From Deltaproteobacteria bacterium (GTDB lineage: Bacteria > Desulfobacterota > GWC2-55-46), in assembly GCA_020846435.1 (NCBI GenBank), contig JADLDY010000004.1, positions 1-64,000 on the forward strand: a stretch of 64,000 nucleotides of DNA, written 5' to 3'. The first letter of the stretch is position 1. Every line of letters starts with the position of its first letter. This document shows positions 1 through 64,000 of this stretch, in pieces. The notes below the pieces were generated by a model. It was not told the origin of the DNA and did no database searches. It saw only the letters and a program-made list of their open reading frames with translations. The position numbers were made by a program, and so were the translations under genes.

Positions 1-403
1 CCAGGAAACAAAGCGTCTTGACCACGTTCCCCAGGGAGCTCTCAACGATGCGGCTGTTGAGGAGGTTTATCTCCTTTACGGTGGAAGCCAAAGACAAAAT
101 CGTCTTTTGCGCCTCATCGAGGGCGGCCCCCCCAGGCCCTGAAAGCTCTATCACGGCTGAGAGGTTTACTTCTCCCTCGACGCTGCCGCCGAGGGCGGCC
201 AGCGCTTCCCTGAGGAGCCTCTGGCGGCCTTTGGAAGAGGCGCTTATCCTTATGGCCAGCTGGTCTTTCTGGCTTATCGTCTCGTAGAGCCCCTTGTAGT
301 CCCTCCCCACCATGCACTCTGTTTCCCTGTGCAGTGTCGAGATGAGGTCCCTGAAGAGCTCTGCTTCCCTGTTGAGATGGCCTATGAGGTCTTTGTTTTC
401 CAT
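1..403 (-). CDS. flgN: FlgN-like flagellar export chaperone (3' end outside window)
   Basis: Reading leftward from the ATG at 403, the frame stays open to the window edge, so about 134 residues are seen and the C-terminus is missing. The product is a charged, all-helical protein beginning MENKDLIGHLNREAELFRDL, with the heptad-rich N-terminal helix usual for FlgN/FlgN-like proteins. FlgN is the cytoplasmic chaperone for the hook-filament junction proteins FlgK and FlgL. It starts 4 bases after the flgM stop, the classic flgM-flgN pair, so it should share the sigma-28 promoter at 768-795. The FlgN call rests mainly on context and helical character, because the family is poorly conserved. flgK and flgL probably follow outside the window. 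Confidence 0.75.
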   Translation of the reverse strand, partial: MENKDLIGHLNREAELFRDLISTLHRETECMVGRDYKGLYETISQKDQLAIRISASSKGRQRLLREALAALGGSVEGEVNLSAVIELSGPGGAALDEAQKTILSLASTVKEINLLNSRIVESSLGNVVKTLCFL

Positions 404-407
404 TCTC

Positions 408-722
408 TCATTTCTTGTGCAGGGCGTCCCTCACGGCGCGTTCTATCATCCGTTCGGCGACTTTGCCCGCGTCTACGTGGTAATTTCCGCGCTCTATGTC
501 AGTCTTGAGCCTTCCGACCTTCTCGGTCCTTACGTCAGGGACCGAGTCAAGAAGGCTCTTCGCCCTGTTCATCTGGCGCGCCCTGGAGGAGATATCCACA
601 TTGTCAGATGAGGATGTACCGCCTTGCGCTCCGCTGTTTTTCTTTACGTTCGAGCTATCCCCGGCCCTGTTTATGAAATTGTCAGTGCCTACGCTGCCCG
701 GTTTTTTACCGCCTATTTTCAT
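408..722 (-). CDS. flgM: Anti-sigma-28 factor FlgM
   Basis: This 104-residue protein has a disordered, Gly/Ser/Asn-rich N-terminal half and a helical C-terminal half carrying the FlgM signature: VDISSRAR near residues 48-55, then a helix containing VRTEKVGRLKTDIERGNY. The C-terminal helices of FlgM bind sigma-28 (FliA, encoded here at 18737-19468) and hold it inactive until FlgM is exported through the finished hook-basal body. Length is normal for the family (about 90-110). A near-consensus sigma-28 promoter lies 46-73 bases upstream of the start, giving the usual feedback in which FliA drives its own inhibitor. Read-through from the flgJ operon could also supply it. Confidence 0.92.
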   Translation of the reverse strand: MKIGGKKPGSVGTDNFINRAGDSSNVKKNSGAQGGTSSSDNVDISSRARQMNRAKSLLDSVPDVRTEKVGRLKTDIERGNYHVDAGKVAERMIERAVRDALHKK

Positions 723-767
723 CTACGCCCTCCTGCTTGGTGCCGATTATCCGGTATCATACCTTCA

Positions 768-795
768 ATATCGGCGCAGGGCGGCGAAAACTTTA
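768..795 (-). promoter_or_regulatory. Sigma-28 (FliA) promoter for flgM-flgN
   Basis: On the minus strand, TAAAGTTT (788-795) is followed after 12 bases by GCCGATAT (768-775). This matches the sigma-28 consensus TAAAGTTT-N11-GCCGATAA at 15 of 16 positions, with one extra spacer base. It sits between the flgJ stop and the flgM start, where class III flgM promoters usually lie. Confidence 0.85.
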
Positions 796-801
796 GCCCT
801 C

Positions 802-1653
802 TCAGGCCATGGCGTACAGAGTCCCCGGGTCGAGCGCCTTGCCGTCTTTGAGGACCTCGAAGTGAAGATGAGGCCCTGTGGACCTGCCGGTCGACCCTAC
901 GAATGCTATTGCCTTTGACGGGGTCACGATATCCCCTTCCTTGACTATGTTCTCGGCGTTATGTCCGTACCTCGTTACAAGGCCGTCGTCGTGCAGGACC
1001 TCGACCATGTTGCCGTACCCGCCTTTTACCCCGCTGAAGATGACCGTGCCCTTTGACGCAGGGTATACAGGAGTACCGGCTTTGGCGGCTATGTCCATGC
1101 CGTGGTGGAACCTGTGCGAGCCTGAGAACGGGTCTTTTCTCTCGCCAAATCCGGAACTTATCCTCTTCATCTCCCTTACGGGGAAGGTGTATTCGCGCTC
1201 TTGAGCCGCCGCGTCATGGGCGGCGGCAGGCTGGACCGGCGCGGCCTGAACAGAGGCCACAGGAGCTCTCTTTTCCACACTGACAGCCGGAGCGGAAGCC
1301 TGAGCAGCAGGCAGCACAAAAGGAGGAAGCTGGGCCTGAAAGTCCGGCGCGGCAGATGAAGCCGGCGCCTCAGTTCCGTCGGAAAACTGGCGCAGGAGCA
1401 TCTCGGAGAGGCCTATGCCGCCTGAGCGGGCCATGTTCTTTGAAAGCTCAGTGTCGAGCATAGAGGTATAGATCTCCTCGGCGTTGCCGCCGTGAAAGAG
1501 CTCGCCCTTGGTAATGGTCTCGCGCATGCTCTTTAGCATCTGGTTTATGAACAGGGACTCGAACTCGGCGGCAGCCTCCTTGAGCCCCTGCCTTCCGTCG
1601 ACAGCCCTTGGGGAAGCCGCCTGGGAAAGGCTGTTTACCGGATTAACGCTCAT
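802..1653 (-). CDS. flgJ: FlgJ-type rod-binding protein fused to an M23 endopeptidase
   Basis: The 283-residue product has two parts. Residues about 20-95 are the FlgJ rod-binding domain (a helix with FESLFINQMLKSMRET, then GGIGLSEMLLRQF). After an Ala/Pro/Val-rich linker (about 95-160), residues about 165-283 are a LytM/M23 metallopeptidase with the zinc ligands H183 and D187 (HHGMD) and the HLH motif at 262-264. Classical enterobacterial FlgJ instead carries a glucosaminidase domain. The partner here would cut peptide crosslinks rather than glycan to let the rod through peptidoglycan. No signal peptide is visible, as for other FlgJ proteins exported by the flagellar apparatus. It starts directly after the stop of the 70-residue gene upstream and is the last gene before flgM. 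Confidence 0.9.
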   Translation of the reverse strand: MSVNPVNSLSQAASPRAVDGRQGLKEAAAEFESLFINQMLKSMRETITKGELFHGGNAEEIYTSMLDTELSKNMARSGGIGLSEMLLRQFSDGTEAPASSAAPDFQAQLPPFVLPAAQASAPAVSVEKRAPVASVQAAPVQPAAAHDAAAQEREYTFPVREMKRISSGFGERKDPFSGSHRFHHGMDIAAKAGTPVYPASKGTVIFSGVKGGYGNMVEVLHDDGLVTRYGHNAENIVKEGDIVTPSKAIAFVGSTGRSTGPHLHFEVLKDGKALDPGTLYAMA

Positions 1654-1866
1654 CTAAAGCCCCACCTTCTCAAGGTCGACCGCTATGTGCCTTATGTAGA
1701 CTTCGAGCTCGGCAAGCGCGTCAGGCTCGTCCTTTATCTTCATGGCGGCTCCCATTATGGAGACAAGGCCGTTTCTCACGTGGTGAGAGATGTACTTCTT
1801 GCACTCCTTGGGTATCTCGCATGACCTCTGAATGGCCATCTCTTCGTCGTGCATCTTGACGCCCAT
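1654..1866 (-). CDS. 70-residue protein resembling a stand-alone histidine-kinase DHp hairpin
   Basis: This small protein sits between flgI and flgJ with a good ribosome site (GGGAGG, 5 bases before the ATG). Its core reads YISHHVRNGLVSIMGAA (25-41), which matches the H-box of histidine kinases (S-H-E-[LI]-R-N-P-L) with H28 at the phospho-acceptor place, H29 for the usual Glu and G33 for the usual Pro. A short acidic loop (46-51) and a second amphipathic helix (51-69) follow. That is a complete DHp-type helical hairpin with no ATPase domain. It could be a phosphotransfer or dimerisation module acting with FlrB/FlrC, or a structural helical pair that only resembles one. The reading frame is convincing from its placement. 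The function is inference. Confidence 0.7.
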   Translation of the reverse strand: MGVKMHDEEMAIQRSCEIPKECKKYISHHVRNGLVSIMGAAMKIKDEPDALAELEVYIRHIAVDLEKVGL

Positions 1867-1886
1867 ACCGCCCTCCCAATGCTTTC

Positions 1887-3026
1887 TTAAATAATCTCGA
1901 GCTCTGCCTGCAACGCGCCCGCCGCTTTTATGGCCTGAAGGATCGCCACAAGGTCCCTCGGGGTCACTCCCACGAGGTTTAACGCCCTTACTACCTCTCC
2001 GAGCGTCACGCTCTCAGGAAGGACAACGAGCCTGGACTTCTTCTCATTGACTTCGACATCTTCATAGGGCAAGACGACGGTCTCGCCTTTTTCAGAGAAA
2101 GCCTTCGGCTGGGATATGAGGTACTGGGTCTTTATCTCTATGCTGATGTCTCCGTGGGAGACGGCGACGGTAGAGATCCTGACGCTCTCGCCCATGACGA
2201 CAGTCCCTGTCCTCTCGTTCACAACCACCCTTGTTATCGAGTCTGTCACGACGTCTATGCCTTCTATCCTTGATATGAAGCCGACCACTCCGTTAGAAAA
2301 ATCCGGAGCAGGCACCTGCAGGCGTATGCTTCCAGCGTCGACCGCCTGCGCGACATTGGCCGAGAAGTTGCGGTTTATGGCGTCTGACATGTTGCGGGCC
2401 GTCGTGAAATCAGGGTTCCTGAGCGAAAGATAGAGCTCGGCTTTGCCTGAAAGAAGGAGCGGCACTTCCTTTTCTATTATCCCGCCGTTGGGGATCTTGC
2501 CGGCTGTCTGGTGGTTCTTGGCAACCTTGGCCCCGCCTGTGCCGGCGGAAAAGCCCGCGAGCGCGATGTTGCCCTGCGCGACCGAATAGACTGCGCCGTC
2601 ATGGCCCCTTAAAGGGGTAGCTATGAGGGTGCCGCCCTGAAGGCTTGTGGCGTCGCCTAAAGACGATACAAGCACGTCGACCTTCATGCCGGCCTTGGCA
2701 AATGGCGGGAGCTCCGCTGTTATGAGGACGGCGGCGGTGTTCTTGACCTTTATGGAAGACGGGTCGAATTTAAGCCCCATCTTGTTGAGCATGTTGGCTA
2801 TCGACTGCGTGGTATAGACCGCGCTCGACTTGTCACCCGTGCCGTCAAGGCCGACGACGAGGCCGTAGCCTACGAGCTGGTTGGGCCTTACGCCATCGAT
2901 GAAGGCTATGTCCTTTACGCGCGCTGCGGAAACGTTCTCAGGCAAAGCAGCGCCAGTCAGGAACGCGGCCAGAGGCAGGGCCAGAGCCAAAGTCTTAAGA
3001 GTCTTAGAAAGGCCAGACATTATCAA
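1887..3026 (-). CDS. flgI: Flagellar P-ring protein FlgI
   Basis: This 379-residue protein has a Sec signal peptide (about 1-34, hydrophobic LKTLALALPLAAFLTGAAL). The mature part opens ARVKDIAFIDGVRPNQLVGYGLVVGLDGTGD, residues typical of FlgI. It forms the periplasmic P-ring around the rod in the peptidoglycan layer. A later segment (VVNERTGTVVMGESVRIS) and the C-terminal GVTPRDLVAILQAIKAAGAL are also family hallmarks. The start overlaps the end of flgH by about 20 bases, consistent with translational coupling. A second in-frame Met two residues later would also serve. Confidence 0.97.
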   Translation of the reverse strand: MIMSGLSKTLKTLALALPLAAFLTGAALPENVSAARVKDIAFIDGVRPNQLVGYGLVVGLDGTGDKSSAVYTTQSIANMLNKMGLKFDPSSIKVKNTAAVLITAELPPFAKAGMKVDVLVSSLGDATSLQGGTLIATPLRGHDGAVYSVAQGNIALAGFSAGTGGAKVAKNHQTAGKIPNGGIIEKEVPLLLSGKAELYLSLRNPDFTTARNMSDAINRNFSANVAQAVDAGSIRLQVPAPDFSNGVVGFISRIEGIDVVTDSITRVVVNERTGTVVMGESVRISTVAVSHGDISIEIKTQYLISQPKAFSEKGETVVLPYEDVEVNEKKSRLVVLPESVTLGEVVRALNLVGVTPRDLVAILQAIKAAGALQAELEII

Positions 3027-3699
3027 GTATCCTCCTCATCCATCCGGGTGACTGCTCGTCAGCTACGACGCCCTTGCCGTCGTACTCGATCCTCGCGTCA
3101 GAGAGCAGTATCGACGGGATGATGTTCTGCTCGTTTATATCCTCCGGCCTCGCTATGCCGGAGAGGATTATGAACTGCTGTTCGTTGTTGACGACTATCT
3201 CTTTTCTTCCCTCCAATACGAGGTTACCGTTGGCCATGACATCCGTTACGCGGGTGGCGATTATGGCACTGAGCTCGCCTGATCTCTTTGTGGTGCCGGA
3301 GCCGTCAAACCCAGCGTCGTAGGTAGCCTGCACCTCCGGGCTGAAAGGAGCGCCCTGGTTTAAAAAGTCGTTCATGCCGAAGCTCATGGGCAGGCCCAGA
3401 AACTTCTGTATGCCAATATCTGCTGTCGACTGCCTGGAGGTCGAAGTGGAAGCCTCTTTTATAGCGCTCGTCTTCTCGGTTATCTGCACGGTCACCACGT
3501 CGCCTATGTTCTTCGCTCGAAGGTCCTGAAAAAGGGCGTTCCTCGAGTTCTCGCCCGGCCACAGAGACCCGGCTGACGAAGGCCCGGTCCCGCCTTTCAC
3601 GGGTATGCCCGAGATATCGACCTTCTGGAGCTTTGGCGGGCCCGCGCACCCGTAGACAAGGACCATTGCCGATAGTATCAAAAAAGCCTTTCGTGACAT
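3004..3699 (-). CDS. flgH: Flagellar L-ring lipoprotein FlgH
   Basis: This 231-residue protein carries a lipoprotein signal with lipobox VYGC (Cys18). Internal hallmarks are SLWPGENSRNALFQDLRAKNIGDVVTV and a C-terminal segment with GIARPEDINEQNIIPS. FlgH forms the L-ring in the outer membrane, so the organism is a diderm with a conventional LP-ring. It lies between flgA (26 bases upstream) and flgI, which it overlaps. Length is normal for the family. Confidence 0.97.
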   Translation of the reverse strand: MSRKAFLILSAMVLVYGCAGPPKLQKVDISGIPVKGGTGPSSAGSLWPGENSRNALFQDLRAKNIGDVVTVQITEKTSAIKEASTSTSRQSTADIGIQKFLGLPMSFGMNDFLNQGAPFSPEVQATYDAGFDGSGTTKRSGELSAIIATRVTDVMANGNLVLEGRKEIVVNNEQQFIILSGIARPEDINEQNIIPSILLSDARIEYDGKGVVADEQSPGWMRRILDNVWPF

Positions 3700-3725
3700 G
3701 CTCTCTCCGTCTGTATGATTCGTTC

Positions 3726-4400
3726 TTAAAAACCCATCGCTATCTCGCCGGGGCCTGTTACCTGGCCGGGGACATCCTTGCCTGAGGCGGTCCTCACGGC
3801 GATAGTCGCGCCCAGATGGCCGTCTTCTCTTGCTATGCCGTGAGACTTTATCCTTATGCTCGGCCCTTCGACCATGACGATGACCTTCTCGCCGCGCTTT
3901 ATGACAGTCTCTTTTTTAACGTATTCATTCTTTATCACGGCTCCGGCTGATATGGGCCTTTTGGCGACCATGCCGCCGAGCTCGTCGATTGCCGCGAACG
4001 CTTCTGTCGCATCGAGAAGCTCTACCCGGGCGACACTCACGTCTTGAGGCATTATCCTGGCCTTTGCCTTCAAAGGCTTCAACGCCACGACAGCCTGCTT
4101 GAAGACCCTGACACGGGCCGTGCCCCAGAATACCCTCTCCTGAAGGCCCTTTTCCCTGACCTCGATCTTGAACGACACCTTGCCGGGCCCGGTTGGCCGC
4201 TTCGGCGCTTCAAGCCTTATTGACGCGCCTTTGGCAGAGACAAAACCCGGCACTTCGACCTCGTCGACTTCTATCGCGGTTCTTTCCCAGGGGAGCATGG
4301 ATGAGAGCTCGTCTTTTACGAACTCCTCGATCGACGCCCCGGCAGCCGCCGGAAAAAGGAGCGTCAGGAAAAAAGCCGCCATGTAGAGAGCAAACTTCAC
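3726..4400 (-). CDS. flgA: FlgA, P-ring assembly chaperone
   Basis: This 224-residue periplasmic protein has an N-terminal signal peptide (about 1-22) and a SAF-type C-terminal half. The conserved segment KAKARIMPQDVSVARVELLD is followed by GGMVAKRPISAGAVIKNEYV, then a C-terminal stretch including GATIAVRTASGKDVPGQV, all typical of FlgA. It assists assembly of FlgI into the P-ring. It starts 3 bases after flgG ends and precedes flgH and flgI, the usual order in clusters of this type. Confidence 0.95.
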   Translation of the reverse strand: MKFALYMAAFFLTLLFPAAAGASIEEFVKDELSSMLPWERTAIEVDEVEVPGFVSAKGASIRLEAPKRPTGPGKVSFKIEVREKGLQERVFWGTARVRVFKQAVVALKPLKAKARIMPQDVSVARVELLDATEAFAAIDELGGMVAKRPISAGAVIKNEYVKKETVIKRGEKVIVMVEGPSIRIKSHGIAREDGHLGATIAVRTASGKDVPGQVTGPGEIAMGF

Positions 4401-4403
4401 CAG

Positions 4404-5192
4404 TTACCTCTTCATCGAGTTTGCTGTCTGGAGCATCTCGTCGGTCGTCTGTATGGCCTTGGAATTTATCTCGTAGGCCCTCTGGGCCGCTATCATGTTG
4501 ACCATCTCTTCAACTACCGAAACGTTCGACATCTCGAGGAAGCCCTGCGCGAGAGTGCCGAGTCCGTCAGAGCCAGGGGTCGCGGTGGTAGCTTCCCCTG
4601 AGGCCGCTGTCGTCGCGTAAAGGTTCCTGCCGACAGGCTGAAGGCCCGAGGGGTTTATGAACCTCGCGAGCTCGAGGTTGCCGACCTGCGTGGGGGTCGA
4701 TATGCCCGGCTGAGTCACCGAGACTATGCCGTCGGCGCTGATGGTCACCGCCAGCGCGTCCGAAGGCACTGTAATCTGCGGCTCTATCGTGTAGCCGTCC
4801 GAGGTCACGAGCCTTCCTTCGCTGTCGACCTTGAATTCGCCTGTCCTCGTGTAGGCCGTAAGTCCGTCCGGCTTCGTGACCTGGAAAAAGCCCTCACCCT
4901 CTATCGCTATATCCAACGGGTTCTCGGTCTGCTTGAAGCTGCCCTGGTTGAATATCTTTTCGGTGGAGACCGTTCTCACGCCCTGGCCTATCTGTATGCC
5001 GGTCGGCACCATGGTCGAAGGCGAGGAGGACGCTCCGGCTGACTTCATCTCCTGATACAGGAGGTCCTGGTAGTCGGCCCTGCTCTTCTTGAAACCGGTC
5101 GTGTTAACGTTCGCGAGGTTGTGCGCGATTATGTCTATGTTAAGCTGCTGAGCCTCCATACCCGTGGAAGCCGTCCATAAAGCCCTTATCAT
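4404..5192 (-). CDS. flgG: Flagellar distal rod protein FlgG
   Basis: This 262-residue protein begins [20 protein letters not shown] and has the family N-terminal helix motif [20 protein letters not shown] and the C-terminal [32 protein letters not shown]. The paired terminal coiled coils are those of axial proteins. Its length of about 260 and the N-terminal GMEAQQLN stretch separate it from FlgF and FlgE. It forms the distal rod that passes through the P- and L-rings encoded downstream, and it sits 18 bases after flgF. Confidence 0.98.
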
Positions 5193-5210
5193 CTGTGTTG
5201 CCCTCCTGTT

Positions 5211-5921
5211 TTATGAAGTCCTTCCGACTTCTTCGACCGCTTTCCTTGTCTGGTCGTCTATCGACTGGATCATCTTCGAATGGGTCTCGTAAGACCTCAA
5301 AGCCTCTATCATCGTCGTCATCGCCTTTACCGCGTTGACGTTGGAAGTCTCTACATATCCCTGCTCTACCTGCGTGTTCGGGCTCACGGGCTGTTCCTGA
5401 GAGCCGGGAAGCGCCCTGTAAACGCCGCCTTCCCTCCTGAGCACGCTGAGGTCGTTGAAGGTCGCGAGCTTCAAGGCCCCGACCGCCGCGCCTCCCGCGC
5501 TGAGCCTGCCGAGGGCGTCGACTTTTATGTCGGTCGAAGAGAGCTTCAACGGCCCGTCAACGCCGAGCACTTTGTGACCTTCCCTTGTAAGGATCTCGCC
5601 GTTGACTCCTGCCACAAAGCTGCCGTCCCTTGTATAGCCCTTTCCATTAGGGGTCTCGACCGCGAAAAACCCGTCCCCGCGTATGGCGAAATCAAGCTTC
5701 TTGCCGGTCTGCTGCAGGATCCCCTGTGTGTGGTCGGTAGAGACGTCCGTCAGGCGGCCGAAGCTCCTTATGCGGAACTCGTCTGAAAGAGAGGCCTCGA
5801 AAAGGGGCTTTTGCCCCTTGTAGCCGGCAGTGTTCACATTGGCGAGGTTGTCTGTCAGGACCTCCATCCTGCGTTCCTGCAGTACGGCACCTGAGAGAGC
5901 CACATAAATCGCCTTGTCCAT
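5211..5921 (-). CDS. flgF: Flagellar proximal rod protein FlgF
   Basis: This 236-residue axial protein begins MDKAIYVALSGAVLQERRME, followed by VLTDNLANVNTAGYKGQ. The C-terminus carries NVNAVKAMTTMIEALRSYETHSKMIQ. It is shorter than FlgG and lies directly upstream of it, which fits FlgF. FlgF forms part of the proximal rod. It follows the DUF2802-like gene after a 79-base gap in which I see no good promoter. Confidence 0.95.
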   Translation of the reverse strand: MDKAIYVALSGAVLQERRMEVLTDNLANVNTAGYKGQKPLFEASLSDEFRIRSFGRLTDVSTDHTQGILQQTGKKLDFAIRGDGFFAVETPNGKGYTRDGSFVAGVNGEILTREGHKVLGVDGPLKLSSTDIKVDALGRLSAGGAAVGALKLATFNDLSVLRREGGVYRALPGSQEQPVSPNTQVEQGYVETSNVNAVKAMTTMIEALRSYETHSKMIQSIDDQTRKAVEEVGRTS

Positions 5922-6000
5922 TCAAGCCTCCTGAAACTTCCGGTCATGCGCATCAAGCACCCCTTCCGGAACTATTTTCCGGGTCAGGGGAAATTTTTTC

Positions 6001-6429
6001 CTACATCCTGTTGAGAGCGCTCAAAAGCTCTGTCTCGCCGCTCATAAGACCCAGGCTTCTGGCAATCTCAGAAGAGGGCACGCCTGATTTCAACATGTTC
6101 AGCGCCCTCGCGTACACGTCCTGCTCCCGGCCCTCCACGCGCCTTGCATCAACCGATGACATTGTCCTGGCAATCAACTCCTCGAGGGCCGCGTGCTTTT
6201 CCCTGAGCCCTTTTTCATACATGGAGAGGTCGGCGCTCCTTGTCTCAAGACTTCTGGCGACGCTTTTTACCTCGTTGAGGCCGTCGTTGATGGACTTTAC
6301 CAGCTCCTCAGGCGTCCCTGATGCCTTGACCTGCGCCCTCGTCACCGGCTTCCTGAAGAGCAATATGTAGAGAAGAGCCCCAAGCAGAGCAACGTTGATT
6401 ATGAGAAGTATAACGCCCCAGATCATCAT
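6001..6429 (-). CDS. DUF2802-like membrane-anchored coiled-coil protein
   Basis: This 142-residue protein has one N-terminal membrane helix (about 4-25, WGVILLIINVALLGALLYIL), a coiled coil rich in Glu/Ser/Lys (about 45-100) and a C-terminal helix-turn-helix-like segment (ARALNMLKSGVPSSEIARSL, about 107-126). This arrangement matches the DUF2802 family, which in Pseudomonas-type flagellar clusters lies next to cheW. No function is established. It heads the rod/ring operon, with a sigma-54 promoter about 60 bases upstream, so it is probably made together with the rod proteins. A role at the flagellated pole is inference. Confidence 0.7.
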   Translation of the reverse strand: MMIWGVILLIINVALLGALLYILLFRKPVTRAQVKASGTPEELVKSINDGLNEVKSVARSLETRSADLSMYEKGLREKHAALEELIARTMSSVDARRVEGREQDVYARALNMLKSGVPSSEIARSLGLMSGETELLSALNRM

Positions 6430-6488
6430 GTGAGAAACACCTCGTCCGAGAGTATTAAAGCATGGAGGTACTGTCAGGACAGATAATA

Positions 6489-6504
6489 TGCAAGAGGCGT
6501 GCCC
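6489..6504 (-). promoter_or_regulatory. Sigma-54 promoter for the rod/ring operon
   Basis: The minus strand reads GGGCACGCCTCTTGCA, matching the -24/-12 consensus TGGCACG-N4-TTGCW except for the first base, with exact GG-GC spacing. Transcription would begin near 6478, leaving a leader of about 49 bases before the DUF2802-like gene. It is insulated from the HDOD gene by the terminator at 6541-6570. The likely activator is FlrC (39799-41169) or the second NtrC-type regulator (44544-45968). Confidence 0.85.
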
Positions 6505-6540
6505 GGAGCACCAAAGGGGGATTGAGATGAAGAGGAGATG

Positions 6541-6570
6541 AAATTAAAAAAGGGGGCCATGAGGCCCCCT
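6541..6570 (-). terminator. Intrinsic terminator after the cheW-mcp-HDOD operon
   Basis: On the minus strand AGGGGGCC, a TCAT loop and GGCCCCCT form a perfect 8-bp GC-rich stem, followed by TTTTTAATTT. It lies 27 bases past the HDOD stop codon. Confidence 0.92.
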
Positions 6571-6597
6571 GAAAGGTGTAACTGCCTGAAATTACGG

Positions 6598-7452
6598 CTA
6601 ATATATGTCAGCACCCTGTGAAAAAACAGTCTTTACGCTCTCCAGTATCTCAGGCATTGAAGCGTCTTCAATACCAAGGACCTCTGGCAGGTTTCCAAAA
6701 GATACCTCGTTATCCCCCGAATTCCTCCAGCCCATGCCAAACTTTTGGCACATCCTGTCAGAAAGCGCGATTATGGCGACCAGCTGGGCAAGCTGCTTGT
6801 CCCTGGACATGGCCTCATTGTCGTCGAAGAACTTTATGAGGAACTCGAGGTTCTCAGGAAAACCCCACTTCTTCACTACGAAGGCGCCGACTTCCCTCTG
6901 CGAGAACTCGAACAGGTCGCGCTCAGCTGTATCGAATGTGACCTGTTCGTTATAGACCCTCTCCATCACCTTCGCGAACTTTTCAGGGAACTCGTTGTTG
7001 ACCACGACCTTGCCGATGTCGTGAAGGAGCCCGCCTATGAAGGCGTCCTCCGGGTCGACGAGCCTCGTATGCCTGGCTATGACGCTGGAAGCGAGAGCAG
7101 AGCCTATCATCTGCTCCCACAGGAGCTTCTCGGCGAGCCCGTACCTCTTGTAGACGTTCTTCATGGAGGTGGCGACCACCATGTTCCTGACCGCGTTCAG
7201 CCCCAGCCTCAGTATGGCCTGGCTCAGGTTCTGTATGTTCCGGTAGCTGCCGTAGAAGGCCGAGTTGGCGACCTTGAGTATCTTGGCGGTGAGGGCCGGG
7301 TCGGTCGAGATAAGCCTCTTTATCTTCTCGATCGACACGTCCGGGTCAGCCATGATCCCGAGAACCTTCTGCGTTGTGGCCGGCAGAACCGGAAGCTCCA
7401 GAGTCCTTGCTATGAGGTCATCGAGCTGGGATTTCTGAACCGCGTTTGACAT
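6598..7452 (-). CDS. HDOD domain protein
   Basis: This 284-residue protein consists of a single HDOD domain. It carries LPVLPATTQKVLGIMADPD (about 19-37), STDPALTAKILKVANSAFYG, AILRLGLNAVRNMVVATSM and a degenerate HD-like GGLLHDIGKVVVN near 140-152. HDOD proteins are HD-GYP relatives without reliable catalytic activity and often act as signalling scaffolds. The gene is last in a three-gene unit with an MCP and cheW, so it probably acts in chemotaxis or c-di-GMP-linked motility output. It starts 16 bases after the MCP stop. A substrate or partner cannot be told from sequence. Confidence 0.9.
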   Translation of the reverse strand: MSNAVQKSQLDDLIARTLELPVLPATTQKVLGIMADPDVSIEKIKRLISTDPALTAKILKVANSAFYGSYRNIQNLSQAILRLGLNAVRNMVVATSMKNVYKRYGLAEKLLWEQMIGSALASSVIARHTRLVDPEDAFIGGLLHDIGKVVVNNEFPEKFAKVMERVYNEQVTFDTAERDLFEFSQREVGAFVVKKWGFPENLEFLIKFFDDNEAMSRDKQLAQLVAIIALSDRMCQKFGMGWRNSGDNEVSFGNLPEVLGIEDASMPEILESVKTVFSQGADIY

Positions 7453-7468
7453 TGCCTGTCTCCTTTTT

Positions 7469-9532
7469 TCAGTTCGACCCGCTGGCCTTCAACAGGGTCA
7501 GCTTGGCGTGAGACTTCTTTTTAGGTTCAAAGGTCCTGACCTCGGCTTCAGCGTGGGAAGATATCTTGAAGTTCGAGACAAGGTCCTTCAATTCGGTCGC
7601 GAGGCGCGCCATCTCGTTCGTGGCGTTCGCTACTTCCCCTATGGCTGAAACGTTGGATTTGGCCACTTCGGCTATCGAGTCCATGTTCCTTGATATCTCG
7701 TCAGTGGTCGAGCTCTGCTCTTCAGCCGAGGTCGCGATGTGGCTGATCATGTCGGTGACGTTCTCTACTCCGCTCACTATCTGCTTCAACGCGTCTCCGG
7801 CCTGGTTCGCGAGAGTCACGCCGTTTTCGACCTTCTGCGTGCCCTCTCCCATCGCTTCGACTGCCTTGCCGGTCTCGGACTGTATGGTGTTGATCATGCC
7901 GCTTATTTCCTTGGTAGCCTTGGTCGTCCTTTCAGCGAGCTTTCTTACCTCGTCCGCGACTACCGCGAAGCCCCTGCCCTGCTCTCCGGCCCTCGCGGCC
8001 TCTATCGCCGCGTTCAGGGCGAGGAGGTTGGTCTGGTCGGCTATGTCGTTGATGACAGAGACGATGGTGCCAATCTCTTCCGAGCTTCTGCCGAGTTTCT
8101 TTATGGTCTCGGCGGTTATCTCGGTAGACTCGGAGACTTCCTGCATCGCGGTTATGGCCTGCTCGACGACCTTGCCGCCGTCGAGAGCTATATGCTGGGC
8201 GCTCCTCGCCGACTCGGAGACCTGCTGTGAGTTCTTGGCGACCTCTATGACAGTCGCGTTCATCTCCTCCATGGCGGTCGCGACCTGCGCGGTCTGGCCT
8301 GACTGCCTGTCAGCGCCCTCGGCTATCTGAGTTGATGAGGCTGAGAGCTGCTCGGAGGCGGAAGCGAGGAGGGCCGACGAATCGGCTATCCTGCCGATGA
8401 CGGTGGAGACCTGGACAGCCATAGCGTCGACGCTGTCGCCAAGCATGCCTACCTCGTCCTTTATCTCCTTGCCGAGGAAATGGACCTTTATATTAGCCCT
8501 GCTGGTGAGGTCTCCGTTCGTGAAGTCCTCGACTGTCTCCTTGATCCTGACCAGAGGCGTTATCATGTGCTTGTTGGTCGACCACATGAAGAACACCGCC
8601 ATCGCAATAGAGATGATGATGGTGACGGCCATTATCGCTATGCCCTGGAAAGCGCCGCTCCTCGCGTTGGCGGAGATGACCTTGGTCAGCTCCTCGCAGG
8701 CCGCGACGACCTGAGGAGTGTGCACGCTGGAGAGGTTGTTGACCTTGGCGGCGAAAACGACCTTGTTCTTCATGCCTGCGTCGACGAGCTCTTTTCTCTT
8801 GGCCCAGAGCTCCTCTATCGCGCCGACCTTGCCGCTAAGTCCACCGTTCAGGGCGCGCAAGCCGAGTGTAGCGGAGCCGTACTTGAGGCCGCTCAAAGTT
8901 TCCTCAAATTCCTTCATGTTCTTGCTGATGATGGTCGTTATCTCATCGAGCTCGTAGTTGGTCCTCGAATAGCGCTCCATCAGGTACGAGAGGTTCACAG
9001 CCTTCATCCTCAGGGCGCCGGTCATGTCTATGTTCCTCAAGTAGGAAGGGTCCTTCAATGCCGACATTCCGTTGACGACCTCGTTGAGCCTGTCTACAAT
9101 CGGGTAGGTCGACTTCTCAAGCTCTATCATCGTAATGCTCAAGGCGTCTCCGGCTTCCATCGCCTCGTCGAGAGAGACCCTCATGGACTCCCATTCCTCG
9201 CTGACCTTGTCGAGGCTCGCCAGAGCTGAAGAGTCTTTCACGGCCGGCAGGTCCGCAGTCCCGGTCCTGAGCGACTCGACGATCTTTCCGAACTCGGCCT
9301 TTTGCGCCTGGAATACGGCCTCCTGCTCCTCTTCGCCGTTCATTATGTGGCGGTTGAGCACATAGTTGATCTCCACAGCCCTCTTCTTGAGGTCGCCCGC
9401 GGTTTCCACCTGCGCGTACTTTTTGCTCATGCCTCCTACGAGGAGATAGAGTATCGGCAGCTGTATGACGAACAGCAGTATCAAAAAGGCGTAGCTGCCT
9501 ATAAACCTTGTCTTGATTGAATTGAGATTCAT
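7469..9532 (-). CDS. Methyl-accepting chemotaxis protein with a large periplasmic helical sensor
   Basis: The 687-residue transducer has a membrane helix at about 10-32, a helical periplasmic region of about 260 residues, a second membrane helix at about 297-318 ([19 protein letters not shown]), HAMP, and a cytoplasmic coiled coil. The hairpin tip is intact ([20 protein letters not shown]). The sensor is roughly twice the size of a four-helix-bundle domain, suggesting a helical bimodular (HBM-like) type. The ligand is unknown. No C-terminal NWETF-like pentapeptide is present (it ends KASGSN). It lies 13 bases after cheW. Confidence 0.95.
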
Positions 9533-9545
9533 CCTGGCCTCCGTT

Positions 9546-10025
9546 TTATGCTACCAGGCCGAGAGCGTCTCTCTCGGTCCTGGTAAGAATCTTCTCGACG
9601 TCCAGCAGAATAAGGAGCCTGCCGTCGAGCTTGCCAACTCCCTTTATGTAATCCGATTCCGCGCCGGTCACTAAGGCAGGCGCCGGTTCAACAGTGTCAG
9701 CCGGGAGCCTCAGGACCTCGGAGACCGCGTCGACCTTGAGCCCTACTGTCCTGTTGTCGACGTCGACGACAATTATCCTCGTCTCGTTGGTGCGCTCGCC
9801 GGTCGGCAGCCCGAACCTCTGGCGCAGGTCAAGGACCGGTATGACCCTGCCGCGGAGGTTTATTACGCCGTCTACGAAGTCCGGCGTCCTTGGCACCCTT
9901 GTGAGTTCCATGTGCCGGATTATCTCCTGCACCCTCAGTATGTCCAGGGAGAATTCCTCGTTGCCGAGCCTGAATGTGACGAGCTGGAGCAGTTCCTTGG
10001 AGTCCAAATCCTTTTTCAGATCCAT
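9546..10025 (-). CDS. cheW: Chemotaxis coupling protein CheW
   Basis: This 159-residue single CheW domain includes [20 protein letters not shown] near the N-terminus and the core [20 protein letters not shown] (about 70-89). It links the MCP encoded next door to CheA (12773-14467). It is separated from motB by a probable terminator and has its own sigma-28-like promoter, so the receptor and coupler appear to be made late, after FliA is freed. Confidence 0.97.
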
Positions 10026-10077
10026 CCGTGAAACCTCCTTTTGAAGCGCGCTGTCAAAATCTGTTCGTGTAAAAAAC

Positions 10078-10105
10078 TATTCGGAAAATTCCTGACAGAA
10101 CTTAA
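10078..10105 (-). promoter_or_regulatory. Probable sigma-28 promoter for cheW-mcp-HDOD
   Basis: The minus strand reads TTAAGTTC (10098-10105), 12 bases, then TCCGAATA (10078-10085). Against TAAAGTTT/GCCGATAA it matches 6 of 8 and 5 of 8, with the same 12-base spacer as the flgM promoter. It lies between a probable motB terminator and cheW. It is weaker than the flgM site. Confidence 0.5.
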
Positions 10106-10109
10106 GGTT

Positions 10110-10139
10110 TATTTTAAAAGCGCGGCTTTTCTGAACCGC
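10110..10139 (-). terminator. Possible terminator after motB
   Basis: On the minus strand GCGGTT (10134-10139) can pair with AAGCCGC (10122-10128), including one G-T pair, and GCTTTTAAAAT follows. The stem is short and the T-run is broken, so it may be leaky. Confidence 0.4.
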
Positions 10140-10145
10140 TGTAGC

Positions 10146-10865
10146 CTAAAGTTCGACCGAGTCTCCGTTCAAAACCATAATGTCGACCCGTCTGTTCTTG
10201 AACCTGCCAGAGGGCGTGTCGTTAGTGTCAAGCGGCCTGTACTCTCCGAAGCCGAGTGCAGAGAGCTTTTTGGGCTCGTAGCCGTGCTCGGCGATGAGAT
10301 ACTTGAGTATGCTTATAGCCCTCCCGCTCGAGAGATCCCAGTTAGTGGGAAAGCGGGCCGTGTTCACAGGCACGTTGTCGGTGTGCCCTTCTATCCTTAT
10401 GCTGTTCGGCAGGTCCTTGAGGACAGAGGCTACCTCGTCGATGACCGGAAGCCCTTCTTTCATTATCTTGTCAGTGCCGGGCTCGAAGAGCATGCTCTCT
10501 GATATGCGTATCGTTATCCTGTTCTCTTCCGCGATGAGTGTGAGTTTCTTGTCGACCTCGAGCTCTCTGAGCGCGGCCTGTATCTTCTGGTAGTTGTTGG
10601 TGAACATGTCCTTGAACTCATCGGAGACATGGGAGCGCTGCTCTTTTACGAACTTCGGCCCTTCCTGAAGCTTTGTCGAGGTGAACATGGTGGGGTTGAA
10701 GGCGATGGCCAGAGAATCGCTCAATACCCTGAACTTGCCCTCGTTCACCGAGGAGATGGCGTACATGCTCACGAAAAAGGCGAACAGCAGCGTTATGAAG
10801 TCCGCGTAGGAGACGAGCCAGCGCTCGTGGTTTTCATGCTCCTCGTGTTTTTTCTTCCTCGCCAT
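10146..10865 (-). CDS. motB: Flagellar stator protein MotB
   Basis: Taken from the ATG at 10865 (GGAG 5 bases upstream), this 239-residue protein has a basic N-terminus, one membrane helix with the ion-carrying aspartate D22 (SYADFITLLFAFF) and a C-terminal OmpA-like peptidoglycan-binding domain (IRIEGHTDNVPVN, then LSALGFGEYRPL). An upstream TTG would add five residues. Together with MotA it forms the torque-generating stator. Sequence alone does not settle whether H+ or Na+ is used. It is the last gene of the long fliL-to-motB unit. Confidence 0.95.
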   Translation of the reverse strand: MARKKKHEEHENHERWLVSYADFITLLFAFFVSMYAISSVNEGKFRVLSDSLAIAFNPTMFTSTKLQEGPKFVKEQRSHVSDEFKDMFTNNYQKIQAALRELEVDKKLTLIAEENRITIRISESMLFEPGTDKIMKEGLPVIDEVASVLKDLPNSIRIEGHTDNVPVNTARFPTNWDLSSGRAISILKYLIAEHGYEPKKLSALGFGEYRPLDTNDTPSGRFKNRRVDIMVLNGDSVEL

Positions 10866-10910
10866 ACAGTCTCCACGCAAAGGGCTCTTGAACGCGGCGC
10901 CCCTTTGTTC

Positions 10911-11669
10911 TTATTTTTTCTTCTGCGATTCCCTGAGGAAGCCGACGAGTTTTTCTTCGACCCTCCTCGGGTTCTCACCTTCTGAAAGGGCTATAAGGCC
11001 TTCCACCATCATCTCCTGCAGAATGACCTGCTCTCTTATCTTGAGCTTCATCTTTCCGGCCAGAGGCAGGTAGAGGAGGTTCGCGGTGCCGACGCCGTAG
11101 ACAGTAGCGACGAAGGCGACGGCGATGCCAGCGCCGAGCTTCTGCGGGTCAGCGAGGTTTTCCATGACGTGAATGAGACCCATTACCGCGCCGAGTATGC
11201 CAATGGTCGGAGCGTAGCCTCCGGCCGACTCAAAGACCTTGGTCGATGTCAGGTTATACTCTTCCGAGTGGCTTATCTCGATCTCGAGAATCTCCCTCGT
11301 GAGCTTGGGCTCCGTGCCGTCGACGACGAGCTGGAGGCCCTTGCGCAGGAACGGGTCTTCTATTTTTCTGATGCTTGTCTCAAGCGCAAGAAGACCGTCC
11401 TTTCTCGCTACCGTAGCAAGCTCGGAGATGAGCTTTATGGTCTTGTTCGGGTCGCCTGTGCTGTTGAAGAGAGCCAGCCTGGCGTTCTTCAAAGAAAGGA
11501 TGAAGGTCGACATCGGGTAGTTCACGAGGACAGCGCCGATGGTTCCGCCGAGCACGATGATTGCGGCTGTGAACTGCATGATGGAATGCATGGAGCCGCC
11601 CTCAAGGATCTGGCCTCCAAGTATCGCTCCGAAACCTATGACAAGCCCTAATATTGTCAGTATATCCAT
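10911..11669 (-). CDS. motA: Flagellar stator protein MotA/PomA family
   Basis: The 252-residue protein has four membrane segments (about 5-20, 30-50, 148-168 and 180-200), the two-plus-two layout of MotA/PomA. Its N-terminus MDILTILGLVIGFGAILGG resembles the shorter PomA-like branch rather than enterobacterial MotA. The cytoplasmic loop between the second and third segments is rich in charge. It lies one base after cheB and is followed by motB after a gap of about 45 bases. Confidence 0.95.
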   Translation of the reverse strand: MDILTILGLVIGFGAILGGQILEGGSMHSIMQFTAAIIVLGGTIGAVLVNYPMSTFILSLKNARLALFNSTGDPNKTIKLISELATVARKDGLLALETSIRKIEDPFLRKGLQLVVDGTEPKLTREILEIEISHSEEYNLTSTKVFESAGGYAPTIGILGAVMGLIHVMENLADPQKLGAGIAVAFVATVYGVGTANLLYLPLAGKMKLKIREQVILQEMMVEGLIALSEGENPRRVEEKLVGFLRESQKKK

Positions 11670-11670
11670 G

Positions 11671-12759
11671 TCAGATCATGTTCACGATCTCGGCGGCTAT
11701 CAGCTCGAGCGGGGCTATCTTGTCAGCAAGCCCAGCGTCAATGACAGCCTTTGGCATACCGTAGACCGTGCACGTCTCCTCGTTCTGGGCGAGAGTCTTG
11801 CCGCCCTTTTCCTTTATCAACCTCATGCCTTCCCTGCCGTCATGTCCCATGCCGGTGAGGATCACGCCCATCGACCTGCCCGGGTAGCTCTCTGCGACCG
11901 AAGTCATGCAGACGTCGACGCACGGCTTGTAAAGGGCGTTTTTGGGCTCGTCGTCTATGTGGACATAAAAATCCATGAGCCCCTTTCTCCTTATCTTTGT
12001 CTGAGAGCCGCCTGGCGACAGAAGTATCTGCCCGGGGCGTACCTTCTCGCCGTGTTCCGCTTCCTTGACGCCAAGGTTACACAGGCCATTGAGCCTTTCA
12101 GCGAACGCGCCTGTAAAAGCTCTCGGCATGTGGACAGCAACAAGAAACGCCGTGGTGAGCCCGCCGGGTAGCTTTGAGAGGACCTCCTGGAGAGCCCTCG
12201 GCCCGCCGGTTGATGCCCCGATCGCGACAAAGGCCATCTTCTGCGTGGCAAAGCTCTTCTTCGCAGGCATGGTCAGGGCCGCAGAGAGATCGCGCGCAGA
12301 AGAAGCGTTGACTGCCTGCGCCGTCTTATTCGCTGTGCGAAGGGAGGTAAAGTAATGCTTCCTCCTTGAGACGGCCTTGATCTTTCCTACGAGCTCCTCC
12401 TGTATCTTCATCAGATCAAGGGCGGAGGTCGTGAGGTTTTTTGAAATGAAGTCCGCGGCTCCCTTGTCGAGCGCCTCGAAAGTGGCTTTCGCGCCTTCAA
12501 CGGTCAATGAGCTGACCATTATTATGGGCGTCGGCATCTGCTCCATGATGCGCTCGGTAGCTTCCAGACCGTTGAGCCTGGGCATCTCGATGTCCATGGT
12601 GATGACGTCGGGCTTGAGAGCAAGGGCCATCTCGACGCCTTCGGAGCCGTCCCTCGCCACGCCGACAACCTCGACCTCGCGGCTGTCCTCGAGCATCTGC
12701 CTTATTACGCGGCGCATGAAGGCCGAGTCGTCTACTATCAGAACCTTTATGAGTGACAA
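11671..12759 (-). CDS. cheB: Chemotaxis methylesterase/deamidase CheB
   Basis: The 362-residue protein has an N-terminal receiver (VLIVDDSAFMR; phospho-Asp in ITMDIEMP) and a C-terminal methylesterase domain with the catalytic Ser in GASTGGPRAL, the His in VAVHMP and the Asp in LTGMGHDGREGM. It removes methyl groups added by CheR from MCPs. The start appears to be TTG at 12759 with AGGAG six to seven bases upstream. No ATG lies close to the conserved N-terminus. It follows cheA by 13 bases. No cheD is present in the window. Confidence 0.96.
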   Translation of the reverse strand: MSLIKVLIVDDSAFMRRVIRQMLEDSREVEVVGVARDGSEGVEMALALKPDVITMDIEMPRLNGLEATERIMEQMPTPIIMVSSLTVEGAKATFEALDKGAADFISKNLTTSALDLMKIQEELVGKIKAVSRRKHYFTSLRTANKTAQAVNASSARDLSAALTMPAKKSFATQKMAFVAIGASTGGPRALQEVLSKLPGGLTTAFLVAVHMPRAFTGAFAERLNGLCNLGVKEAEHGEKVRPGQILLSPGGSQTKIRRKGLMDFYVHIDDEPKNALYKPCVDVCMTSVAESYPGRSMGVILTGMGHDGREGMRLIKEKGGKTLAQNEETCTVYGMPKAVIDAGLADKIAPLELIAAEIVNMI

Positions 12760-12772
12760 TGGAATCTCCTGG

Positions 12773-14467
12773 TCAGTGTACGTACGCGCGCTGGACCGAT
12801 GTCAGAAGCCCGGCCATGTCGAGTATCAGTATGACGTTGCCGTCTCCTGTTATGCAGGCTCCCGCCACGCCCTCGGTGCCCTTGAGGTACTCGCCCATTG
12901 ACTTCATCACTATCTCTTCCTGGCCGTGGAGCCTGTCCACGAGTATGCCGAAGTGCTTCTCGCCGATGCCAATTATGACGATGTACTTCCATTCGCCCCT
13001 GTCAGAGCCGGATTTGCCGTCGACGAGGCTGCCGAGCCTTACAACAGGGTAGATCCTGTCCCTTATGTTTATTACCTCGCGCCCCTCGACCGTCCTTATC
13101 TCTTCGGCCGTGACCCTTATGTTCTCAGTGACGTTCGACAGGGGTATTCCGTACACCTCTCCGCCGGCTTCAACTGTAAGCGCCTGTATGATGGCAAGAG
13201 TGAGTGGGAGCCTGAAGGTTATGCGCGTGCCCTTGCCTACCTCTGAATCTATCGTGATGGTGCCGTTGATCCTCGATATGTTCGTCTTGACGACGTCCAT
13301 GCCGACGCCCCTGCCTGATATGCTGCTCACGGCCTTGGCGGTCGAGAACCCAGGGATGAATATTATGTTGAACGCGTCGCTTCTGGAGAGCTTTTCAGCC
13401 TCTTCGGCGAGCATGAGCCCTTTTTCAACGGCCGACCTCTTCAAGGCCTCGGGGTCCATGCCCTTGCCGTCGTCGCTCACGGAGACTACGATATTGCGGC
13501 CCTCCTGGTAAGCCTTGAGCTCGACACGGCCGCATCTCGGCTTGCCCTTTGCCTCTCTTTCGGCGGGCATCTCCATGCCGTGGTCGATGGCGTTCCTGAC
13601 TATGTGCACGAGAGGGTCGCCGATCTCTTCTATGACCGTCTTGTCAAGCTCGGTCTCTTCTCCTGATATGTGAAGCTCTACTTCCTTGTCCATCTGCCTT
13701 GCAAGGTCTCTTACCATCCTGGGAAACTTGTTGAAGACCTTCGCGATGGGCTGCATCCTCATCTTCATGACGGCAAGCTGAAGGTCAGTCGTGACGAGAT
13801 CGAGCTGGGCTATCGCCTCATTGACATGAGTATGCAGATCTGAATCCTGGGCGCTGTCCGAAAACTTGCCGCCGAGCCTCATCAGCCTGTTCCTGGAGAG
13901 CACCAGCTCTCCGGCAAGGTTGAGGACTGAATCGAGGCGCTCGATGTCAACCCTTATTGACTGCTCCCTGGCCACGCCGACTTCCTCAGGCCTGGCCTGC
14001 CTGTGTTCATCCTCGCTCTCGCCTGTTTTCCCGGAGGCCTGCGAGGCTTCCCCTGGCTCGTCTTCCTTGAACCTGCCCTCGAGTATCTCCGTGAGGAGAG
14101 CTATCGTGGGCTTCAAGTCCTCTTCCCTGTTGTTACGTTCCTTGATGTTATTGAGTATGAGCTTTATGAGATCTACCGACTTGAGGATAGTGTCCATGAT
14201 GCCGGACGAGACCTTCATCTCGCCCTTGCGCAGCTTGTTCAGGACGTCCTCGGTGCAATGGGTAATGTCAACCATCTGCTGGAAGCCCAGGAATCCGGCC
14301 GCGCCCTTGATGGTATGGATCGACCTGAATATGTCGTTGAGAAGAGCGGTGTCGTTCGGCTGCTTCTCCAGGTCTATGAACTTCTGGTCGAGCTGCTCGA
14401 GCGATTCCGTCGCCTCGACCAGAAAGTCATTTATAATGTCATCCATCTCATCAGCTTGAAAACTCAT
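12773..14467 (-). CDS. cheA: Chemotaxis histidine kinase CheA lacking the P2 domain
   Basis: The 564-residue kinase has an Hpt (P1) domain with phospho-acceptor H51 (RSIHTIKGAAGFLG). A charged linker (about 130-170) follows where the P2 CheY-docking domain would be. Then come P3 dimerisation (RLDSVLNLAGELVLSRNRL), the ATPase (N box HIVRNAIDHGME, DDGKGMDP, GRGVGMDVVKTNI) and a CheW-like P5. At 564 residues it is about 90 shorter than E. coli CheA, and the missing part corresponds to P2. It lies 16 bases after cheZ and feeds CheY, CheB and possibly the lone receiver at 15536-15898. Confidence 0.97.
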   Translation of the reverse strand: MSFQADEMDDIINDFLVEATESLEQLDQKFIDLEKQPNDTALLNDIFRSIHTIKGAAGFLGFQQMVDITHCTEDVLNKLRKGEMKVSSGIMDTILKSVDLIKLILNNIKERNNREEDLKPTIALLTEILEGRFKEDEPGEASQASGKTGESEDEHRQARPEEVGVAREQSIRVDIERLDSVLNLAGELVLSRNRLMRLGGKFSDSAQDSDLHTHVNEAIAQLDLVTTDLQLAVMKMRMQPIAKVFNKFPRMVRDLARQMDKEVELHISGEETELDKTVIEEIGDPLVHIVRNAIDHGMEMPAEREAKGKPRCGRVELKAYQEGRNIVVSVSDDGKGMDPEALKRSAVEKGLMLAEEAEKLSRSDAFNIIFIPGFSTAKAVSSISGRGVGMDVVKTNISRINGTITIDSEVGKGTRITFRLPLTLAIIQALTVEAGGEVYGIPLSNVTENIRVTAEEIRTVEGREVINIRDRIYPVVRLGSLVDGKSGSDRGEWKYIVIIGIGEKHFGILVDRLHGQEEIVMKSMGEYLKGTEGVAGACITGDGNVILILDMAGLLTSVQRAYVH

Positions 14468-14483
14468 GTCGCGCCCCCGCTTG

Positions 14484-15065
14484 TTAAGCCCCTAATTCCT
14501 TAAGAAGCCTGTCAACGATATCCTGGTTTATCGGCATCTCATTTTTGCCAGCTCCTGTTCCAGCCGCGTCCTTGATATCAATTCCTTCGAGCCCAAAGCT
14601 CAAAGCCATCTCAAGGAGCTTTTTCTCGACGACCGCGAGAGAGCCTATGACCTTCTTGAGCTTCTGACCGGTCAGATCCTGGAAAGACATGCTGGCGAAT
14701 ATGTCCATCATCTCGCTTCTTGTCTTGATATTGACCGCCTGAAGGTCGTTTATGAGCGTCTGGCCTTCTTCGAGCCCGGCCGCACCTGATCTCGCAGCCC
14801 ATTCAGAAAGCCTCTTCAGGACGGCATCAGCCCTCTCCTGCTCGGACATGAGCCCCTCGAGGATGGTCATTATCTTGTTGGCCGCGTTCTCGAGCTCTCC
14901 GGTCACGGCGCTGAGCTGGTTGGAAGCCTCGGGGAACCTCTCCGAGCCGATCTTCACCGTCGTCTCAAGGTTGTCTATGCCCTGCCTGGTCTTGTCAATG
15001 AAGCTCGCGAGGCTCGAGAGCTCTTCGCGGAGCTTGTTTAACACTTCGTTCAGGTTACCGCTCAT
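14484..15065 (-). CDS. cheZ: CheY-P phosphatase CheZ
   Basis: This 193-residue helical protein carries the CheZ catalytic motif SFQDLTGQ at 127-134. D130 and Q134 correspond to the Asp and Gln of E. coli CheZ that contact CheY and position water. It is a little shorter than E. coli CheZ (214). CheZ removes phosphate from CheY to end the motor signal. It lies between cheY and cheA. Confidence 0.93.
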   Translation of the reverse strand: MSGNLNEVLNKLREELSSLASFIDKTRQGIDNLETTVKIGSERFPEASNQLSAVTGELENAANKIMTILEGLMSEQERADAVLKRLSEWAARSGAAGLEEGQTLINDLQAVNIKTRSEMMDIFASMSFQDLTGQKLKKVIGSLAVVEKKLLEMALSFGLEGIDIKDAAGTGAGKNEMPINQDIVDRLLKELGA

Positions 15066-15111
15066 TATTATATTCCCTCCTGGGATTCAATATTTTTATT
15101 GGACGGACCTG

Positions 15112-15501
15112 TCAGGCGTTGACCTTTTGGAGGATGATGTCTATCCTGTCCTTGAGGGCGGCGGCCGTGAACGGCTTTACTATGTAGTTGTTGACGCCGG
15201 CGGCGACAGCGGTCACGACGTTTTCCTTCGCCGCCTCCGCAGTGACCATCAGCACCGGCGTATTTTTAAGCACTTCGTCCTGCCTTATGGCCTTGAGGAG
15301 CTCAATTCCGGGCATGTTCGGCATGTTCCAGTCGGTCACGACAAAGTCGAACTTGGAGGATTTGAGCTTCTCGAGCGCCGTCGAGCCGTCGTCAGCCTCG
15401 TCGACGTTGTTGTAGCCGATCTCGCGCAGGATGTTCCTTATTATCCTTCTCATGGTCGAGAAGTCGTCGACTACAAGTATCTTCATGTTCTGGTCAAGCA
15501 T
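15112..15501 (-). CDS. cheY: Chemotaxis response regulator CheY
   Basis: This 129-residue single receiver domain has D12, D13, D57, T87 and K109 at the same numbering as E. coli CheY, with VVTDWNMPNMPG around the acceptor. Phosphorylated by CheA, it binds FliM (27209-28198) at the switch. Its location directly upstream of cheZ and cheA supports it as the motor-binding CheY rather than the second receiver next door. Confidence 0.97.
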   Translation of the reverse strand: MLDQNMKILVVDDFSTMRRIIRNILREIGYNNVDEADDGSTALEKLKSSKFDFVVTDWNMPNMPGIELLKAIRQDEVLKNTPVLMVTAEAAKENVVTAVAAGVNNYIVKPFTAAALKDRIDIILQKVNA

Positions 15502-15535
15502 TTTGCCTCCTTCATAATTCAGCGTTGTCGCCGTA

Positions 15536-15898
15536 TTAGATCAGTTTTTCTATTTCATACAAAAGCCTCTGCGGGGATATCGGCTTGGAAAGATAGGTCG
15601 TGACGCCGGCTTCCAGCCCGGCCTTGCGGTCAGCGTCTCCTGCCTCGGTTGTCACCATGATTATCGGTATCTCTTTTGTCAGGTCCTGCCCCCTGAGGCT
15701 CTTCGAGAGCTCGTAGCCGTCCATCTGCGGCATGTTGAGGTCAGTGACTATGAGGTCGACCGGGTTTGCGGCAATCACCTCGAGCGCCTCAATACCGTTT
15801 GTGGCGCTTATTATTTTGTAGCCCCGTTCCCTGATTATGTAGGACAGGAGCTTTCTGGTCGTGTCGCAGTCGTCGACTACCATTATTTTCTTTTCCAT
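15536..15898 (-). CDS. Second single-domain response regulator
   Basis: This 120-residue receiver has the acidic pair D9/D10, acceptor D53 (VTDLNMPQMDG), T83 and K105, all intact. It lies between cheR and cheY, each within about 40 bases. It is less CheY-like on the FliM-binding face than the neighbour, so it may be a phosphate sink, which occurs in several multi-CheY systems, or a CheY acting on another target. This distinction is inference. Confidence 0.9.
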   Translation of the reverse strand: MEKKIMVVDDCDTTRKLLSYIIRERGYKIISATNGIEALEVIAANPVDLIVTDLNMPQMDGYELSKSLRGQDLTKEIPIIMVTTEAGDADRKAGLEAGVTTYLSKPISPQRLLYEIEKLI

Positions 15899-15910
15899 CT
15901 CTGACGCACC

Positions 15911-16768
15911 TCAAACTTTTTGATAGACCACCGAACGCTCGATGCTTACAGGCCTGAACAGCCTTGTTATATTGTGAAGCGACTCCGAGAAGCCGACAAA
16001 AAGATAGCCGCCCTTATTGAGGCTGTCGTACAGGTGCGCTATAACTTTTTTCTTCGAGTTGTCGTCGAAGTATATGAGCACGTTCCTGCAGAAGATTATG
16101 TCAATGCCCCTGACCATGCGCATCTCTATCGGGTCCATCAGGTTTATCTTCCTGTACCTCACGAGGTCGCGCACTTTTTTCGTGGCCGTGTAGCTCTCAC
16201 CCGAAGCCTGGAAGTACTTCTTCAGGTAGCTCTCAGGCGTGTTCCGGAGCGAGTACTTCTCGTAGACTCCGGCGGAAGCGGGCCTCAGGACGTTGTCGCT
16301 TATGTCGCTCGCGAGTATGTCGATGTTCCAGCCCTTTATCTGGAGTCCATCCTCAAGAAGCATCATGCCGAGCGTCAGCGGCTCTTCACCGGTAGAGCAG
16401 GCGGCGCTCCACATCTTGAGGGTCTTGCTGCCGCTTTTTTCCCTGTCCTCTATCACCTTCGGCACAACCCCGCGCCTGAAAGCCTCGAGCTGCGGGAGAT
16501 CCCTGAAAAAGCTGGTCTCGTTGGTCACAATCGAGTTGAAGAGGTTTATAATCTCTTTTTCCCGCTGGCTGTCGTAGGTAAGGAAGTAATAGTAGTCCTC
16601 GAACGATTTGAGGTTCATCTCCTCGAGACGGCGAACGAGCCTCGTCTCAAGGAAGTACTTCTTGGCTTCCGAAAAAGATATCCCGCACCTCGCGTAGATG
16701 ATGTCGCGCAGAAGCCCGAAAGTCTCGTTCGAGAGCTTGGGCTTGGTATTTATGCCGAGCGTCAGCAT
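15911..16768 (-). CDS. cheR: Chemotaxis methyltransferase CheR
   Basis: The 285-residue protein has the N-terminal all-helical CheR domain (LRDIIYARCGISFSEAKKYF) and the SAM-binding domain with WSAACSTGEEPLTLGMMLLE (about 120-139), then DIIFCRNVLIYFD. It methylates receptor glutamates using S-adenosylmethionine, opposing CheB. Its first bases overlap the end of the HEAT-repeat gene by 7, suggesting translational coupling. Confidence 0.97.
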   Translation of the reverse strand: MLTLGINTKPKLSNETFGLLRDIIYARCGISFSEAKKYFLETRLVRRLEEMNLKSFEDYYYFLTYDSQREKEIINLFNSIVTNETSFFRDLPQLEAFRRGVVPKVIEDREKSGSKTLKMWSAACSTGEEPLTLGMMLLEDGLQIKGWNIDILASDISDNVLRPASAGVYEKYSLRNTPESYLKKYFQASGESYTATKKVRDLVRYRKINLMDPIEMRMVRGIDIIFCRNVLIYFDDNSKKKVIAHLYDSLNKGGYLFVGFSESLHNITRLFRPVSIERSVVYQKV

Positions 16769-18681
16769 CTGAGTGTTTCGAGCGCGCTTTCCACAGCGCC
16801 CCTGACGCTTGGGTCAGGGTGGCTCAGGAACTGCTCGAGATCGGCTATCGCTTCATACGCGCCGAGCCTCTCGAGTGCCTTGGCTGCCGCGGCTTTCACT
16901 GGCGCCTCGTCCTTGAGTAGTTTATCCACGATAACGCTCTCTACATCGCTTTCGCCAAGCTCGCCAAGGAGCACGACCGCGTGGTACCTGACCCAGATGT
17001 TCCTGTCATTGAGCGAGCTGATAAGCGCCGCCTTTATCTGGTCTCCTGCCCAGCCGCCAAGCCCTTTCATGACCGAAAGCTTTACCTCATCGTCAGGGTC
17101 ACTGAGGCCCTTGACGACCTCGTCGACCGCGTTTGGTATCCCGAGCCTTGCCATGGATTTATAGGCGGCCTTTCTCACTGCAGGGCTTTTGTCGGCCGAG
17201 GCTTCGATGAGGTGCTTCAAAGACTCCTCGTCGCCTATGGACCCGAGCCCCCTCGCGCCCATCTCGCGCAGGGACTCCTTCTCATTTGCAAGCAGTGCGC
17301 ATAAGCCCTTTTTAACCGTTTCGGAAGGAATGGTAGCGAGGACATCCGTGATCTCCTCCATCACATCCCTGTAAACTTCAGCGTGGAGCGCGTCGAAGAG
17401 GCTTTTTACTGCCGTCTGTCCTGAAAGCGAACCGAGCGCCCTGGCCGCTATCTTCCTTGTATGACCGTCCGTGCTCCTGAGCGACTGATAGAGCACCTCT
17501 ATCGATCCGGGAGAGGCAATAGTCTCAAGCGCGGTTACTACGGCGCGCAGTTCAATCTTTCCGGCCTTTCCGATGAGCTCTTTGAGGAGAGGCACGGCCT
17601 CTGCGGACTTCAACTCTCCGAACGTTCTTACAATTATCTTGAGGCATTTGCCGCCTCTGGAGAGCCTGTCCTTCAATATCTCCGGCAGCGGGCCACGCCC
17701 GGTTATTGACACAATAGTATCGACGATGAGGTCTTCGGTGTCCTCGTCTATCTCGTTAAGGCTATCCACGAATTTGAATACCGTCTCGAGGCCCTCGTGG
17801 GTCTTCAAAAGAGCGATGCCCTTGAGCGCCTTGATTTTTTCCGACCTGCCGCCATCTTCAACAGCCCTGGCGAACATGTTGTAATAAGTTTTTTTGAAGT
17901 CAGCTCCAGGCCTGAAGTCAGAGCCGGGAGAGACCGCCTTTTCAAGGAGCTCCATGACGGCCGGGATGTTGAAGATCCTGCCCTTCTTTACCAGTGGTTC
18001 GAGCTTGAGGAGAATCATCGAAGCGTCCTCAGCCGGAGCGATCCTGCCGGCCGCGTCTATCGCCGCGTCCTTGATGAGGCCCGAGTCGACCTCGATGAGC
18101 TTCAGGAGCGGAGAAAGAGCCCTGCGGTCATGAATGAGGCCGAGCCCTTCAACGGCCGAGAACCTCACCCACTCCTCTGGGTCTTCGAGCGCGCGCAGGA
18201 GAAGCGGGACGGCGGAGGCCGCCTTGAGCCTGCCGAGACAGACAGCGACTGATGCCCTTACGTTGGGGTTTGCGTGGCCGACGAGAGCCGACAGGAGCCC
18301 TATCGCCCTCTCCTCGCGGCAGTTCGCTATTATGTCCACGCCGAACTTCACTACGTCATCGTCATTGTCGTTCAGCAGCCCGGCTATGACAGGGAAGGCT
18401 TCCGCCCCGATGAGCTCGAGTATCTCTACCCCCATGTTCCTGAGCATAGCGCTCTCGCTTTTGAGGAGCGGCGCGGCCGCCTCGGCGACTTTCCTGCCGC
18501 CTATCGAGGTAAGGGCGTTCAAGGCCGCCTCCCTTACTCCTGGATCAACGTCCGCGAGCATCGACGCGAGCAGAGGCACCGAATCAGCGCATCGGCTGTC
18601 TCCGAGTGACTCGCATGCGTTCCTGCGGTCTCCGGCGTCCTGGGACAAGAGCATATCGTTCAGACTGTTCACGTTTTCCAT
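16762..18681 (-). CDS. HEAT-repeat protein coupled to cheR
   Basis: Starting from the ATG at 18681 (GGAAGGG upstream), the product is about 639 residues and almost entirely HEAT repeats of about 31 residues, recognisable by recurring V-R-x-x-A-x-x-A-L-G-x-L/I patterns such as NVRASVAVCLGRLKAASAVP and WVRFSAVEGLGLIHDRRALS. There is no signal peptide or membrane helix. Such proteins are scaffolds. The tight overlap with cheR and its place between fliA and cheR suggest a role in chemotaxis array or motor control, but no partner can be named. An earlier in-frame start would add ten residues. Confidence 0.9.
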   Translation of the reverse strand: MENVNSLNDMLLSQDAGDRRNACESLGDSRCADSVPLLASMLADVDPGVREAALNALTSIGGRKVAEAAAPLLKSESAMLRNMGVEILELIGAEAFPVIAGLLNDNDDDVVKFGVDIIANCREERAIGLLSALVGHANPNVRASVAVCLGRLKAASAVPLLLRALEDPEEWVRFSAVEGLGLIHDRRALSPLLKLIEVDSGLIKDAAIDAAGRIAPAEDASMILLKLEPLVKKGRIFNIPAVMELLEKAVSPGSDFRPGADFKKTYYNMFARAVEDGGRSEKIKALKGIALLKTHEGLETVFKFVDSLNEIDEDTEDLIVDTIVSITGRGPLPEILKDRLSRGGKCLKIIVRTFGELKSAEAVPLLKELIGKAGKIELRAVVTALETIASPGSIEVLYQSLRSTDGHTRKIAARALGSLSGQTAVKSLFDALHAEVYRDVMEEITDVLATIPSETVKKGLCALLANEKESLREMGARGLGSIGDEESLKHLIEASADKSPAVRKAAYKSMARLGIPNAVDEVVKGLSDPDDEVKLSVMKGLGGWAGDQIKAALISSLNDRNIWVRYHAVVLLGELGESDVESVIVDKLLKDEAPVKAAAAKALERLGAYEAIADLEQFLSHPDPSVRGAVESALETLRC

Positions 18682-18736
18682 ATCACCCTTCCTTATGTAT
18701 CGGGCAGGCATCGGGTTTCCTTGAATCTTTTCAGCC

Positions 18737-19468
18737 TCAGGCAGCGGCCCCGACAGTCTTCTTGAGCTTGCCCTTGAGCCTGTGCATGGTCTGGCTGTGA
18801 AGCTGGCAGACCCTTGATTCGGTTATGTCCAGGACCTTGCCTATCTCCTTCAAGGTCAGCTCGTCATAGTAATAGAGCGAGATGATGAGCTTTTCCTTCT
18901 CAGGGAGCGTGTCGACAGCCTCGGCGACCTTTCTTTTGACCTCGTTGAAGTTGACGATGGTCATGGGGTCCTTGCCCTCCGGGTCCTTTATGCACTCGAG
19001 GATGTCCATGCCGTCGTCGTAGTTCACGCCAAGGTCCTCGAGGTTCAGGACGCTAAGCGCGCTAACCTGGCTCAGGATGGTGTTCAGCGCGTCAGTCGAT
19101 ATGTCGAGGAACTTTGCGACCTCCTCTGACTCGGCCGGCCTTCCGGTCTTGCGCTCAATCTCGTTGTAAGCCTTCTCAAGCTGGTTTGACTTGTCCCTCA
19201 TCGACCTCGTCATCCAGTCCATGCTCCGGAGCTCGTCCATTATCGCGCCCCTTATTCTTATGGAGGCGTAGGTGTTGAACTGCACGCCCTTGGAGGAATC
19301 GAACCTGTCGATCGACTCCAGGAGGCCTATGGTGCCGGCGCTGATGAGGTCGTTGACGTCGATGTGCGGCGGCAGGTTTACGGCGACCTGGTAGGCTATT
19401 ATCTTCACCAGGTGTATGTTGTCCTGCATGAGCTTGTCTCTGTCCAGTTTTGGCATCGTCATCGTCAT
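18737..19468 (-). CDS. fliA: Flagellar sigma factor FliA (sigma-28)
   Basis: From the ATG at 19468 (AGGA about 10 bases upstream) the protein is 243 residues, the usual FliA size. An earlier in-frame ATG at 19597 would add 43 residues lying wholly over the end of flhG and is unlikely. Region 2 is clear (DLISAGTIGLLESIDRFDSS, then VQFNTYASIRIRGAIMDELR), as is the region 4 helix-turn-helix (ELTLKEIGKVLDITESRVCQ). It recognises the promoters at 768-795 and probably 10078-10105 and is held by FlgM (408-722). Its place after flhG is the usual flhA-flhF-flhG-fliA order. Confidence 0.97.
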   Translation of the reverse strand: MTMTMPKLDRDKLMQDNIHLVKIIAYQVAVNLPPHIDVNDLISAGTIGLLESIDRFDSSKGVQFNTYASIRIRGAIMDELRSMDWMTRSMRDKSNQLEKAYNEIERKTGRPAESEEVAKFLDISTDALNTILSQVSALSVLNLEDLGVNYDDGMDILECIKDPEGKDPMTIVNFNEVKRKVAEAVDTLPEKEKLIISLYYYDELTLKEIGKVLDITESRVCQLHSQTMHRLKGKLKKTVGAAA

Positions 19469-19491
19469 GGCTTTTTTCCTGCCGTCTTTTT

Positions 19492-20355
19492 TCAGATAGT
19501 CCTTTTTAGGACCTGCCTCCAGAAAAACTGCATTCCGCCCTTCAAGCTGCTCTGAACCGGTTGCTCGCATATCTCCCTCGCTATTTCCTGATAACATTGA
19601 CTTGCCTTGGTCTCGGGATAAAGCTCCATGACCGCCCTTTGCCTGATTACGGACCTGCTGACGTTATCGTCCTGGAGCACGCACCCCAGGTACTCGACCG
19701 ATATGCTCAGAAAACGCTCGGCCGCGAGACTTATCTTCCTGTAAACTTCCAGGCCTGCCGATCTCGACTTGACTGAATTGACAAGCAGCCTGAACCTCCT
19801 CTCGCCGTGCTTCTGGAACATCACCTTCATAAGCGCGTAAGCGTCGGTTATCGACGTCGGCTCAGGAGTCACGACTACTACTATCTCCTGCGCGGACATG
19901 TTGAAAAAAAGCACGTTGCTCGATATTCCGGCTCCAGTGTCGACGATCATGATGTCGAACGAATCGCCCAGCTCCTCCAGGTGCGCGGCCAGCGCTATTC
20001 TCTCCTCGGAGCCAAGGTCCGTGAGCTCCTGCACGCCTGAGCTCGCGGGCAGGATCATCACCCCTTCAGGCCCCTTTACAAGGACCTCATCGATTCTCTT
20101 TTCGCCGCTCAGGAGATGTCCGATGTTGTATCTGGGGGCGAGGCCGAGAAGAACGTCAAGGTTGCCAAGCCCCAGGTCAGCGTCAAGGAGAAGGACTTTC
20201 TTCCCCATCCTCGAGAAAGCTATCGCAAGGTTCACGACCGAGTTGGTCTTGCCGACTCCGCCCTTGCCGCTGCTCACGGCCATGACTCTCGTGCCCGTCC
20301 ACGCCATGGCCGTCTCCTCCTCAGCGAATTTAGTCAATTTCAATGCTTGTTCCAT
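19492..20355 (-). CDS. flhG: FlhG/FleN MinD-like ATPase controlling flagellar number
   Basis: This 287-residue protein has the deviant Walker A KGGVGKT at 31-37 and the DADLGLGNLDVLLGL stretch of MinD/FlhG ATPases. Its first helix (MEQALKLTKF) resembles the N-terminal DQAxxLR activator helix by which FlhG stimulates the FlhF GTPase. FlhF and FlhG together set pole placement and number of flagella, so a polar pattern is expected. It lies directly between flhF and fliA. In some species FlhG also restrains the master sigma-54 activator. Confidence 0.95.
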   Translation of the reverse strand: MEQALKLTKFAEEETAMAWTGTRVMAVSSGKGGVGKTNSVVNLAIAFSRMGKKVLLLDADLGLGNLDVLLGLAPRYNIGHLLSGEKRIDEVLVKGPEGVMILPASSGVQELTDLGSEERIALAAHLEELGDSFDIMIVDTGAGISSNVLFFNMSAQEIVVVVTPEPTSITDAYALMKVMFQKHGERRFRLLVNSVKSRSAGLEVYRKISLAAERFLSISVEYLGCVLQDDNVSRSVIRQRAVMELYPETKASQCYQEIAREICEQPVQSSLKGGMQFFWRQVLKRTI

Positions 20356-20370
20356 TCCTGTCGCCTCTCC

Positions 20371-21459
20371 TTAATTCGGCATGAAAAAACTCAGAAGTCT
20401 GTCTCTTGAGGCGACCTCGATGTCATCAGGCACGCGGCTGCCGGTAGAAAGATACGCGGCCGGTTTTTTCGCCATGACCATCGCGTTAAGTATCGCGCCG
20501 TGCTCTTTTCCCTCGTCGAGGCGCGTGAAGGAAAGGGAGTCTATAGGAAGGGCTCCAAAACCCTTGACGCTTTCGTACATCGCCTCGTCCCTTGTCTGTG
20601 AATTGAGGACCAGGTTGAACTTCAACGCCGGGCACTCGTCGGCAAGCCTTATGAGAGCCTCCATCCTTCTTGAGTCCCTGTGGTTGAGCCCGGGGGTATC
20701 TACAAGTATGAGCTCCTTGTCAGCATGGGCGCACATCCTTGATTTGAGCTCGCCCGCGTCCCGCGCTACCTCGACAGGCACGCCCATGAGCCTTCCGTAG
20801 GCCTTGAGCTGGTCGGCGGCTCCAATCCTGAGTGTGTCCATGGTAATGAGAGCCATGCGCCTTTTGCGCTTCACGCCGTGAACTGCGGCGAGTTTGGCTA
20901 TCGTGGTAGTCTTGCCAGCCCCCTCTGAGCCGACGAAAGCCAGCGCGCCAGAGTTCGCGAGCGGATCTTTGACATCGAGGCGATCGTAGACTTTTCTTCT
21001 CATGCGCGATTTGAGATAGATGATGTCTGCTGCCTTGTCCCTGGTGACGCCTGAAAGGGTGTTCATCAGTATTTTCTTGGCGAGACGTCTGTCAACGCCG
21101 CCGGTGACGAGGTTCTCTTCGAGCCTGTTGAAGACATCAGCGGCAGCCCCCCCTGAGCGCGCGGCGAACGAGAAGCACAGGTCCTTCAGCTCTCTGAGCT
21201 CTCTGAGCTCTTTTTTAAGCTCTCTTTCAAGAGAGCTCTGTGAGCCGGCCGTCATGACAGGCTTCACGGTGCTCTCCGCGCCGCGGTTTTTGCCGGCTGA
21301 CGCGGCGGCGTCAAGGTCGTAGTCAACCGCCGCTATCACCTCGTACTGACCGCTTGAGAGCCTCTTGTTGCTCATGATCAAAGCCTGCTCTCCGAACTCG
21401 GCCTTGATGAGCCTCAAGGCTTCTTTTACCGACGGGCCTGTAAAACTTTTCATCCGCAT
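20371..21459 (-). CDS. flhF: FlhF, SRP-type GTPase for polar flagellar placement
   Basis: The 362-residue protein has a short N-terminal B domain, a charged linker, a helical N domain and an SRP-like G domain with P-loop GSEGAGKT (177-184), switch segment DTPGLNHRD and a LTRLDE-like FTRLDEGKE motif. FlhF recruits early flagellar parts to the pole. The linker at about 76-92 contains repeated Arg-Glu-Leu units encoded by a short tandem DNA repeat (about 21188-21241). It lies just after flhA and before flhG. Confidence 0.96.
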   Translation of the reverse strand: MRMKSFTGPSVKEALRLIKAEFGEQALIMSNKRLSSGQYEVIAAVDYDLDAAASAGKNRGAESTVKPVMTAGSQSSLERELKKELRELRELKDLCFSFAARSGGAAADVFNRLEENLVTGGVDRRLAKKILMNTLSGVTRDKAADIIYLKSRMRRKVYDRLDVKDPLANSGALAFVGSEGAGKTTTIAKLAAVHGVKRKRRMALITMDTLRIGAADQLKAYGRLMGVPVEVARDAGELKSRMCAHADKELILVDTPGLNHRDSRRMEALIRLADECPALKFNLVLNSQTRDEAMYESVKGFGALPIDSLSFTRLDEGKEHGAILNAMVMAKKPAAYLSTGSRVPDDIEVASRDRLLSFFMPN

Positions 21460-21460
21460 G

Positions 21461-23536
21461 CTACAACCTCACCACTTTAAGTGTCTGGACCTTCGCGTTA
21501 GGCGAAATCTCGCTGTGTGAAAGCACCGGGGTTGCCGGGAAAGACCTTTCGGTCAGTCTCCTGACGAATCTCCTGGTCTGGTGCGAAACAAGCAGTACCG
21601 GCTGGTAGCCCTTTGACATGGCCTCTTCAAGGGCTTCCCTCAACTTGCCGAGTATCTTCTGAGCCGCGCCTGGCTCAATTGACATGAACGAGCCCTGCGG
21701 CGTCTCGTGTATGGATTTCGCTATCGTCTCTTCGATCTCCTGGCTCAGGGCAAGGACCTGTATTGCCGAATCCTGCCCCGCGTGAGACTTGGAGATCTGT
21801 CTGGCGAGGTTCATCCTCACGTATTCCGTAAGAAGATCGGTGTCCTTTGTCAAGGTCGCGTAATCCGCGAGCGTCTCGAGCACGCTCTGCAGGTCCCTTA
21901 TCGAGACCCTTTCCTTCAGGAGGTTCTGGAAGACCTTCTGCACAGCTCCGAGACTCATGAGCCCCGGGACAAGCTCCTCTACGACCTTCGGGTGCGTCTT
22001 CGCGGCTTTGTCGAGGAGTCCCTGTACTTCCTGGCGGCCGAGTATCTCGTTGGCGTGGCTCCTTATCACCTCAGTCACATGGGTCGCGATTATCGCGGAG
22101 TGGTTGACGACCGTGTAGCCCATGAGCTGAGCCTTTTCTATCTGGCCGTCAGCGACCCAGATGGAGGGCAGGCCAAAGGCCGGGTCTGTCGTCTGCATTC
22201 CCTCGAGTCCGGGCTGAGCGGTGCCAGGGTCTATAGCGAGGGAATGGCCCGCGAGAAGCTCCCCTCTTGCCACCTCAATGCCCTTGACGAGGAAGATGTA
22301 CTCGGAAGGCTTGAGCTGAAGGTTGTCCTTTATGTGGACGGGCTGGACCATGATGCCCATTTCCTCGGCGAACTGCCTTCTTATGGCCTTTATTCTCTCG
22401 AGGAGCTCTCCGCCTTCGCTTGAGTCAACGAGAGGAATGAGCCTGTAACCGACTTCGAGGCTCAATGTGTCGATGAGCGGCACCTCGTCGGAGGCTTCCT
22501 TCCTTGGCTGCGGCTTTGCGGCCTTTTCCTTCTCAGCCGTCTCCTCGGCTACCTTGGCCTCGGCGTTCTTGTAGACGAGATAGCCAACCCCGGCGGTTGC
22601 AATCGAGAGCACCAGGAAAGCCACGTGCGGGAGACCCGGGATGAGGCCGAAGACGAAGAGAATGGCTGAAGCGATGAGGATCGGCTTGGGGTTGAGCACG
22701 AACTGCTTGCCGATGCTGTCGGAGAGGCCCGTACCTGAGTTGACGTTCGAGACGACTATGCCAGCCGCGGTCGATATGACAAGCGCCGGTATCTGCGCCA
22801 CGAGGCCGTCGCCGACTGTAAGTAGCGTGTAGGTAGCGGCGGCTTCCGTCACCGGGAGGCCCTGCTGGAGTACGCCTATGATGATGCCGCCCACGATGTT
22901 GATGACGGCGATCAGAATACCGGCGACAGCGTCTCCCCTTACGAATTTGCTCGCTCCGTCCATGGCTCCGTAAAAATCTGCTTCGAGGGCTACGTCCTTC
23001 CTTCTCTTCCTCGCCTCTTCATCGCCGATGAGCCCGGCGTTGAGGTCGGCGTCGATTGCCATCTGCTTTCCTGGCATGGCGTCGAGGGTGAACCTCGCGG
23101 CGACTTCGGCAATGCGGCCCGCGCCCTTTGTGATGACCATGAAGTTGATGATAACGAGTATCGCGAAGACGATGAAGCCTACGGCGTAATTTCCGCCGAC
23201 GACGAAGTTGCCGAAGGACTTGATGACCTGACCTGCGGCCTCCGGGCCGTCAGCTCCGTGCAGGAGGATTAGCCTCGTGGAAGCTACGTTGAGCGAGAGC
23301 CTGAAAAGGGTCGTGACGAGCAAAAGTATCGGGAACGTCGAGAAATCCAGCGGCTTCTTGACGTAGACGGCCACAAGGAGGATGATTATCGCGACAGTGA
23401 TGTTGAAGGTCAGGAACAGGTCCAGAAGAAGCGGCGGCACAGGCAGGATCATGACGAACAGTATCGCCACTATGCCGACGGGCAGGGCCAGGTCCATCCC
23501 TCTTTTGAATATCATGTTGTCGGTCATTCCAGCCAT
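21461..23536 (-). CDS. flhA: Flagellar export gate protein FlhA
   Basis: The 691-residue protein has about eight membrane helices in the first 330 residues (starting LALPVGIVAILFVMILPVP) and a large cytoplasmic C-terminal domain. The conserved loop FTLDAMPGKQMAIDADLNAG (about 148-167) is a hallmark of the FlhA/SctV family. It forms the nonameric ring that receives chaperone-substrate complexes and couples ion flow to export. Length matches the flagellar branch. It is 3 bases past flhB. Confidence 0.98.
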   Translation of the reverse strand: MAGMTDNMIFKRGMDLALPVGIVAILFVMILPVPPLLLDLFLTFNITVAIIILLVAVYVKKPLDFSTFPILLLVTTLFRLSLNVASTRLILLHGADGPEAAGQVIKSFGNFVVGGNYAVGFIVFAILVIINFMVITKGAGRIAEVAARFTLDAMPGKQMAIDADLNAGLIGDEEARKRRKDVALEADFYGAMDGASKFVRGDAVAGILIAVINIVGGIIIGVLQQGLPVTEAAATYTLLTVGDGLVAQIPALVISTAAGIVVSNVNSGTGLSDSIGKQFVLNPKPILIASAILFVFGLIPGLPHVAFLVLSIATAGVGYLVYKNAEAKVAEETAEKEKAAKPQPRKEASDEVPLIDTLSLEVGYRLIPLVDSSEGGELLERIKAIRRQFAEEMGIMVQPVHIKDNLQLKPSEYIFLVKGIEVARGELLAGHSLAIDPGTAQPGLEGMQTTDPAFGLPSIWVADGQIEKAQLMGYTVVNHSAIIATHVTEVIRSHANEILGRQEVQGLLDKAAKTHPKVVEELVPGLMSLGAVQKVFQNLLKERVSIRDLQSVLETLADYATLTKDTDLLTEYVRMNLARQISKSHAGQDSAIQVLALSQEIEETIAKSIHETPQGSFMSIEPGAAQKILGKLREALEEAMSKGYQPVLLVSHQTRRFVRRLTERSFPATPVLSHSEISPNAKVQTLKVVRL

Positions 23537-23539
23537 CTG

Positions 23540-24595
23540 TTACTTCCTCTTCCTGAGCCTGTATACGTAGGCGAGCACTTCAGCCACGGCCTTGTACAGG
23601 TCTGCCGGTATTTCCATGCCTATCCTGACGGTCTTGTAAAGGGTCCTCGCGAGAGGCTTGTTCTCAAGGACAGGGACCCCGCTTTTCCTCGCGAGCTCCC
23701 TTATCTTCTCTGCTACAAAACCCGCGCCCTTGGCGACGACTATCGGCGCGCCGCCCTTTTCCCTGTCGTACCTTATGGCGACCGCTATGTGAGTCGGGTT
23801 GGTTATGACCACGTCGGCCTTCGGTACGTCGGCCATCATCCTTTTCCTGGCCATCTCTCTCTGCATGGACTTGATCCTGGCCTTGATGATCGGGTCGCCC
23901 TCTGTCTCCTTCATCTCCTCCTTGATCTCTTCCTTGCTCATCCTGAGGCCCTTCTCGAAGGTCCACTTCTGGTAGGCGTAATCGATTGCGGCTATGACCA
24001 CGAGCACCCAGACCGTCTTTACCATGATGGCAAAGCTCACCTTCGCTATATAGGCGGCAGAAGCCGCCACATCCATGTCGATGAGGACCGGCATGTTGAG
24101 CCATTCCTTCTTCACTGCGAGGAAAACGACGTAGGTGAGGACGGATATCTTGAGGATTGATTTGACCAGCTCGGCAATCGAGTTCATCGAGGCTATCTTT
24201 TTGAATCCCGCAAGCGGGTTTATCTTCTTGAAATCAGGCGCGAGCGGCTTGGCGGTGAAGTTGATGCCGTTCTGGACTACGTAGGAGATAGCGCCAAATA
24301 TGGGGATGAGGAGCGCGGGAGCGATTATCATGAGGAAGCTCAATGAGAGGTCCTTGAATATGGTGTGCAGTTCCTTTACCGTGAGCTCGCCCCTGTACAG
24401 GTGAAAGCACTTTTTCATGACATCGGCGAGGCCTGAGAACATCCAGAGGCCGGAGAAGTAGAGCACAATCACGCCGGCGGCGACCATGAAAAGGGTAGAG
24501 ACCTCCTTGGAGGTGGCGAAGTTGCCCTCCTGATAGGACTGCTCTCTCCTTCTCGATGTAGCTTGTTCTGTGCGTTCCTGGTCGTTGTCTGCCAT
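23540..24595 (-). CDS. flhB: Flagellar export switch protein FlhB
   Basis: The 351-residue protein has four membrane segments and a cytoplasmic tail with the autocleavage motif NPTH (in VVITNPTHIAVAIRYD) and the preceding EGDPIIKARIKSMQREMARK. Cleavage at Asn-Pro changes export specificity from rod/hook to filament proteins once FliK (31445-32806) signals completion. Its first base overlaps the end of fliR. Confidence 0.98.
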   Translation of the reverse strand: MADNDQERTEQATSRRREQSYQEGNFATSKEVSTLFMVAAGVIVLYFSGLWMFSGLADVMKKCFHLYRGELTVKELHTIFKDLSLSFLMIIAPALLIPIFGAISYVVQNGINFTAKPLAPDFKKINPLAGFKKIASMNSIAELVKSILKISVLTYVVFLAVKKEWLNMPVLIDMDVAASAAYIAKVSFAIMVKTVWVLVVIAAIDYAYQKWTFEKGLRMSKEEIKEEMKETEGDPIIKARIKSMQREMARKRMMADVPKADVVITNPTHIAVAIRYDREKGGAPIVVAKGAGFVAEKIRELARKSGVPVLENKPLARTLYKTVRIGMEIPADLYKAVAEVLAYVYRLRKRK

Positions 24596-25365
24596 TACAT
24601 TGCCTTCATGAGGTTATCTACTCCCAGCCACATGCGGTCGAACGCCGCTATCGCCGCGTCCTCGAAAACAGGCAGGGATATCAGGATCATGACGAAGCCG
24701 ACTGATATGGTCACGGCGAAGCCTACCGCGAACATGTTGAGCTGAGGCACTGTCCTGGCCATTATGCCCATCGCTATGTTGACGAATATCAGGATGGCGA
24801 GCACGGGGGCAGCGAATTTCAGGCCGAGTATGAATATCTCCTTTGAAAAAATGATCAACCCCTCCATCAGCTCGCCTGAGAGCGTAAAGCCGTATGCCGG
24901 TATGACGTCGAAGCTCTTTTTCAGGGCAAGTATGACCATGAGGTGTCCGTTCACCGTGAGGAATATCAGGAGAGTCAGTATGCTGAGGAACTTTCCGAGG
25001 ACCGTTATCTGCGCGCTGTTTATGGGGTCGTACGCGCTCGCCATGCCGATGCCCATCTGGAAGCTCGCTACCTGGCCCGCGTATTCGATGCCTGTGAAGA
25101 TGAACTTTACGGCCAGTCCTATCGCCGCGCCGATGAGGACCTCCCCGGCGAGGCTTATGATGACGCCGGTCATGGCTGCCGGCAACGCGACGGCGGGCGT
25201 AAGCGGCGTCAGGAGGATGGCCAGAAGGAGCGTAAGGCCGAACTTTACCTGCATGGGAACGTTCATGGCCCCGAATATCGGAGCGGTAAAGAGGATCGAC
25301 CCGGTGCGCACGAGCACGAAAAGAAAGGTCGAGTAGTTGGCCAGTATGTAGTCTGTAATTTCCAT
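24595..25365 (-). CDS. fliR: Flagellar export gate protein FliR
   Basis: This 256-residue very hydrophobic protein with about six membrane helices includes FVLVRTGSILFTAPIFGA near the N-terminus and FQMGIGMASAYDPI, typical of FliR/SctT. FliP, FliQ and FliR form the export gate spiral. It is immediately adjacent to fliQ upstream and overlaps flhB by one base. Confidence 0.97.
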   Translation of the reverse strand: MEITDYILANYSTFLFVLVRTGSILFTAPIFGAMNVPMQVKFGLTLLLAILLTPLTPAVALPAAMTGVIISLAGEVLIGAAIGLAVKFIFTGIEYAGQVASFQMGIGMASAYDPINSAQITVLGKFLSILTLLIFLTVNGHLMVILALKKSFDVIPAYGFTLSGELMEGLIIFSKEIFILGLKFAAPVLAILIFVNIAMGIMARTVPQLNMFAVGFAVTISVGFVMILISLPVFEDAAIAAFDRMWLGVDNLMKAM

Positions 25366-25635
25366 TTACCTTATGTAGTTGGGTATATTTGTGAAGATGC
25401 CGCTTGTGTACTTGATCATTATCTCCATCATCCATGGAGCCATGGCCAGGAGCACGAGAAAGACTACGATTATCTTGGGCACGAACGTGAGGGTCATCTC
25501 CTGTATCTGTGTGACCGCCTGAAAGACGCTTATGAGGAGGCCTACGACCATTCCGGCTATGAGGACCGGGGCCGATACCATGAGGATCACCTCTATCGTC
25601 TCTTTTCCAATCGCTGTCACGAATTCCGGCGTCAT
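25366..25635 (-). CDS. fliQ: Flagellar export gate protein FliQ
   Basis: This 89-residue protein with two membrane helices begins MTPEFVTAIGKETIEVILMV and contains FQAVTQIQEMTLTFVPKI, the FliQ/SctS signature. Length is the family norm. It is placed between fliP and fliR as in most flagellar operons. Confidence 0.97.
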   Translation of the reverse strand: MTPEFVTAIGKETIEVILMVSAPVLIAGMVVGLLISVFQAVTQIQEMTLTFVPKIIVVFLVLLAMAPWMMEIMIKYTSGIFTNIPNYIR

Positions 25636-25645
25636 TATCTTCTCC

Positions 25646-26398
25646 TTAACCGAAGCTCTGCACGAGCGAGCCGACGAGCAGATACCAGCCGTCGACGAGC
25701 ACGAAGAGCATGAGCTTGAAGGGCATCGAGACCATGACCGGCGGCAGCATCATCATACCCATCGACATGAGGACGCTCGCGACCACCATGTCGATAACGA
25801 GGAACGGCAGGTAGATGAGAAAGCCTATCTGGAACGCGGTCTTCAATTCGCTTGTGACGAACGCCGGGATGAGCGCGAGCGTCGGTATGTCAGATTTCAC
25901 TTTCGGGGCCTCGGACTTCGAGAGCTTGAGGAACAGGTTCATGTCCTTTTGCCTGGTGTTCTTGAGCATGAACTCGCGAAGCGGCGCCAGAGCGCCTGTC
26001 ATGGCCGCGTCCTGAGTGATAGTACCCTGCATGTATGGCTGAAGAGCGGTAGTGTTGATCTTCGTGAGCGCGGGAGACATTATGAAAAAAGTAAGGAACA
26101 GTGAGAGCCCTATGATGACCTGGTTCGGGGGCGCCTGCTGCACGCCGAGAGCCTGCCTCAGGAGCGAGAAGACGATGACGAGCCTCGTGAACGAGGTCAT
26201 CATGAGGAGGATCGCGGGCGCGAGCGTCAGGACCGTGAGGAGAAGGACTATCTGTATCGCTGTGGCGACCCCCTCAGGCGAGTTAGCTCCCCCGACCGAG
26301 AGGCTGACGTTCGGCAGGCTTATGGCGTCCGCCGCCAGAGCGCTCCCAGAAGCGAATATCATGAAGGCCGCAATCGTTATGACCAATAATCTCTTCAT
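25646..26398 (-). CDS. fliP: Flagellar export gate protein FliP
   Basis: The 250-residue protein has a cleavable-type N-terminal signal and about four membrane helices. It contains LLMMTSFTRLVIVFSLLRQA and GVQQAPPNQVIIGLSLFLTF, both FliP/SctR hallmarks, and a periplasmic stretch near the middle. It nucleates the FliPQR export gate. It starts two bases before the end of fliO in this tightly packed set. Confidence 0.98.
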   Translation of the reverse strand: MKRLLVITIAAFMIFASGSALAADAISLPNVSLSVGGANSPEGVATAIQIVLLLTVLTLAPAILLMMTSFTRLVIVFSLLRQALGVQQAPPNQVIIGLSLFLTFFIMSPALTKINTTALQPYMQGTITQDAAMTGALAPLREFMLKNTRQKDMNLFLKLSKSEAPKVKSDIPTLALIPAFVTSELKTAFQIGFLIYLPFLVIDMVVASVLMSMGMMMLPPVMVSMPFKLMLFVLVDGWYLLVGSLVQSFG

Positions 26399-26400
26399 CT

Positions 26401-26751
26401 TTACATGCCGCCCTGAAAAAGGCCCAGGAGCGGCCTTTTTTTGTTCTCGCCAAGCTTTCTCAATTCTTCTTTGGCGCCTGTGTCCTCTATCTTCGTAAGG
26501 AACGTTATCGACTGCGGCGTGAGCCCCAGTACCAGAACCTCGCCCGCCACCTCGACGACGGCTATGTTCCTCTTGGGGCCCAGGAACGCCGTCGTTATGA
26601 CCCTGACTACGGCCCTGGCGCCCTTGACAGGCGCGGCCGTGGACTTGCCCATGTAAAGCCTCAGGGCGTAAAGAGCCGCCGCCATGATGCCGAGCACGAA
26701 CAGGAGGGTCAGTATCGATTTTACGAGGAGATAAAGGTACGAGTCGGTCAT
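26401..26751 (-). CDS. fliO: Flagellar export assembly protein FliO
   Basis: This 116-residue protein has one membrane helix (about 9-30) and a small cytoplasmic domain with the FliO-type VVEVAGEVLVLGLTPQSITF. FliO helps FliP assemble. Its start overlaps the fliN stop by 4 bases (ATGA), and it precedes fliP in the usual fliNOPQR order. Sequence conservation is low, so context contributes much of the call. Confidence 0.93.
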   Translation of the reverse strand: MTDSYLYLLVKSILTLLFVLGIMAAALYALRLYMGKSTAAPVKGARAVVRVITTAFLGPKRNIAVVEVAGEVLVLGLTPQSITFLTKIEDTGAKEELRKLGENKKRPLLGLFQGGM

Positions 26752-27206
26752 TTCAGCCTGCTTATCCTTTCGGCCGGGCTAACGATGTCGGTAAGCTTCA
26801 CTCCGAACTTCTCGTTCACTACTACCGCCTCGCCTCTGGCTATGAGCCTGCCGTTGATGAGTATCTCCATCGGCTCTCCGGCGAGCTTTTCGAGCTCCAC
26901 CACAGCGCCCTGACTGAGCTGCAGAAGGTCTTTCACGACCATCTTGGTCCTGCCTATCTCGACGGAGATCGTAAGCGGTATGTCGAGGATCATGTCCATG
27001 TTGGCTATCTGGCCGTTGTTCTCGTTCTTGACATTGCCGAAGCTCGCGGGCCTTACAACGACGTCCCTTTTCGGCTGCGGCTGCGCCTGTGGCTGAGCCG
27101 GTTTTTCCTGTTCCTGCGTTGCCTGGGCCTGTTTCTCTTCGGCGAAGGCCGCGCCCCACTGGTCGTCCATCGACCCGGCGCTCTGCGTATTCATCTCTTC
27201 GTTCAT
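26748..27206 (-). CDS. fliN: Flagellar motor switch protein FliN
   Basis: The 152-residue protein has a Gln/Ala/Pro-rich N-terminal extension (about 1-60) and a C-terminal SpoA domain (ILDIPLTISVEIGRTKMVVK, then LEKLAGEPMEILINGRLIAR). It forms the lower C-ring with FliM and docks FliH. The extension is longer than in E. coli FliN (137) but common in related groups. It ends overlapping fliO. Confidence 0.97.
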   Translation of the reverse strand: MNEEMNTQSAGSMDDQWGAAFAEEKQAQATQEQEKPAQPQAQPQPKRDVVVRPASFGNVKNENNGQIANMDMILDIPLTISVEIGRTKMVVKDLLQLSQGAVVELEKLAGEPMEILINGRLIARGEAVVVNEKFGVKLTDIVSPAERISRLK

Positions 27207-27208
27207 CT

Positions 27209-28198
27209 TCAGCCCCTTTCCCTTATGAGGTCCGTCAACTTTAATGCGTAGTGGTTATCCATCACTCCGGGCCTGCCGAGAAGTTTCGGCACGCCCTCGA
27301 TGCTAACTTCGAGAAGGTCCCTGGCCTTCCTGTCGAGCTGTATTATGTCTCCGGCCTTGAGGCCCATGAGCTCGTGCACGCTTATCTCGGCCCCGCCCAT
27401 CTCAGCGGTGATGTTCATGGAGACGCCGCCAAACTGGTCGCGGAGGTTCTCGGTCCACTTCACGTCAATCTCTGAGCTGTCTATCCTGTGGGTGCCCATG
27501 AGCTTGTCCCTTATCGGCTCTATTGTCGTGTAGGGCAGGCAGAAGAAGAAGTTGTTGGAGACCGACTCTATCTCCATCCTGAACGCCGAGATAATTACGT
27601 TCTCGGTATTGCTTATCATGTTCACGAACTGTGGGTTCATCTCGCTCTTCGTGAGCCTGAACTCTACCGGATGGACCGCTTTCCATACCTCTTTCATCTC
27701 ATCGAAGATGACGTCCACGACTTTTTTTACGACCGCCTGCTCGACGTTGGTGAAGTCCCTGCCCTCTATCCTGGTGTGAAACCTGCCGTCGCCGCCGAAG
27801 TAGCTGTCGACGATTATGAAGACCAGCGCCGGGTCTATCGCGAGGAGCCCGTGGCCCCTGAACGGGTGGAGCTGAAAGACGTTGAGCGACGACGGGACCT
27901 GAAGGTTTCTCAGGAACTCCTCGTACTTCATGGTCCTCGTGCCTTCTGCCGCCACGTCCACGGAGCGCCTGAGCACGTTGAAGAGCGAGTTTCTAAGGGA
28001 CCTCACGAACTTCTCGTTTATCATCTCGAGGGCCGGGAGCTTGCCGCGAAGGACCCTGTCCTGGCTGGAAAAGTCATAAGGCTTTACGTCGCGGTAGTCC
28101 TCATCCGCGAGCCTTTCAGCCTCGGTCTTGATGTCCCCGTTAGAGAGGCCGCGCAGGAGCGCGTCTACTTCCATCTGCGAGAGAATCTGCTCTGCCAT
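27209..28198 (-). CDS. fliM: Flagellar motor switch protein FliM
   Basis: The 329-residue protein begins MAEQILSQMEVDALLRGLSN, which contains the CheY-P-binding peptide LSQMEVDALL. It contains the middle domain with EEFLRNLQVPSSLNVF and a C-terminal SpoA domain. It receives CheY-P (15112-15501) and sets rotation direction. It lies between fliL and fliN, with a 2-base gap to fliN. Confidence 0.98.
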   Translation of the reverse strand: MAEQILSQMEVDALLRGLSNGDIKTEAERLADEDYRDVKPYDFSSQDRVLRGKLPALEMINEKFVRSLRNSLFNVLRRSVDVAAEGTRTMKYEEFLRNLQVPSSLNVFQLHPFRGHGLLAIDPALVFIIVDSYFGGDGRFHTRIEGRDFTNVEQAVVKKVVDVIFDEMKEVWKAVHPVEFRLTKSEMNPQFVNMISNTENVIISAFRMEIESVSNNFFFCLPYTTIEPIRDKLMGTHRIDSSEIDVKWTENLRDQFGGVSMNITAEMGGAEISVHELMGLKAGDIIQLDRKARDLLEVSIEGVPKLLGRPGVMDNHYALKLTDLIRERG

Positions 28199-28213
28199 TT
28201 GCTTTGCCCCGTT

Positions 28214-28735
28214 CTACTGGATTACGAACTCGGTAAAATACGCCGTCTTTACTTTGCCTTTTGTGAGAAACTGGTTGATCCTCGCCACTATCTCATCGCG
28301 CATCAGGTACTTGCCCTCGACCGTGCCTATGTCTGCGTAGCTCTTGGAGCTCAGCAGTATGATGAGTGAGTCCCTTACCTGGGTAGTCTGCGCGGTAAGT
28401 TCCGCCGGGTTTGCCCCGTCAGTGAGCTCGAGGTTGACCGTAAGCTTCAGATACCTCGTGCCGGAGTTATCCTGAAGGTTGACTATGAAGGGCTCGAGGT
28501 TGAAAATTCCGGAGTTTTTCGCTCCAGAGGCGGCCTCTCCGTGCCCGCCGCTCTCAGTGGCTGACGCCTCTGCCCCGGCGCCGTGCCCCTCGCCTGTTGA
28601 GGCCTTCTTGCCGCCGAGGAGCAGGTAGGCGCCAACACCCATGCCTATTACCGCTACCGCGATGATGGCTATCAGCAGCCCCTTGCCCTTTTTAGGCGGG
28701 GCGGTTGCTTCCTCTTTCTTTTCGACTTCTGCCAT
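28214..28735 (-). CDS. fliL: Flagellar basal body-associated protein FliL
   Basis: This 173-residue single-pass protein has a membrane helix at about 20-42 (LLIAIIAVAVIGMGVGAYLL), a Gly/Ala-rich spacer and a periplasmic domain with NLEPFIVNLQDNSGTRYLKL. FliL rings surround stators and raise torque. It has a strong ribosome site (AAGGAGG) and heads the long operon behind the sigma-54 promoter at 28802-28817. Confidence 0.96.
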   Translation of the reverse strand: MAEVEKKEEATAPPKKGKGLLIAIIAVAVIGMGVGAYLLLGGKKASTGEGHGAGAEASATESGGHGEAASGAKNSGIFNLEPFIVNLQDNSGTRYLKLTVNLELTDGANPAELTAQTTQVRDSLIILLSSKSYADIGTVEGKYLMRDEIVARINQFLTKGKVKTAYFTEFVIQ

Positions 28736-28801
28736 ACTTACCTCCTTGTATTCTGGCGGCCCTTGATAAGGACCTGATACTGCCTGGATGCATTAGCTTT
28801 T

Positions 28802-28817
28802 TGCAAGGGGCGTGCCA
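28802..28817 (-). promoter_or_regulatory. Sigma-54 promoter for the fliL-to-motB operon
   Basis: The minus strand reads TGGCACGCCCCTTGCA, an exact match to TGGCACG-N4-TTGCW. The predicted start is near 28791, giving a 56-base leader before fliL. Upstream (28818-29016) is about 200 bases of non-coding sequence in which I see no gene. A weak dyad, GTCA-N6-TGAC near 28936-28950, could be an activator site but is unproven. Confidence 0.9.
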
Positions 28818-29016
28818 GGTGGCGCAAAATTTGTCAGTTGAGCGGTATGTTATTGGAAAAATTGAGTTTTTCAGGAGGCGGCCAAACCAGCTTTCAGTGG
28901 CCAAAGGCAGCCGGTCAAGTATTTGGAGGTGTAAGCGTCAGAAAAATGACTTGGAGGAGAAGAAAACTCCCGGCTTCGAACAGGCAAAGTGCTGCGGGTT
29001 TGTTCTTGTTGCCGGA

Positions 29017-29053
29017 TAAAAAAAAGGCGGAGGGATTTACCCCTCCGCCTTTT
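29017..29053 (-). terminator. Strong intrinsic terminator after flgE
   Basis: On the minus strand a perfect 9-bp stem (arms 29041-29049 and 29026-29034, six-base loop) is followed by a run of eight or more T. The plus strand also ends in TTTT, so it could act both ways. It lies about 25 bases past the flgE stop and closes the flgB-to-flgE operon. Confidence 0.95.
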
Positions 29054-29073
29054 CAACTGTCTATCTCAGAAGC

Positions 29074-30729
29074 TTACCTCTTGAGGTTCACAAGCTCGGC
29101 AAGGAGCTCATCAGTGGTCGTTATTATCTTGGAGTTGGCCTGGAACCCCCTCTGGGCGGTTATCATGTTCACGAACTCCCTGGCAATGTCCACGTTCGAG
29201 AGCTCAAGTGTGCTCGACTGGACAAGGCCCCTTCCCGCGCTGCCCGGCTCACCGATGAGCGGCTGGCCAGAGTCATAGGTCTCCTTGTACAGGTTCATGC
29301 CAGAGCTGGCGAGTCCCGTAGGGCTGGCGAAGTCAGCGAGGAGCACCTGTCCGAGGGTAAGGTCGTTGCCGTTGGAGAATATACCGCGGAGCATGCCGTC
29401 CTGGTCTATGCTGACCCTCTGGAGGGTGCCTGAGGAGTAGCCGTCCTGGGTGAGCATGGAAACCCCTGAGGTGGTGCCGTATTGGGTGGTGCCGTCGGTC
29501 CCGGTAGAGCCCTGCGTGATGGACGAGCCGAAGTCAAAGGCTATCATCTGGTTCTGGAGCGCGCCCCCGGTGAAGTTGAAGCCGCCTGTCGGGTAAGTGA
29601 CGGCGCTCTCGGAATAAAGGGCTCCGCTGGTGTTGAAGGTGACAGTGCCCTGCGCCTGGACTTCGGTGGCGCCGGTAGTTGACTCGGAAGCGTCGACTAC
29701 GCCGAACCACTCCCAGGTGTTGCCAGTTGCCCCGAGGCTGTCCTTCCTGAAGTGCAAGGTCACGACGTGGTCGTTGCCGAGCGAATCGTAGACCGTGACA
29801 GGCGTTGAGAAGTTGGAGGTGTCTCCGGCGGCGTTGAGGTCAAACGCCCCTCCAGCGACCTTTGTCGCGGCCGAGTCGTCAGAACCTACGGCTATCGCGG
29901 TAGAGCCGGCGCCCGAGTACCCGAGCAGAGCGGCCGCGGTTGAAGCGCCCCAGTCCATGGTTACGGTCGAGGCGTTGCCGGTCTCGTTCGAGATGGTGAA
30001 TACGCCGGTCTGGTCGTCAAAAGCGACCGCGTATGTATCGGTATTGCCGTTCTGGGCCTGGAGAGCAGACTTTATGGCGGCCGCAACGTCAGCGCCGGTC
30101 GCGGCTCCGCCTGAGACGAGACCGCCGTCGGTTATGAGGCTCGCCGTCTGGGGGACTCCGCCCACGTCAAAGGTTATCTGGTCGTTAGTCCCGGCGGTGA
30201 AGACAAAGCCGGTGACAGGCGCGTTAGAGTCGAGGTTTGCGTTCAACGCGGCGTTCGAGGTCGCGCTCGGGGTTATGGTCCTTGTGGAGAGCTGCAGGTC
30301 CTGGACAGTGTTCTGCAGGGTGCCGCTTGCGTTGGCCATGTAGCCCTGGAGCCTCATGCCCTCGGGGTTTATCACGTAGCCGTCCTTGTCGGTCGAGAAC
30401 TGCCCTGCCCTCGTGTAATAGTTGGCGTTCAGGGTCGGGTCGGCGACCATGTAAAAGCCGTTGCCGTTTATGGCGAGGTCAAGGGCGTTGCCTGTCGTCT
30501 CGAAGGCGCCCTGGTTGAAGACCTTCTGTATGCTGCCCATGGACACGCCGAGGCCGACCTGGTTGGTGCCGGACCCGCCCGTGAGGGTCTGGCTCAGAAC
30601 GTCGCCGAAGGTCACGCGGCTGCCCTTGAAGCCGACGGTGTTGACGTTCGATATGTTGTTGCCGATGACCGAGAGGTTCGACATGTTGGCGTTGAGGCCG
30701 CTTATTCCTGTATAAAGGGATGACTGCAT
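29074..30729 (-). CDS. flgE: Flagellar hook protein FlgE
   Basis: The 551-residue axial protein begins MQSSLYTGISGLNANMSNLS, followed by VIGNNISNVNTVGFKGSRVT. The C-terminus is NVDIAREFVNMITAQRGFQANSKIITTTDELL. A variable Ala/Gly/Thr/Ser-rich middle (about 150-400) makes it longer than E. coli FlgE (402) and is typical of surface-exposed hook domains. It polymerises into the hook under control of FlgD and FliK, both encoded immediately upstream. It is last in its operon, with the terminator just downstream. Confidence 0.97.
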   Translation of the reverse strand: MQSSLYTGISGLNANMSNLSVIGNNISNVNTVGFKGSRVTFGDVLSQTLTGGSGTNQVGLGVSMGSIQKVFNQGAFETTGNALDLAINGNGFYMVADPTLNANYYTRAGQFSTDKDGYVINPEGMRLQGYMANASGTLQNTVQDLQLSTRTITPSATSNAALNANLDSNAPVTGFVFTAGTNDQITFDVGGVPQTASLITDGGLVSGGAATGADVAAAIKSALQAQNGNTDTYAVAFDDQTGVFTISNETGNASTVTMDWGASTAAALLGYSGAGSTAIAVGSDDSAATKVAGGAFDLNAAGDTSNFSTPVTVYDSLGNDHVVTLHFRKDSLGATGNTWEWFGVVDASESTTGATEVQAQGTVTFNTSGALYSESAVTYPTGGFNFTGGALQNQMIAFDFGSSITQGSTGTDGTTQYGTTSGVSMLTQDGYSSGTLQRVSIDQDGMLRGIFSNGNDLTLGQVLLADFASPTGLASSGMNLYKETYDSGQPLIGEPGSAGRGLVQSSTLELSNVDIAREFVNMITAQRGFQANSKIITTTDELLAELVNLKR

Positions 30730-30772
30730 TTTTAGTATCCTCCTTTTTTATCGTTCCTGTTTTTTTTCGTTA

Positions 30773-31426
30773 TCAGTATATTTCCGTGACCTTGTCCCTG
30801 GCCACCTCTACTCCGTCTATGTGGAGGGCCTGACCTCCTCCGAGGCTTACGCCTGTCACAGGCCCGTTTATAAAGGTCGAGCTGTCTATCTGCTTGTTGT
30901 CAAAGCCCTTCGCGACTAACGAGAACTCATAGAGCCCCTCACTGGCGGGAAGCCCCAGGTCGTCAAGGCCGTTCCATTCCGCCTCTTCGTAGCCGGGCTT
31001 GAGCGCGCCAAGCTCCATCTCCCTTATCTGCCTGCCTGACGGGTCTTTCACGACGAGGGTAGCGTAAGCAGCGTCAGAAGAGACAGAGAAGCCGAGCTTT
31101 CTGGACGAGCCGTCGAACACGAAAGACGAAGCCTCGGCCCTCGCGTTCTTTCCTATGAGGGAGACCGAGCCGTAGCTCTGGAGGGCCTCCATGGAGTCCT
31201 TTACGCCGGAGAACGAAGTATTCAGGTTCTGTATGCCCTCAAGCGAGCTGAACTGCGCGAGCTGAGCTACGAACTCGGTGTTCTCCGTCGGGTTCAACGG
31301 GTCCTGGTTCTCAAGCTGGGTGACGAGGAGCTTTAAAAAGGCGTCCTTTCCCATTGTCTCGTCAGCGCTTTTCGTCTTTTCGATGGTGCCTGTATTTGAA
31401 CCGTATACGCCCAAACCTTCGATCAT
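30773..31426 (-). CDS. flgD: Hook cap protein FlgD
   Basis: The 217-residue protein has the N-terminal export and assembly segment GKDAFLKLLVTQLENQDPLN (about 27-46), then TEFVAQLAQFSSLEGIQNL, and a C-terminal beta-rich part with FlgD Ig-like features (SSDAAYATLVVKDPSGRQIR). It caps the growing hook. It lies 18 bases after fliK and 43 before flgE. Confidence 0.96.
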   Translation of the reverse strand: MIEGLGVYGSNTGTIEKTKSADETMGKDAFLKLLVTQLENQDPLNPTENTEFVAQLAQFSSLEGIQNLNTSFSGVKDSMEALQSYGSVSLIGKNARAEASSFVFDGSSRKLGFSVSSDAAYATLVVKDPSGRQIREMELGALKPGYEEAEWNGLDDLGLPASEGLYEFSLVAKGFDNKQIDSSTFINGPVTGVSLGGGQALHIDGVEVARDKVTEIY

Positions 31427-31444
31427 ACCGAGCTCCTTTTGATT

Positions 31445-32806
31445 CTAAATGAAGAAATCAACTCCGCTGTCTTCCTTGCGTTCGCGCTCCTGCTTGAACC
31501 TTCCATGCCAGTTGCCTGTGCCATTTTCCTGCCCTCTGTTTCCTGACGCGCGCTCATCGCCTGAAGGATCCTGCCAGACGCTCTCATCGCGCAACTTCAG
31601 GTCGGCGTTTCTGGCTACCTCTACCACGCACTTGTCCAGTGTGAGCCCGTGCGAGCTGAGCGCGTCCTTGAGAAAGGACGAGTCAGCCTCTATCATGGCC
31701 TTGACCTCTTGGCTTTCGACGATTATCTCGGCCTTGACGGCGCCAGATGAGACGTCGAGTCTTATGCGGACTTCGCCGAGCGCCTCAGGGTTGAGCTTCA
31801 TCCTCACTTCGCCGCCGTCGGCCTCTGCCGAAAGCTTTATCGCCGCCTCGACAGAGTCCCTGACCTCCAAAACTACCGGCGCGCTCTTCAATGCTGACAT
31901 GGGCGGGTCAATGGAGGCCGCTTCAAGATTTTTTCCAAAGGACTGGACATGTACCGCGCCATCGGCATTCATTTGCCTGGGCTCAGTGACGATCAACTGC
32001 TTGTCTGACTCGCCAGTTGTCTCCTGTTCATTACGCTCGCCTTCAAAGTTGTTTGAAAAGGAGACCGTCATCTCCGCGACATCAATATCACCGGCCCTTA
32101 CTGATTCGCTCGCGCCTCCCCTTGCCTCTATCGTACGGTCGTTTGGATCTGGAAGGAGGTTTAACAGGCCGGATGCCGCCGCATCCGCGTCAGATGAGTC
32201 GCTCGTCAACTGCGCGCAGGATTCATCAATCTCCTCCCCGCCTGTTTTTTCAATTGGCGCCAGCACTTTTGCGGGATGGACAGGAGTCTGCGTTTTCTCA
32301 AGACCTGCTGAAGCCTCAGGAACCAAAGGCGTTTTTGTTTTTTCAGGCCTGCCCTGCGGCTTTACGCCTTCCTCAAAGTGCGATGACAGGAGAGCTGGAG
32401 CGGGATAATTGAAGCTCTCTGTCTTGAAAAAGCCTGGTTCCTCAGAGATGACGGGGAGAGAGGCGACCTTTTCATCAGTCTGGATGAGCGGTTCTCCTTC
32501 AGGCGCTGTCTCGCCGCGCGTATCCATCACAGTTTTTTCAGAAGCAGTTACTTTAAACTCAGATCTTACGGGTATTTCGACTTTACCATCAAGACGAGCG
32601 GTCTCTATCAGTGCGCCAGCCGTGATGCCTTTCGCATCAGCGAAGCCGGTGAAAGCTCCGTTTTCAACCGCGGCTTTATCTGCGACAGGCTCATCCATCC
32701 TTAAAAAGGCACCCGGGGGAAGAACCTGCTGCATCAAAGACGCGAGCATCTCCGAGAACTCCTCGCCAAAAGAGGCTTTTACACCTGCCGCTGTATCTGT
32801 CTTCAT
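31445..32806 (-). CDS. fliK: Flagellar hook-length control protein FliK
   Basis: The protein has a long low-complexity N-terminal region rich in Glu/Ala/Pro/Ser and a compact C-terminal domain (GEVRIRLDVSSGAVKAEIIV, then LSSHGLTLDKCVVEVA), the Flg_hook/FliK_C domain that triggers the FlhB switch. From the ATG at 32806 it is 453 residues. A TTG at 32887 would add 27. Neither start has a strong ribosome site, so the N-terminus is uncertain. The 131 bases upstream to motE show no promoter of correct sigma-54 spacing. Its place just before flgD fits FliK. Confidence 0.9.
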   Translation of the reverse strand: MKTDTAAGVKASFGEEFSEMLASLMQQVLPPGAFLRMDEPVADKAAVENGAFTGFADAKGITAGALIETARLDGKVEIPVRSEFKVTASEKTVMDTRGETAPEGEPLIQTDEKVASLPVISEEPGFFKTESFNYPAPALLSSHFEEGVKPQGRPEKTKTPLVPEASAGLEKTQTPVHPAKVLAPIEKTGGEEIDESCAQLTSDSSDADAAASGLLNLLPDPNDRTIEARGGASESVRAGDIDVAEMTVSFSNNFEGERNEQETTGESDKQLIVTEPRQMNADGAVHVQSFGKNLEAASIDPPMSALKSAPVVLEVRDSVEAAIKLSAEADGGEVRMKLNPEALGEVRIRLDVSSGAVKAEIIVESQEVKAMIEADSSFLKDALSSHGLTLDKCVVEVARNADLKLRDESVWQDPSGDERASGNRGQENGTGNWHGRFKQERERKEDSGVDFFI

Positions 32807-33018
32807 ATCGTTGACCGGAAAGAAAGCTACTTCCAATGTGTGCCTCTCAGGAATTTCTACCTGCTTATAACGCAAACGCCGTGCCAAAGCGTTTTTTAAC
32901 CTTGAACTGCCTTTAAAAGCGCAAAATCACATGACTCACGACAGACCGGCAAATTTTTCCGTACGGCAAGGCGGCATTTTTTTCCCGTCAAAGCTCGTTA
33001 ATCCTCATCGCTCGCCTG

Positions 33019-33564
33019 TTAATCCTTCACCCTGAGCGACTGGCTGAGTTTCGCGGACTTCGATACATTGACAAAGCTCAGTACCTTGGCCGCCTTTCTC
33101 TCGCTCATGGAAGAGAGGATCATCACGGCCATGTCTTCTTCAAGCTTCTCTATTCTGGAGGCCGCCTCTTCAGGGTTCATCGACTCGTATATCTTCACTA
33201 TCCTCTTGACCCTCTGGTCGTCTATCTCGTCTATCTTTTTAACGAGGGCCGCTATCTTTTCATGCTCAAGCTTCAATTCAGAGAGACGCTGCTCTATGTC
33301 AGCCTTGACGATATTGAGGCGTTCTTCTTTTTTTACGACTTCCTCTTCCCTGGCGTTGAGCTCTTTTTCCTTGCGGTTCAACGCGTCCAGAAGGCTCCTC
33401 TCGGCGTCAAGCGGCGTCGCGTTGGAAGCGGCAGGCACGGCCTCTGTTGTCTTTTGCGTCTGAGAAGCGAAGACCGGCCCGATGTCAAAGGCGTCAAACC
33501 CGATAAAAGCCGCTACGACTGAAATATAGCCGGCTGCGATAATGGCGACATACCTAGTTTTCAT
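33019..33564 (-). CDS. MotE-like periplasmic coiled-coil protein (MgtE N-domain type)
   Basis: The 181-residue protein has an N-terminal signal or anchor helix (about 5-25), a long coiled coil rich in Glu/Lys (about 58-115) and a C-terminal MgtE-N-like helical domain (KIYESMNPEEAASRIEKL, then LSSMSERKAAKVLSFV). This layout matches MotE, described as a chaperone for the stator partner MotC in alphaproteobacteria and found more widely between fliJ and fliK. It overlaps the 3' end of fliJ by 11 bases. Its partner here is unknown. Confidence 0.85.
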   Translation of the reverse strand: MKTRYVAIIAAGYISVVAAFIGFDAFDIGPVFASQTQKTTEAVPAASNATPLDAERSLLDALNRKEKELNAREEEVVKKEERLNIVKADIEQRLSELKLEHEKIAALVKKIDEIDDQRVKRIVKIYESMNPEEAASRIEKLEEDMAVMILSSMSERKAAKVLSFVNVSKSAKLSQSLRVKD

Positions 33565-34000
33565 TTCTCCTGTACCTCGCTATCGTCATGTCTTCTGCTT
33601 CCTTGATCTCGAGCTTGTCGGCCCTCTGCTGGTAAGCGCTCAAGGACTTCTCTTTCATTATCTCGATGACCTTGCGGTCTCTTGACGCGTCAATAAGGTC
33701 TGCGCGTTTTTTCTCAACCAGCACCCTTATTTTGGCTACCGACGCCTCCTGCGACTTTATGCGCCTCTTGAGGCCCTCGAGGTACGCGTGGTGCGTCTCG
33801 ATGTAATTGGCAGACGCACCCTGCTCCTTCAATGAATCGAGCTCGGCCGCGGAGCGTTTGTAGAGTTCTACGAGGTCGAAGAGTTTTTTTTCCTCAGACT
33901 GGCAGGTAAGGTTCACCTCGGCGAACTCCTTCTGGCTCAGCTCCTCGATGCGCTGCCTGTGGCCGTAAAGCGGCTCGAGGTTGAAAACAAACTTCCTCAT
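33554..34000 (-). CDS. fliJ: Flagellar export protein FliJ
   Basis: This 148-residue all-helical coiled-coil protein begins MRKFVFNLEPLYGHRQRIEE, typical of FliJ. It is the central stalk that links the FliI ATPase to FlhA. It overlaps fliI by 4 bases upstream and the motE-like gene by 11 downstream. Sequence conservation in FliJ is low. Position and coiled-coil character support the call. Confidence 0.93.
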   Translation of the reverse strand: MRKFVFNLEPLYGHRQRIEELSQKEFAEVNLTCQSEEKKLFDLVELYKRSAAELDSLKEQGASANYIETHHAYLEGLKRRIKSQEASVAKIRVLVEKKRADLIDASRDRKVIEIMKEKSLSAYQQRADKLEIKEAEDMTIARYRRNEN

Positions 34001-35328
34001 ACTGTCACCGGCAGGCCGAAGAGCGCCTGGAGGCTGTCGTCATAGCCTACGCCTTCTGTTATGTCCTGCCTCAGGTAGCTGGTTATCCTGTCTATCGACT
34101 TTATCGCGTGGTCGACCCTCGGGTCGCTCCCTTCCTTGTAAGCTCCGATGCTTATGAGGTCATAGGCCTTCTTGTAGGTCGAAAGCACCGATTTAAGTCC
34201 CATCGCGGCCTTCCTGTGCTCGGGATTGACTATATCGTTCATGACCCTGCTTATGCTCGAGAGGACGTCGATGGCCGGGTAATGGCCCTGGGAAGCGAGC
34301 TCCCTCGTGAGCACGATGTGGCCGTCGAGTATGGCGCGGGCCGCGTCCGCGACAGGGTCGTTGACATCGTCGCCTTCAGCGAGAATGGTGTAAAAGCCGG
34401 TGATGCTTCCGTTCCCCGGGGAAGTGCCAGCGCGCTCAAGAAGCCTCGGAAGATGTGCGAAAACAGACGGCGGGTAGCCTTTTGTCGCCGGGGGCTCGCC
34501 GATGGCAAGGCCTATCTCCCTTTGCGCCATGCAGAACCTCGATATCGAGTCCATCATCAAAAGCACGTCGCGCCCCTGGTCCCTGAAAAACTCTGCGATG
34601 GCGGTTGCCACAAGCGGGGCCCTCATCCTTATGAGCGGCGGCTGGTCAGAGGTGGCAACCACTATGACGGAGCGTTTGAGGCCTTCATGTCCGAGGTCCT
34701 TTTCTATGAACTCCTTGACCTCCCTGCCCCTTTCGCCCACGAGGCAGATGACGTTGATATCAGCCTCAGTATTTCTCGCCATCATGCCCATGAGAACGCT
34801 TTTCCCTACGCCGCTGCCCGCGAATATGCCTATCCTCTGCCCCTTGCCGACGGTAAGGAGGCCGTTAATCGCCCTTATGCCGACATTGAGCGGGCTTTCT
34901 ATCCTTTTTCTTGTAAGCGGGTTAGGAGGGGATGAATAGAGAGGGTACTCCTTTTCAGCGTCGACGGGGCCGAGCCCGTCCATTGGAACGCCGAGCCCGT
35001 CGAGGGTCCTCCCCAGGAGCTTCCTGCCGACCCTTACGGACGCGCTGACCCTTTTGGCGACTATCCTGCTGCCTGGGCCAATGCCACGGACTTCGCCGAG
35101 CGGCATGAGGAGTATCTTGTCATCTGAGAAGCCGACGACCTCGCACTGTATGGGCTCTCCAGAGTCCTTCGGGAATACATGGCAGAACTCGCCGACCGAC
35201 GACCCGGGGCCGAGCCCCTCCATTACGAGGCCTACAACCCTTGTGACCCTGCCGTTCACACGGACAGAGCTCGTCTCGTCGACGGCCTTCCTGTGACGGC
35301 TCAACGATTCAATTACCGCTGTATGCAT
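33997..35328 (-). CDS. fliI: Flagellum-specific ATPase FliI
   Basis: The 443-residue ATPase has the Walker A GIFAGSGVGKSVLMGMMARN (about 170-189), Walker B DVLLMMDSISRF and family segment GEPPATKGYPPSVFAHLPRL. It drives delivery of export substrates together with FliH and FliJ. Its start overlaps the end of fliH by about 20 bases, and its stop overlaps fliJ. Confidence 0.98.
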   Translation of the reverse strand: MHTAVIESLSRHRKAVDETSSVRVNGRVTRVVGLVMEGLGPGSSVGEFCHVFPKDSGEPIQCEVVGFSDDKILLMPLGEVRGIGPGSRIVAKRVSASVRVGRKLLGRTLDGLGVPMDGLGPVDAEKEYPLYSSPPNPLTRKRIESPLNVGIRAINGLLTVGKGQRIGIFAGSGVGKSVLMGMMARNTEADINVICLVGERGREVKEFIEKDLGHEGLKRSVIVVATSDQPPLIRMRAPLVATAIAEFFRDQGRDVLLMMDSISRFCMAQREIGLAIGEPPATKGYPPSVFAHLPRLLERAGTSPGNGSITGFYTILAEGDDVNDPVADAARAILDGHIVLTRELASQGHYPAIDVLSSISRVMNDIVNPEHRKAAMGLKSVLSTYKKAYDLISIGAYKEGSDPRVDHAIKSIDRITSYLRQDITEGVGYDDSLQALFGLPVTV

Positions 35329-35950
35329 CTTTAAGCTTTTCCTCTATCTCGGCTATCGCGGAATCTATCGTAGCGTCTATCTCGCCGAAGTTTGTGGACA
35401 CTACGCAGCCGCCCCTTGATATCGCATCATCAGCTTCAAAGGTCATGCCCTTGACGCCGCCGCAAAAACGCATCAACTCGGGCCTGTTGGAGCTCACTAT
35501 TGAAAGGTCCTTGGGGTTGACCCTGATTGATATCTCTCCACCGGCGACTACTGATTTCAACGCCGCCCTGAGGCATTCGAGCACCCCGTCCTCTTTTATG
35601 GCGGTCTCTCTCTGGATGACTTTTTTCGCTATTGACAGGCAAAGCCCGACCATCTCGCGTTCGCACCTGCCGTAAAGGGCCTGCTTGAAATCCGAGAGTT
35701 CGTTCATGATGCCGTCGAGCCCGCTGAAAAGCACTTCAGCCTTTTTGCGGCCGAACTCGAAGCCCGCCTTCTCTCCGGCGCAAAAGCCGTTCTCATAGGC
35801 CTTTCTTTCAAGAGCCTCTATCTTCGTGCCGATGTCCTCTGAATGATCGGACTCGGGGAGTATCTCCTCGAGGGATTCGACCGAGCCCAGCTCAAAGGGC
35901 TCGGCGTCGATGAAGAACGGGGAGTGCTTGAGGACATTAGACGAGTACAT
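35309..35950 (-). CDS. fliH: Flagellar export ATPase regulator FliH
   Basis: From the ATG at 35950 (GGAGG seven bases upstream) the protein is 213 residues. A GTG at 35956 would add two. It has a short N-terminus, a helical middle with glycine-spaced repeats (YENGFCAGEKAGFEFGRKKA, the AxxxG/GxxxG pattern of FliH) and a V-ATPase E-subunit-like C-terminal domain. It regulates FliI and anchors it to FliN. It overlaps the ends of both fliG and fliI. Confidence 0.94.
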   Translation of the reverse strand: MYSSNVLKHSPFFIDAEPFELGSVESLEEILPESDHSEDIGTKIEALERKAYENGFCAGEKAGFEFGRKKAEVLFSGLDGIMNELSDFKQALYGRCEREMVGLCLSIAKKVIQRETAIKEDGVLECLRAALKSVVAGGEISIRVNPKDLSIVSSNRPELMRFCGGVKGMTFEADDAISRGGCVVSTNFGEIDATIDSAIAEIEEKLKDAYSGN

Positions 35951-36944
35951 CGCCACCCCTCCCGGACCTTACCAGCTTGCCTTCATGCTCGAGCCTGCGC
36001 GCGATCTTTATTATCTCCTGCTGCGCCTTCTCGACGTCCGAGAGCTTCACCGGCCCCTTGGCTTCCATGTCCTCTATCATCATCTCGGCCGCGCGCTCTG
36101 ACATGTTCTTCAGGAACTTCGCCCTTATGTTGTCGTCCGAGCCCTTGAGCGCGAGCCCGAGTATGTCTCCGGAGAGCTCCTTCACTATCAACTGCATGGA
36201 TCTGTCGTCCACGCCCATGAGGTCGGAGAACACGAACATCTTCTCCTGTATGCGCACCGCGAGGTCCGGGCTCGCCTTCTCTATGACGTCCATTATCTCG
36301 CCCTCGGACTTGGTGTCTATCTGGTTCATTATCTCGGCCGCGAGCTTTACGCCCTCGACGGTAGAGCCCTGGCCGCTTTCAGCCGAGAGCATCTGATCGC
36401 TGATGAGCATCTCGAGGTCCTTCACGGCCGCCTGCGGGATCCTCTTGAGGTTCGCGACCCTCAGCATTATCTCGCCCCTCACCCTCTCCTCAGGCATGTG
36501 CAAAAGGACCTGCGCGGCTCTGTCAGGCTCGAGGTGCGCGAGGATTATGGCTATTATCTGCGGGTGTTCGCTCTTTATGATGTTGGCGACTATCGCGGGG
36601 TCCATCCACTTGAGGGACTCTATGCCGCCGCCGCCCATCTCCCTTGTTATCTGGTCAAGAAGGAACTGCGCCTTTTCAGGTCCGAGGGCCTTTACCATCA
36701 CGCTCCTGGCGAACTCAAGCCCCTCGACGAAAACGTCGCCCTTGTCTATGGAATCTATGAACTCGCCCACGACCTGACGGCCTACCTGAAGGGAGACCGA
36801 CTCTTTCCTGACCATCATGCCGCCGAGGAGCTGCATCTCTGCGGGCGTCATGAACTTCATGACGTCGCCAGCGAGATCTTCCCCGATGTTCATGAGGAGT
36901 ATGGCCGCTTTTTCCGACCCTGTAAGTTTGAGTTCCCTCGCCAT
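35937..36944 (-). CDS. fliG: Flagellar motor switch protein FliG
   Basis: The 335-residue protein has ARM-like helical domains with the conserved EHPQ motif (IIKSEHPQIIAIILAHLEPD, about 130-149). The C-terminal torque domain includes DLMGVDDRSMQLIVKELSGD and the charged helix that faces MotA. It joins the MS-ring (FliF) to the C-ring (FliM/FliN). It starts one base after fliF ends. Confidence 0.98.
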   Translation of the reverse strand: MARELKLTGSEKAAILLMNIGEDLAGDVMKFMTPAEMQLLGGMMVRKESVSLQVGRQVVGEFIDSIDKGDVFVEGLEFARSVMVKALGPEKAQFLLDQITREMGGGGIESLKWMDPAIVANIIKSEHPQIIAIILAHLEPDRAAQVLLHMPEERVRGEIMLRVANLKRIPQAAVKDLEMLISDQMLSAESGQGSTVEGVKLAAEIMNQIDTKSEGEIMDVIEKASPDLAVRIQEKMFVFSDLMGVDDRSMQLIVKELSGDILGLALKGSDDNIRAKFLKNMSERAAEMMIEDMEAKGPVKLSDVEKAQQEIIKIARRLEHEGKLVRSGRGGDVLV

Positions 36945-36945
36945 T

Positions 36946-38520
36946 CTATCTCTCCTTTATCCAGCCCTTTAAAACCATGGCGACCTGCTGCGGGTTCTCG
37001 CGCACCACGCGCTTCAATCTTTCGACTGAATCAAAATCCTTCTTTCCGGCCTCAAGCGCCAGCTCGGAGCCGCCGCCGAGGGCTGGCATCGACCTCTGTA
37101 TCTCTTCGAGCGCCTTCTTCTCCTGTGTAAGCCTCTTCATGACCGGGCGCACGACAAACAGGATGACGAACAGGGTTATGAGGGCGATCGTAGCGTACTT
37201 CAATATCACCGGCACGAGCTCTGTCGGCACCATCGGCTCTTTTTCAGGAGCGACCTCAGCTTCCATGAGCCCCTGGTCGAAGGGCGTGCTCACGACCGAG
37301 ACTACGTCCCCCCTCGACTCGCTGAAGCCGACCGCGGCCTTGACCATGTCCGTAAATTTAGCGAGCTCTTCTTCGGTCCTCGGCGCGTATGTGCCTTTGG
37401 CGTCAGCTGGCGCTCCGGCCTGAGCGGCGGCAGCCGGGTAAGTGCCGTCTACAAGGACCGAGACAGTAAGCCTTTTTATCGCGCCAGTGGGCTCGACGAC
37501 ATGGCTCGTCACCTTGCTTATCTCGTAGTTTATGACTTCGCCCTGCCTGTTGGAGCTCGCTGGCGAGCCATTGGAAGTATTTTTCGCCTGCGCTGTCTCA
37601 GGCATGTTGGAAAGGACGCCCGGGACTCCGAGAGCCGCGACCCCACCGACTGATGTCTCCTTGTTCCTCTGCTCGCTCCTTATTACCTGGCCTTCCGGGT
37701 CATAAGTCTCCTCTGTCCTCTCTACGTGCCTCGTGTCGACGTCGGCGGAAACCCTTGCCACCACCTTTTCCGGCCCTACGGCCTTCTCGAGCATCGACTG
37801 GACCCTGTGCTCGTAGTCCCGCTCAAGAGCCCTCTTGTACTCGAGCTGGGTCGCCGAGAGCATCATGCCGGAGTCATCGTCGGCTTCCCTCGTCCACATC
37901 TTCCCTGCTGTGTCGACGACCGCTACATCTTCTGGCTTGAGATCGTCGGCGCTGTTAGCGACAAGGTGCACGATGGAGCTGACCTGGCCCTGGGTAAGCT
38001 GCTTGCCAGGCCTCAACTTGACTATTACCGAGGCTCTCGCCTTTTTCTGGTCGTCGAGGAATACCCCTTTTTCAGGGATCGCGAGGTGGACCCTTGCTGT
38101 CTCTATTTCCTTAATCTGGGTTATGGTCCTTGAAAGCTCGCCCTGGAGCGCCCTCTTGTAGTTGATCTTCTGCACGAAGTCCGTAACACCGAAGGCGCTC
38201 TTGTCGAATATCTCGAAACCTACCCCGCCGCCCTGCGGCAGGCCCTCTCCGGCGAGCTCCATGCGGGTCTCGTAGACCTTGTCGGCAGGCACGCTTATTG
38301 CCGGGCCGTCGACCTTGTACGGGACCCTCTTGTCCTTGAGCTTTTCTATGACCGCGCCGGAGTCTTCGGGAGAGAGCTGCGTGTACAGGGTCTGGTACTC
38401 GGGCCCCTGGTTCATGACAAAGAAGACCGCTACAAGGGCCGCGGCAAGCGCCACGCCCCCGAAGACCATCAGCGGCTTTTCCTTTACAAAGGCCTTTATC
38501 TGCTCGATCAGCTTCTGCAT
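36946..38520 (-). CDS. fliF: Flagellar MS-ring protein FliF
   Basis: The 524-residue protein has two membrane helices (about 19-33 and 438-458) flanking a large periplasmic part with ring-building motifs (MNQGPEYQTLYTQLSPEDSG, then ALQGELSRTITQIKEIETAR). The C-terminal tail that binds FliG is present. The MS-ring is the base on which rod and export gate assemble. It follows fliE by 3 bases. Confidence 0.98.
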   Translation of the reverse strand: MQKLIEQIKAFVKEKPLMVFGGVALAAALVAVFFVMNQGPEYQTLYTQLSPEDSGAVIEKLKDKRVPYKVDGPAISVPADKVYETRMELAGEGLPQGGGVGFEIFDKSAFGVTDFVQKINYKRALQGELSRTITQIKEIETARVHLAIPEKGVFLDDQKKARASVIVKLRPGKQLTQGQVSSIVHLVANSADDLKPEDVAVVDTAGKMWTREADDDSGMMLSATQLEYKRALERDYEHRVQSMLEKAVGPEKVVARVSADVDTRHVERTEETYDPEGQVIRSEQRNKETSVGGVAALGVPGVLSNMPETAQAKNTSNGSPASSNRQGEVINYEISKVTSHVVEPTGAIKRLTVSVLVDGTYPAAAAQAGAPADAKGTYAPRTEEELAKFTDMVKAAVGFSESRGDVVSVVSTPFDQGLMEAEVAPEKEPMVPTELVPVILKYATIALITLFVILFVVRPVMKRLTQEKKALEEIQRSMPALGGGSELALEAGKKDFDSVERLKRVVRENPQQVAMVLKGWIKER

Positions 38521-38523
38521 CGG

Positions 38524-38823
38524 TTATACCTGCGTCCTCATTATTTCCTCGTATGCCTGCACAAGCTTATTCCTCACCTGCACCATCATGTTGAAGGACA
38601 GATTGGCCTTCTCTATGGCTATCATCGTCTCATGTATGTTGTTGACCTGGCCTGTGGCAAGCCCCTTTATCGCCTGGTCAGCCTCGCCCTGTATGCTGTT
38701 GACCTTCTCTATGGAGTCCTTCAATACCTCGGCAAAGCCCCCGTCCTTGACGCCTGAGGCGGCCTTTCCAGCTGTCGCCGTATTTATCGCGGTACTGAAA
38801 CCGCCTTTTACCGAATCAATCAT
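38524..38823 (-). CDS. fliE: Flagellar hook-basal body protein FliE
   Basis: This 99-residue helical protein has FAEVLKDSIEKVNSIQGEAD and the C-terminal AIEKANLSFNMMVQVRNKLV, typical of FliE, the adaptor between MS-ring and rod. It is the first substrate of the export system. It sits between flgC (25 bases upstream) and fliF as usual. Confidence 0.97.
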   Translation of the reverse strand: MIDSVKGGFSTAINTATAGKAASGVKDGGFAEVLKDSIEKVNSIQGEADQAIKGLATGQVNNIHETMIAIEKANLSFNMMVQVRNKLVQAYEEIMRTQV

Positions 38824-38848
38824 CTCTCATCTCCTCGCTTGTCTATCC

Positions 38849-39277
38849 TTACTGGCCTATCTCCAGAGCCTTGAGCGCCATCTCCCTCGTAGCTTTGAAA
38901 GCCGAGACATTGGCCTCATAGCTCCTGGAAGCGGCTATCATGTTGACCATCTCCTCGGCCACGTTTATGTTCGGGAACGCTACATAGCCGTTGGCGTCGG
39001 CGTCAGGGTGCGCGGGCTCGTACACCTGCTTCAAGGGCCTCGCGTCCTCAATGACTCCGGCGACCTTGACCCCCGGGGCCGCGCTGTCCATGGCCTTTTG
39101 CAGGACGCTGCCGAAGCCGCCCTCGCCCTGCGCCGCGAAGACGATGTCTTTTCGCCTGTACGCCCCGCCGCTTTCAGTGCGGGTAGTCTCGACGTTGGCG
39201 AGGTTGCTCGCTATTATGTTCATCCTGAATCTCTGGGCCTCCATGCCTGAGGCGCTTACTGAAAAAAGGTCTGCCAT
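38849..39277 (-). CDS. flgC: Flagellar proximal rod protein FlgC
   Basis: The 142-residue rod protein begins MADLFSVSASGMEAQRFRMN, followed by IIASNLANVETTRTESGGAY. The C-terminus carries [20 protein letters not shown]. Size and N-terminus are standard for FlgC. It lies 3 bases after flgB. Confidence 0.98.
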   Translation of the reverse strand: MADLFSVSASGMEAQRFRMNIIASNLANVETTRTESGGAYRRKDIVFAAQGEGGFGSVLQKAMDSAAPGVKVAGVIEDARPLKQVYEPAHPDADANGYVAFPNINVAEEMVNMIAASRSYEANVSAFKATREMALKALEIGQ

Positions 39278-39280
39278 GGC

Positions 39281-39694
39281 TTACCTTCCCCCTTCCTTGA
39301 TGGCCGTCATGAGGATACCGAATTTGTATTTCAAAAGCTGGGCCGAAGTCCTGTACATGATGGTGTTCTCGGAGAGCCTCGCCATCTCGCCCTCTATGCC
39401 TACCGAGTTCTGATCGTAGCCCTCAAGGTCGGTGACCCTGTCGACTACCGCAGGCATCGGACCGGCCTGGCTGTTCGTTGATATGTGCCCCGCGTTGGTC
39501 GCCAGGAGCGGCTGGGTTCCCGGAACTGAACCTTCGGCCTTTTGCATCTCCTGCTCAAAGTTTATGTCCACGGCCCTGTAACCGGGGGTCTCCTGGTTCG
39601 CGATGTTAGAGGACAGGAGCTTGTGCCTGGTAGCGCGCAGGTCCAAACTGCTTCCAAGTAGATTTACAGTGCTGTCGAACATGCCGCCTGCCAT
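39281..39694 (-). CDS. flgB: Flagellar proximal rod protein FlgB
   Basis: The 137-residue rod protein contains LRATRHKLLSSNIANQETPG, followed by YRAVDINFEQEM, the FlgB N-terminal motif. It heads the basal-body operon flgB-flgC-fliE-F-G-H-I-J-motE-fliK-flgD-flgE, with a sigma-54 promoter 39-54 bases upstream of its start. Confidence 0.98.
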   Translation of the reverse strand: MAGGMFDSTVNLLGSSLDLRATRHKLLSSNIANQETPGYRAVDINFEQEMQKAEGSVPGTQPLLATNAGHISTNSQAGPMPAVVDRVTDLEGYDQNSVGIEGEMARLSENTIMYRTSAQLLKYKFGILMTAIKEGGR

Positions 39695-39732
39695 AAGAGC
39701 TCCTTTCGTTTAAGCATCCGCAGTTAGTTAAA

Positions 39733-39748
39733 AGCAATTTCCGTACCA
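39733..39748 (-). promoter_or_regulatory. Sigma-54 promoter for the flgB-to-flgE operon
   Basis: The minus strand reads TGGTACGGAAATTGCT, matching TGGCACG-N4-TTGCW except for one base, with exact spacing. The predicted start is near 39722, with a 28-base leader. Only about 50 bases separate it from the end of flrC, and no terminator is visible there, so read-through from the flrBC unit may add basal transcription. Activator sites may lie inside flrC. Confidence 0.87.
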
Positions 39749-39798
39749 AGACCGACAACAGCCAGTGATCCCTCAGCCTCTAAACAGGCGCTATCAAC

Positions 39799-41169
39799 CT
39801 ACGCCGACTGCATCTCCCCGTATTCCTTGAGTTTATTTCTCAGTGTCCTCACGGAAATTCCGAGGATCTTCGCGGCCTGTGTCCTGTTTCCGTCAACTTT
39901 TCCAAGAGTAGAGTTGATAAGCCCCTTCTCCATCTCCCAAAGCGTCATTAAATTGGCGTCATCTCTGACAAGCGGCTGGCGCTCTTCAACTTCCTGTCCG
40001 CTTGCTTCATCACCCGCTGGTTCAGCAGGCATATCATGGTCCGCCATGAGGTGCTCGACCTCAAGGGTCGTGCCCTGGCTGAGGAGCACCGCCCGCTCTA
40101 TGGCGTTCTGGAGCTCGCGGATGTTGCCGCGCCACTCCTGCTTTTGCATGAACTCGAGCGCTTCATCTGATATTTCCTCGACGCGGCGCGAGTACTTTGA
40201 GCTGAAGGTCCGGGTGAACTGGCGCGCGAGGTCGACTATGTCCCCGGCCCGTTCGCGAAGCGGCGGCAAGGTCAGCGGGAATATGTTGAGCCTGTAATAG
40301 AGGTCTTCCCTGAAGCGGGCCTCACGCACCTCTTTTTTCATGTCCCTGTTGGTCGTCGCTATTATCCTTATGTCAAGAGGGACAGGCCCCCTGCCGCCTA
40401 TCCTGTCCACCTCTTTTTCCTGTATGACACGCAGAAGCTTGGCCTGGAGCTTGATGTCCATCTCGCTTATCTCGTCGAGGAGCAGAGTGCCGTAGTTTGC
40501 CTGCTCGAATTTGCCCGGCCTCGAGGAGTGGGCCCCTGTGAAGGCCCCTTTCTCGTGCCCGAAGAGCTCGCTCTCAAGGAGCCCCTCAGGGATGGAAGCG
40601 CAGTTGACCGCGACGAAAGCCTTATCGCGCCTGGGGCTCATCGCGTGGATGAACCTCGCGAGGAGTTCCTTGCCTGTGCCGCTCTCTCCTGAGATAAGTA
40701 TTGTCGCGTCGCTCGAGGCGGCAACCGAGGCCATTGACACGACCTTCTGCATGGCAGGGCCCTTCGCGAGCATGAGAGAGCCTTTCGCCTCGAAGTCAGA
40801 GACCGCCTCCATGGTCCTGAAGGCCTTGTCAACCGTCTCTTCGAGAGCCTCGAGTGTAAAGGGTTTCAATATGAAGTCGATAGCGCCTTCCTTCACGGCC
40901 TCGACAGCGCTCTCTATTGTGCCGAACGCAGTTATCAGCAGGACCGGTATATGCGGGGACGTCTTTTTTATCTCCCGCAGGAGCTCCATGCCGTTCATGC
41001 CAGGCATCAGCATGTCGCTTATCACCATGCCGTAGGAGGCCTTTGAGAGCGCGCCGAGAGCTTCGCGGCCGTTCGATGCGAGCCCCACTTCATAGCCCTT
41101 TCTCGTCAACGCCTCCTGAACGGCGAGCCTCATTGCCGGTTCGTCGTCTACTATAAGGACTCTCCTCAT
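39799..41169 (-). CDS. flrC: Sigma-54-dependent flagellar response regulator FlrC
   Basis: The 456-residue NtrC-type protein has a receiver (VLIVDDEPAMR; acceptor Asp in VISDMLMPGMNG; Lys in LKPF), an AAA+ domain with Walker A GESGTGKE and the sigma-54-contacting GAFTGA loop, and a Fis-type helix-turn-helix (RTQAAKILGISVRTLRNKLK). It overlaps flrB by 4 bases, so the pair is a two-component system. By analogy with Vibrio FlrC and Pseudomonas FleR it should activate the sigma-54 flagellar promoters at 6489, 28802 and 39733. Confidence 0.93.
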   Translation of the reverse strand: MRRVLIVDDEPAMRLAVQEALTRKGYEVGLASNGREALGALSKASYGMVISDMLMPGMNGMELLREIKKTSPHIPVLLITAFGTIESAVEAVKEGAIDFILKPFTLEALEETVDKAFRTMEAVSDFEAKGSLMLAKGPAMQKVVSMASVAASSDATILISGESGTGKELLARFIHAMSPRRDKAFVAVNCASIPEGLLESELFGHEKGAFTGAHSSRPGKFEQANYGTLLLDEISEMDIKLQAKLLRVIQEKEVDRIGGRGPVPLDIRIIATTNRDMKKEVREARFREDLYYRLNIFPLTLPPLRERAGDIVDLARQFTRTFSSKYSRRVEEISDEALEFMQKQEWRGNIRELQNAIERAVLLSQGTTLEVEHLMADHDMPAEPAGDEASGQEVEERQPLVRDDANLMTLWEMEKGLINSTLGKVDGNRTQAAKILGISVRTLRNKLKEYGEMQSA

Positions 41170-41996
41170 ATCCTGTACTCCCTGCTCGCCGGCAGTCCTA
41201 TGGTGAATATCGTGCCCTCGCCGGGCTTTGACACGACGTCGATGAAACCGCCGTGCGCGGTCACGACAGCCGAGACGATGGCAAGCCCAAGGCCTGTGCC
41301 GCGGTCCTTGGTCGAAAAGAACGGGTCGAATATCCTGTCGACGTGCTCTTCGTTTATGCCGCGTCCCGTGTCGCTGACCTTTATCTCCATGTAGCTCCTC
41401 GCGTCATGGACCATTCTCGTGCGCAAATTGAGCGTGCCGCCCTCGTCCATGGCGTCAAGGGCGTTTATGAGAAGGTTCAAGAAGAGCTGCCTCAGGAGCA
41501 CCTGGTCCGCCATGATGGTGGTCTGTCCGCAGAACTCGGCCTTGACGGAAACATCGCTCCTCTCATGGCCTCTTGTAAGACGCAGAGAGTCTTCGATGAC
41601 GCTCCTTATGTTCACTGATTTGAGCCTCGCCTCAGGGGAGCTGGCGAAAAGAAGCATGTTGGAAAGGAGGTTGTCGAGGTTTTTTATGCCGGTGGTTATG
41701 TGGCTCGCGAGCCTCTGTTTTTCAGGGTCAGCTACCAGCTCGCGCTCGAGTATCGTCGCGAATATCGACATCGACCCAAGGGGGTTTCTTATCTCATGGG
41801 CTATCCGGGCGGCCATCTCGCCCATGGCGGAAAGGCGCCTGCTCCTCTCTATGGCCCTGTTCTTCTCGGCGAGCTCCTGCGAGAGCTCGTCCACTCTGTC
41901 CTCGAGGAGCGCGTACTGCTCTTCGAGCTTTTTTGACGCGTCCCTGAATACATTGAAAGCGTCGTTCAACAACTCAACAGGCAGCTGCTCGTTCAT
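41166..41996 (-). CDS. flrB: Cytoplasmic sensor histidine kinase FlrB
   Basis: From the ATG at 41996 (AAGGAGGG 8 bases upstream) the kinase is 276 residues. Upstream in-frame starts would overlap the preceding gene and lack a ribosome site. It has an N-terminal coiled coil, an H-box MGEMAARIAHEIRNPLGSMS, an N-box (LFLNLLINALDAMDEGG) and G-boxes (VSDTGRGINEEHVDRIFDPF; GTGLGLAIV). There is no membrane helix and no PAS domain, so it senses an internal cue. In Vibrio-type systems that cue relates to basal-body assembly. It is translationally coupled to flrC. Confidence 0.9.
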   Translation of the reverse strand: MNEQLPVELLNDAFNVFRDASKKLEEQYALLEDRVDELSQELAEKNRAIERSRRLSAMGEMAARIAHEIRNPLGSMSIFATILERELVADPEKQRLASHITTGIKNLDNLLSNMLLFASSPEARLKSVNIRSVIEDSLRLTRGHERSDVSVKAEFCGQTTIMADQVLLRQLFLNLLINALDAMDEGGTLNLRTRMVHDARSYMEIKVSDTGRGINEEHVDRIFDPFFSTKDRGTGLGLAIVSAVVTAHGGFIDVVSKPGEGTIFTIGLPASREYRI

Positions 41997-42009
41997 GTCA
42001 GAGCCCTCC

Positions 42010-44331
42010 TTAAAGGCTTTTAGGCTTCTCATGTATCTTTTCCGACCAGGCCCCAAACTCCCCGCCCAGGGCTTTTAATTCCTTCAACGCCTCTTCTTCA
42101 CTGTCCTTCATGCCAAGCCTTGAGTAGCTCGCCGCGAGCCTGTAAAGGGCCCACGACCTGGCGTCTGTGTCTTTTTGATCGGCGGCCTCAAGCCCTTTTT
42201 TGTAGGCATCTGCCGCGCCCTTATAATCGCCGGAGGCGAACCTGGCGTCCGCGCCTGAGAGCCACGCGGCTGACGCCGCCTCTTTTTCGCCCTTGCCTGA
42301 GTATGTACGGGCCGCGCTCTCGAAGTTGACTGAAGCCTCTCTGGCGTTCCCGGTCCTGGCTAACGACGCCGCCTTCATCGAGGCGAGCGCCGGGTCTCCC
42401 GCGCTGTTCGCGACAAGCGCGCTCTTCGCGTAGTCCTTGTTCGTGAAGGCCAGCCTCGCGCTGAGCCGCTCGATCTCGGAGAGCCTCTTTGATTTCGGGA
42501 ACCTAGTGCCAAAGGCCTTGATGAGCCTGCCCGCCGAGTTGGTGTCAGACTGGTCGAGATATGTAGAGGCCAGAAGGAGCATCGCCTCTTCGGCAATCTC
42601 GCCGCCGCCGATCTTGACCGCGGTATCGAACTGCTTCACAGCCTCATTAAAAAGGCCGAGCGCATGGAACGACCTGCCCATCTTGAGGCTCATCTCGGCC
42701 TTCTTTCCGAAAGGCATGCTCATCCTGGATTCCGTGTAGAGCTTGACCGCGCCTAAGTGGTCCTCTTTCAATATCAGCGAATTGACCCATCCGTAAAAAA
42801 GAGTGGAAGAGACCCTGAGCATGTCCTGCCTCAGCGGGCTCGTGGGGTATCTCGACTGGAACCGCGCCATGTCCTCGTAGGCTTCTCTGAACCTGCCGAG
42901 CGCCATGCGAGTCGTGATGAGCCTCATGTGCGTTATCGCGGAGGCGTCAAAGCTGCCGTTGGAGACCATCTCGTAGATCTTCTCGGCCTTTTCGAGTTCT
43001 TCCCTCGTCGCCATCACATAGTAAGCGTCAGCGAGCGAAAGCGAGGCCGCTGCCCACGGCTCTCCCTTGAGCTTTTCCTTTGTCCTCGAATACAGCTCAA
43101 TTGCTTCCTTTCTTTTGCCTTCGAGGAAGTAGGCGTCCCCCTCCTTGAGGAGGAGATAGACGCTGACAAACGCTTCATTGGGGTATCTGGCCTTGAGAGT
43201 GGCGTATATGTAGCGGGCCTCCTGAAAGTTTCCCTTCACGAGGTGCATGTCAGCGAGCCCGAGAGTGCTTATGGGGTCGAGGTCAGCGGCGCCTTTTTCA
43301 AGGCTGCCAAAGGTCTGCCACGCGAGGTCAAGCTCGCCCTTGATTATGCAGGAGTTCGCGAGCCAGGGCTTGGCCTCAGTGTAACCGGCGTCGAGAGCGC
43401 TCTTGAACCTGTCCTTTGCCTCCGAGTATTTGTGATCGAAGAACAGGAGCCTCGCCTTCCTGAAGGCGGCAAGGGACTTGAACTCTGCATTTTTAGATAT
43501 TTTCGCGGCGAGCGTGTAATAGCCTGAGGCCTCCGGGAAAAAGCCTCTCTTTTCAAAACGCTCGGCAAGGATGAAGTAGCCGAAAGCCTTTATTACCGGG
43601 TCGGAGAGCGCCCTGAGCTCGTTCTCGACAGCCGATGCCTGCCCTTCGTTAGTGTAAAAATCCATTACGCTGGCGAGCGCGTGCGCTTCATGGCCTCGGC
43701 TTTCGGACTTGAGCTTCGAGATGACGACATTAAAGGCGGAAATAGCCGAATTCCTGTCGCGCACATCCATGTTGAAAGAGGCCCTGAACGCCTCGGCAGA
43801 GCCGTCCGAGTACATACCGGCCCTGAGCGAGTCTACAACCTTTTTCCTGTAAACCCACCTCCACGAGTCGTTGAAGGCAAATACTCTGGAGGCGTCCTGC
43901 TCCATGAGAACGGCCTTCATGTGCGGGTCGAGCTCGGCCTTCTTTCCGTAGCCGGGGGGCGGATATACGTCGAGTATCACCCTGAACGGGCCGGCCTTTA
44001 CGGTCTGGGTGACCTTGGAGCCGGGCGGTATGGAGACTTCGAGAGAGGCGTACTCTCCTTCAGGGTCGCTCTCCTGCCTGAAGTTCCTTACCTTTATGGC
44101 TTCAGTGCCGGGGAGTTCCTTGAGAGGCTTGACAATGATATCCCTCATCCTGAGGACGACCCTTTCGTCTTCCTTGTCGGCTGTAAGGGTTATGTCCTGT
44201 GAGACGATGATGGTGAGCCTGTGGAATTCCTTGTGTTCGTAGGCGCGCATGGCGACTATCTCAGCCGCCCAGGCAGACCTGGCGAAAGAAAGGATGAGAA
44301 CGATTAAAAATAAGGTTTTGAGCAAGCGCAT
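42010..44331 (-). CDS. Exported AMIN-like/TPR protein heading the flrBC operon
   Basis: The 773-residue protein has a Sec signal peptide (about 1-22). An AMIN-like beta domain follows (about 25-135; HKEFHRLTIIVSQDI, then GPFRVILDVYPPPGYG). The remainder is tetratricopeptide-like helical repeats. AMIN domains usually target proteins to peptidoglycan or secretins, and TPRs bind partner proteins. It precedes flrB by 13 bases, so an envelope-localised scaffold is made together with a cytoplasmic kinase. It could report or support flagellar assembly in the periplasm, which is inference. No function has been assigned to such proteins as far as I can say. Confidence 0.85.
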   Translation of the reverse strand: MRLLKTLFLIVLILSFARSAWAAEIVAMRAYEHKEFHRLTIIVSQDITLTADKEDERVVLRMRDIIVKPLKELPGTEAIKVRNFRQESDPEGEYASLEVSIPPGSKVTQTVKAGPFRVILDVYPPPGYGKKAELDPHMKAVLMEQDASRVFAFNDSWRWVYRKKVVDSLRAGMYSDGSAEAFRASFNMDVRDRNSAISAFNVVISKLKSESRGHEAHALASVMDFYTNEGQASAVENELRALSDPVIKAFGYFILAERFEKRGFFPEASGYYTLAAKISKNAEFKSLAAFRKARLLFFDHKYSEAKDRFKSALDAGYTEAKPWLANSCIIKGELDLAWQTFGSLEKGAADLDPISTLGLADMHLVKGNFQEARYIYATLKARYPNEAFVSVYLLLKEGDAYFLEGKRKEAIELYSRTKEKLKGEPWAAASLSLADAYYVMATREELEKAEKIYEMVSNGSFDASAITHMRLITTRMALGRFREAYEDMARFQSRYPTSPLRQDMLRVSSTLFYGWVNSLILKEDHLGAVKLYTESRMSMPFGKKAEMSLKMGRSFHALGLFNEAVKQFDTAVKIGGGEIAEEAMLLLASTYLDQSDTNSAGRLIKAFGTRFPKSKRLSEIERLSARLAFTNKDYAKSALVANSAGDPALASMKAASLARTGNAREASVNFESAARTYSGKGEKEAASAAWLSGADARFASGDYKGAADAYKKGLEAADQKDTDARSWALYRLAASYSRLGMKDSEEEALKELKALGGEFGAWSEKIHEKPKSL

Positions 44332-44339
44332 GTGGGCAT

Positions 44340-44363
44340 CCGTAGTTTTTTCTGGTACTACGG
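44340..44363 (-). promoter_or_regulatory. 5'-leader stem-loop of the AMIN/TPR-flrBC mRNA
   Basis: Perfect 7-bp arms CCGTAGT and ACTACGG enclose a 10-base loop ACCAGAAAAA on the minus-strand transcript. They span about +2 to +26 of the predicted sigma-54 mRNA, 8 bases before the ATG. No Shine-Dalgarno sequence is visible between stem and start. It could stabilise the mRNA or limit translation. Confidence 0.6.
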
Positions 44364-44375
44364 ACAGGATACAGA

Positions 44376-44391
44376 AGCAACAAGCGTGCCA
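44376..44391 (-). promoter_or_regulatory. Consensus sigma-54 promoter for AMIN/TPR-flrB-flrC
   Basis: The minus strand reads TGGCACGCTTGTTGCT, an exact match to TGGCACG-N4-TTGCW. The start is predicted at about 44365. It means flrBC is itself sigma-54 dependent, so another activator must act first. The NtrC-type gene just upstream (44544-45968) is the natural candidate. Confidence 0.9.
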
Positions 44392-44476
44392 AGGGGGATT
44401 GACGGCCGGAGGAAAGAGCTTTAGATTCTATAAAAAGCTGATATAAATCAGAAGGTTAGCAGATAAAAGAAAGATG

Positions 44477-44531
44477 CTTTCTGAAGGAAGCAGAAAGGCG
44501 AGTCCTGGCAGCCGCAAGAGCTGACAGGACT
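44477..44531 (-). terminator. Tandem stem-loops after the NtrC-type regulator
   Basis: The first stem pairs 44520-44531 with 44501-44512 (11 of 12 pairs, seven-base loop). The second pairs CTTTCTG with CAGAAAG (44477-44497), and a T-rich CATCTTTCTTTTATC follows on the minus strand. Neither is followed by a clean T-run, but together they plausibly end the regulator transcript. Confidence 0.6.
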
Positions 44532-44543
44532 ATCATGTCAAAA

Positions 44544-45968
44544 TCATGACCCGACGATATCAGCCGCCTCGGCCGTATCCGGAGCGTCGAACTGGTCAAG
44601 GAGCCCCTTTCTCTTCATCTTCTCGATGAGGGTCGTCCTGTTGAGGCCGAGGTACTCGGCGGCCTTCTTCTTTATGCCGTTGACCCTCTGGAGGGCGCTG
44701 ACGATAAGCTCGCGCTCGTAGTTGTCGACAGCCTCGTTGAAATCAAAGCCTTCGTCCGGGAGGACCACCTGCGTAAATGACGCGCTGCTCGCGGAGAGCC
44801 TTATCTTCTCGGGCAGGTCCCTGGGGGTGATGAAGCTCCCCTCTTCCTTGAGCACGACGAGCCTCTCAATGAGGTTTTCAAGCTCTCTTATGTTGCCGGG
44901 CCACTCATGGGCCTCGAGCGACCTCAAGGCGTCAGAGCTCACGCCCTTTACCGTCCTCTTCTTTCTTTTCGCCATCTTCTCTATGAAATGGTCGACAAGC
45001 ACAGGGATGTCCTCTTTGCGGTCACGCAGCGGCGGCAGATGGATGGGTATTACGTTGAGCCGGTAGTACAGGTCGTTCCTGAACTTTTTCTCCTCAACGG
45101 CCTTTTCAAGGTCCTGGTTTGTCGCCGCGACGACCCTTACGTCAACCTTTATAGTAGACCGGCCGCCTACCCTCTCGAATTCCTTCTCCTGAAGGACCCT
45201 CAGTATCTTGACCTGGAGGCCGGGGCTCATGTCCCCTATCTCGTCAAGGAATACCGTGCCCTGGTCAGCGGCCTCAAAACGGCCTATCTTGGTCGCTATC
45301 GCGCCGGTGAACGCACCTTTTTCATAGCCGAAAAGCTCGCTTTCAAGGAGGTCTTCGGGAATGGCCCCGCAGTTAATCGGGACAAATGGCTTCTTGCTGC
45401 GCGTACTGCCGTAGTGCAGGGCCCTCGCCACAAGCTCCTTGCCAGTGCCGCTCTCGCCGAGTATGAGCACCGTCGAGTCGGTGTCAGCCACCTTGTCTAT
45501 GAGGTCCCTTACCTCCTGGATCACTACGCTCGTGCCGAGTATGGCAGTCGTGCAACCCTTTTTTATCTCGTCTTTGAGCTTGGAGTTCTCCTCTTTCAAT
45601 GAATGAAGCTCTATCGCCTTCTCGAGCGTTACAAGGAGTTCATCCTTGTTAAGAGGTTTCTTGAGGTAGGTGAACGCGCCGACGCGCATGGCCTCGACTG
45701 CCGTCTCGACGGACGCGTACCCGGTGAGGACTATGCAGGCCGTGTCAGGGGAAGCGGCCTTTACCGCGCGGATGACGCCGATGCCGTCAGTGCCGGGAAG
45801 GCGCAGGTCGGTTATGAGTATGTCGAAGCTGGCCTTTGACGCGGCCTCGATGCCGGTTTCCCCGTTTTCGGCCGTCGTGACCTTGTAGCCGTTCATCTCG
45901 AGTATCTCTTTCAGGGATTCCCTGATGTACTCTTCGTCCTCGACAAGCAAAATAGTGCTGATACCCAT
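44544..45968 (-). CDS. NtrC-type sigma-54 activator, likely top-level flagellar regulator
   Basis: From the ATG at 45968 (AGGAG about 8 bases upstream) the protein is 474 residues. It has a complete receiver ([12 protein letters not shown]; acceptor Asp in [13 protein letters not shown] in VLTGYAS; K in LKKPL), an AAA+ domain with GESGTGKE and GAFTGA, and a Fis-type helix-turn-helix ([20 protein letters not shown]). It has its own sigma-70 promoter with exact -35 and -10 boxes and lies just upstream of the sigma-54-dependent flrBC unit. The position fits the role played by FlrA/FleQ, but unlike those it keeps an intact phosphorylation site and so should answer to a kinase. That kinase is not adjacent. 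Confidence 0.88.
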
Positions 45969-46013
45969 GCGCTGGTCTCCTGGTGAAAAGCAAGAAAGGT
46001 GATTTTGTGATAC

Positions 46014-46043
46014 ATTATAGCTTAGCGAAGTGACCTGTGTCAA
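46014..46043 (-). promoter_or_regulatory. Sigma-70 promoter for the NtrC-type regulator
   Basis: The minus strand has TTGACA (46038-46043), an 18-base spacer and TATAAT (46014-46019), both exact consensus boxes. The start is predicted near 46007, about 40 bases before the ATG. It is back-to-back with the promoter of the plus-strand peptidase gene. Confidence 0.88.
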
Positions 46044-46077
46044 TATTTTGAACAGGGAGGGCATGCGAGAGCCCTGA

Positions 46078-46105
46078 TTGACAAAAAGAGGGCCGATGAT
46101 ATATT
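46078..46105 (+). promoter_or_regulatory. Sigma-70 promoter for the aminopeptidase gene
   Basis: TTGACA (46078-46083), a 16-base spacer and TATATT (46100-46105) lie about 38 bases before the ATG at 46143. The -35 box is exact and the -10 box matches 5 of 6. Confidence 0.7.
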
Positions 46106-46142
46106 GAAAACAGGAACTTCACTGGAAAAACAGGAGCCATCA

Positions 46143-47261
46143 ATGTATCAGGAAACGCTCGAAAGGATATTCAAGGTAAACCTCGGGGTCAAGGAGGACG
46201 AACGGGTCCTTGTATTCACGGACCTCATCGATGAGGACGAGGCGATATCAGACGATGAAAGAGGCAGGAGGGAGACGCTCGTGGGCATCACGCGGGACAT
46301 GGTAGAGGCCGGGGAAAGCCTCTGCCAGGTCGAGTACGTCGAGTTTACCGCCGCCGGGAGCCACGGAAACGAGCCGCCAAGAGAGCTCTGGGAAGCCTGC
46401 TTCGGAGAGCTCTGTGTCGCCATGCTCGAGGAAAAAAGCATATTCGGGCCCCTCCTCGCTAAACAGGCTGACCACGAGGCCCTTCATGAGGCTGAGGTGA
46501 TAATCGCAAAATTCGCTGTCTCTCCTGAGGCGATAATAGCCCTTTCGCACTACTCCACCTCGCACACGAGGTTCAGGGACTTTCTCACAAGGGTCAAGGG
46601 CACAAGGTACGCGTCCATGCCGCTCTTCGAGCGCTTCATGCTGGACGGCGCGATGACCGCCGACTGGAAAGAGGTCGAGAAGAGGACTAATAACCTCGTC
46701 TCGATGATCTCCGGGGCCGAGACGGTCATCATCACCTCGCACAACGGGACATCAATAAGCTTCTCGATAAAAGACAGGAATGTCCTGCCTGATACAGGCA
46801 TTTTGACGGAGAGAGGCTCCTTCGGGAACCTTCCCGCTGGAGAGGCCTTTCTCGCGCCTGTCGAGGGCACAGCAGACGGCATCCTAGTCTTGGAGTGGGC
46901 TCCTACTGGGAAATTTCACAACCCGGTCGAGCTTATCGTGAAGAAGGGACAGGTAGTGGAGGTCGTCGGCAAAGACGAATTCTCGAACGATCTGAGGGAA
47001 CGGATAAAAAAGAACCCGCTGTGCGCCAACATAGCCGAGCTCGGCATAGGCACGAACGACAAGGCATCAAGGCCTGACAACATCTTGGAGACCGAAAAGA
47101 TACTCGGCACAGTCCACATAGCTCTCGGCGACAACTCTTCATTCGGCGGCAAGGTGAGCGTGCCCTTTCACCAGGACTTCATCTTCTTCAGACCGAACAT
47201 GGAAGTCGTAAAGGGCGAGGACAAGATAGAGATACTCGTCGAGGGAGAGCCGAGGTTTTAG
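46143..47261 (+). CDS. M29-family (AmpT/AmpS-type) aminopeptidase
   Basis: This is the only plus-strand gene in the window. From the ATG at 46143 (AGGAG 7 bases upstream) it encodes 372 residues. An earlier ATG at 46104 falls at the -10 box and is unlikely. Metal-ligand segments of the M29 family are visible in order: Glu in PAGEAFLAPVEGTADG, Glu in AELGIGTN, His in GTVHIALGDNSSFGG and His/Asp in PFHQDFIF. These are broad-specificity cytoplasmic metallo-aminopeptidases that remove N-terminal residues. It is divergent from the flagellar regulator and ends about 50 bases before the MITE-like element. No link to motility is evident. Confidence 0.88.
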   Translation: MYQETLERIFKVNLGVKEDERVLVFTDLIDEDEAISDDERGRRETLVGITRDMVEAGESLCQVEYVEFTAAGSHGNEPPRELWEACFGELCVAMLEEKSIFGPLLAKQADHEALHEAEVIIAKFAVSPEAIIALSHYSTSHTRFRDFLTRVKGTRYASMPLFERFMLDGAMTADWKEVEKRTNNLVSMISGAETVIITSHNGTSISFSIKDRNVLPDTGILTERGSFGNLPAGEAFLAPVEGTADGILVLEWAPTGKFHNPVELIVKKGQVVEVVGKDEFSNDLRERIKKNPLCANIAELGIGTNDKASRPDNILETEKILGTVHIALGDNSSFGGKVSVPFHQDFIFFRPNMEVVKGEDKIEILVEGEPRF

Positions 47262-47310
47262 GGGAAAGTCCGTTTCTCGTGGCCGTGAGCCGTGAAAAAA
47301 ATTTCAGAAT

Positions 47311-47498
47311 ATGGTGCGCGCAGCGCACCCTACCCTGCTTAACAGTGGCTTTAAAAGGGGGTACGGTCATCTGCATTCGCACCTAGATGGACATATGAAA
47401 TCTCCGGAGTATCATAATATTAATAATTATTCGGCTGACACGTACACGTACAAGTGCATGGGCACTTGCAGTCTCGTAGGGTGCGCTGTGCGCACCAT
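47311..47498. mobile_element. MITE-like element with 23-bp terminal inverted repeats
   Basis: A 188-bp segment is bounded by inverted repeats 47311-47333 and 47476-47498, which agree at 22 of 23 bases. The outer sequence is ATGGTGCGC and the inner end GCGCACCCTAC. The interior is AT-rich, codes for nothing obvious, and contains a second perfect stem (CAAGTGC/GCACTTG at 47451-47468). The right end abuts the stop codon of the CDF gene exactly. No target duplication is evident and no transposase is present in the window, so it would be mobilised in trans. It lies between convergent genes and could also act as a two-way terminator. Confidence 0.75.
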
Positions 47499-48113
47499 CT
47501 AAACCCTCTTCAACTCCCCTGCTGCCCTGAATATCACATGAAAGGCCGAGCGCAAAAAGAGCGCGGCGATTCCTAATCCAACTATTATATCAGGCCAGCC
47601 TGAGGATAAAAGCCACACCAGCGCGCCAGCGACAAGGACCGAGCAGTTGGCGATGATATCGTTCCTCGAGCAGAGCCAGACCGAATTCATATTGATGTCG
47701 TCAGAGCGGTGCCGCCACAGGAGCCAGAGGCAGACGGAATTGGCGAAAAGCGCGAGCCCTCCGACTATGCCTATCGCCTCGGCAACCGGCGTGACAGGGT
47801 AGTAGAACTTGTAGACAGCCTCAGCGAAAACGACCAGGCCGAAGCCCGCCATTATGAGCCCCTTGAACAGGGCTGAGAGAGAAAGCCAGCGGCCGCCCTT
47901 GCCGAGCACATAGAGCGAGAAACCGTAAACGAGCGTGTCGCCGAGCATGTCGAGCGAGTCGGCCATGAGGGCCGTCGAGGCGGCCCACAGGCCAGAGCCG
48001 CCCTCGACGAGGAACATCACGACGTTGATAGCGAGGACCGTCTTTAAAACCGAGCCCTGCCTCAGCCTCAGGGCATCCAGCTCGCAGGACTTGTCTTCGC
48101 AACAGTCAGCCAT
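47499..48113 (-). CDS. Short CDF-family-like cation transporter
   Basis: The 204-residue protein has a Cys-containing N-terminus (C4, C5, C10), about six membrane helices and no cytoplasmic C-terminal domain. The second helix has the CDF motif D55-x3-D59 (SLDMLGD). The fifth has D152-x3-N156 (RNDIIAN) where zinc CDFs have HxxxD, so the transport site is altered and metal preference is open (Zn, Co, Fe or Mn types are possible). It starts 5 bases after the OB-fold gene ends. Its stop codon touches the MITE-like element. Confidence 0.85.
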   Translation of the reverse strand: MADCCEDKSCELDALRLRQGSVLKTVLAINVVMFLVEGGSGLWAASTALMADSLDMLGDTLVYGFSLYVLGKGGRWLSLSALFKGLIMAGFGLVVFAEAVYKFYYPVTPVAEAIGIVGGLALFANSVCLWLLWRHRSDDINMNSVWLCSRNDIIANCSVLVAGALVWLLSSGWPDIIVGLGIAALFLRSAFHVIFRAAGELKRV

Positions 48114-48118
48114 AGGCC

Positions 48119-48964
48119 TCAGGGTTTTACAGGTTGCGTTTCCTCAACGGAGTCTGCCGCACCGTCTTCCACCACTTCCATGAAGCTCGAGTCCTCGACT
48201 ATCACAGAATAAAAATACCCGAAGCCGAAGTCCTTGTCAGTGTCCAGCCTTCCCTCGGCTATGACAGTGTCTCCGACCTTGGCAGTGTCTTTGTTCGACC
48301 TGAAAACGAGCTTGTTCTTGCCCTTTGTTCCGGTCCCGTCCTGGATATGTACCCAGGTCATGCCCATGATGTTCTCGGAGACCTTGACGACCTCTCCGCG
48401 GACTTTTACAATCTCGCCCTTGAGCCGGTTCGCGTAACTGTAAATATCCTCGACGGTGTAGACCCCGTCAGCCGGAAGCGGCTCTTCTGCATCATCTTCC
48501 TCTTCATCCTGCTCGTCTGTCGCGTCTTCGTCGTCTTCAGGCGCGGCTTCTTCAGCAACGCTGGGCTCGTTCGCGCCGTATGTCATGCCTGAATGGATCT
48601 CGTCGACATTTTCTTCCTTGATGCCTGACGCGTCTTCATCGGCGGAGGTGGAATCCGGGGAGCCGTCATCAACTCCGCTCACGAAAAGTATCTTCTCGAA
48701 GGTGCGGTTCAAAGCCCGGCTCGTGAAGTTCGGCATCCAGACCTGCTCGTTGAAGCTCACCTCAGCGCCCTTTTCAACCGACGTCTGGGGCCCGGCTATC
48801 CAGAACTTCTCGCCATTCTCGTCGATGTTCAAATAGGTGTAGCCGCCGCCTGTTATCGCCTCGATGACTACCCCCCTGTGCTGCGCAGAAAAAGCCGGAG
48901 AGTACGAAGCCGTCACAGTCAGAAGAGCGGCGGCCGTTGACATGAATATTTTAGCGAGTCTCAT
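48119..48964 (-). CDS. Exported two-domain protein with OB-fold-like C-terminus
   Basis: The 281-residue protein has a Sec signal peptide (about 1-27). A small beta-rich domain follows (HRGVVIEAITGGGYTYLNID to about residue 105), then a very acidic Asp/Glu linker (about 108-168). The C-terminal OB-fold-like domain (about 170-265) includes GEIVKVRGEVVKVSENIMGM and WVHIQDGTGTKGKNKLVF. The OB part resembles nucleotide-binding tRNA_anti-like or secreted BOF domains. It lies between the TPR glycosyltransferase-like gene and the CDF transporter. The acidic linker could bind cations, but function is unknown. Confidence 0.8.
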   Translation of the reverse strand: MRLAKIFMSTAAALLTVTASYSPAFSAQHRGVVIEAITGGGYTYLNIDENGEKFWIAGPQTSVEKGAEVSFNEQVWMPNFTSRALNRTFEKILFVSGVDDGSPDSTSADEDASGIKEENVDEIHSGMTYGANEPSVAEEAAPEDDEDATDEQDEEEDDAEEPLPADGVYTVEDIYSYANRLKGEIVKVRGEVVKVSENIMGMTWVHIQDGTGTKGKNKLVFRSNKDTAKVGDTVIAEGRLDTDKDFGFGYFYSVIVEDSSFMEVVEDGAADSVEETQPVKP

Positions 48965-49004
48965 TTTTTTCTCCCTTTGGATTATTGCGTTGTTTTGAAG
49001 CTGT

Positions 49005-50579
49005 TCACTTCTCCTGTATACGCTTTAAATTGTTTGCCGCCGGTGAAGCAGGGTCAAGCTCGAGAGCCCTTGTAAAAGCCTCTTTCGCACCTTCCATGTT
49101 CCCTGTCTCGGCCATTGATATGCCAAGCAGGTTCCAGGCCTGTACGTTCCCCGGCCTGCCCCTGACCGCCATCTCGAGGGACGCGGCCGCTTCAACAGGC
49201 CGGTTCGCCTTGAGGTAATACGAGCCAAGCTCGAATCTTATCTCAGGGTTCCCCGGAACAAGAGCGCTTGCCGCCTCCATCTCTCTTATGGCGGCGTCAA
49301 TATCCCCGAGGTTGAAGTGCGCATGGGCAAGGTTCCCGTGAGCGGCGGCTGACATTGGGGCGACCCTCACCATCTCGCCATAAAAGCCGAGGTCGTTGGA
49401 CCACAGAGAGTTTCTGTTCACTGTCATGGCTCCAAGCGCGAGAACCACGGCAATCAGGACAACTGCGGCGGCTTTCCTCCCTGCGCCCTTCATGAAGTTG
49501 GCGAAAAAAAGGCCCACGAGCATTGAAAAGCCGATAGAGGGTATGTACAGATACCTTTCCGCGATGGAGAACTCGCCGAGAGCGCCGATGTTCATGACCG
49601 GCGCGAGAGAGATGAATGTCCACGCGAGACAGAAGGCGGCAGTCTTTCTTCTGCCAAGATAGAGCAGTATGAAAAGGAGCGCCGCCGCTATCAGCACGGC
49701 GAAACCGGCGAGCGCCTTGAGAGAGCCAGGGTTGTACCATGTTATCGTGTAATAGGCCTTCAGAGGATACGGGAAGACAAGGAGCCTCATGTAGTCAAAG
49801 GTCGCCGCCGCCGCGGTCGAGGCGAGCGTCACAAAGTCGGCACGAAGCTGCTGGCCTCCGGCAAAAGTCTCAAGCCCCAATACCCTGTAAGCTATGTACG
49901 CGCCAAGAAGGATGAAAAAAGGAACGGCCTTTTTAACACGGCCTCCCCTCTCCTCATGGAGCCATGAATAAACGCTCAGGAGCACAGGCAGCATTACGGC
50001 CATCTCTTTTGAGAGCATGGCCAGCCAGAAGAGACCGAGCGAGACGATATATCTCCATGAGAGAATATCCTTGCCAGCCTTCATATAAAGATAGAACGCG
50101 GGCATCATAAAGGCCGCGGCAAGCAGGTCTACTCTCGCCGAGATGAACGAGACAGACTCCGTGTGCACCGGGTGCACCGCGAATATAGCGGCGGCCGCGA
50201 TTGAGGCGAGCCGCTCGCCGGTAAGGCGAACGGCGAGGAAGAACAAAAAGATCGTATTGAAGAGGTGAACAATGGTGTTGGAGAGGTGGAAGCCGAAGGG
50301 GTTGAGGCCCCAGACCTCGTAATCGAAAACCGAAAGCAGCGTGTGTATGGGCCTGAAGAAACTGACGAAGCCCGCGTCGTCAGTGCGTCCCGCCCATTTT
50401 GCAGGGCTGAAGGCGTTGATGACGCTCGTCCAGCCATGGCGGATGCCCTCGTTGTAGAGGATCATCTGCTTGTCGTCCCAGATGAACGGGTTGAAAAGGG
50501 AGTTGACGTATGAGGCGATGACGAGGACTGCCAGCAGAGCGGCGACATTGGCGTCCCTCTCGACCCACGAGCTTCTCAT
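49005..50579 (-). CDS. TMTC-like multi-pass glycosyltransferase with C-terminal TPRs
   Basis: The 524-residue protein has ten or so membrane helices (residues about 12-400), with the large-loop motif FIWDDKQM and the characteristic FAVHPVHTESVSFISARVDL (about 132-151) of TMTC/PMT-type GT-C enzymes. Three or four TPR units follow at about 405-524 (AAHGNLAHAHFNLGDIDAAI). Such enzymes use lipid-linked sugars to modify exported proteins. It overlaps by 4 bases the DPM1-like gene upstream, which would make the lipid-linked donor. Possible targets include flagellar or cytochrome proteins, but none is shown. Confidence 0.85.
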   Translation of the reverse strand: MRSSWVERDANVAALLAVLVIASYVNSLFNPFIWDDKQMILYNEGIRHGWTSVINAFSPAKWAGRTDDAGFVSFFRPIHTLLSVFDYEVWGLNPFGFHLSNTIVHLFNTIFLFFLAVRLTGERLASIAAAAIFAVHPVHTESVSFISARVDLLAAAFMMPAFYLYMKAGKDILSWRYIVSLGLFWLAMLSKEMAVMLPVLLSVYSWLHEERGGRVKKAVPFFILLGAYIAYRVLGLETFAGGQQLRADFVTLASTAAAATFDYMRLLVFPYPLKAYYTITWYNPGSLKALAGFAVLIAAALLFILLYLGRRKTAAFCLAWTFISLAPVMNIGALGEFSIAERYLYIPSIGFSMLVGLFFANFMKGAGRKAAAVVLIAVVLALGAMTVNRNSLWSNDLGFYGEMVRVAPMSAAAHGNLAHAHFNLGDIDAAIREMEAASALVPGNPEIRFELGSYYLKANRPVEAAASLEMAVRGRPGNVQAWNLLGISMAETGNMEGAKEAFTRALELDPASPAANNLKRIQEK

Positions 50580-51304
50580 ATCCTGGCGAGCCCCAGCTTC
50601 GAGAAGATCTTGAGGAAGCGCAGACGCCAGACGATGAGCACGGCTTCCCTCACGATGTGCCCCGACATCTTGGACTCCCCTGAAAACCTGCCCCAGAATA
50701 TTATGGGTATCTCGCAGAGGCGGAAGCCCCTGGCGGCCGTCTTGAAGTTGATCTCTATCTGGAAGGCGTAGCCGTTGCTCTTTATCGCGTCGAGGTCTAT
50801 TGCCTCAAGGACCTCTCTCCTGAAGCACTTGAAGCCGCCAGTGTTGTCGAAGGTCTTGAGGCCGGTTATCGTCCTCGCGTAGACATTGCCGAGGTAGCTC
50901 AAAAGCACCCTGGAGAGCGGCCAGTCGATGACGCTGATGCCTTTTTTATACCTCGACCCGATGACAAGGTCGCAGTCGGCTATCTTCTCCAGAAACCTCG
51001 GTATGTCCTTGTAATCGTGCGAGTGGTCGGCGTCCATCTCCATTATGAAGTCGGCCCCCTGCTTCAATGCCTCTTTGAAGCCGGCTATGTAGGCTGTGCC
51101 CAAGCCGAGCTTGGACGGTCTCTCGAGGATGGAGACCCTCGGGTCGGCCTTCATGAACTCACGGACGACCGAGGCCGTGCCGTCAGGCGAGCCGTCGTCA
51201 ACGACAAGGACATGGTAGGGCGCCCCCAGCCCGAGTATCCTCGGGATGAGTATCTTTATGTTTTCAGCCTCGTTATAGGTCGGGATTACGGCTATAACCT
51301 TCAT
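50576..51304 (-). CDS. DPM1-like polyprenol-phosphate sugar transferase (GT2)
   Basis: The 242-residue GT2 enzyme begins MKVIAVIPTYNEAENIKILI and has VLVVDDGSPDGTA, the DxD-type EMDADHSHDYKDIPRF and GSRYKKGISVIDWPLSRVLL, all typical of dolichol/polyprenol-phosphate mannose synthases. There are no membrane helices. It transfers a sugar from a nucleotide to polyprenol phosphate, providing the donor for the TMTC-like protein with which it overlaps. The sugar could be mannose or another hexose. Confidence 0.9.
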   Translation of the reverse strand: MKVIAVIPTYNEAENIKILIPRILGLGAPYHVLVVDDGSPDGTASVVREFMKADPRVSILERPSKLGLGTAYIAGFKEALKQGADFIMEMDADHSHDYKDIPRFLEKIADCDLVIGSRYKKGISVIDWPLSRVLLSYLGNVYARTITGLKTFDNTGGFKCFRREVLEAIDLDAIKSNGYAFQIEINFKTAARGFRLCEIPIIFWGRFSGESKMSGHIVREAVLIVWRLRFLKIFSKLGLARI

Positions 51305-51405
51305 GTGGGGTGGCGAGCCTTTTCAGGCGATGGATTTAGTCGGTTATCTGAAACAGGGAAATTCAGAAAGGGGTTGCGTCCGGGAATGGAGAGGCAGGCC
51401 TCTGG

Positions 51406-51720
51406 TCAGCTGAACCTTTTGTTCCTGAGGCGGGAGATGCCGGCCTTTATAATCTCGTTGCGGACCTTCTTTTTGAACTCCGCCTCTTCCACCTTGAATT
51501 TGAATACCTTCTTGCCGTTCAAAAAGACGGTCGGAATGTCGCCCTTGAAGCGCCTCGCGAGGTCCTCGCTGGAATCTATGTCTATTTCCTTGCAGGTGAA
51601 GGACATCTCCTCGAGTGTCCTTCGCATTACATCTGAAGCTTCCCTGCACAGAGTGCACCCTGGAAGGTTGCACAATGAGCAGTCCTTGCGCGAAAATAGT
51701 TCGACAATAGGTTTGGTCAT
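51406..51720 (-). CDS. Glutaredoxin-like protein with two CxxC motifs
   Basis: From the ATG at 51720 the protein is 104 residues. An upstream TTG would add four. The fold is thioredoxin/glutaredoxin: a first strand then C14-S-L-C17, IPTVFLNGKKVFKF with the cis-Pro, and a C-terminal helix. It has a second pair, C22-T-L-C25, created by a short NLPGC insertion after the first, and a further C42. Double CxxC is unusual and could bind a metal or Fe-S cluster or relay disulfides. It ends the cytochrome c maturation unit, 18 bases after ccdA. Confidence 0.8.
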   Translation of the reverse strand: MTKPIVELFSRKDCSLCNLPGCTLCREASDVMRRTLEEMSFTCKEIDIDSSEDLARRFKGDIPTVFLNGKKVFKFKVEEAEFKKKVRNEIIKAGISRLRNKRFS

Positions 51721-51738
51721 ACAGGCCCCCAAAACCCT

Positions 51739-52473
51739 TCAGCTTATAGACGGTATCAGGCTGTTCAGGTACCCCGCTATAATACCAAGAGAGTTGGTAA
51801 ATATCAATAGGCCAGTTACAATAAGGAAAATTCCGGTGACAATTGATATCATCCTCATGTGGCGTTTGAGCCTGCCGAAGTGCCTGAGAAAGGTGTTTAT
51901 CCCCAGTGAAGTCAGCAAAAAAGGTATGGCGAGCCCGGCTGAATAGGCGACGAAAAGGATCATGCCTGACCAGGGGTTCTCAGAGGTCGCGGCGACCGCG
52001 AAGATGGCCGAGAGTATAGGACCTATGCACGGCGTCCAACCCGCGGCAAAGCCGATGCCGACGAGGAAAGAGCCGAGAAGGCCAGAGGGCTTCTCCTTGA
52101 AGAAATGCAGGCGCTTGTCCCGCTGGAGGATATTGAAGTTGATTATGCCGATTATGTGGATGCCGAGGAGGATGATGACGAGGCCGCCTATTTTCCTCAC
52201 AAGGTCCTGGTACTGCATGAAAAGGCTGCCCAGGAGCTGGGCCGAAGAGCCGAGTATCACGACAAAGACCGTCGAGAAGCCCAGTATGAACATCAGCGAG
52301 TTGAAGAGGATGACCTTCTTCAACTTGCTGTTGTCCGAATCCTCTGTGAGCTCCTCGAAGGATATGCCCGTCACAAAGGAGATGTATGAGGGCACGAGCG
52401 GCAGAACGCACGGAGATACGAAAGAGAGAATCCCGCCGAGAAAAGCCAGCGGTATCGATACTTCTGTTGTCAT
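51739..52473 (-). CDS. ccdA: CcdA-type transmembrane thiol-disulfide carrier
   Basis: The 244-residue protein has six membrane helices with conserved LGGILSFVSPCVLPLVPSYI (about 13-32) and GFAAGWTPCIGPILSAIFA (about 136-154). The Cys in each forms the redox pair. CcdA moves electrons from cytoplasmic thioredoxin to periplasmic thiol-reducing proteins. It lies between a TlpA-like gene and the glutaredoxin-like gene. A weak hairpin with T6 precedes it (52495-52514). Confidence 0.95.
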   Translation of the reverse strand: MTTEVSIPLAFLGGILSFVSPCVLPLVPSYISFVTGISFEELTEDSDNSKLKKVILFNSLMFILGFSTVFVVILGSSAQLLGSLFMQYQDLVRKIGGLVIILLGIHIIGIINFNILQRDKRLHFFKEKPSGLLGSFLVGIGFAAGWTPCIGPILSAIFAVAATSENPWSGMILFVAYSAGLAIPFLLTSLGINTFLRHFGRLKRHMRMISIVTGIFLIVTGLLIFTNSLGIIAGYLNSLIPSIS

Positions 52474-52494
52474 CCCGACTCCTCGTCAGTCTAT

Positions 52495-52514
52495 AAAAAA
52501 CCGCTTTTAAACGG
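52495..52514 (-). terminator. Weak terminator or attenuator between tlpA and ccdA
   Basis: Minus-strand CCGTT-TAAA-AGCGG (five pairs, one G-T) is followed by six T. It lies 3 bases past the TlpA stop. The stem is small, so partial attenuation rather than full termination is likely. Confidence 0.45.
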
Positions 52515-52516
52515 CC

Positions 52517-53113
52517 TTACCTTGACTGCTTGTACGCGCCAGAGTCCTTGGGGCCATACTGCACGAGCTCCATTATGGCCTTTGTCGACGCCGGGTCGAG
52601 CCAGTCGCGCGGGCCCCAGACCTTCTCGGCTATGACGCCGTTCTGGTCGATTATGAAGGTCTCAGGGACGCCGGTCGTCTTGTAGAGCTCTTTTATCCTG
52701 CCCTTCCTGTCCTGGAGGACCGGGAAGGTCACGCCATAATGCTTGAGAAAGGGCTCGACTACTTCCGGGCCTTCCTTGTCAACGCTCACGGCGACTATCT
52801 CGAACGGGAAGCCCTTGAGGTTCTCGTGGAGCTTCTGCATGGACGGTATCTCTTCCTCGCAGGGCTTGCACCAGGTCGCCCAGAAGTTCAGGAACACGAC
52901 CTTGCCCTTGTACTCGGAGAGCTTGTGCGTCTTGCCGTCGAGCCCGGGCAGCTCGAATTCAGGGGCGACGGTGCCTGCGACTACCGGCTCGTACTTCTCC
53001 CTCTGCCCCATCACTATGAAGACCACAATGGCGACGACTATGACGATGCCCGCGATAATCGCCGCTTTTGGCAGCCCCTTCTCGTTATCTTCTGTGTTCT
53101 TTATGCTCATCAT
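52517..53113 (-). CDS. TlpA/ResA-like membrane-anchored thioredoxin
   Basis: The 198-residue protein has an N-terminal membrane anchor (about 17-36) and a periplasmic thioredoxin domain with active site C82-K-P-C85 (FWATWCKPCEEEIPSMQKL) and VPETFIIDQNGVIAEKV. TlpA/ResA proteins reduce haem-binding CxxCH sites of apocytochrome c, with electrons from CcdA. Upstream are ResB and CcsA, completing System II cytochrome c maturation. Confidence 0.93.
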   Translation of the reverse strand: MMSIKNTEDNEKGLPKAAIIAGIVIVVAIVVFIVMGQREKYEPVVAGTVAPEFELPGLDGKTHKLSEYKGKVVFLNFWATWCKPCEEEIPSMQKLHENLKGFPFEIVAVSVDKEGPEVVEPFLKHYGVTFPVLQDRKGRIKELYKTTGVPETFIIDQNGVIAEKVWGPRDWLDPASTKAIMELVQYGPKDSGAYKQSR

Positions 53114-53142
53114 GCCTTCCGGAAAAATTTATTTACAGGGCC

Positions 53143-54030
53143 TTACGCGTAAGCGTGGAGGCCCGGGAGAACGAAGCTGACGCCCCAGTACAGGAATATG
53201 ACCGCGAGGAAGCCCGCTATTGAGATATAAGCGGCCCTCTTGCCCCTCCAGCCCCTCGTGACCCTGGCGTGCAGATAAGCGGCGTATATGAACCATGTGA
53301 TAAGGGACCAGGTCTCCTTGGGGTCCCAGCTCCAGTAGGTGCCCCAGGCGTAGTTGGCCCAGACGGCTCCGGAGACTATGCCGACGCCGAGGAACGGGAA
53401 GCCCCAGGCTATCGCCCTGTAGCTCATCTCGTCTAAAACCCTCGACGGCGGGAAAGCGCTGACAAGAGCGCCACCAGAGCCCTTTTCCTCGGACCTCTCC
53501 TTTATGAGGTAGAGTATGCTGAGGCCGAAGGCGATGGCAAAGCCCGCGTAGCCTATGAAAGTCGTGAAGACGTGGAAGTCGAGCCAGCCTATCGCGTACT
53601 TCTCAAGGCCCCAGGTCGACAAAAGGTCGGTCATCCAGTGCCACTTGCTCTGGAGGGCCGGGTTCAAAGGCTCGACGCTCTTGAATTTGTACGGCAGAAG
53701 GGAGGCCGAGAGCATGCCAAGGCTTTCAATGGCCATGACGACCATGCCTATGACCTTGAACTTGTACTTGTACTCCATGAAGAGGTAGGCGACGTTGGTA
53801 GCCCAGATGAAGAGCATCATGGACTCCCACAGGTTGGAGAACGGAGCGTGCCCGGATTCCCCTGTCCTGCTTATGAGTATCATCGATGTGGAGGCAAGGG
53901 CGATGAAGGCCATGGCCGTGGCTGTCTGCCCGAGCCACTTCTTCTTGAACACCCAGTAGCCCAGGTAGAGCGCCGTTGTCAGAATGTAGAAGACGAATGA
54001 GAATGTGAAGAAAACAAGAGACAGTATCAT
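53143..54030 (-). CDS. ccsA: System II cytochrome c haem lyase subunit CcsA/ResC
   Basis: The 295-residue protein has about eight membrane helices and the haem-handling WWD-type motif WGTYWSWDPKETWSLITW (about 230-247). External histidines flank it in adjacent loops. With ResB it exports haem and attaches it to apocytochromes. It lies 15 bases after resB. The name CcsB is also used for this protein in some systems. Confidence 0.95.
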   Translation of the reverse strand: MILSLVFFTFSFVFYILTTALYLGYWVFKKKWLGQTATAMAFIALASTSMILISRTGESGHAPFSNLWESMMLFIWATNVAYLFMEYKYKFKVIGMVVMAIESLGMLSASLLPYKFKSVEPLNPALQSKWHWMTDLLSTWGLEKYAIGWLDFHVFTTFIGYAGFAIAFGLSILYLIKERSEEKGSGGALVSAFPPSRVLDEMSYRAIAWGFPFLGVGIVSGAVWANYAWGTYWSWDPKETWSLITWFIYAAYLHARVTRGWRGKRAAYISIAGFLAVIFLYWGVSFVLPGLHAYA

Positions 54031-54045
54031 TTCTTCCCCCTGGGA

Positions 54046-55461
54046 TTAATCCGAAGTAAGCGACTCGGTAATGTCCTTGAGCTCTTTTTCCAAGACCAAG
54101 GTGTTCTTGTTTATGGTGCCGCCTATCTTGACCTCGGTCGACTTGCCGGTCTCTCTAACGTGCACCCAGAGCCTCCTGTGGTACACGAAAAAGGCGAGTA
54201 TGAAGCCGAAGCCCATGACAGAGGTGCCGAGCCAGACTATGTTGGTTCCGGGGTCCTTGTTGACCGATATGCCGGAGTACATGACTGGCACGTACCCGGT
54301 GAAAACCAGGTCTTCGTCGGCATTGGGGATCGCCGGGAAGATGCCCGGATATTTGACGAAGAGCCAGGGGGTCGCGATCTCCTTGTCGCCGTCGAACACT
54401 TCGACCCTTATGGCCGGGTTTACGGCTTCGGCTGACTTGGAGAAGACCTGGTTCGTTGCCTCGTCGTAAGCGAAGTCCCCTGTGTAGCCCGCGAGCTTTA
54501 CAGAGTACCTGGTGCCGGGCACCTTGGCCGTCTCGCCCCACTTCACCGTGATGGTCTCGCCGAGGGCTTCCTTGCCCTTATGCTTGACCGCTATCTGGGC
54601 CTCCTGGATCCTGTTCCATGACTGCCCGTAGCTCGACTGGTAGAACTTTATACCCTTGTAATCCAGCGGCTCGTTGACCCATATCTGCTTTTCCAGCACG
54701 TCCTTGCCGTCCTCCAGGACTGTCAGGGTCGACTTGTACTGCTTGACCTGGCCGGAGTCGTAGTACTCTATCCAGAACTTGTCGAGGCGGAGCTTGAACT
54801 CGGCCTGAGGGACGCTCACAGTGCCGCCCACGTTCACCGCGAAAAAGTCCTTGTAACCGGCGTAGCTGCCGACTATCGCTCCCGCGAGAATAAGAAGGAG
54901 GCTTATGTGCGTGAAGTCGGAGCCGAGCCTTCCCACCCTGCCCTTCCACGCGTAGAAATAATAATCGCCCTTAGTCCCTGACTCTGAGACGCCGTACTTC
55001 TTCTTTTTCAGGACCTTGAGGAGCCTGTCGCGGACCGCGTCAGATCCGGCGTTGAGGCTGACCGTCTCGCGGTGCGAGAACCTGTCTATTATCGCCGGGT
55101 CGAACTTCTCCGGGATATGCACAAGAAGCGACTTCCACTTGGGGGGAAACCTCTCAAAAGTGCAGACTATGATGTTGAGGGCAAGGGCCGCGAGAAACGC
55201 CAGGAACCACCACGCGTGGTACATGTCGTTGAGGCGGGTGTACATTATCCAGCTCGTCCACTTCTCGCCGTACTGCGTCAGGTACTGCTCGACAGGGGCG
55301 TTCTGCTCGACCACTGTCCCGAATATCGAGAGCACTGCCAGAGAGATGAGGACGAAGAGCGTGAGCTTGAGTGAGTTGAAGAAATACCATATCTTGGACC
55401 CAATGGTCCTTAACCAGCCCTCTTCCCTGCCGGTCTTAGCATCCTTTGCTTTATCGGGCAT
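54046..55461 (-). CDS. resB: Cytochrome c biogenesis protein ResB/Ccs1
   Basis: The 471-residue protein has an N-terminal set of membrane helices (FFNSLKLTLFVLISLAVLSI near 28-47, another near 80), a large periplasmic part and a final membrane helix (about 410-430). The motif FGTVVEQNAPVEQYLTQYG is typical. It pairs with CcsA encoded directly downstream. Confidence 0.95.
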   Translation of the reverse strand: MPDKAKDAKTGREEGWLRTIGSKIWYFFNSLKLTLFVLISLAVLSIFGTVVEQNAPVEQYLTQYGEKWTSWIMYTRLNDMYHAWWFLAFLAALALNIIVCTFERFPPKWKSLLVHIPEKFDPAIIDRFSHRETVSLNAGSDAVRDRLLKVLKKKKYGVSESGTKGDYYFYAWKGRVGRLGSDFTHISLLLILAGAIVGSYAGYKDFFAVNVGGTVSVPQAEFKLRLDKFWIEYYDSGQVKQYKSTLTVLEDGKDVLEKQIWVNEPLDYKGIKFYQSSYGQSWNRIQEAQIAVKHKGKEALGETITVKWGETAKVPGTRYSVKLAGYTGDFAYDEATNQVFSKSAEAVNPAIRVEVFDGDKEIATPWLFVKYPGIFPAIPNADEDLVFTGYVPVMYSGISVNKDPGTNIVWLGTSVMGFGFILAFFVYHRRLWVHVRETGKSTEVKIGGTINKNTLVLEKELKDITESLTSD

Positions 55462-55470
55462 CTCGCTATC

Positions 55471-56019
55471 CTACTTTTTATTTACAAGCGTAAGGTACTC
55501 GGCGGCCGCCTTGCCGATCTGGCTCTCGGGGTTCAGGGCGTTGGCCTTCTCCCAGGCCACCTTCGCGCCCTCGATGTCACCCATGCCGTAGGCGAGGATG
55601 AAGCCCTTGGTAAGCCATATCCTCTGATGGTAAGGGTTCTTCTTTATGCCTTCGTCGAGGTACTTTACGGCCTCGGCCGAGTTGCCGAGGTAGTGGAGCG
55701 AGAGTCCGAGGTCATTGTACAGGTCCGCCTCTCCCGGCTTGACCTCAAGGACCTTCTTGTAATACTTGACCGACTCATTGAACTGCTTGGAATCAAAGTA
55801 GGCGTCCCCGAGCCTCCAGAGTACCTCCGGGTTCTTCGGGTCCTGCTTGTACCTCGCCTCGAGGTCGGCGATGAGAGTCGCGTTCTGCTGCATACCCTGG
55901 GCCGGCTGCGCCTGCTGGGTCGCCGGTTGCGTCTCTTCTTTTTTAGAGCAGCCTCCAATTGCCAGCATGGCCGAAAGGCCGAGCGCTGCCACGGCGGTTA
56001 TCAAGGTCTTCTTCTGCAA
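55471..56019 (-). CDS. TPR lipoprotein of the cytochrome c maturation operon
   Basis: The 182-residue protein has a lipoprotein signal (lipobox IGGC, Cys24), a Gln/Pro-rich spacer and three TPR units (about 50-165; VLWRLGDAYFDSKQFNESVK, then LYNDLGLSLHYLGNSAEAVK). It lies 9 bases before resB. TPR proteins such as NrfG and CcmI hold apocytochromes during haem attachment, and a similar role is plausible here. Confidence 0.85.
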   Translation of the reverse strand: MQKKTLITAVAALGLSAMLAIGGCSKKEETQPATQQAQPAQGMQQNATLIADLEARYKQDPKNPEVLWRLGDAYFDSKQFNESVKYYKKVLEVKPGEADLYNDLGLSLHYLGNSAEAVKYLDEGIKKNPYHQRIWLTKGFILAYGMGDIEGAKVAWEKANALNPESQIGKAAAEYLTLVNKK

Positions 56020-56032
56020 GTTGCCTCCTTAT

Positions 56033-56458
56033 TCAGTGACTGAGGTGGGCGAAGCGTTCGTCAATCGCCTTCCTTATTGCATCCATGCTCTCGCCCTTCT
56101 TGTGGAGCTCGTAGGCCATGAGGGCTTCGTTAATACATATGTCGCAGTTGAGCGCGTGCTCGTCAACGTAACAGCTCAGGAGGCTCTTGTGGCCGGAGTG
56201 CTTCTCGCAGTCGCAATAACAATACAGGCTGTCCAGTACTTCGGGTATCTCCGGGGCGGCCTGATAAGCCCTGGCCGTGTCCCCGGTGAAGCTCGACGGG
56301 GAAAGGGTCTGCCTCGTCTCCCCTCCCTTGAAGCCCTTCAAGGCAGAGGCCTTCGGCGCTTCGCTTGACTGGCAGGACGAAAGCGCTATGAGCGTTACAG
56401 CCGCGAAAAGAACGGCGATGTTTCTGGTTCTGATTGAGAGCATGCGGTTTAAAGACAT
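56033..56458 (-). CDS. Cysteine-rich lipoprotein resembling the PCYCGC family
   Basis: The 141-residue protein has a lipoprotein signal (ALSSC, Cys29) and a compact domain with C80-Y-C-D-C84, H87, H90, C96, H101, C105 and C108, followed by a helix. The CxCxC core resembles the PCYCGC motif family of unknown function, with Leu-Tyr in place of the first Pro. Six cysteines with histidines suggest a metal site or disulfide substrate. It is the first gene of the System II operon, behind its own promoter. Confidence 0.78.
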   Translation of the reverse strand: MSLNRMLSIRTRNIAVLFAAVTLIALSSCQSSEAPKASALKGFKGGETRQTLSPSSFTGDTARAYQAAPEIPEVLDSLYCYCDCEKHSGHKSLLSCYVDEHALNCDICINEALMAYELHKKGESMDAIRKAIDERFAHLSH

Positions 56459-56472
56459 GACTATATCGGTAA

Positions 56473-56501
56473 AATATAATATTTTTTTAGAGATAATTCA
56501 A
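56473..56501 (-). promoter_or_regulatory. Sigma-70-type promoter for the cytochrome c maturation operon
   Basis: The minus strand has TTGAAT (56496-56501), 17 bases and TATATT (56473-56478), just upstream of the cysteine-rich lipoprotein gene. The predicted leader is only about 10 bases, so the true start may be displaced. Confidence 0.5.
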
Positions 56502-56593
56502 GCATGTTAATCTTAACAGAGGCTCATTAAAAATTCATTAAGTCTGGATTAGGAATTGCCAATGAAAGGGGCTGGAAGGCTCAAATGCTGAGC

Positions 56594-56623
56594 AAAAGGC
56601 CGGGGTTATCGCTCTCCCCGGCC
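56594..56623 (-). terminator. Intrinsic terminator after the rnf operon
   Basis: On the minus strand GGCCGGGG, a 10-base loop and CCCCGGCC form a perfect 8-bp stem, followed by TTTT. A smaller stem (GCTCA/TGAGC, 56579-56593) follows. It lies 12 bases past the rnfB stop. Confidence 0.88.
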
Positions 56624-56634
56624 CGCCTGAGGGC

Positions 56635-57474
56635 TTATTTGCGGATTGAGGCGAAGTAATTCGAACGCGTGACGCTCTCTTCGATGCCGTATAGGATGCA
56701 CTTGGTCGGGCACCTCTTTATCGACTCGTCGTTCTGCGGGGCTACATCGTGGTTTATGACGGCCAGGTTGTCCTTGAGGGCTATGCCGCCCGGGGCTGAG
56801 CAGTCCTTGACGCACAGACCGCAGGCTATGCAGGCGACCTTGCAGACCTTCTTGGCGTAGGCGCCCTTGTCCCTGGACCTGCAGTAGACGAAGAGCTTGT
56901 GGTCTTCAGGGTGCATCTCGATTATGTTCCTGGGGCAGGCCCTGGCGCACGCTCCGCAGCCAACGCATTTGTCATAGAACACGACAGGCAGTCCGTTTTC
57001 GTTCATGGCCATAGCGTCGAACTTACAGGCGTCAACGCATTCGCCGAGCCCGAGACAGCCGTACGAGCAGGACTTGTCCGCGCCCGTGAGGGTCTCGGCC
57101 GTGCAGGTCATCTCGCCCCTGTAGGTCGCCCTTCTCTCGGCCTCGTTATTGCCGCCCTTGCAAAGGACCACGGCGATATTCCTTTTCATCGACCCGGCGT
57201 CGACGCCCATGATCTCGGCCACAGCCTTAGAAGTCTCGCTGCCGCCAGCCACGCAGGCGTTGGGCAGAGCGTTGCCCTTCATCAGTGCCTCGGCGAACAC
57301 CCTGCACCCGGCAAAGCCGCACCCGCCGCAGTTAGAGCCCGGAAGAGCGCCGGTGAGCGCCTCAACCATCGGGTCTTCCTCGACCTTCATCTTCTTGTCG
57401 GCGAAGGCGAGAAAACCTGCGAGGACCGCGCCTATGGCGCCCATGCTTAAAGCGGATATCAGTATCATTCCCAT
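56635..57474 (-). CDS. rnfB: Rnf complex ferredoxin-type subunit RnfB
   Basis: The 279-residue protein has an N-terminal membrane helix, a 4Fe-4S domain with GSNCGGCGFAGCRVFAEAL (about 48-66) and two ferredoxin clusters (CVGCGACARACPRNI and CIACGLCVKDCS). It receives electrons from ferredoxin for transfer through RnfC/D/G to NAD. It is last in rnfCDGEAB and is followed by a strong terminator. Confidence 0.97.
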   Translation of the reverse strand: MGMILISALSMGAIGAVLAGFLAFADKKMKVEEDPMVEALTGALPGSNCGGCGFAGCRVFAEALMKGNALPNACVAGGSETSKAVAEIMGVDAGSMKRNIAVVLCKGGNNEAERRATYRGEMTCTAETLTGADKSCSYGCLGLGECVDACKFDAMAMNENGLPVVFYDKCVGCGACARACPRNIIEMHPEDHKLFVYCRSRDKGAYAKKVCKVACIACGLCVKDCSAPGGIALKDNLAVINHDVAPQNDESIKRCPTKCILYGIEESVTRSNYFASIRK

Positions 57475-57478
57475 ATCA

Positions 57479-58057
57479 TCAACCCCTGATGAGCCCGGCG
57501 AAGCCCATAAACGCGAGTGCCATCATGCCGGCTATTATGAGGGTTATGGATATACCCTGAAAGTGCTTCGGGATGTCGGCGAACTCGAGCTCTTCCCTTA
57601 TGCCAGACATCATGACAATGGCAAGGGTGAAGCCGACGCCTGTTGCGAAGCCGAAGACGATCGACTCAAGAAAGCTGTACTCCCTCATGACCATGAAGAG
57701 CGCGAGCCCGAGGACGGCGCAGTTGGTGGTTATGAGCGGAAGGAATATGCCCAATGCCCTGTATAGCGAGGGGCTGGCCTTTCTTATGTACATCTCGACG
57801 AACTGCACGAGCGCGGCGATGATTATGATGAACGCGACATACTGCAGGAACGGCACATTGAACTTCACGAGCACATAATTGTATATGGGCCAGGTAGCTG
57901 CCGCCGTAAGGGTCATGACAAAGGTCGTCGCGAACCCCATGTTCAGGGCGTTCTCGGTCTTGTTGGAGACGCCCACGAACGGGCAGATGCCCAGGAAGTA
58001 GGTCAGGACGAAGTTGTTTATCAATGAGGCTGATATGAATATGAGTATGAGTTCCAT
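57479..58057 (-). CDS. rnfA: Rnf complex membrane subunit RnfA
   Basis: The 192-residue protein has six membrane helices and begins MELILIFISASLINNFVLTY, with FLGICPFVGVSNKTENALNM. The conserved membrane Cys (GICPF) helps carry an Fe-S cluster between RnfA and RnfE. It lies 4 bases before rnfB. Confidence 0.97.
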   Translation of the reverse strand: MELILIFISASLINNFVLTYFLGICPFVGVSNKTENALNMGFATTFVMTLTAAATWPIYNYVLVKFNVPFLQYVAFIIIIAALVQFVEMYIRKASPSLYRALGIFLPLITTNCAVLGLALFMVMREYSFLESIVFGFATGVGFTLAIVMMSGIREELEFADIPKHFQGISITLIIAGMMALAFMGFAGLIRG

Positions 58058-58072
58058 TACCTTAACCGTCCT

Positions 58073-58702
58073 TTAGCGGGACATAGCGGCTGAGGCCGCC
58101 TTTTCAGCCTTTCTGCTGGATATCCAGTTCACAAGGGCCACCAGGCCGCCGAAGACGAGGAACGCGCCTGCCGGGAGTATCATGACTATCCAGGGCTCGA
58201 ACCACTCTCCGAGGAGCTTTACGCCGAATATGCTACCGAAACCGAGGACTTCCCTTATGGTGCCCATGATGGTAAGGCTGATTATGAAGCCAATGCCGAT
58301 GCCCAGCGTGTCAGCCGCTGTCGGGAGTATGGAGTTCTTCTGGGCGAACGCCTCGGCCCTGCCGAGTATTATGCAGTTGACGACAATAAGCGGTATGTAC
58401 GGCCCGAGGGACTTGGATATGTCCGGGAAAACCGCCGCGAGAAACAGATCAGCCACGGTAACGAGGGTCGCGATTATGACGACATAGGCCGGTATCCTCA
58501 CCTGCGCGGAGATCGTCTTCCTCACCAGGGATATCAGTATGTTCGATGTGAAAAGGACGAATATGGTAGCAAGCCCCATGGCAAGGCCGTTGACGGCCGA
58601 GTTAGTCACAGCCAGCGTCGGGCAAAGGCCGAGCACGAGCCTGAAAGGAGGCAGCTCCTGCCAGAGCCCTTTCTTGAATTCGTATCCGAGACTATTTGCC
58701 AT
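58073..58702 (-). CDS. rnfE: Rnf complex membrane subunit RnfE
   Basis: The 209-residue homologue of RnfA begins MANSLGYEFKKGLWQELPPF, with LVLGLCPTLAVTNSAVNGLA. The Cys in LGLCP is the partner of that in RnfA. Its start overlaps the end of rnfG by 11 bases. Confidence 0.97.
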   Translation of the reverse strand: MANSLGYEFKKGLWQELPPFRLVLGLCPTLAVTNSAVNGLAMGLATIFVLFTSNILISLVRKTISAQVRIPAYVVIIATLVTVADLFLAAVFPDISKSLGPYIPLIVVNCIILGRAEAFAQKNSILPTAADTLGIGIGFIISLTIMGTIREVLGFGSIFGVKLLGEWFEPWIVMILPAGAFLVFGGLVALVNWISSRKAEKAASAAMSR

Positions 58703-59321
58703 TGCCAGCCTCCTTGGGGGCTGCTTGAGGCGCGGCCTCAGCCCTGGTCATCTCTTCTTGCGGGAAGTTGGCAACGACCTTCTCGACGGCCCTGTTTATG
58801 TTCTTTACGACCGCGTCAGAGGATATCGTCGCGCCGGTTATGGCCTGTATCTGGTTGGGCTTCTCTGGCTTCCTGTACTTTATGTACTCGACCTTGGGCT
58901 TCACTTCGAGGCCCTTGAACTGGTCTTTGAACGCCTCTTCCCTTATCCTGTCGCCGAGGCCGGGAGTCTCGAGCTGCTCTAAAACCTCTATTGCCCTGAG
59001 CTTAAGATAATTGGTCTCAAGGCCCACCATGAGGCCGATGTTGCCCTGGAACCCGCCTCCGTCGGCCTTGAAAGCGACGCCCACGGGCGCTCCGTTCTCG
59101 TCGATGCCCTTGTAGACGATGAGCTTTTCCTGGCCGACCGTCTTCTCAAGGACCTTGAAGTCCTTCGCGCCGGGAAGAACGACGAAGATGGCCTCCTTGA
59201 GCTCCCTTTCCTTGTTGGCCTTTATCATCGGGTCAGCGACGCCGAACACTCCGGACAATATTATCCCGGAGAGCGCGCCGATGACTATGAGGTTGAGAAA
59301 CATTTTAACGATATTGTTCAA
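58692..59321 (-). CDS. rnfG: Rnf complex FMN-binding subunit RnfG
   Basis: A TTG at 59321 with GGAGG six bases before it fits best and gives about 209 residues. An ATG at 59339 would place that Shine-Dalgarno inside the coding region. One N-terminal membrane helix and an FMN-binding domain follow. The flavin attachment segment reads QAITGATISSDAV: the acceptor Thr in TGAT is present, but the usual Asp three residues before it is Gln. FMN is normally attached by ApbE, whose gene is not in the window. Confidence 0.92.
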   Translation of the reverse strand: MNNIVKMFLNLIVIGALSGIILSGVFGVADPMIKANKERELKEAIFVVLPGAKDFKVLEKTVGQEKLIVYKGIDENGAPVGVAFKADGGGFQGNIGLMVGLETNYLKLRAIEVLEQLETPGLGDRIREEAFKDQFKGLEVKPKVEYIKYRKPEKPNQIQAITGATISSDAVVKNINRAVEKVVANFPQEEMTRAEAAPQAAPKEAGNGK

Positions 59322-59358
59322 GCAATTCCTCCGGGGCATCCGCGCCCCACGGATACTT

Positions 59359-60372
59359 TTATCCCTTTTGCGCCTTGACTTCGCCGAAGACTTTTGGCCT
59401 CGTGTGCTTGTTAAGAAGCGGCACAAAGGCGTTCATGAACAAAATGGAGTACATGACGCCCTCGGGAAGGCCGCCGAAGAGCCTTATGACGACGGCAAGT
59501 ATGCCAGCGACTATTACGAATATCCACTGCCCGAGCGAAGTCACCGGAGAGGTGACCATGTCGGTTACCATGAACCACGCGCCAAGCATAGCCCCTCCGG
59601 CGAAGAGGTGAAAGAGCGGGCTGGGGTACTTGGCTGGGTTTACATACCAGAAAATAGCCGAGAAGACCGCTATGGTGCCTAAATATCCGAGCGGAAGCTT
59701 CCAGTTGATGTAGCCCTTGTAGCGAAGGTACAGGCCGCCCAGGATGATGGCTATCGCCGAGGTCTCGCCTAAAGAGCCGGCGGTGTTGCCGATGAACATG
59801 TCCATGATGGGTACATCGAACTTGCCCTCGAACTTGGCCATGACCAGCGGGGTCGCGGCGGTAACCGCGTCAATCGCCTTTTCCATCGTGCGGGGCCAGA
59901 CCCAGGTCGTCGTAAGCACCGGGTAGGTCGCCATGAGAAACGCCCTTCCGAGAAGAGCCGGGTTGAATATGTTGTAGCCGAGCCCGCCGAAAAGCTGCTT
60001 GCCTACGCCTATCGCGAATACCGAGCCGAGAATCGCGCCGAATATCGGGAACCCGGCAGGCAAAGTCATGGCCAGGAGCATGCCGGTGATGATCGCGCTC
60101 CCGTCGTGTATCTTTATGGGTTGTTTTCTTATCTTCTGGAAGGCGTATTCGGTCGCGAGACAGGCTACGACGCAGACGATGATAAGAAGAAGGGCGCGCC
60201 AGCCGAAGAAATAGACGCTCGCGGCGGTTGCCGGCAGGAGCGCCGTGACCACATTGTGCATTATCTTCGGCACGCTCTCGGTATTGAGGAAGTGCGGCGA
60301 AGAAGAAACTATGAGCCTTGTTGCCGCCTGTGAAGGCTGCTCAGCGTTCGGATTTATCTCTTTTGCGTCCAA
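59359..60372 (-). CDS. rnfD: Rnf complex membrane flavoprotein subunit RnfD
   Basis: No ATG lies before the conserved N-terminus (RLIVSSSPHFLNTESVPKIM). A TTG at 60372, 22 bases after the rnfC stop with AGAGG just upstream, gives about 337 residues. A further TTG at 60447 would overlap rnfC. The protein has about nine membrane helices, and the flavinylation site is DAVTAATPL, a near match to Dxx(S/T)GAT. It carries covalently bound FMN and takes part in ion translocation. Confidence 0.93.
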   Translation of the reverse strand: MDAKEINPNAEQPSQAATRLIVSSSPHFLNTESVPKIMHNVVTALLPATAASVYFFGWRALLLIIVCVVACLATEYAFQKIRKQPIKIHDGSAIITGMLLAMTLPAGFPIFGAILGSVFAIGVGKQLFGGLGYNIFNPALLGRAFLMATYPVLTTTWVWPRTMEKAIDAVTAATPLVMAKFEGKFDVPIMDMFIGNTAGSLGETSAIAIILGGLYLRYKGYINWKLPLGYLGTIAVFSAIFWYVNPAKYPSPLFHLFAGGAMLGAWFMVTDMVTSPVTSLGQWIFVIVAGILAVVIRLFGGLPEGVMYSILFMNAFVPLLNKHTRPKVFGEVKAQKG

Positions 60373-60394
60373 GGTCCTCTGGTCCGTTATCCTG

Positions 60395-61726
60395 TTATTT
60401 TGCGGCAGCGGCCTTTTGGGCTTCCTGACGAACTTTAAGCTTTCCAAGCCTTATCCACTGAAGCAACGGCCTCTTTGACGGGCATACATATGAACAGCAG
60501 CCGCACTCTATGCAGGAGAGCCCGTCCCAGTCCTTGAACTCACCTGTCCTGAAAGCCTTGCCAAAGTCCCCGAGCTTATACGGCATGAGCGCCATCGGGC
60601 AGACAGAGACGCAGCTCGCGCACCTTATGCAGGCCTCGTACACCGATGACTTTATAACAGAAGCGGCGATGACCGTTATGCCGGATGTGCCTTTTATGAC
60701 CGGGACCGAAAGGGTCGGCTGGGCGATACCCATCATCGGGCCGCCGTTCAAAACTTCTACTTCGCCGCCCTCGACAAGGCCGCCGCACTGAGAGAGAACC
60801 TCTTCGAAGCTCGTGCCGACCCTCACTTTAAGGTTCCTCGGCTCTTTTACGCCGTTGCCGCTTACCGTGACTATCCTCTCGATGAGGGGCTTGCCCCAGT
60901 TGACAGCTTCAAATATGGCGGCCGCAGTGCCGACATTGTTTACGACTACGCCTACATCAAGGGGGAGCTTGCCGACAGGCACCTTCTTGCCGGTTGCCGC
61001 GACTATAAGCATCTTCTCCGCGCCTTGCGGGTACTTGGCTTCGAGTATTATTATCTGTATGTCAGTGGATGAGCCTATGGCCTTTCTCAAGGCCTCTATC
61101 GCGTCAGGCTTGTTCTCTTCAATGCCGACAAAGCCTTTGGGAGCGGCGAGCGTCTTCATAAGGGCTCTGAGGCCCCAGACGACCTTTTCAGGCTCTTCAA
61201 GCATTATGCGGTGGTCTGCCGTGAGGTATGGCTCGCACTCGCAGCCGTTCAATATGACGGCCTCTATTGCCTTGCCCTTAGGAGGGGCAAGCTTTACTGA
61301 AGTCGGGAACGCGGCCCCGCCCATGCCGACAATTCCGGCTTCGCGTATGGAATCTTTGAGCGCGTCGACGGAGATGGAGGAGAGGTCTTTTGCTGGCCCG
61401 CCCCACTCCTTAGCGGTCCCGTCGCCCTCGATGATGATCGAAAGCGACCTGAAGCCGCCCGGGTGCTGGGAGAGCTCTATGTCTTTTACTTTTCCTGAGA
61501 TCGAAGAATGGACTGGAGCCGAGACAAAGGCCTTTACGTCGCCTATCTTCTGGCCTTCGGTGACGAGGTCGCCCTTTTTGACGAGGGGCTCGCATGGCGC
61601 GCCGGCATGCTGCTGCAGCGGGATGGTAACGGTCTTTGGAAGCGCCGCCGCCTCTACCCGCTTGCCTGCGGTGAGTTCTTTGTAGTATGAGGGGTGTACG
61701 CCCCTTGCGAAGGTCTTATGTCCCAT
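60395..61726 (-). CDS. rnfC: Rnf complex NADH-binding subunit RnfC
   Basis: From the ATG at 61726 the protein is 443 residues. An upstream TTG would add five. It has an N-terminal RnfC barrel (GVHPSYYKELTAGKRVE), the flavin/NADH domain with GMGGAAFPTSVKLAPPKG and LNGCECEPYLTADHRIM, and two C-terminal 4Fe-4S motifs (CIRCASCVSVCP and CIECGCCSYVCPSKRPLL). It exchanges electrons with NAD. It heads the rnf operon, and its leader carries a ZTP-type riboswitch (61807-61916). Confidence 0.97.
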   Translation of the reverse strand: MGHKTFARGVHPSYYKELTAGKRVEAAALPKTVTIPLQQHAGAPCEPLVKKGDLVTEGQKIGDVKAFVSAPVHSSISGKVKDIELSQHPGGFRSLSIIIEGDGTAKEWGGPAKDLSSISVDALKDSIREAGIVGMGGAAFPTSVKLAPPKGKAIEAVILNGCECEPYLTADHRIMLEEPEKVVWGLRALMKTLAAPKGFVGIEENKPDAIEALRKAIGSSTDIQIIILEAKYPQGAEKMLIVAATGKKVPVGKLPLDVGVVVNNVGTAAAIFEAVNWGKPLIERIVTVSGNGVKEPRNLKVRVGTSFEEVLSQCGGLVEGGEVEVLNGGPMMGIAQPTLSVPVIKGTSGITVIAASVIKSSVYEACIRCASCVSVCPMALMPYKLGDFGKAFRTGEFKDWDGLSCIECGCCSYVCPSKRPLLQWIRLGKLKVRQEAQKAAAAK

Positions 61727-61806
61727 GTCCCTAAGAGGCAAGTGATACTACCTTTGCGCCCCCCGTGTCAAGCATGATTTTGGACAACAAAAAACCGTCA
61801 TGGATA

Positions 61807-61916
61807 AAGAAAAAACAGCTTGGTCAAGCTGCGATTCTTTGCCCAGACGGTCGGCTACTGCTCTTATATTCCCGCTCCCCGGTGGTAACCACCTTGATTC
61901 CGTCAGTAACGGGAAA
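61807..61916 (-). ncRNA. ZTP (pfl-motif) riboswitch with intrinsic terminator upstream of rnfC
   Basis: On the minus strand P1 pairs TTCCCG (61910-61915) with CGGGAA (61869-61874). P2 is GGTGG-TTA-CCACC (61881-61893), followed by GGGGAGC. The conserved 3' element is CCGTCTGGGCA (61840-61850). The pseudoknot pairs GACGG in the P1-P2 junction with CCGTC. The pfl consensus has GGCGG/CCGCC there, so the pair has changed on both sides. A terminator (CAGCTT-GACC-AAGCTG and TTTTTT, 61810-61831) follows 10 bases later. The next gene is rnfC, about 80 bases on. In the known class, ZTP binding prevents termination and turns the gene on. Confidence 0.85.
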
Positions 61917-61936
61917 TTCATTTAGCTTATGCAAGC

Positions 61937-61966
61937 ATATTAATTCAGGATGAGCGCGCTTGTCAA
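61937..61966 (-). promoter_or_regulatory. Sigma-70-type promoter for the riboswitch-rnf transcript
   Basis: The minus strand has TTGACA (61961-61966), 18 bases and TAATAT (61937-61942). The -35 box is exact and the -10 box matches 4 of 6. The predicted start near 61930 lies just ahead of the riboswitch P1. A second TTGACA-N18-TATCAC at 61742-61771 could start a short mRNA that bypasses the riboswitch. Confidence 0.6.
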
Positions 61967-62000
61967 GAGGAGAATCGTCACAGATATAAATTTTCATCAT

Positions 62001-62097
62001 GCTGACAGTCAGTCAGCTTCAGGCCGCTAAAAAAAACGCATCCGCAAGGCGTCGAGTGACGATGAGAACGACGCGGATGTGGAGCTTGAGGCGGCCT
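62001..62097 (-). terminator. Terminator with nested inverted repeats after the His-rich gene
   Basis: On the minus strand CATCCGC (62073-62079) pairs with GCGGATG (62039-62045), with an inner GCGTCG/CGACGC stem, and is followed by CG and eight T (62029-62036). Outside it AGGCCGC (62021-62027) and GCGGCCT (62091-62097) form another 7-bp pair, and GCTGAC-AGTCA-GTCAGC (62001-62017) is a separate perfect hairpin. The inner unit is a convincing terminator. The role of the outer repeats is unclear. Nothing else is seen between 61967 and 62000. Confidence 0.8.
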
Positions 62098-62098
62098 G

Positions 62099-62761
62099 CT
62101 AACCCTTGATAAAGAGCCACCTCACCACATATATGAGCGTCAGCGCAAGGCCGAAGCCCACAAGACCAACGCTCAGGCCGATCAACGGCACGACAGACGC
62201 CTCTGCCCCGGATATTCCCAGTGAGGTCGTCCTCATGCCCATGATTATCCACGAGAGTGGATAGAAAAGGCCGCCCGTGCCCAAGCAGGCCGCGGCTAAA
62301 GTCTTTGACCTCGGAGAGGCCGGAATGAGTGCCAGCAGGAGCGAGACGGCTATCGAGAGGATGCCGAGCCCCATGGCGTGAGCGTGAGCCTTGGCGAGCC
62401 GCCCGTGCGCGACGGCCATCACAGGGCTTGAGTGCGCGCCATGCGTAACTCCCTTGTCCTCATGCGCATACGTCGCTGAAGAGCCGGCAGTTTCAGGAGA
62501 AGCGGCGGGTTGGCCTGTTGCATGCCCTTCGTGTAAGTGGGCATGATTGTCATCGTGAGAGACCTGCTCGCCCTGCCCTGCCAGAGGGACAGTGACCGGC
62601 TTTTCCTCGACAGTTAAAACAGAGGCCTGGCTAAGCCTCGCGTGTATCTGTTCATGATTGGCTGTCAGGTAGACGACCCAGAAGAGCCCGAAGAGGAGGC
62701 CCAGGAGCCCGAAAAGAAGACCTATTCCAACGTGCCTGACTTCATCTTTGAGCCTCACCAT
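62099..62761 (-). CDS. His-rich multi-pass membrane protein of unknown function
   Basis: The 220-residue protein has a first membrane helix at about 11-33, a hydrophilic loop (about 34-120) with many His (SHDDNHAHLHEGHA and HGRLAKAHAHAMG), and four further membrane helices. His-rich loops often bind Zn, Ni or Cu. It does not match a transporter family I can name. It lies 3 bases after the HtrA-like protease gene ends and is closed by a strong terminator, so the two are probably co-expressed. Confidence 0.75.
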   Translation of the reverse strand: MVRLKDEVRHVGIGLLFGLLGLLFGLFWVVYLTANHEQIHARLSQASVLTVEEKPVTVPLAGQGEQVSHDDNHAHLHEGHATGQPAASPETAGSSATYAHEDKGVTHGAHSSPVMAVAHGRLAKAHAHAMGLGILSIAVSLLLALIPASPRSKTLAAACLGTGGLFYPLSWIIMGMRTTSLGISGAEASVVPLIGLSVGLVGFGLALTLIYVVRWLFIKG

Positions 62762-62764
62762 CTG

Positions 62765-63829
62765 TCACCTGCTCCTCGGCATCTCTTCGAGCCTTGCCTT
62801 GATATGGAGCTCCTTCGCTCCCCTCAACACCTTTATGGTGACTGTCTCTCCTGCCTCGAAAATCTCCATCAGGTCGCTCAGCTCGTCCATCGTGCTTATC
62901 GGCTTTCCGTTGACGCTCATTATGAGGTCTCCGCCGGAGGCTATGATGACGTTGCCGAGCCTCACGTTGGAGTCAGCGCCCCTTAAGCCCGCCCGGTGCG
63001 CGGGCCCTCCCTTGAATACGTCGGCGATGAGCACGCCGGTGGACTTGAGGCCAAGGAGCGCGGCGTCAGAGGCGTCGATGTTCTGCCCGGTTATGCCGAG
63101 CCAGAGCCTCGATACATATCCCTTTGTGACAAGCGTTGAAAAGACGCTCTTCACCGTCTGGGCGGGTATTGAAAACCCGATGCCGATGGAGCCCTTCACG
63201 GGGCTGAATATCGCGGTATTGACGCCGACCATCCTGCCCGAGCTGTCAAGGAGAGGCCCTCCAGAGTTGCCGGGGTTTATCGCGGCGTCAGTCTGTATTA
63301 TGCCCCTTATGAGGCGTCCCGAAGAGGCGCGCATGGTCCGGCCCAGAGAGCTCACTATGCCGACCGTAAGGGTCTTCTCGAGGCCGAAGGGGCTTCCTAT
63401 TGCAAAAGCCCTCTGGCCTATCTGGAGGCCGGATGAGTCCCCGAACTCTATCGGCTTCAACCTTGACGCAGGGGCCTTTATCCTGATGACCGCGATGTCG
63501 ACCCCTGGGTCCACGCCGACGACCTCGGCAGAGTACTTGGTTCCGTCAAAGAGAGTTACATCGAGGCTCTTTGCCCCGTCTATTACATGGTAGTTGGTTA
63601 TTATGTGGCCCTTGCGGTCGGCGATGACGCCTGAGCCGGAGCCGGTGGAAGGGACAGGGTTGTAGAAGAAATCGTAGGAGACGGCTGAGGTGACGATGTT
63701 GACGACTGAAGGGGCCGCGTCCCTGTATATGCGTATGTTTATCTCCTCGTCCGCCATCAGTGAAAATGAGGTGCCGGGAGAAGCCAGCATGGCGGCAAGC
63801 AGGATAAATGCCGTAAGGAGTTTTTTCAT
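62765..63829 (-). CDS. HtrA/DegP-family periplasmic serine protease with one PDZ domain
   Basis: The 354-residue protein has a Sec signal (about 1-24) and a trypsin-like domain with H81 (TNYHVID), D111 (DIAVIRI) and S189 ([11 protein letters not shown]), followed by one PDZ domain (about 255-345). This is a DegS-like layout, but with a signal peptide rather than an evident anchor. It degrades or senses misfolded envelope proteins. Its start overlaps the stop of the upstream glycosyltransferase gene (ATGA). Confidence 0.94.
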
Positions 63830-64000
63830 CTCAACAGGTTGAACTTTATAATGTGCCAGAAGGCGGCGACCCCGTCCTTCCAGTTTATCTTCTTTCCTTC
63901 CTCATAGGTCCTTCCCGCGTAGGAGATGGAGGTCTCGTATATCCTTACCCTCTTTTTCGCGACTTTCGCCGTTATCTCAGGCTCGAAGCCGAACCTGTTG
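63826..64000 (-). CDS. C-terminus of a family 2 glycosyltransferase (5' end outside window)
   Basis: The last 57 or so codons are present. They read [20 protein letters not shown], then [20 protein letters not shown] and KDGVAALWHIIK-like sequence (here [10 protein letters not shown]). This FEPEIT...SYxGRTYxEGKKI-WKDG pattern is typical of the C-terminus of bacterial GT2 enzymes that act with undecaprenyl or polyprenyl phosphate. The stop overlaps the HtrA-like start by 4 bases. Confidence 0.85.

Follow-up and report, generated by a model that had tools for sequence, protein, structure and literature searches.

ZTP has been put forward as the alarmone that signals a lack of 10-formyl-THF, and ZTP riboswitches have been linked to purine and folate genes. 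The locus described here raises the question of whether a riboswitch of this class also governs an operon encoding the Rnf electron-transport complex and, if so, to what extent. The window, i.e., the whole stretch of DNA that was analysed, comprises 64,000 nucleotides. All six Rnf subunits (RnfC, D, G, E, A, B) are encoded together in it, each scoring above its NCBIfam cut-off, which confirms as rnfCDGEAB the operon that the first-pass annotation had placed directly behind a riboswitch. An upstream TTG considered as the start codon of rnfC was replaced by the ATG at 61726 (MGHKTF, matching the homologues). At positions 53146-56458 on the minus strand, rnfB is followed by a gene encoding a CYCXC-family (seleno)protein, then by genes for a TPR protein and for the biogenesis of cytochrome c (a CcsB match and, by eye, a ResB-like protein); these genes possibly share the rnf transcript.

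The aptamer and terminator of the rnfC leader

The genes and RNA elements considered in this section are the following:

60398-61726, minus strand: rnfC, start ATG at 61726 (NCBIfam TIGR01945, 523 bits)
56638-60447, minus strand: rnfD, rnfG, rnfE, rnfA and rnfB (NCBIfam TIGR01946, TIGR01947, TIGR01948, TIGR01943 and TIGR01944, each over cut-off)
61834-61920, minus strand: ZTP (pfl) riboswitch aptamer (RF01750, full length; helix covariation in relatives)
61866-61917, minus strand: P1 helix, 61917-61909 with 61875-61866 (Rfam alignment; six two-sided pair changes in relatives)
61900-61904, minus strand: 5' pseudoknot strand GACGG in junction J1/2 (complementary to 61850-61846; invariant in a 28-sequence alignment)
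61881-61893, minus strand: P2 hairpin GGTGG-TTA-CCACC (sequence, Rfam alignment)
61874-61880, minus strand: GGGGAGC core (sequence)
61841-61850, minus strand: CCGTCTGGGC element (sequence)
61841-61855, minus strand: P3 and its loop, containing the 3' pseudoknot strand CCGTC at 61850-61846 (Rfam alignment)
61789-61850, minus strand: intrinsic terminator serving as expression platform (RNAfold)

When the window was searched with cmscan, the only Rfam match was to RF01750 (ZMP-ZTP) at 61920-61834 on the minus strand, with 61.0 bits against a gathering score of 39, an E-value of 2e-7 and the model covered end to end (1-86 of 86). The initial reading from the letters, a ZTP (pfl-motif) riboswitch on the minus strand with P1, a perfect P2 hairpin, GGGGAGC and CCGTCTGGGC, was thereby upheld by the covariance model to which it had pointed, and each of these elements is found in the sequence. 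P3 is formed by GCC at 61855-61853 pairing with GGC at 61843-61841. Relatives lend comparative support to P1-J1/2-P2, P3 and the pseudoknot: in the 28-sequence alignment, 93.9% of cells are paired, the pseudoknot pairs are always kept, and six pairs of P1 are altered on both sides. The covariation score for the whole structure was 0.228 compared to 0.139 in shuffles, and none of 500 shuffles attained 0.228. Score and conservation together rule out a chance match. Judged by its sequence, the element is a bona fide ZTP riboswitch and an ordinary member of a known RNA class, whose ligand would, by class membership, be ZMP/ZTP. Some aptamers of other genomes retain the core but carry long hairpin insertions, located either within J1/2 or P2 or in the linker that precedes P3 (G006:C28:16214-16369, G006:C88:24371-24518, G057:C140:4783-4902 and G020:C112:11021-11164).

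The pseudoknot joins GACGG at 61904-61900 to CCGTC at 61850-61846. The first-pass annotation had described it as altered on both sides relative to the class consensus. It does depart from the Rfam consensus, yet not as a local change: GACGG/CCGUC occurs in nearly all aptamers of the bacterial class, and, being near-invariant there, the pseudoknot yields no local covariation. In the Fusobacterium ulcerans aptamer, residues A18 and U68 are located in the pseudoknot helix (PMC11419147), and they appear to pair at the position corresponding to the A-U variant of the class. A novel compensatory variant is ruled out by the class-wide near-invariance together with this apparent A-U pair.

Downstream of the aptamer, RNAfold predicted a long terminator spanning 61850-61795 followed by T6 at 61794-61789, with −24.9 kcal/mol and a z-score of −5.3 against shuffled letters. 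In this structure, CCGTC at 61850-61846 pairs with GACGG at 61799-61795, directly before the T6, around an internal hairpin at 61831-61816. It uses up CCGTC and most of TGGGC and is thus mutually exclusive with the pseudoknot and P3. Pairing between CCGUC and the strand next to the U-tract recurs in 89 of the 90 clade leaders in which that strand was located, location being by a pattern resembling the tested one, which left five leaders outside the 90. The initial reading had recognised a terminator with T6, correctly, and had confined it to 61831-61810; that segment is merely the apical or internal hairpin (−5.3 kcal/mol) of the longer 61850-61789 structure, which replaces it as the switching terminator. 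With its own T6, the apical hairpin might allow ligand-independent termination. A strand-displacement mechanism like the predicted one has been measured for the Clostridium beijerinckii (PMC10085676) and Thermosinus carboxydivorans (PMC7337938) RNAs.

Distribution of the element and the promoters around it

Within the bacterial class, rnfC is present in 57 of 63 genomes, and 30 of these 57 carry a ZTP element upstream of it, distributed over our genome's own family f1 (25/27), f7 (3/4) and f11 (2/7). The remaining rnfC leaders fetched in the class gave no aptamer even with filters off. Since 30 genomes share it, the ZTP-rnfC arrangement does not stem from a quirk of a single assembly. On the RnfC tree, five gains or losses of the element are needed, at least four of them backed by well-supported branches; a fair, though not proven, reading is one old gain in f1 and f7 followed by losses, plus f11. 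Genomes G006 and G010 have lost the element while keeping rnfC. In a genome collection screened with a class-trained model, ZTP preceded rnfC in five of 80 rnfC loci, all in near relatives, which rules out ZTP-rnfC in other phyla for these 80 loci.

Two promoter-like sites flank the aptamer-terminator unit:

61937-61966, minus strand: upstream promoter pA, −35 TTGACA at 61966-61961, 18-bp spacer, −10 TAATAT at 61942-61937 (10/12 consensus match)
61742-61771, minus strand: downstream promoter-like site pB, TTGACA at 61771-61766, 18-bp spacer, TATCAC at 61747-61742 (recurs in ZTP and non-ZTP rnfC leaders)

The promoter scan returned pA as the sole sigma-70-type site in 61600-62110, and a comparable, similarly placed site was found in all 26 scored rnfC-ZTP leaders (p ≤ 0.05 against shuffles). 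The site pB, situated between the terminator and rnfC, has an alternative −10 (TAGTAT at 61750-61745, spacer 15) and, in the window, scores under the threshold of that scan. Defined as TTGAC, a 16-18 nt spacer and a −10-like hexamer, pB-type sites nevertheless occur in 14 of 28 ZTP rnfC leaders (0.4 ± 0.6 in shuffles) and in 16 of 26 comparison rnfC leaders (1.0 ± 0.9 in shuffles), almost all of the latter lacking ZTP, with G061 as the one ZTP leader included. Likewise, leaders of monomeric isocitrate dehydrogenase (IDH) genes bear such a site in 18 of 27 cases with ZTP (shuffles 0.9) and in five of 12 initially classed as ZTP-less (shuffles 0.7), among which G061 was later found to have an element and G054 a decayed remnant.

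Taking these elements together, we consider it highly probable that the rnfCDGEAB leader holds a transcriptional ZTP ON switch to which pB adds switch-independent expression, the ON polarity being deduced from the class and the use of both promoters from the layout. Transcription would start at pA, about 10 nt ahead of the aptamer. Without ligand, the GACGG beside the U-tract would invade P3 and the CCGTC of the pseudoknot, the long terminator would form, and RNA polymerase would halt at about 61789. With ZMP or ZTP bound, the pseudoknot would withstand invasion and allow readthrough into rnf. Meanwhile, pB would supply rnf expression regardless of the switch, and the riboswitch would add Rnf as Z-nucleotides rise. 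Since pB-type sites are kept in rnfC leaders with and without ZTP, expression bypassing the switch is likely; pB apparently represents the ancestral rnf promoter, upstream of which a promoter-riboswitch-terminator unit was added, and the riboswitch is probably a booster of Rnf, not its gate. The riboswitch thus heads the operon, as first annotated, but the recurrent pB site after the terminator speaks against full control.

A less favoured reading, to which we assign a small though real chance, holds that the riboswitch is genuine and marginal for Rnf, with pB as the working promoter and the pA-aptamer-terminator unit yielding mostly short terminated RNA. The conservation of pB in both kinds of leader and the retention of rnfC in the two genomes that shed the element would fit this, whereas pA matches the consensus more closely and is preserved in every rnfC-ZTP leader scored, the strict test finds no pB in 14 of 28 ZTP leaders, and, unlike neutral debris, aptamer and terminator have stayed intact over branches with about 30% RnfC divergence. 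Far less plausible is an inverted outcome, in which ZMP-induced readthrough from pA would cross pB and cut its output by transcriptional interference, tuning Rnf down: the promoters do lie in tandem in the same direction with a terminator between them that would normally shield pB, yet the readthrough RNA itself bears rnfC with its ribosome site, and net repression would require pB to be much stronger than pA, the better match.

Compared to the known ZTP/ZMP riboswitches (RF01750; C. beijerinckii pfl, T. carboxydivorans, F. ulcerans), the highly probable ON switch of the rnfC leader is alike in aptamer architecture, core and pseudoknot, in its terminator invading P3 and the pseudoknot, and in its predicted polarity. 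It differs in the internal hairpin of the terminator, in the second promoter-like site after it, in the Rnf operon as target, and in the class-wide set of redox, TCA and serine targets. With tandem-promoter control in which one promoter is riboswitch-attenuated, it shares two promoters, one of them attenuated; here the arrangement was deduced from sequence, through a comparison of leaders that have the ZTP unit and leaders that lack it. The literature search brought up no mention of Rnf among ZTP riboswitch targets, the gene lists of the 2015 Molecular Cell ZTP paper and supplementary tables in general being beyond its reach, and no rnf riboswitch was reported in the papers examined on riboswitches and rnfC. 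The novelty therefore seems to lie in the target set of this bacterial class, not in the RNA itself.

Targets of ZTP elements in the class and the phylum

Our genome bears two ZTP elements, one before rnfC and the other before an aminotransferase-serA operon, and elements were found in 43 of 59 relatives. When the 97 elements of our genome and its relatives were sorted by first gene, 32 preceded monomeric NADP-isocitrate dehydrogenase, 29 rnfC, 20 the aminotransferase-serA pair and five a CPA2 antiporter. Minor targets included pntA-like, sucC and inorganic pyrophosphatase genes (two each) and single cases of kup and icd, while one element lay before a gene that matched no family and another was truncated by a contig end. 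G017 was counted under rnfC, recognised from its operon and confirmed by position, and one further rnfC case came from the class-wide search. The sorting gave no purH, fhs or glyA. The usual context of ZTP riboswitches consists of purine and one-carbon genes such as purH, fhs, pfl, glyA and folD (PMC2864571). This context is not encountered at rnfC, but it is a common association and does not define the RNA class. The serA gene (serine synthesis) at our genome's second element borders one-carbon metabolism.

Several individual loci were recorded. A decayed remnant of a ZTP element (GCAACTGACGGAATCAAGGTG..., 15 bits) lies downstream of a promoter-like site and before IDH in G054:C7 (L259, bases 118-32, minus strand), an apparent switch loss in progress. 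In G061:C15 (L260, bases 345-243, minus strand), a ZTP element before monomeric IDH scored 41.6 bits with the class model and had been missed when the class was searched with Rfam under strict filters. The monomeric isocitrate dehydrogenase gene of our own genome (G000:C8, L244) is truncated at residue 179, where the contig ends, and its leader lies outside the contig.

In the wider phylum, ZTP elements are rare (25 of 395 genomes, class included, under stricter filters), and their targets read, by eye, as fhs, glyA, an MFS transporter and the aminotransferase-serA pair. Outside the class, loci L193, L196, L197, L205, L195, L198 and L201-L203 have the element before glyA-, fhs- or aminotransferase-serA-like genes. 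As a ZTP target, the serine operon is therefore more widespread than the Rnf operon. A change of ligand by the aptamer in these bacteria would account for class targets devoid of purH, fhs and glyA. It is very improbable, however, given a conserved core that agrees with the Rfam consensus, a pseudoknot A-U variant that apparently also occurs in the F. ulcerans RNA, which binds ZMP (PMC11419147), GACGG/CCGTC aptamers preceding an fhs-like gene elsewhere in the phylum, in a different family (L195, L198), and the aminotransferase-serA target being common to ZTP elements outside the class (L201-L203).

Possible physiological meaning of the target set

The first-pass annotation had linked Rnf to THF-linked C1 reduction, a proposal that gained no support. 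Our genome contains Fhs and gave no CdhC match, and Fhs went undetected in eight ZTP-rnfC genomes (G008, G017, G025, G027, G029, G035, G038 and G042), of which G008 is a single contig; Wood-Ljungdahl or formate-THF chemistry was accordingly set aside, as unsupported, as the reason for placing Rnf under ZTP. PurH, the consumer of ZMP, is present in our genome. A rise in Z-nucleotides may instead call for serine as C1 donor, for NADPH with 2-oxoglutarate/glutamate, and for NADH/ferredoxin exchange; this would fit the combined targets, and we hold it loosely, at roughly one chance in three. Somewhat better placed, although still short of an even chance, is the proposal that, throughout this class, whose deltaproteobacterial lineages are uncultured, the ZTP regulon has left purine and folate genes for functions in redox and energy metabolism (Rnf, NADP-isocitrate dehydrogenase, transhydrogenase, serine synthesis and cation antiport), with ZMP/ZTP acting there as a general redox/energy alarmone through a complete promoter-riboswitch-terminator unit added upstream of existing promoters.

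If the conserved targets are indeed electron transport and NADPH supply, some bacteria would take the Z-nucleotide signal as information on their redox or energy state. In addition, the tandem arrangement suggests a way for a gene to acquire a riboswitch on its upstream side without giving up the promoter it already has.
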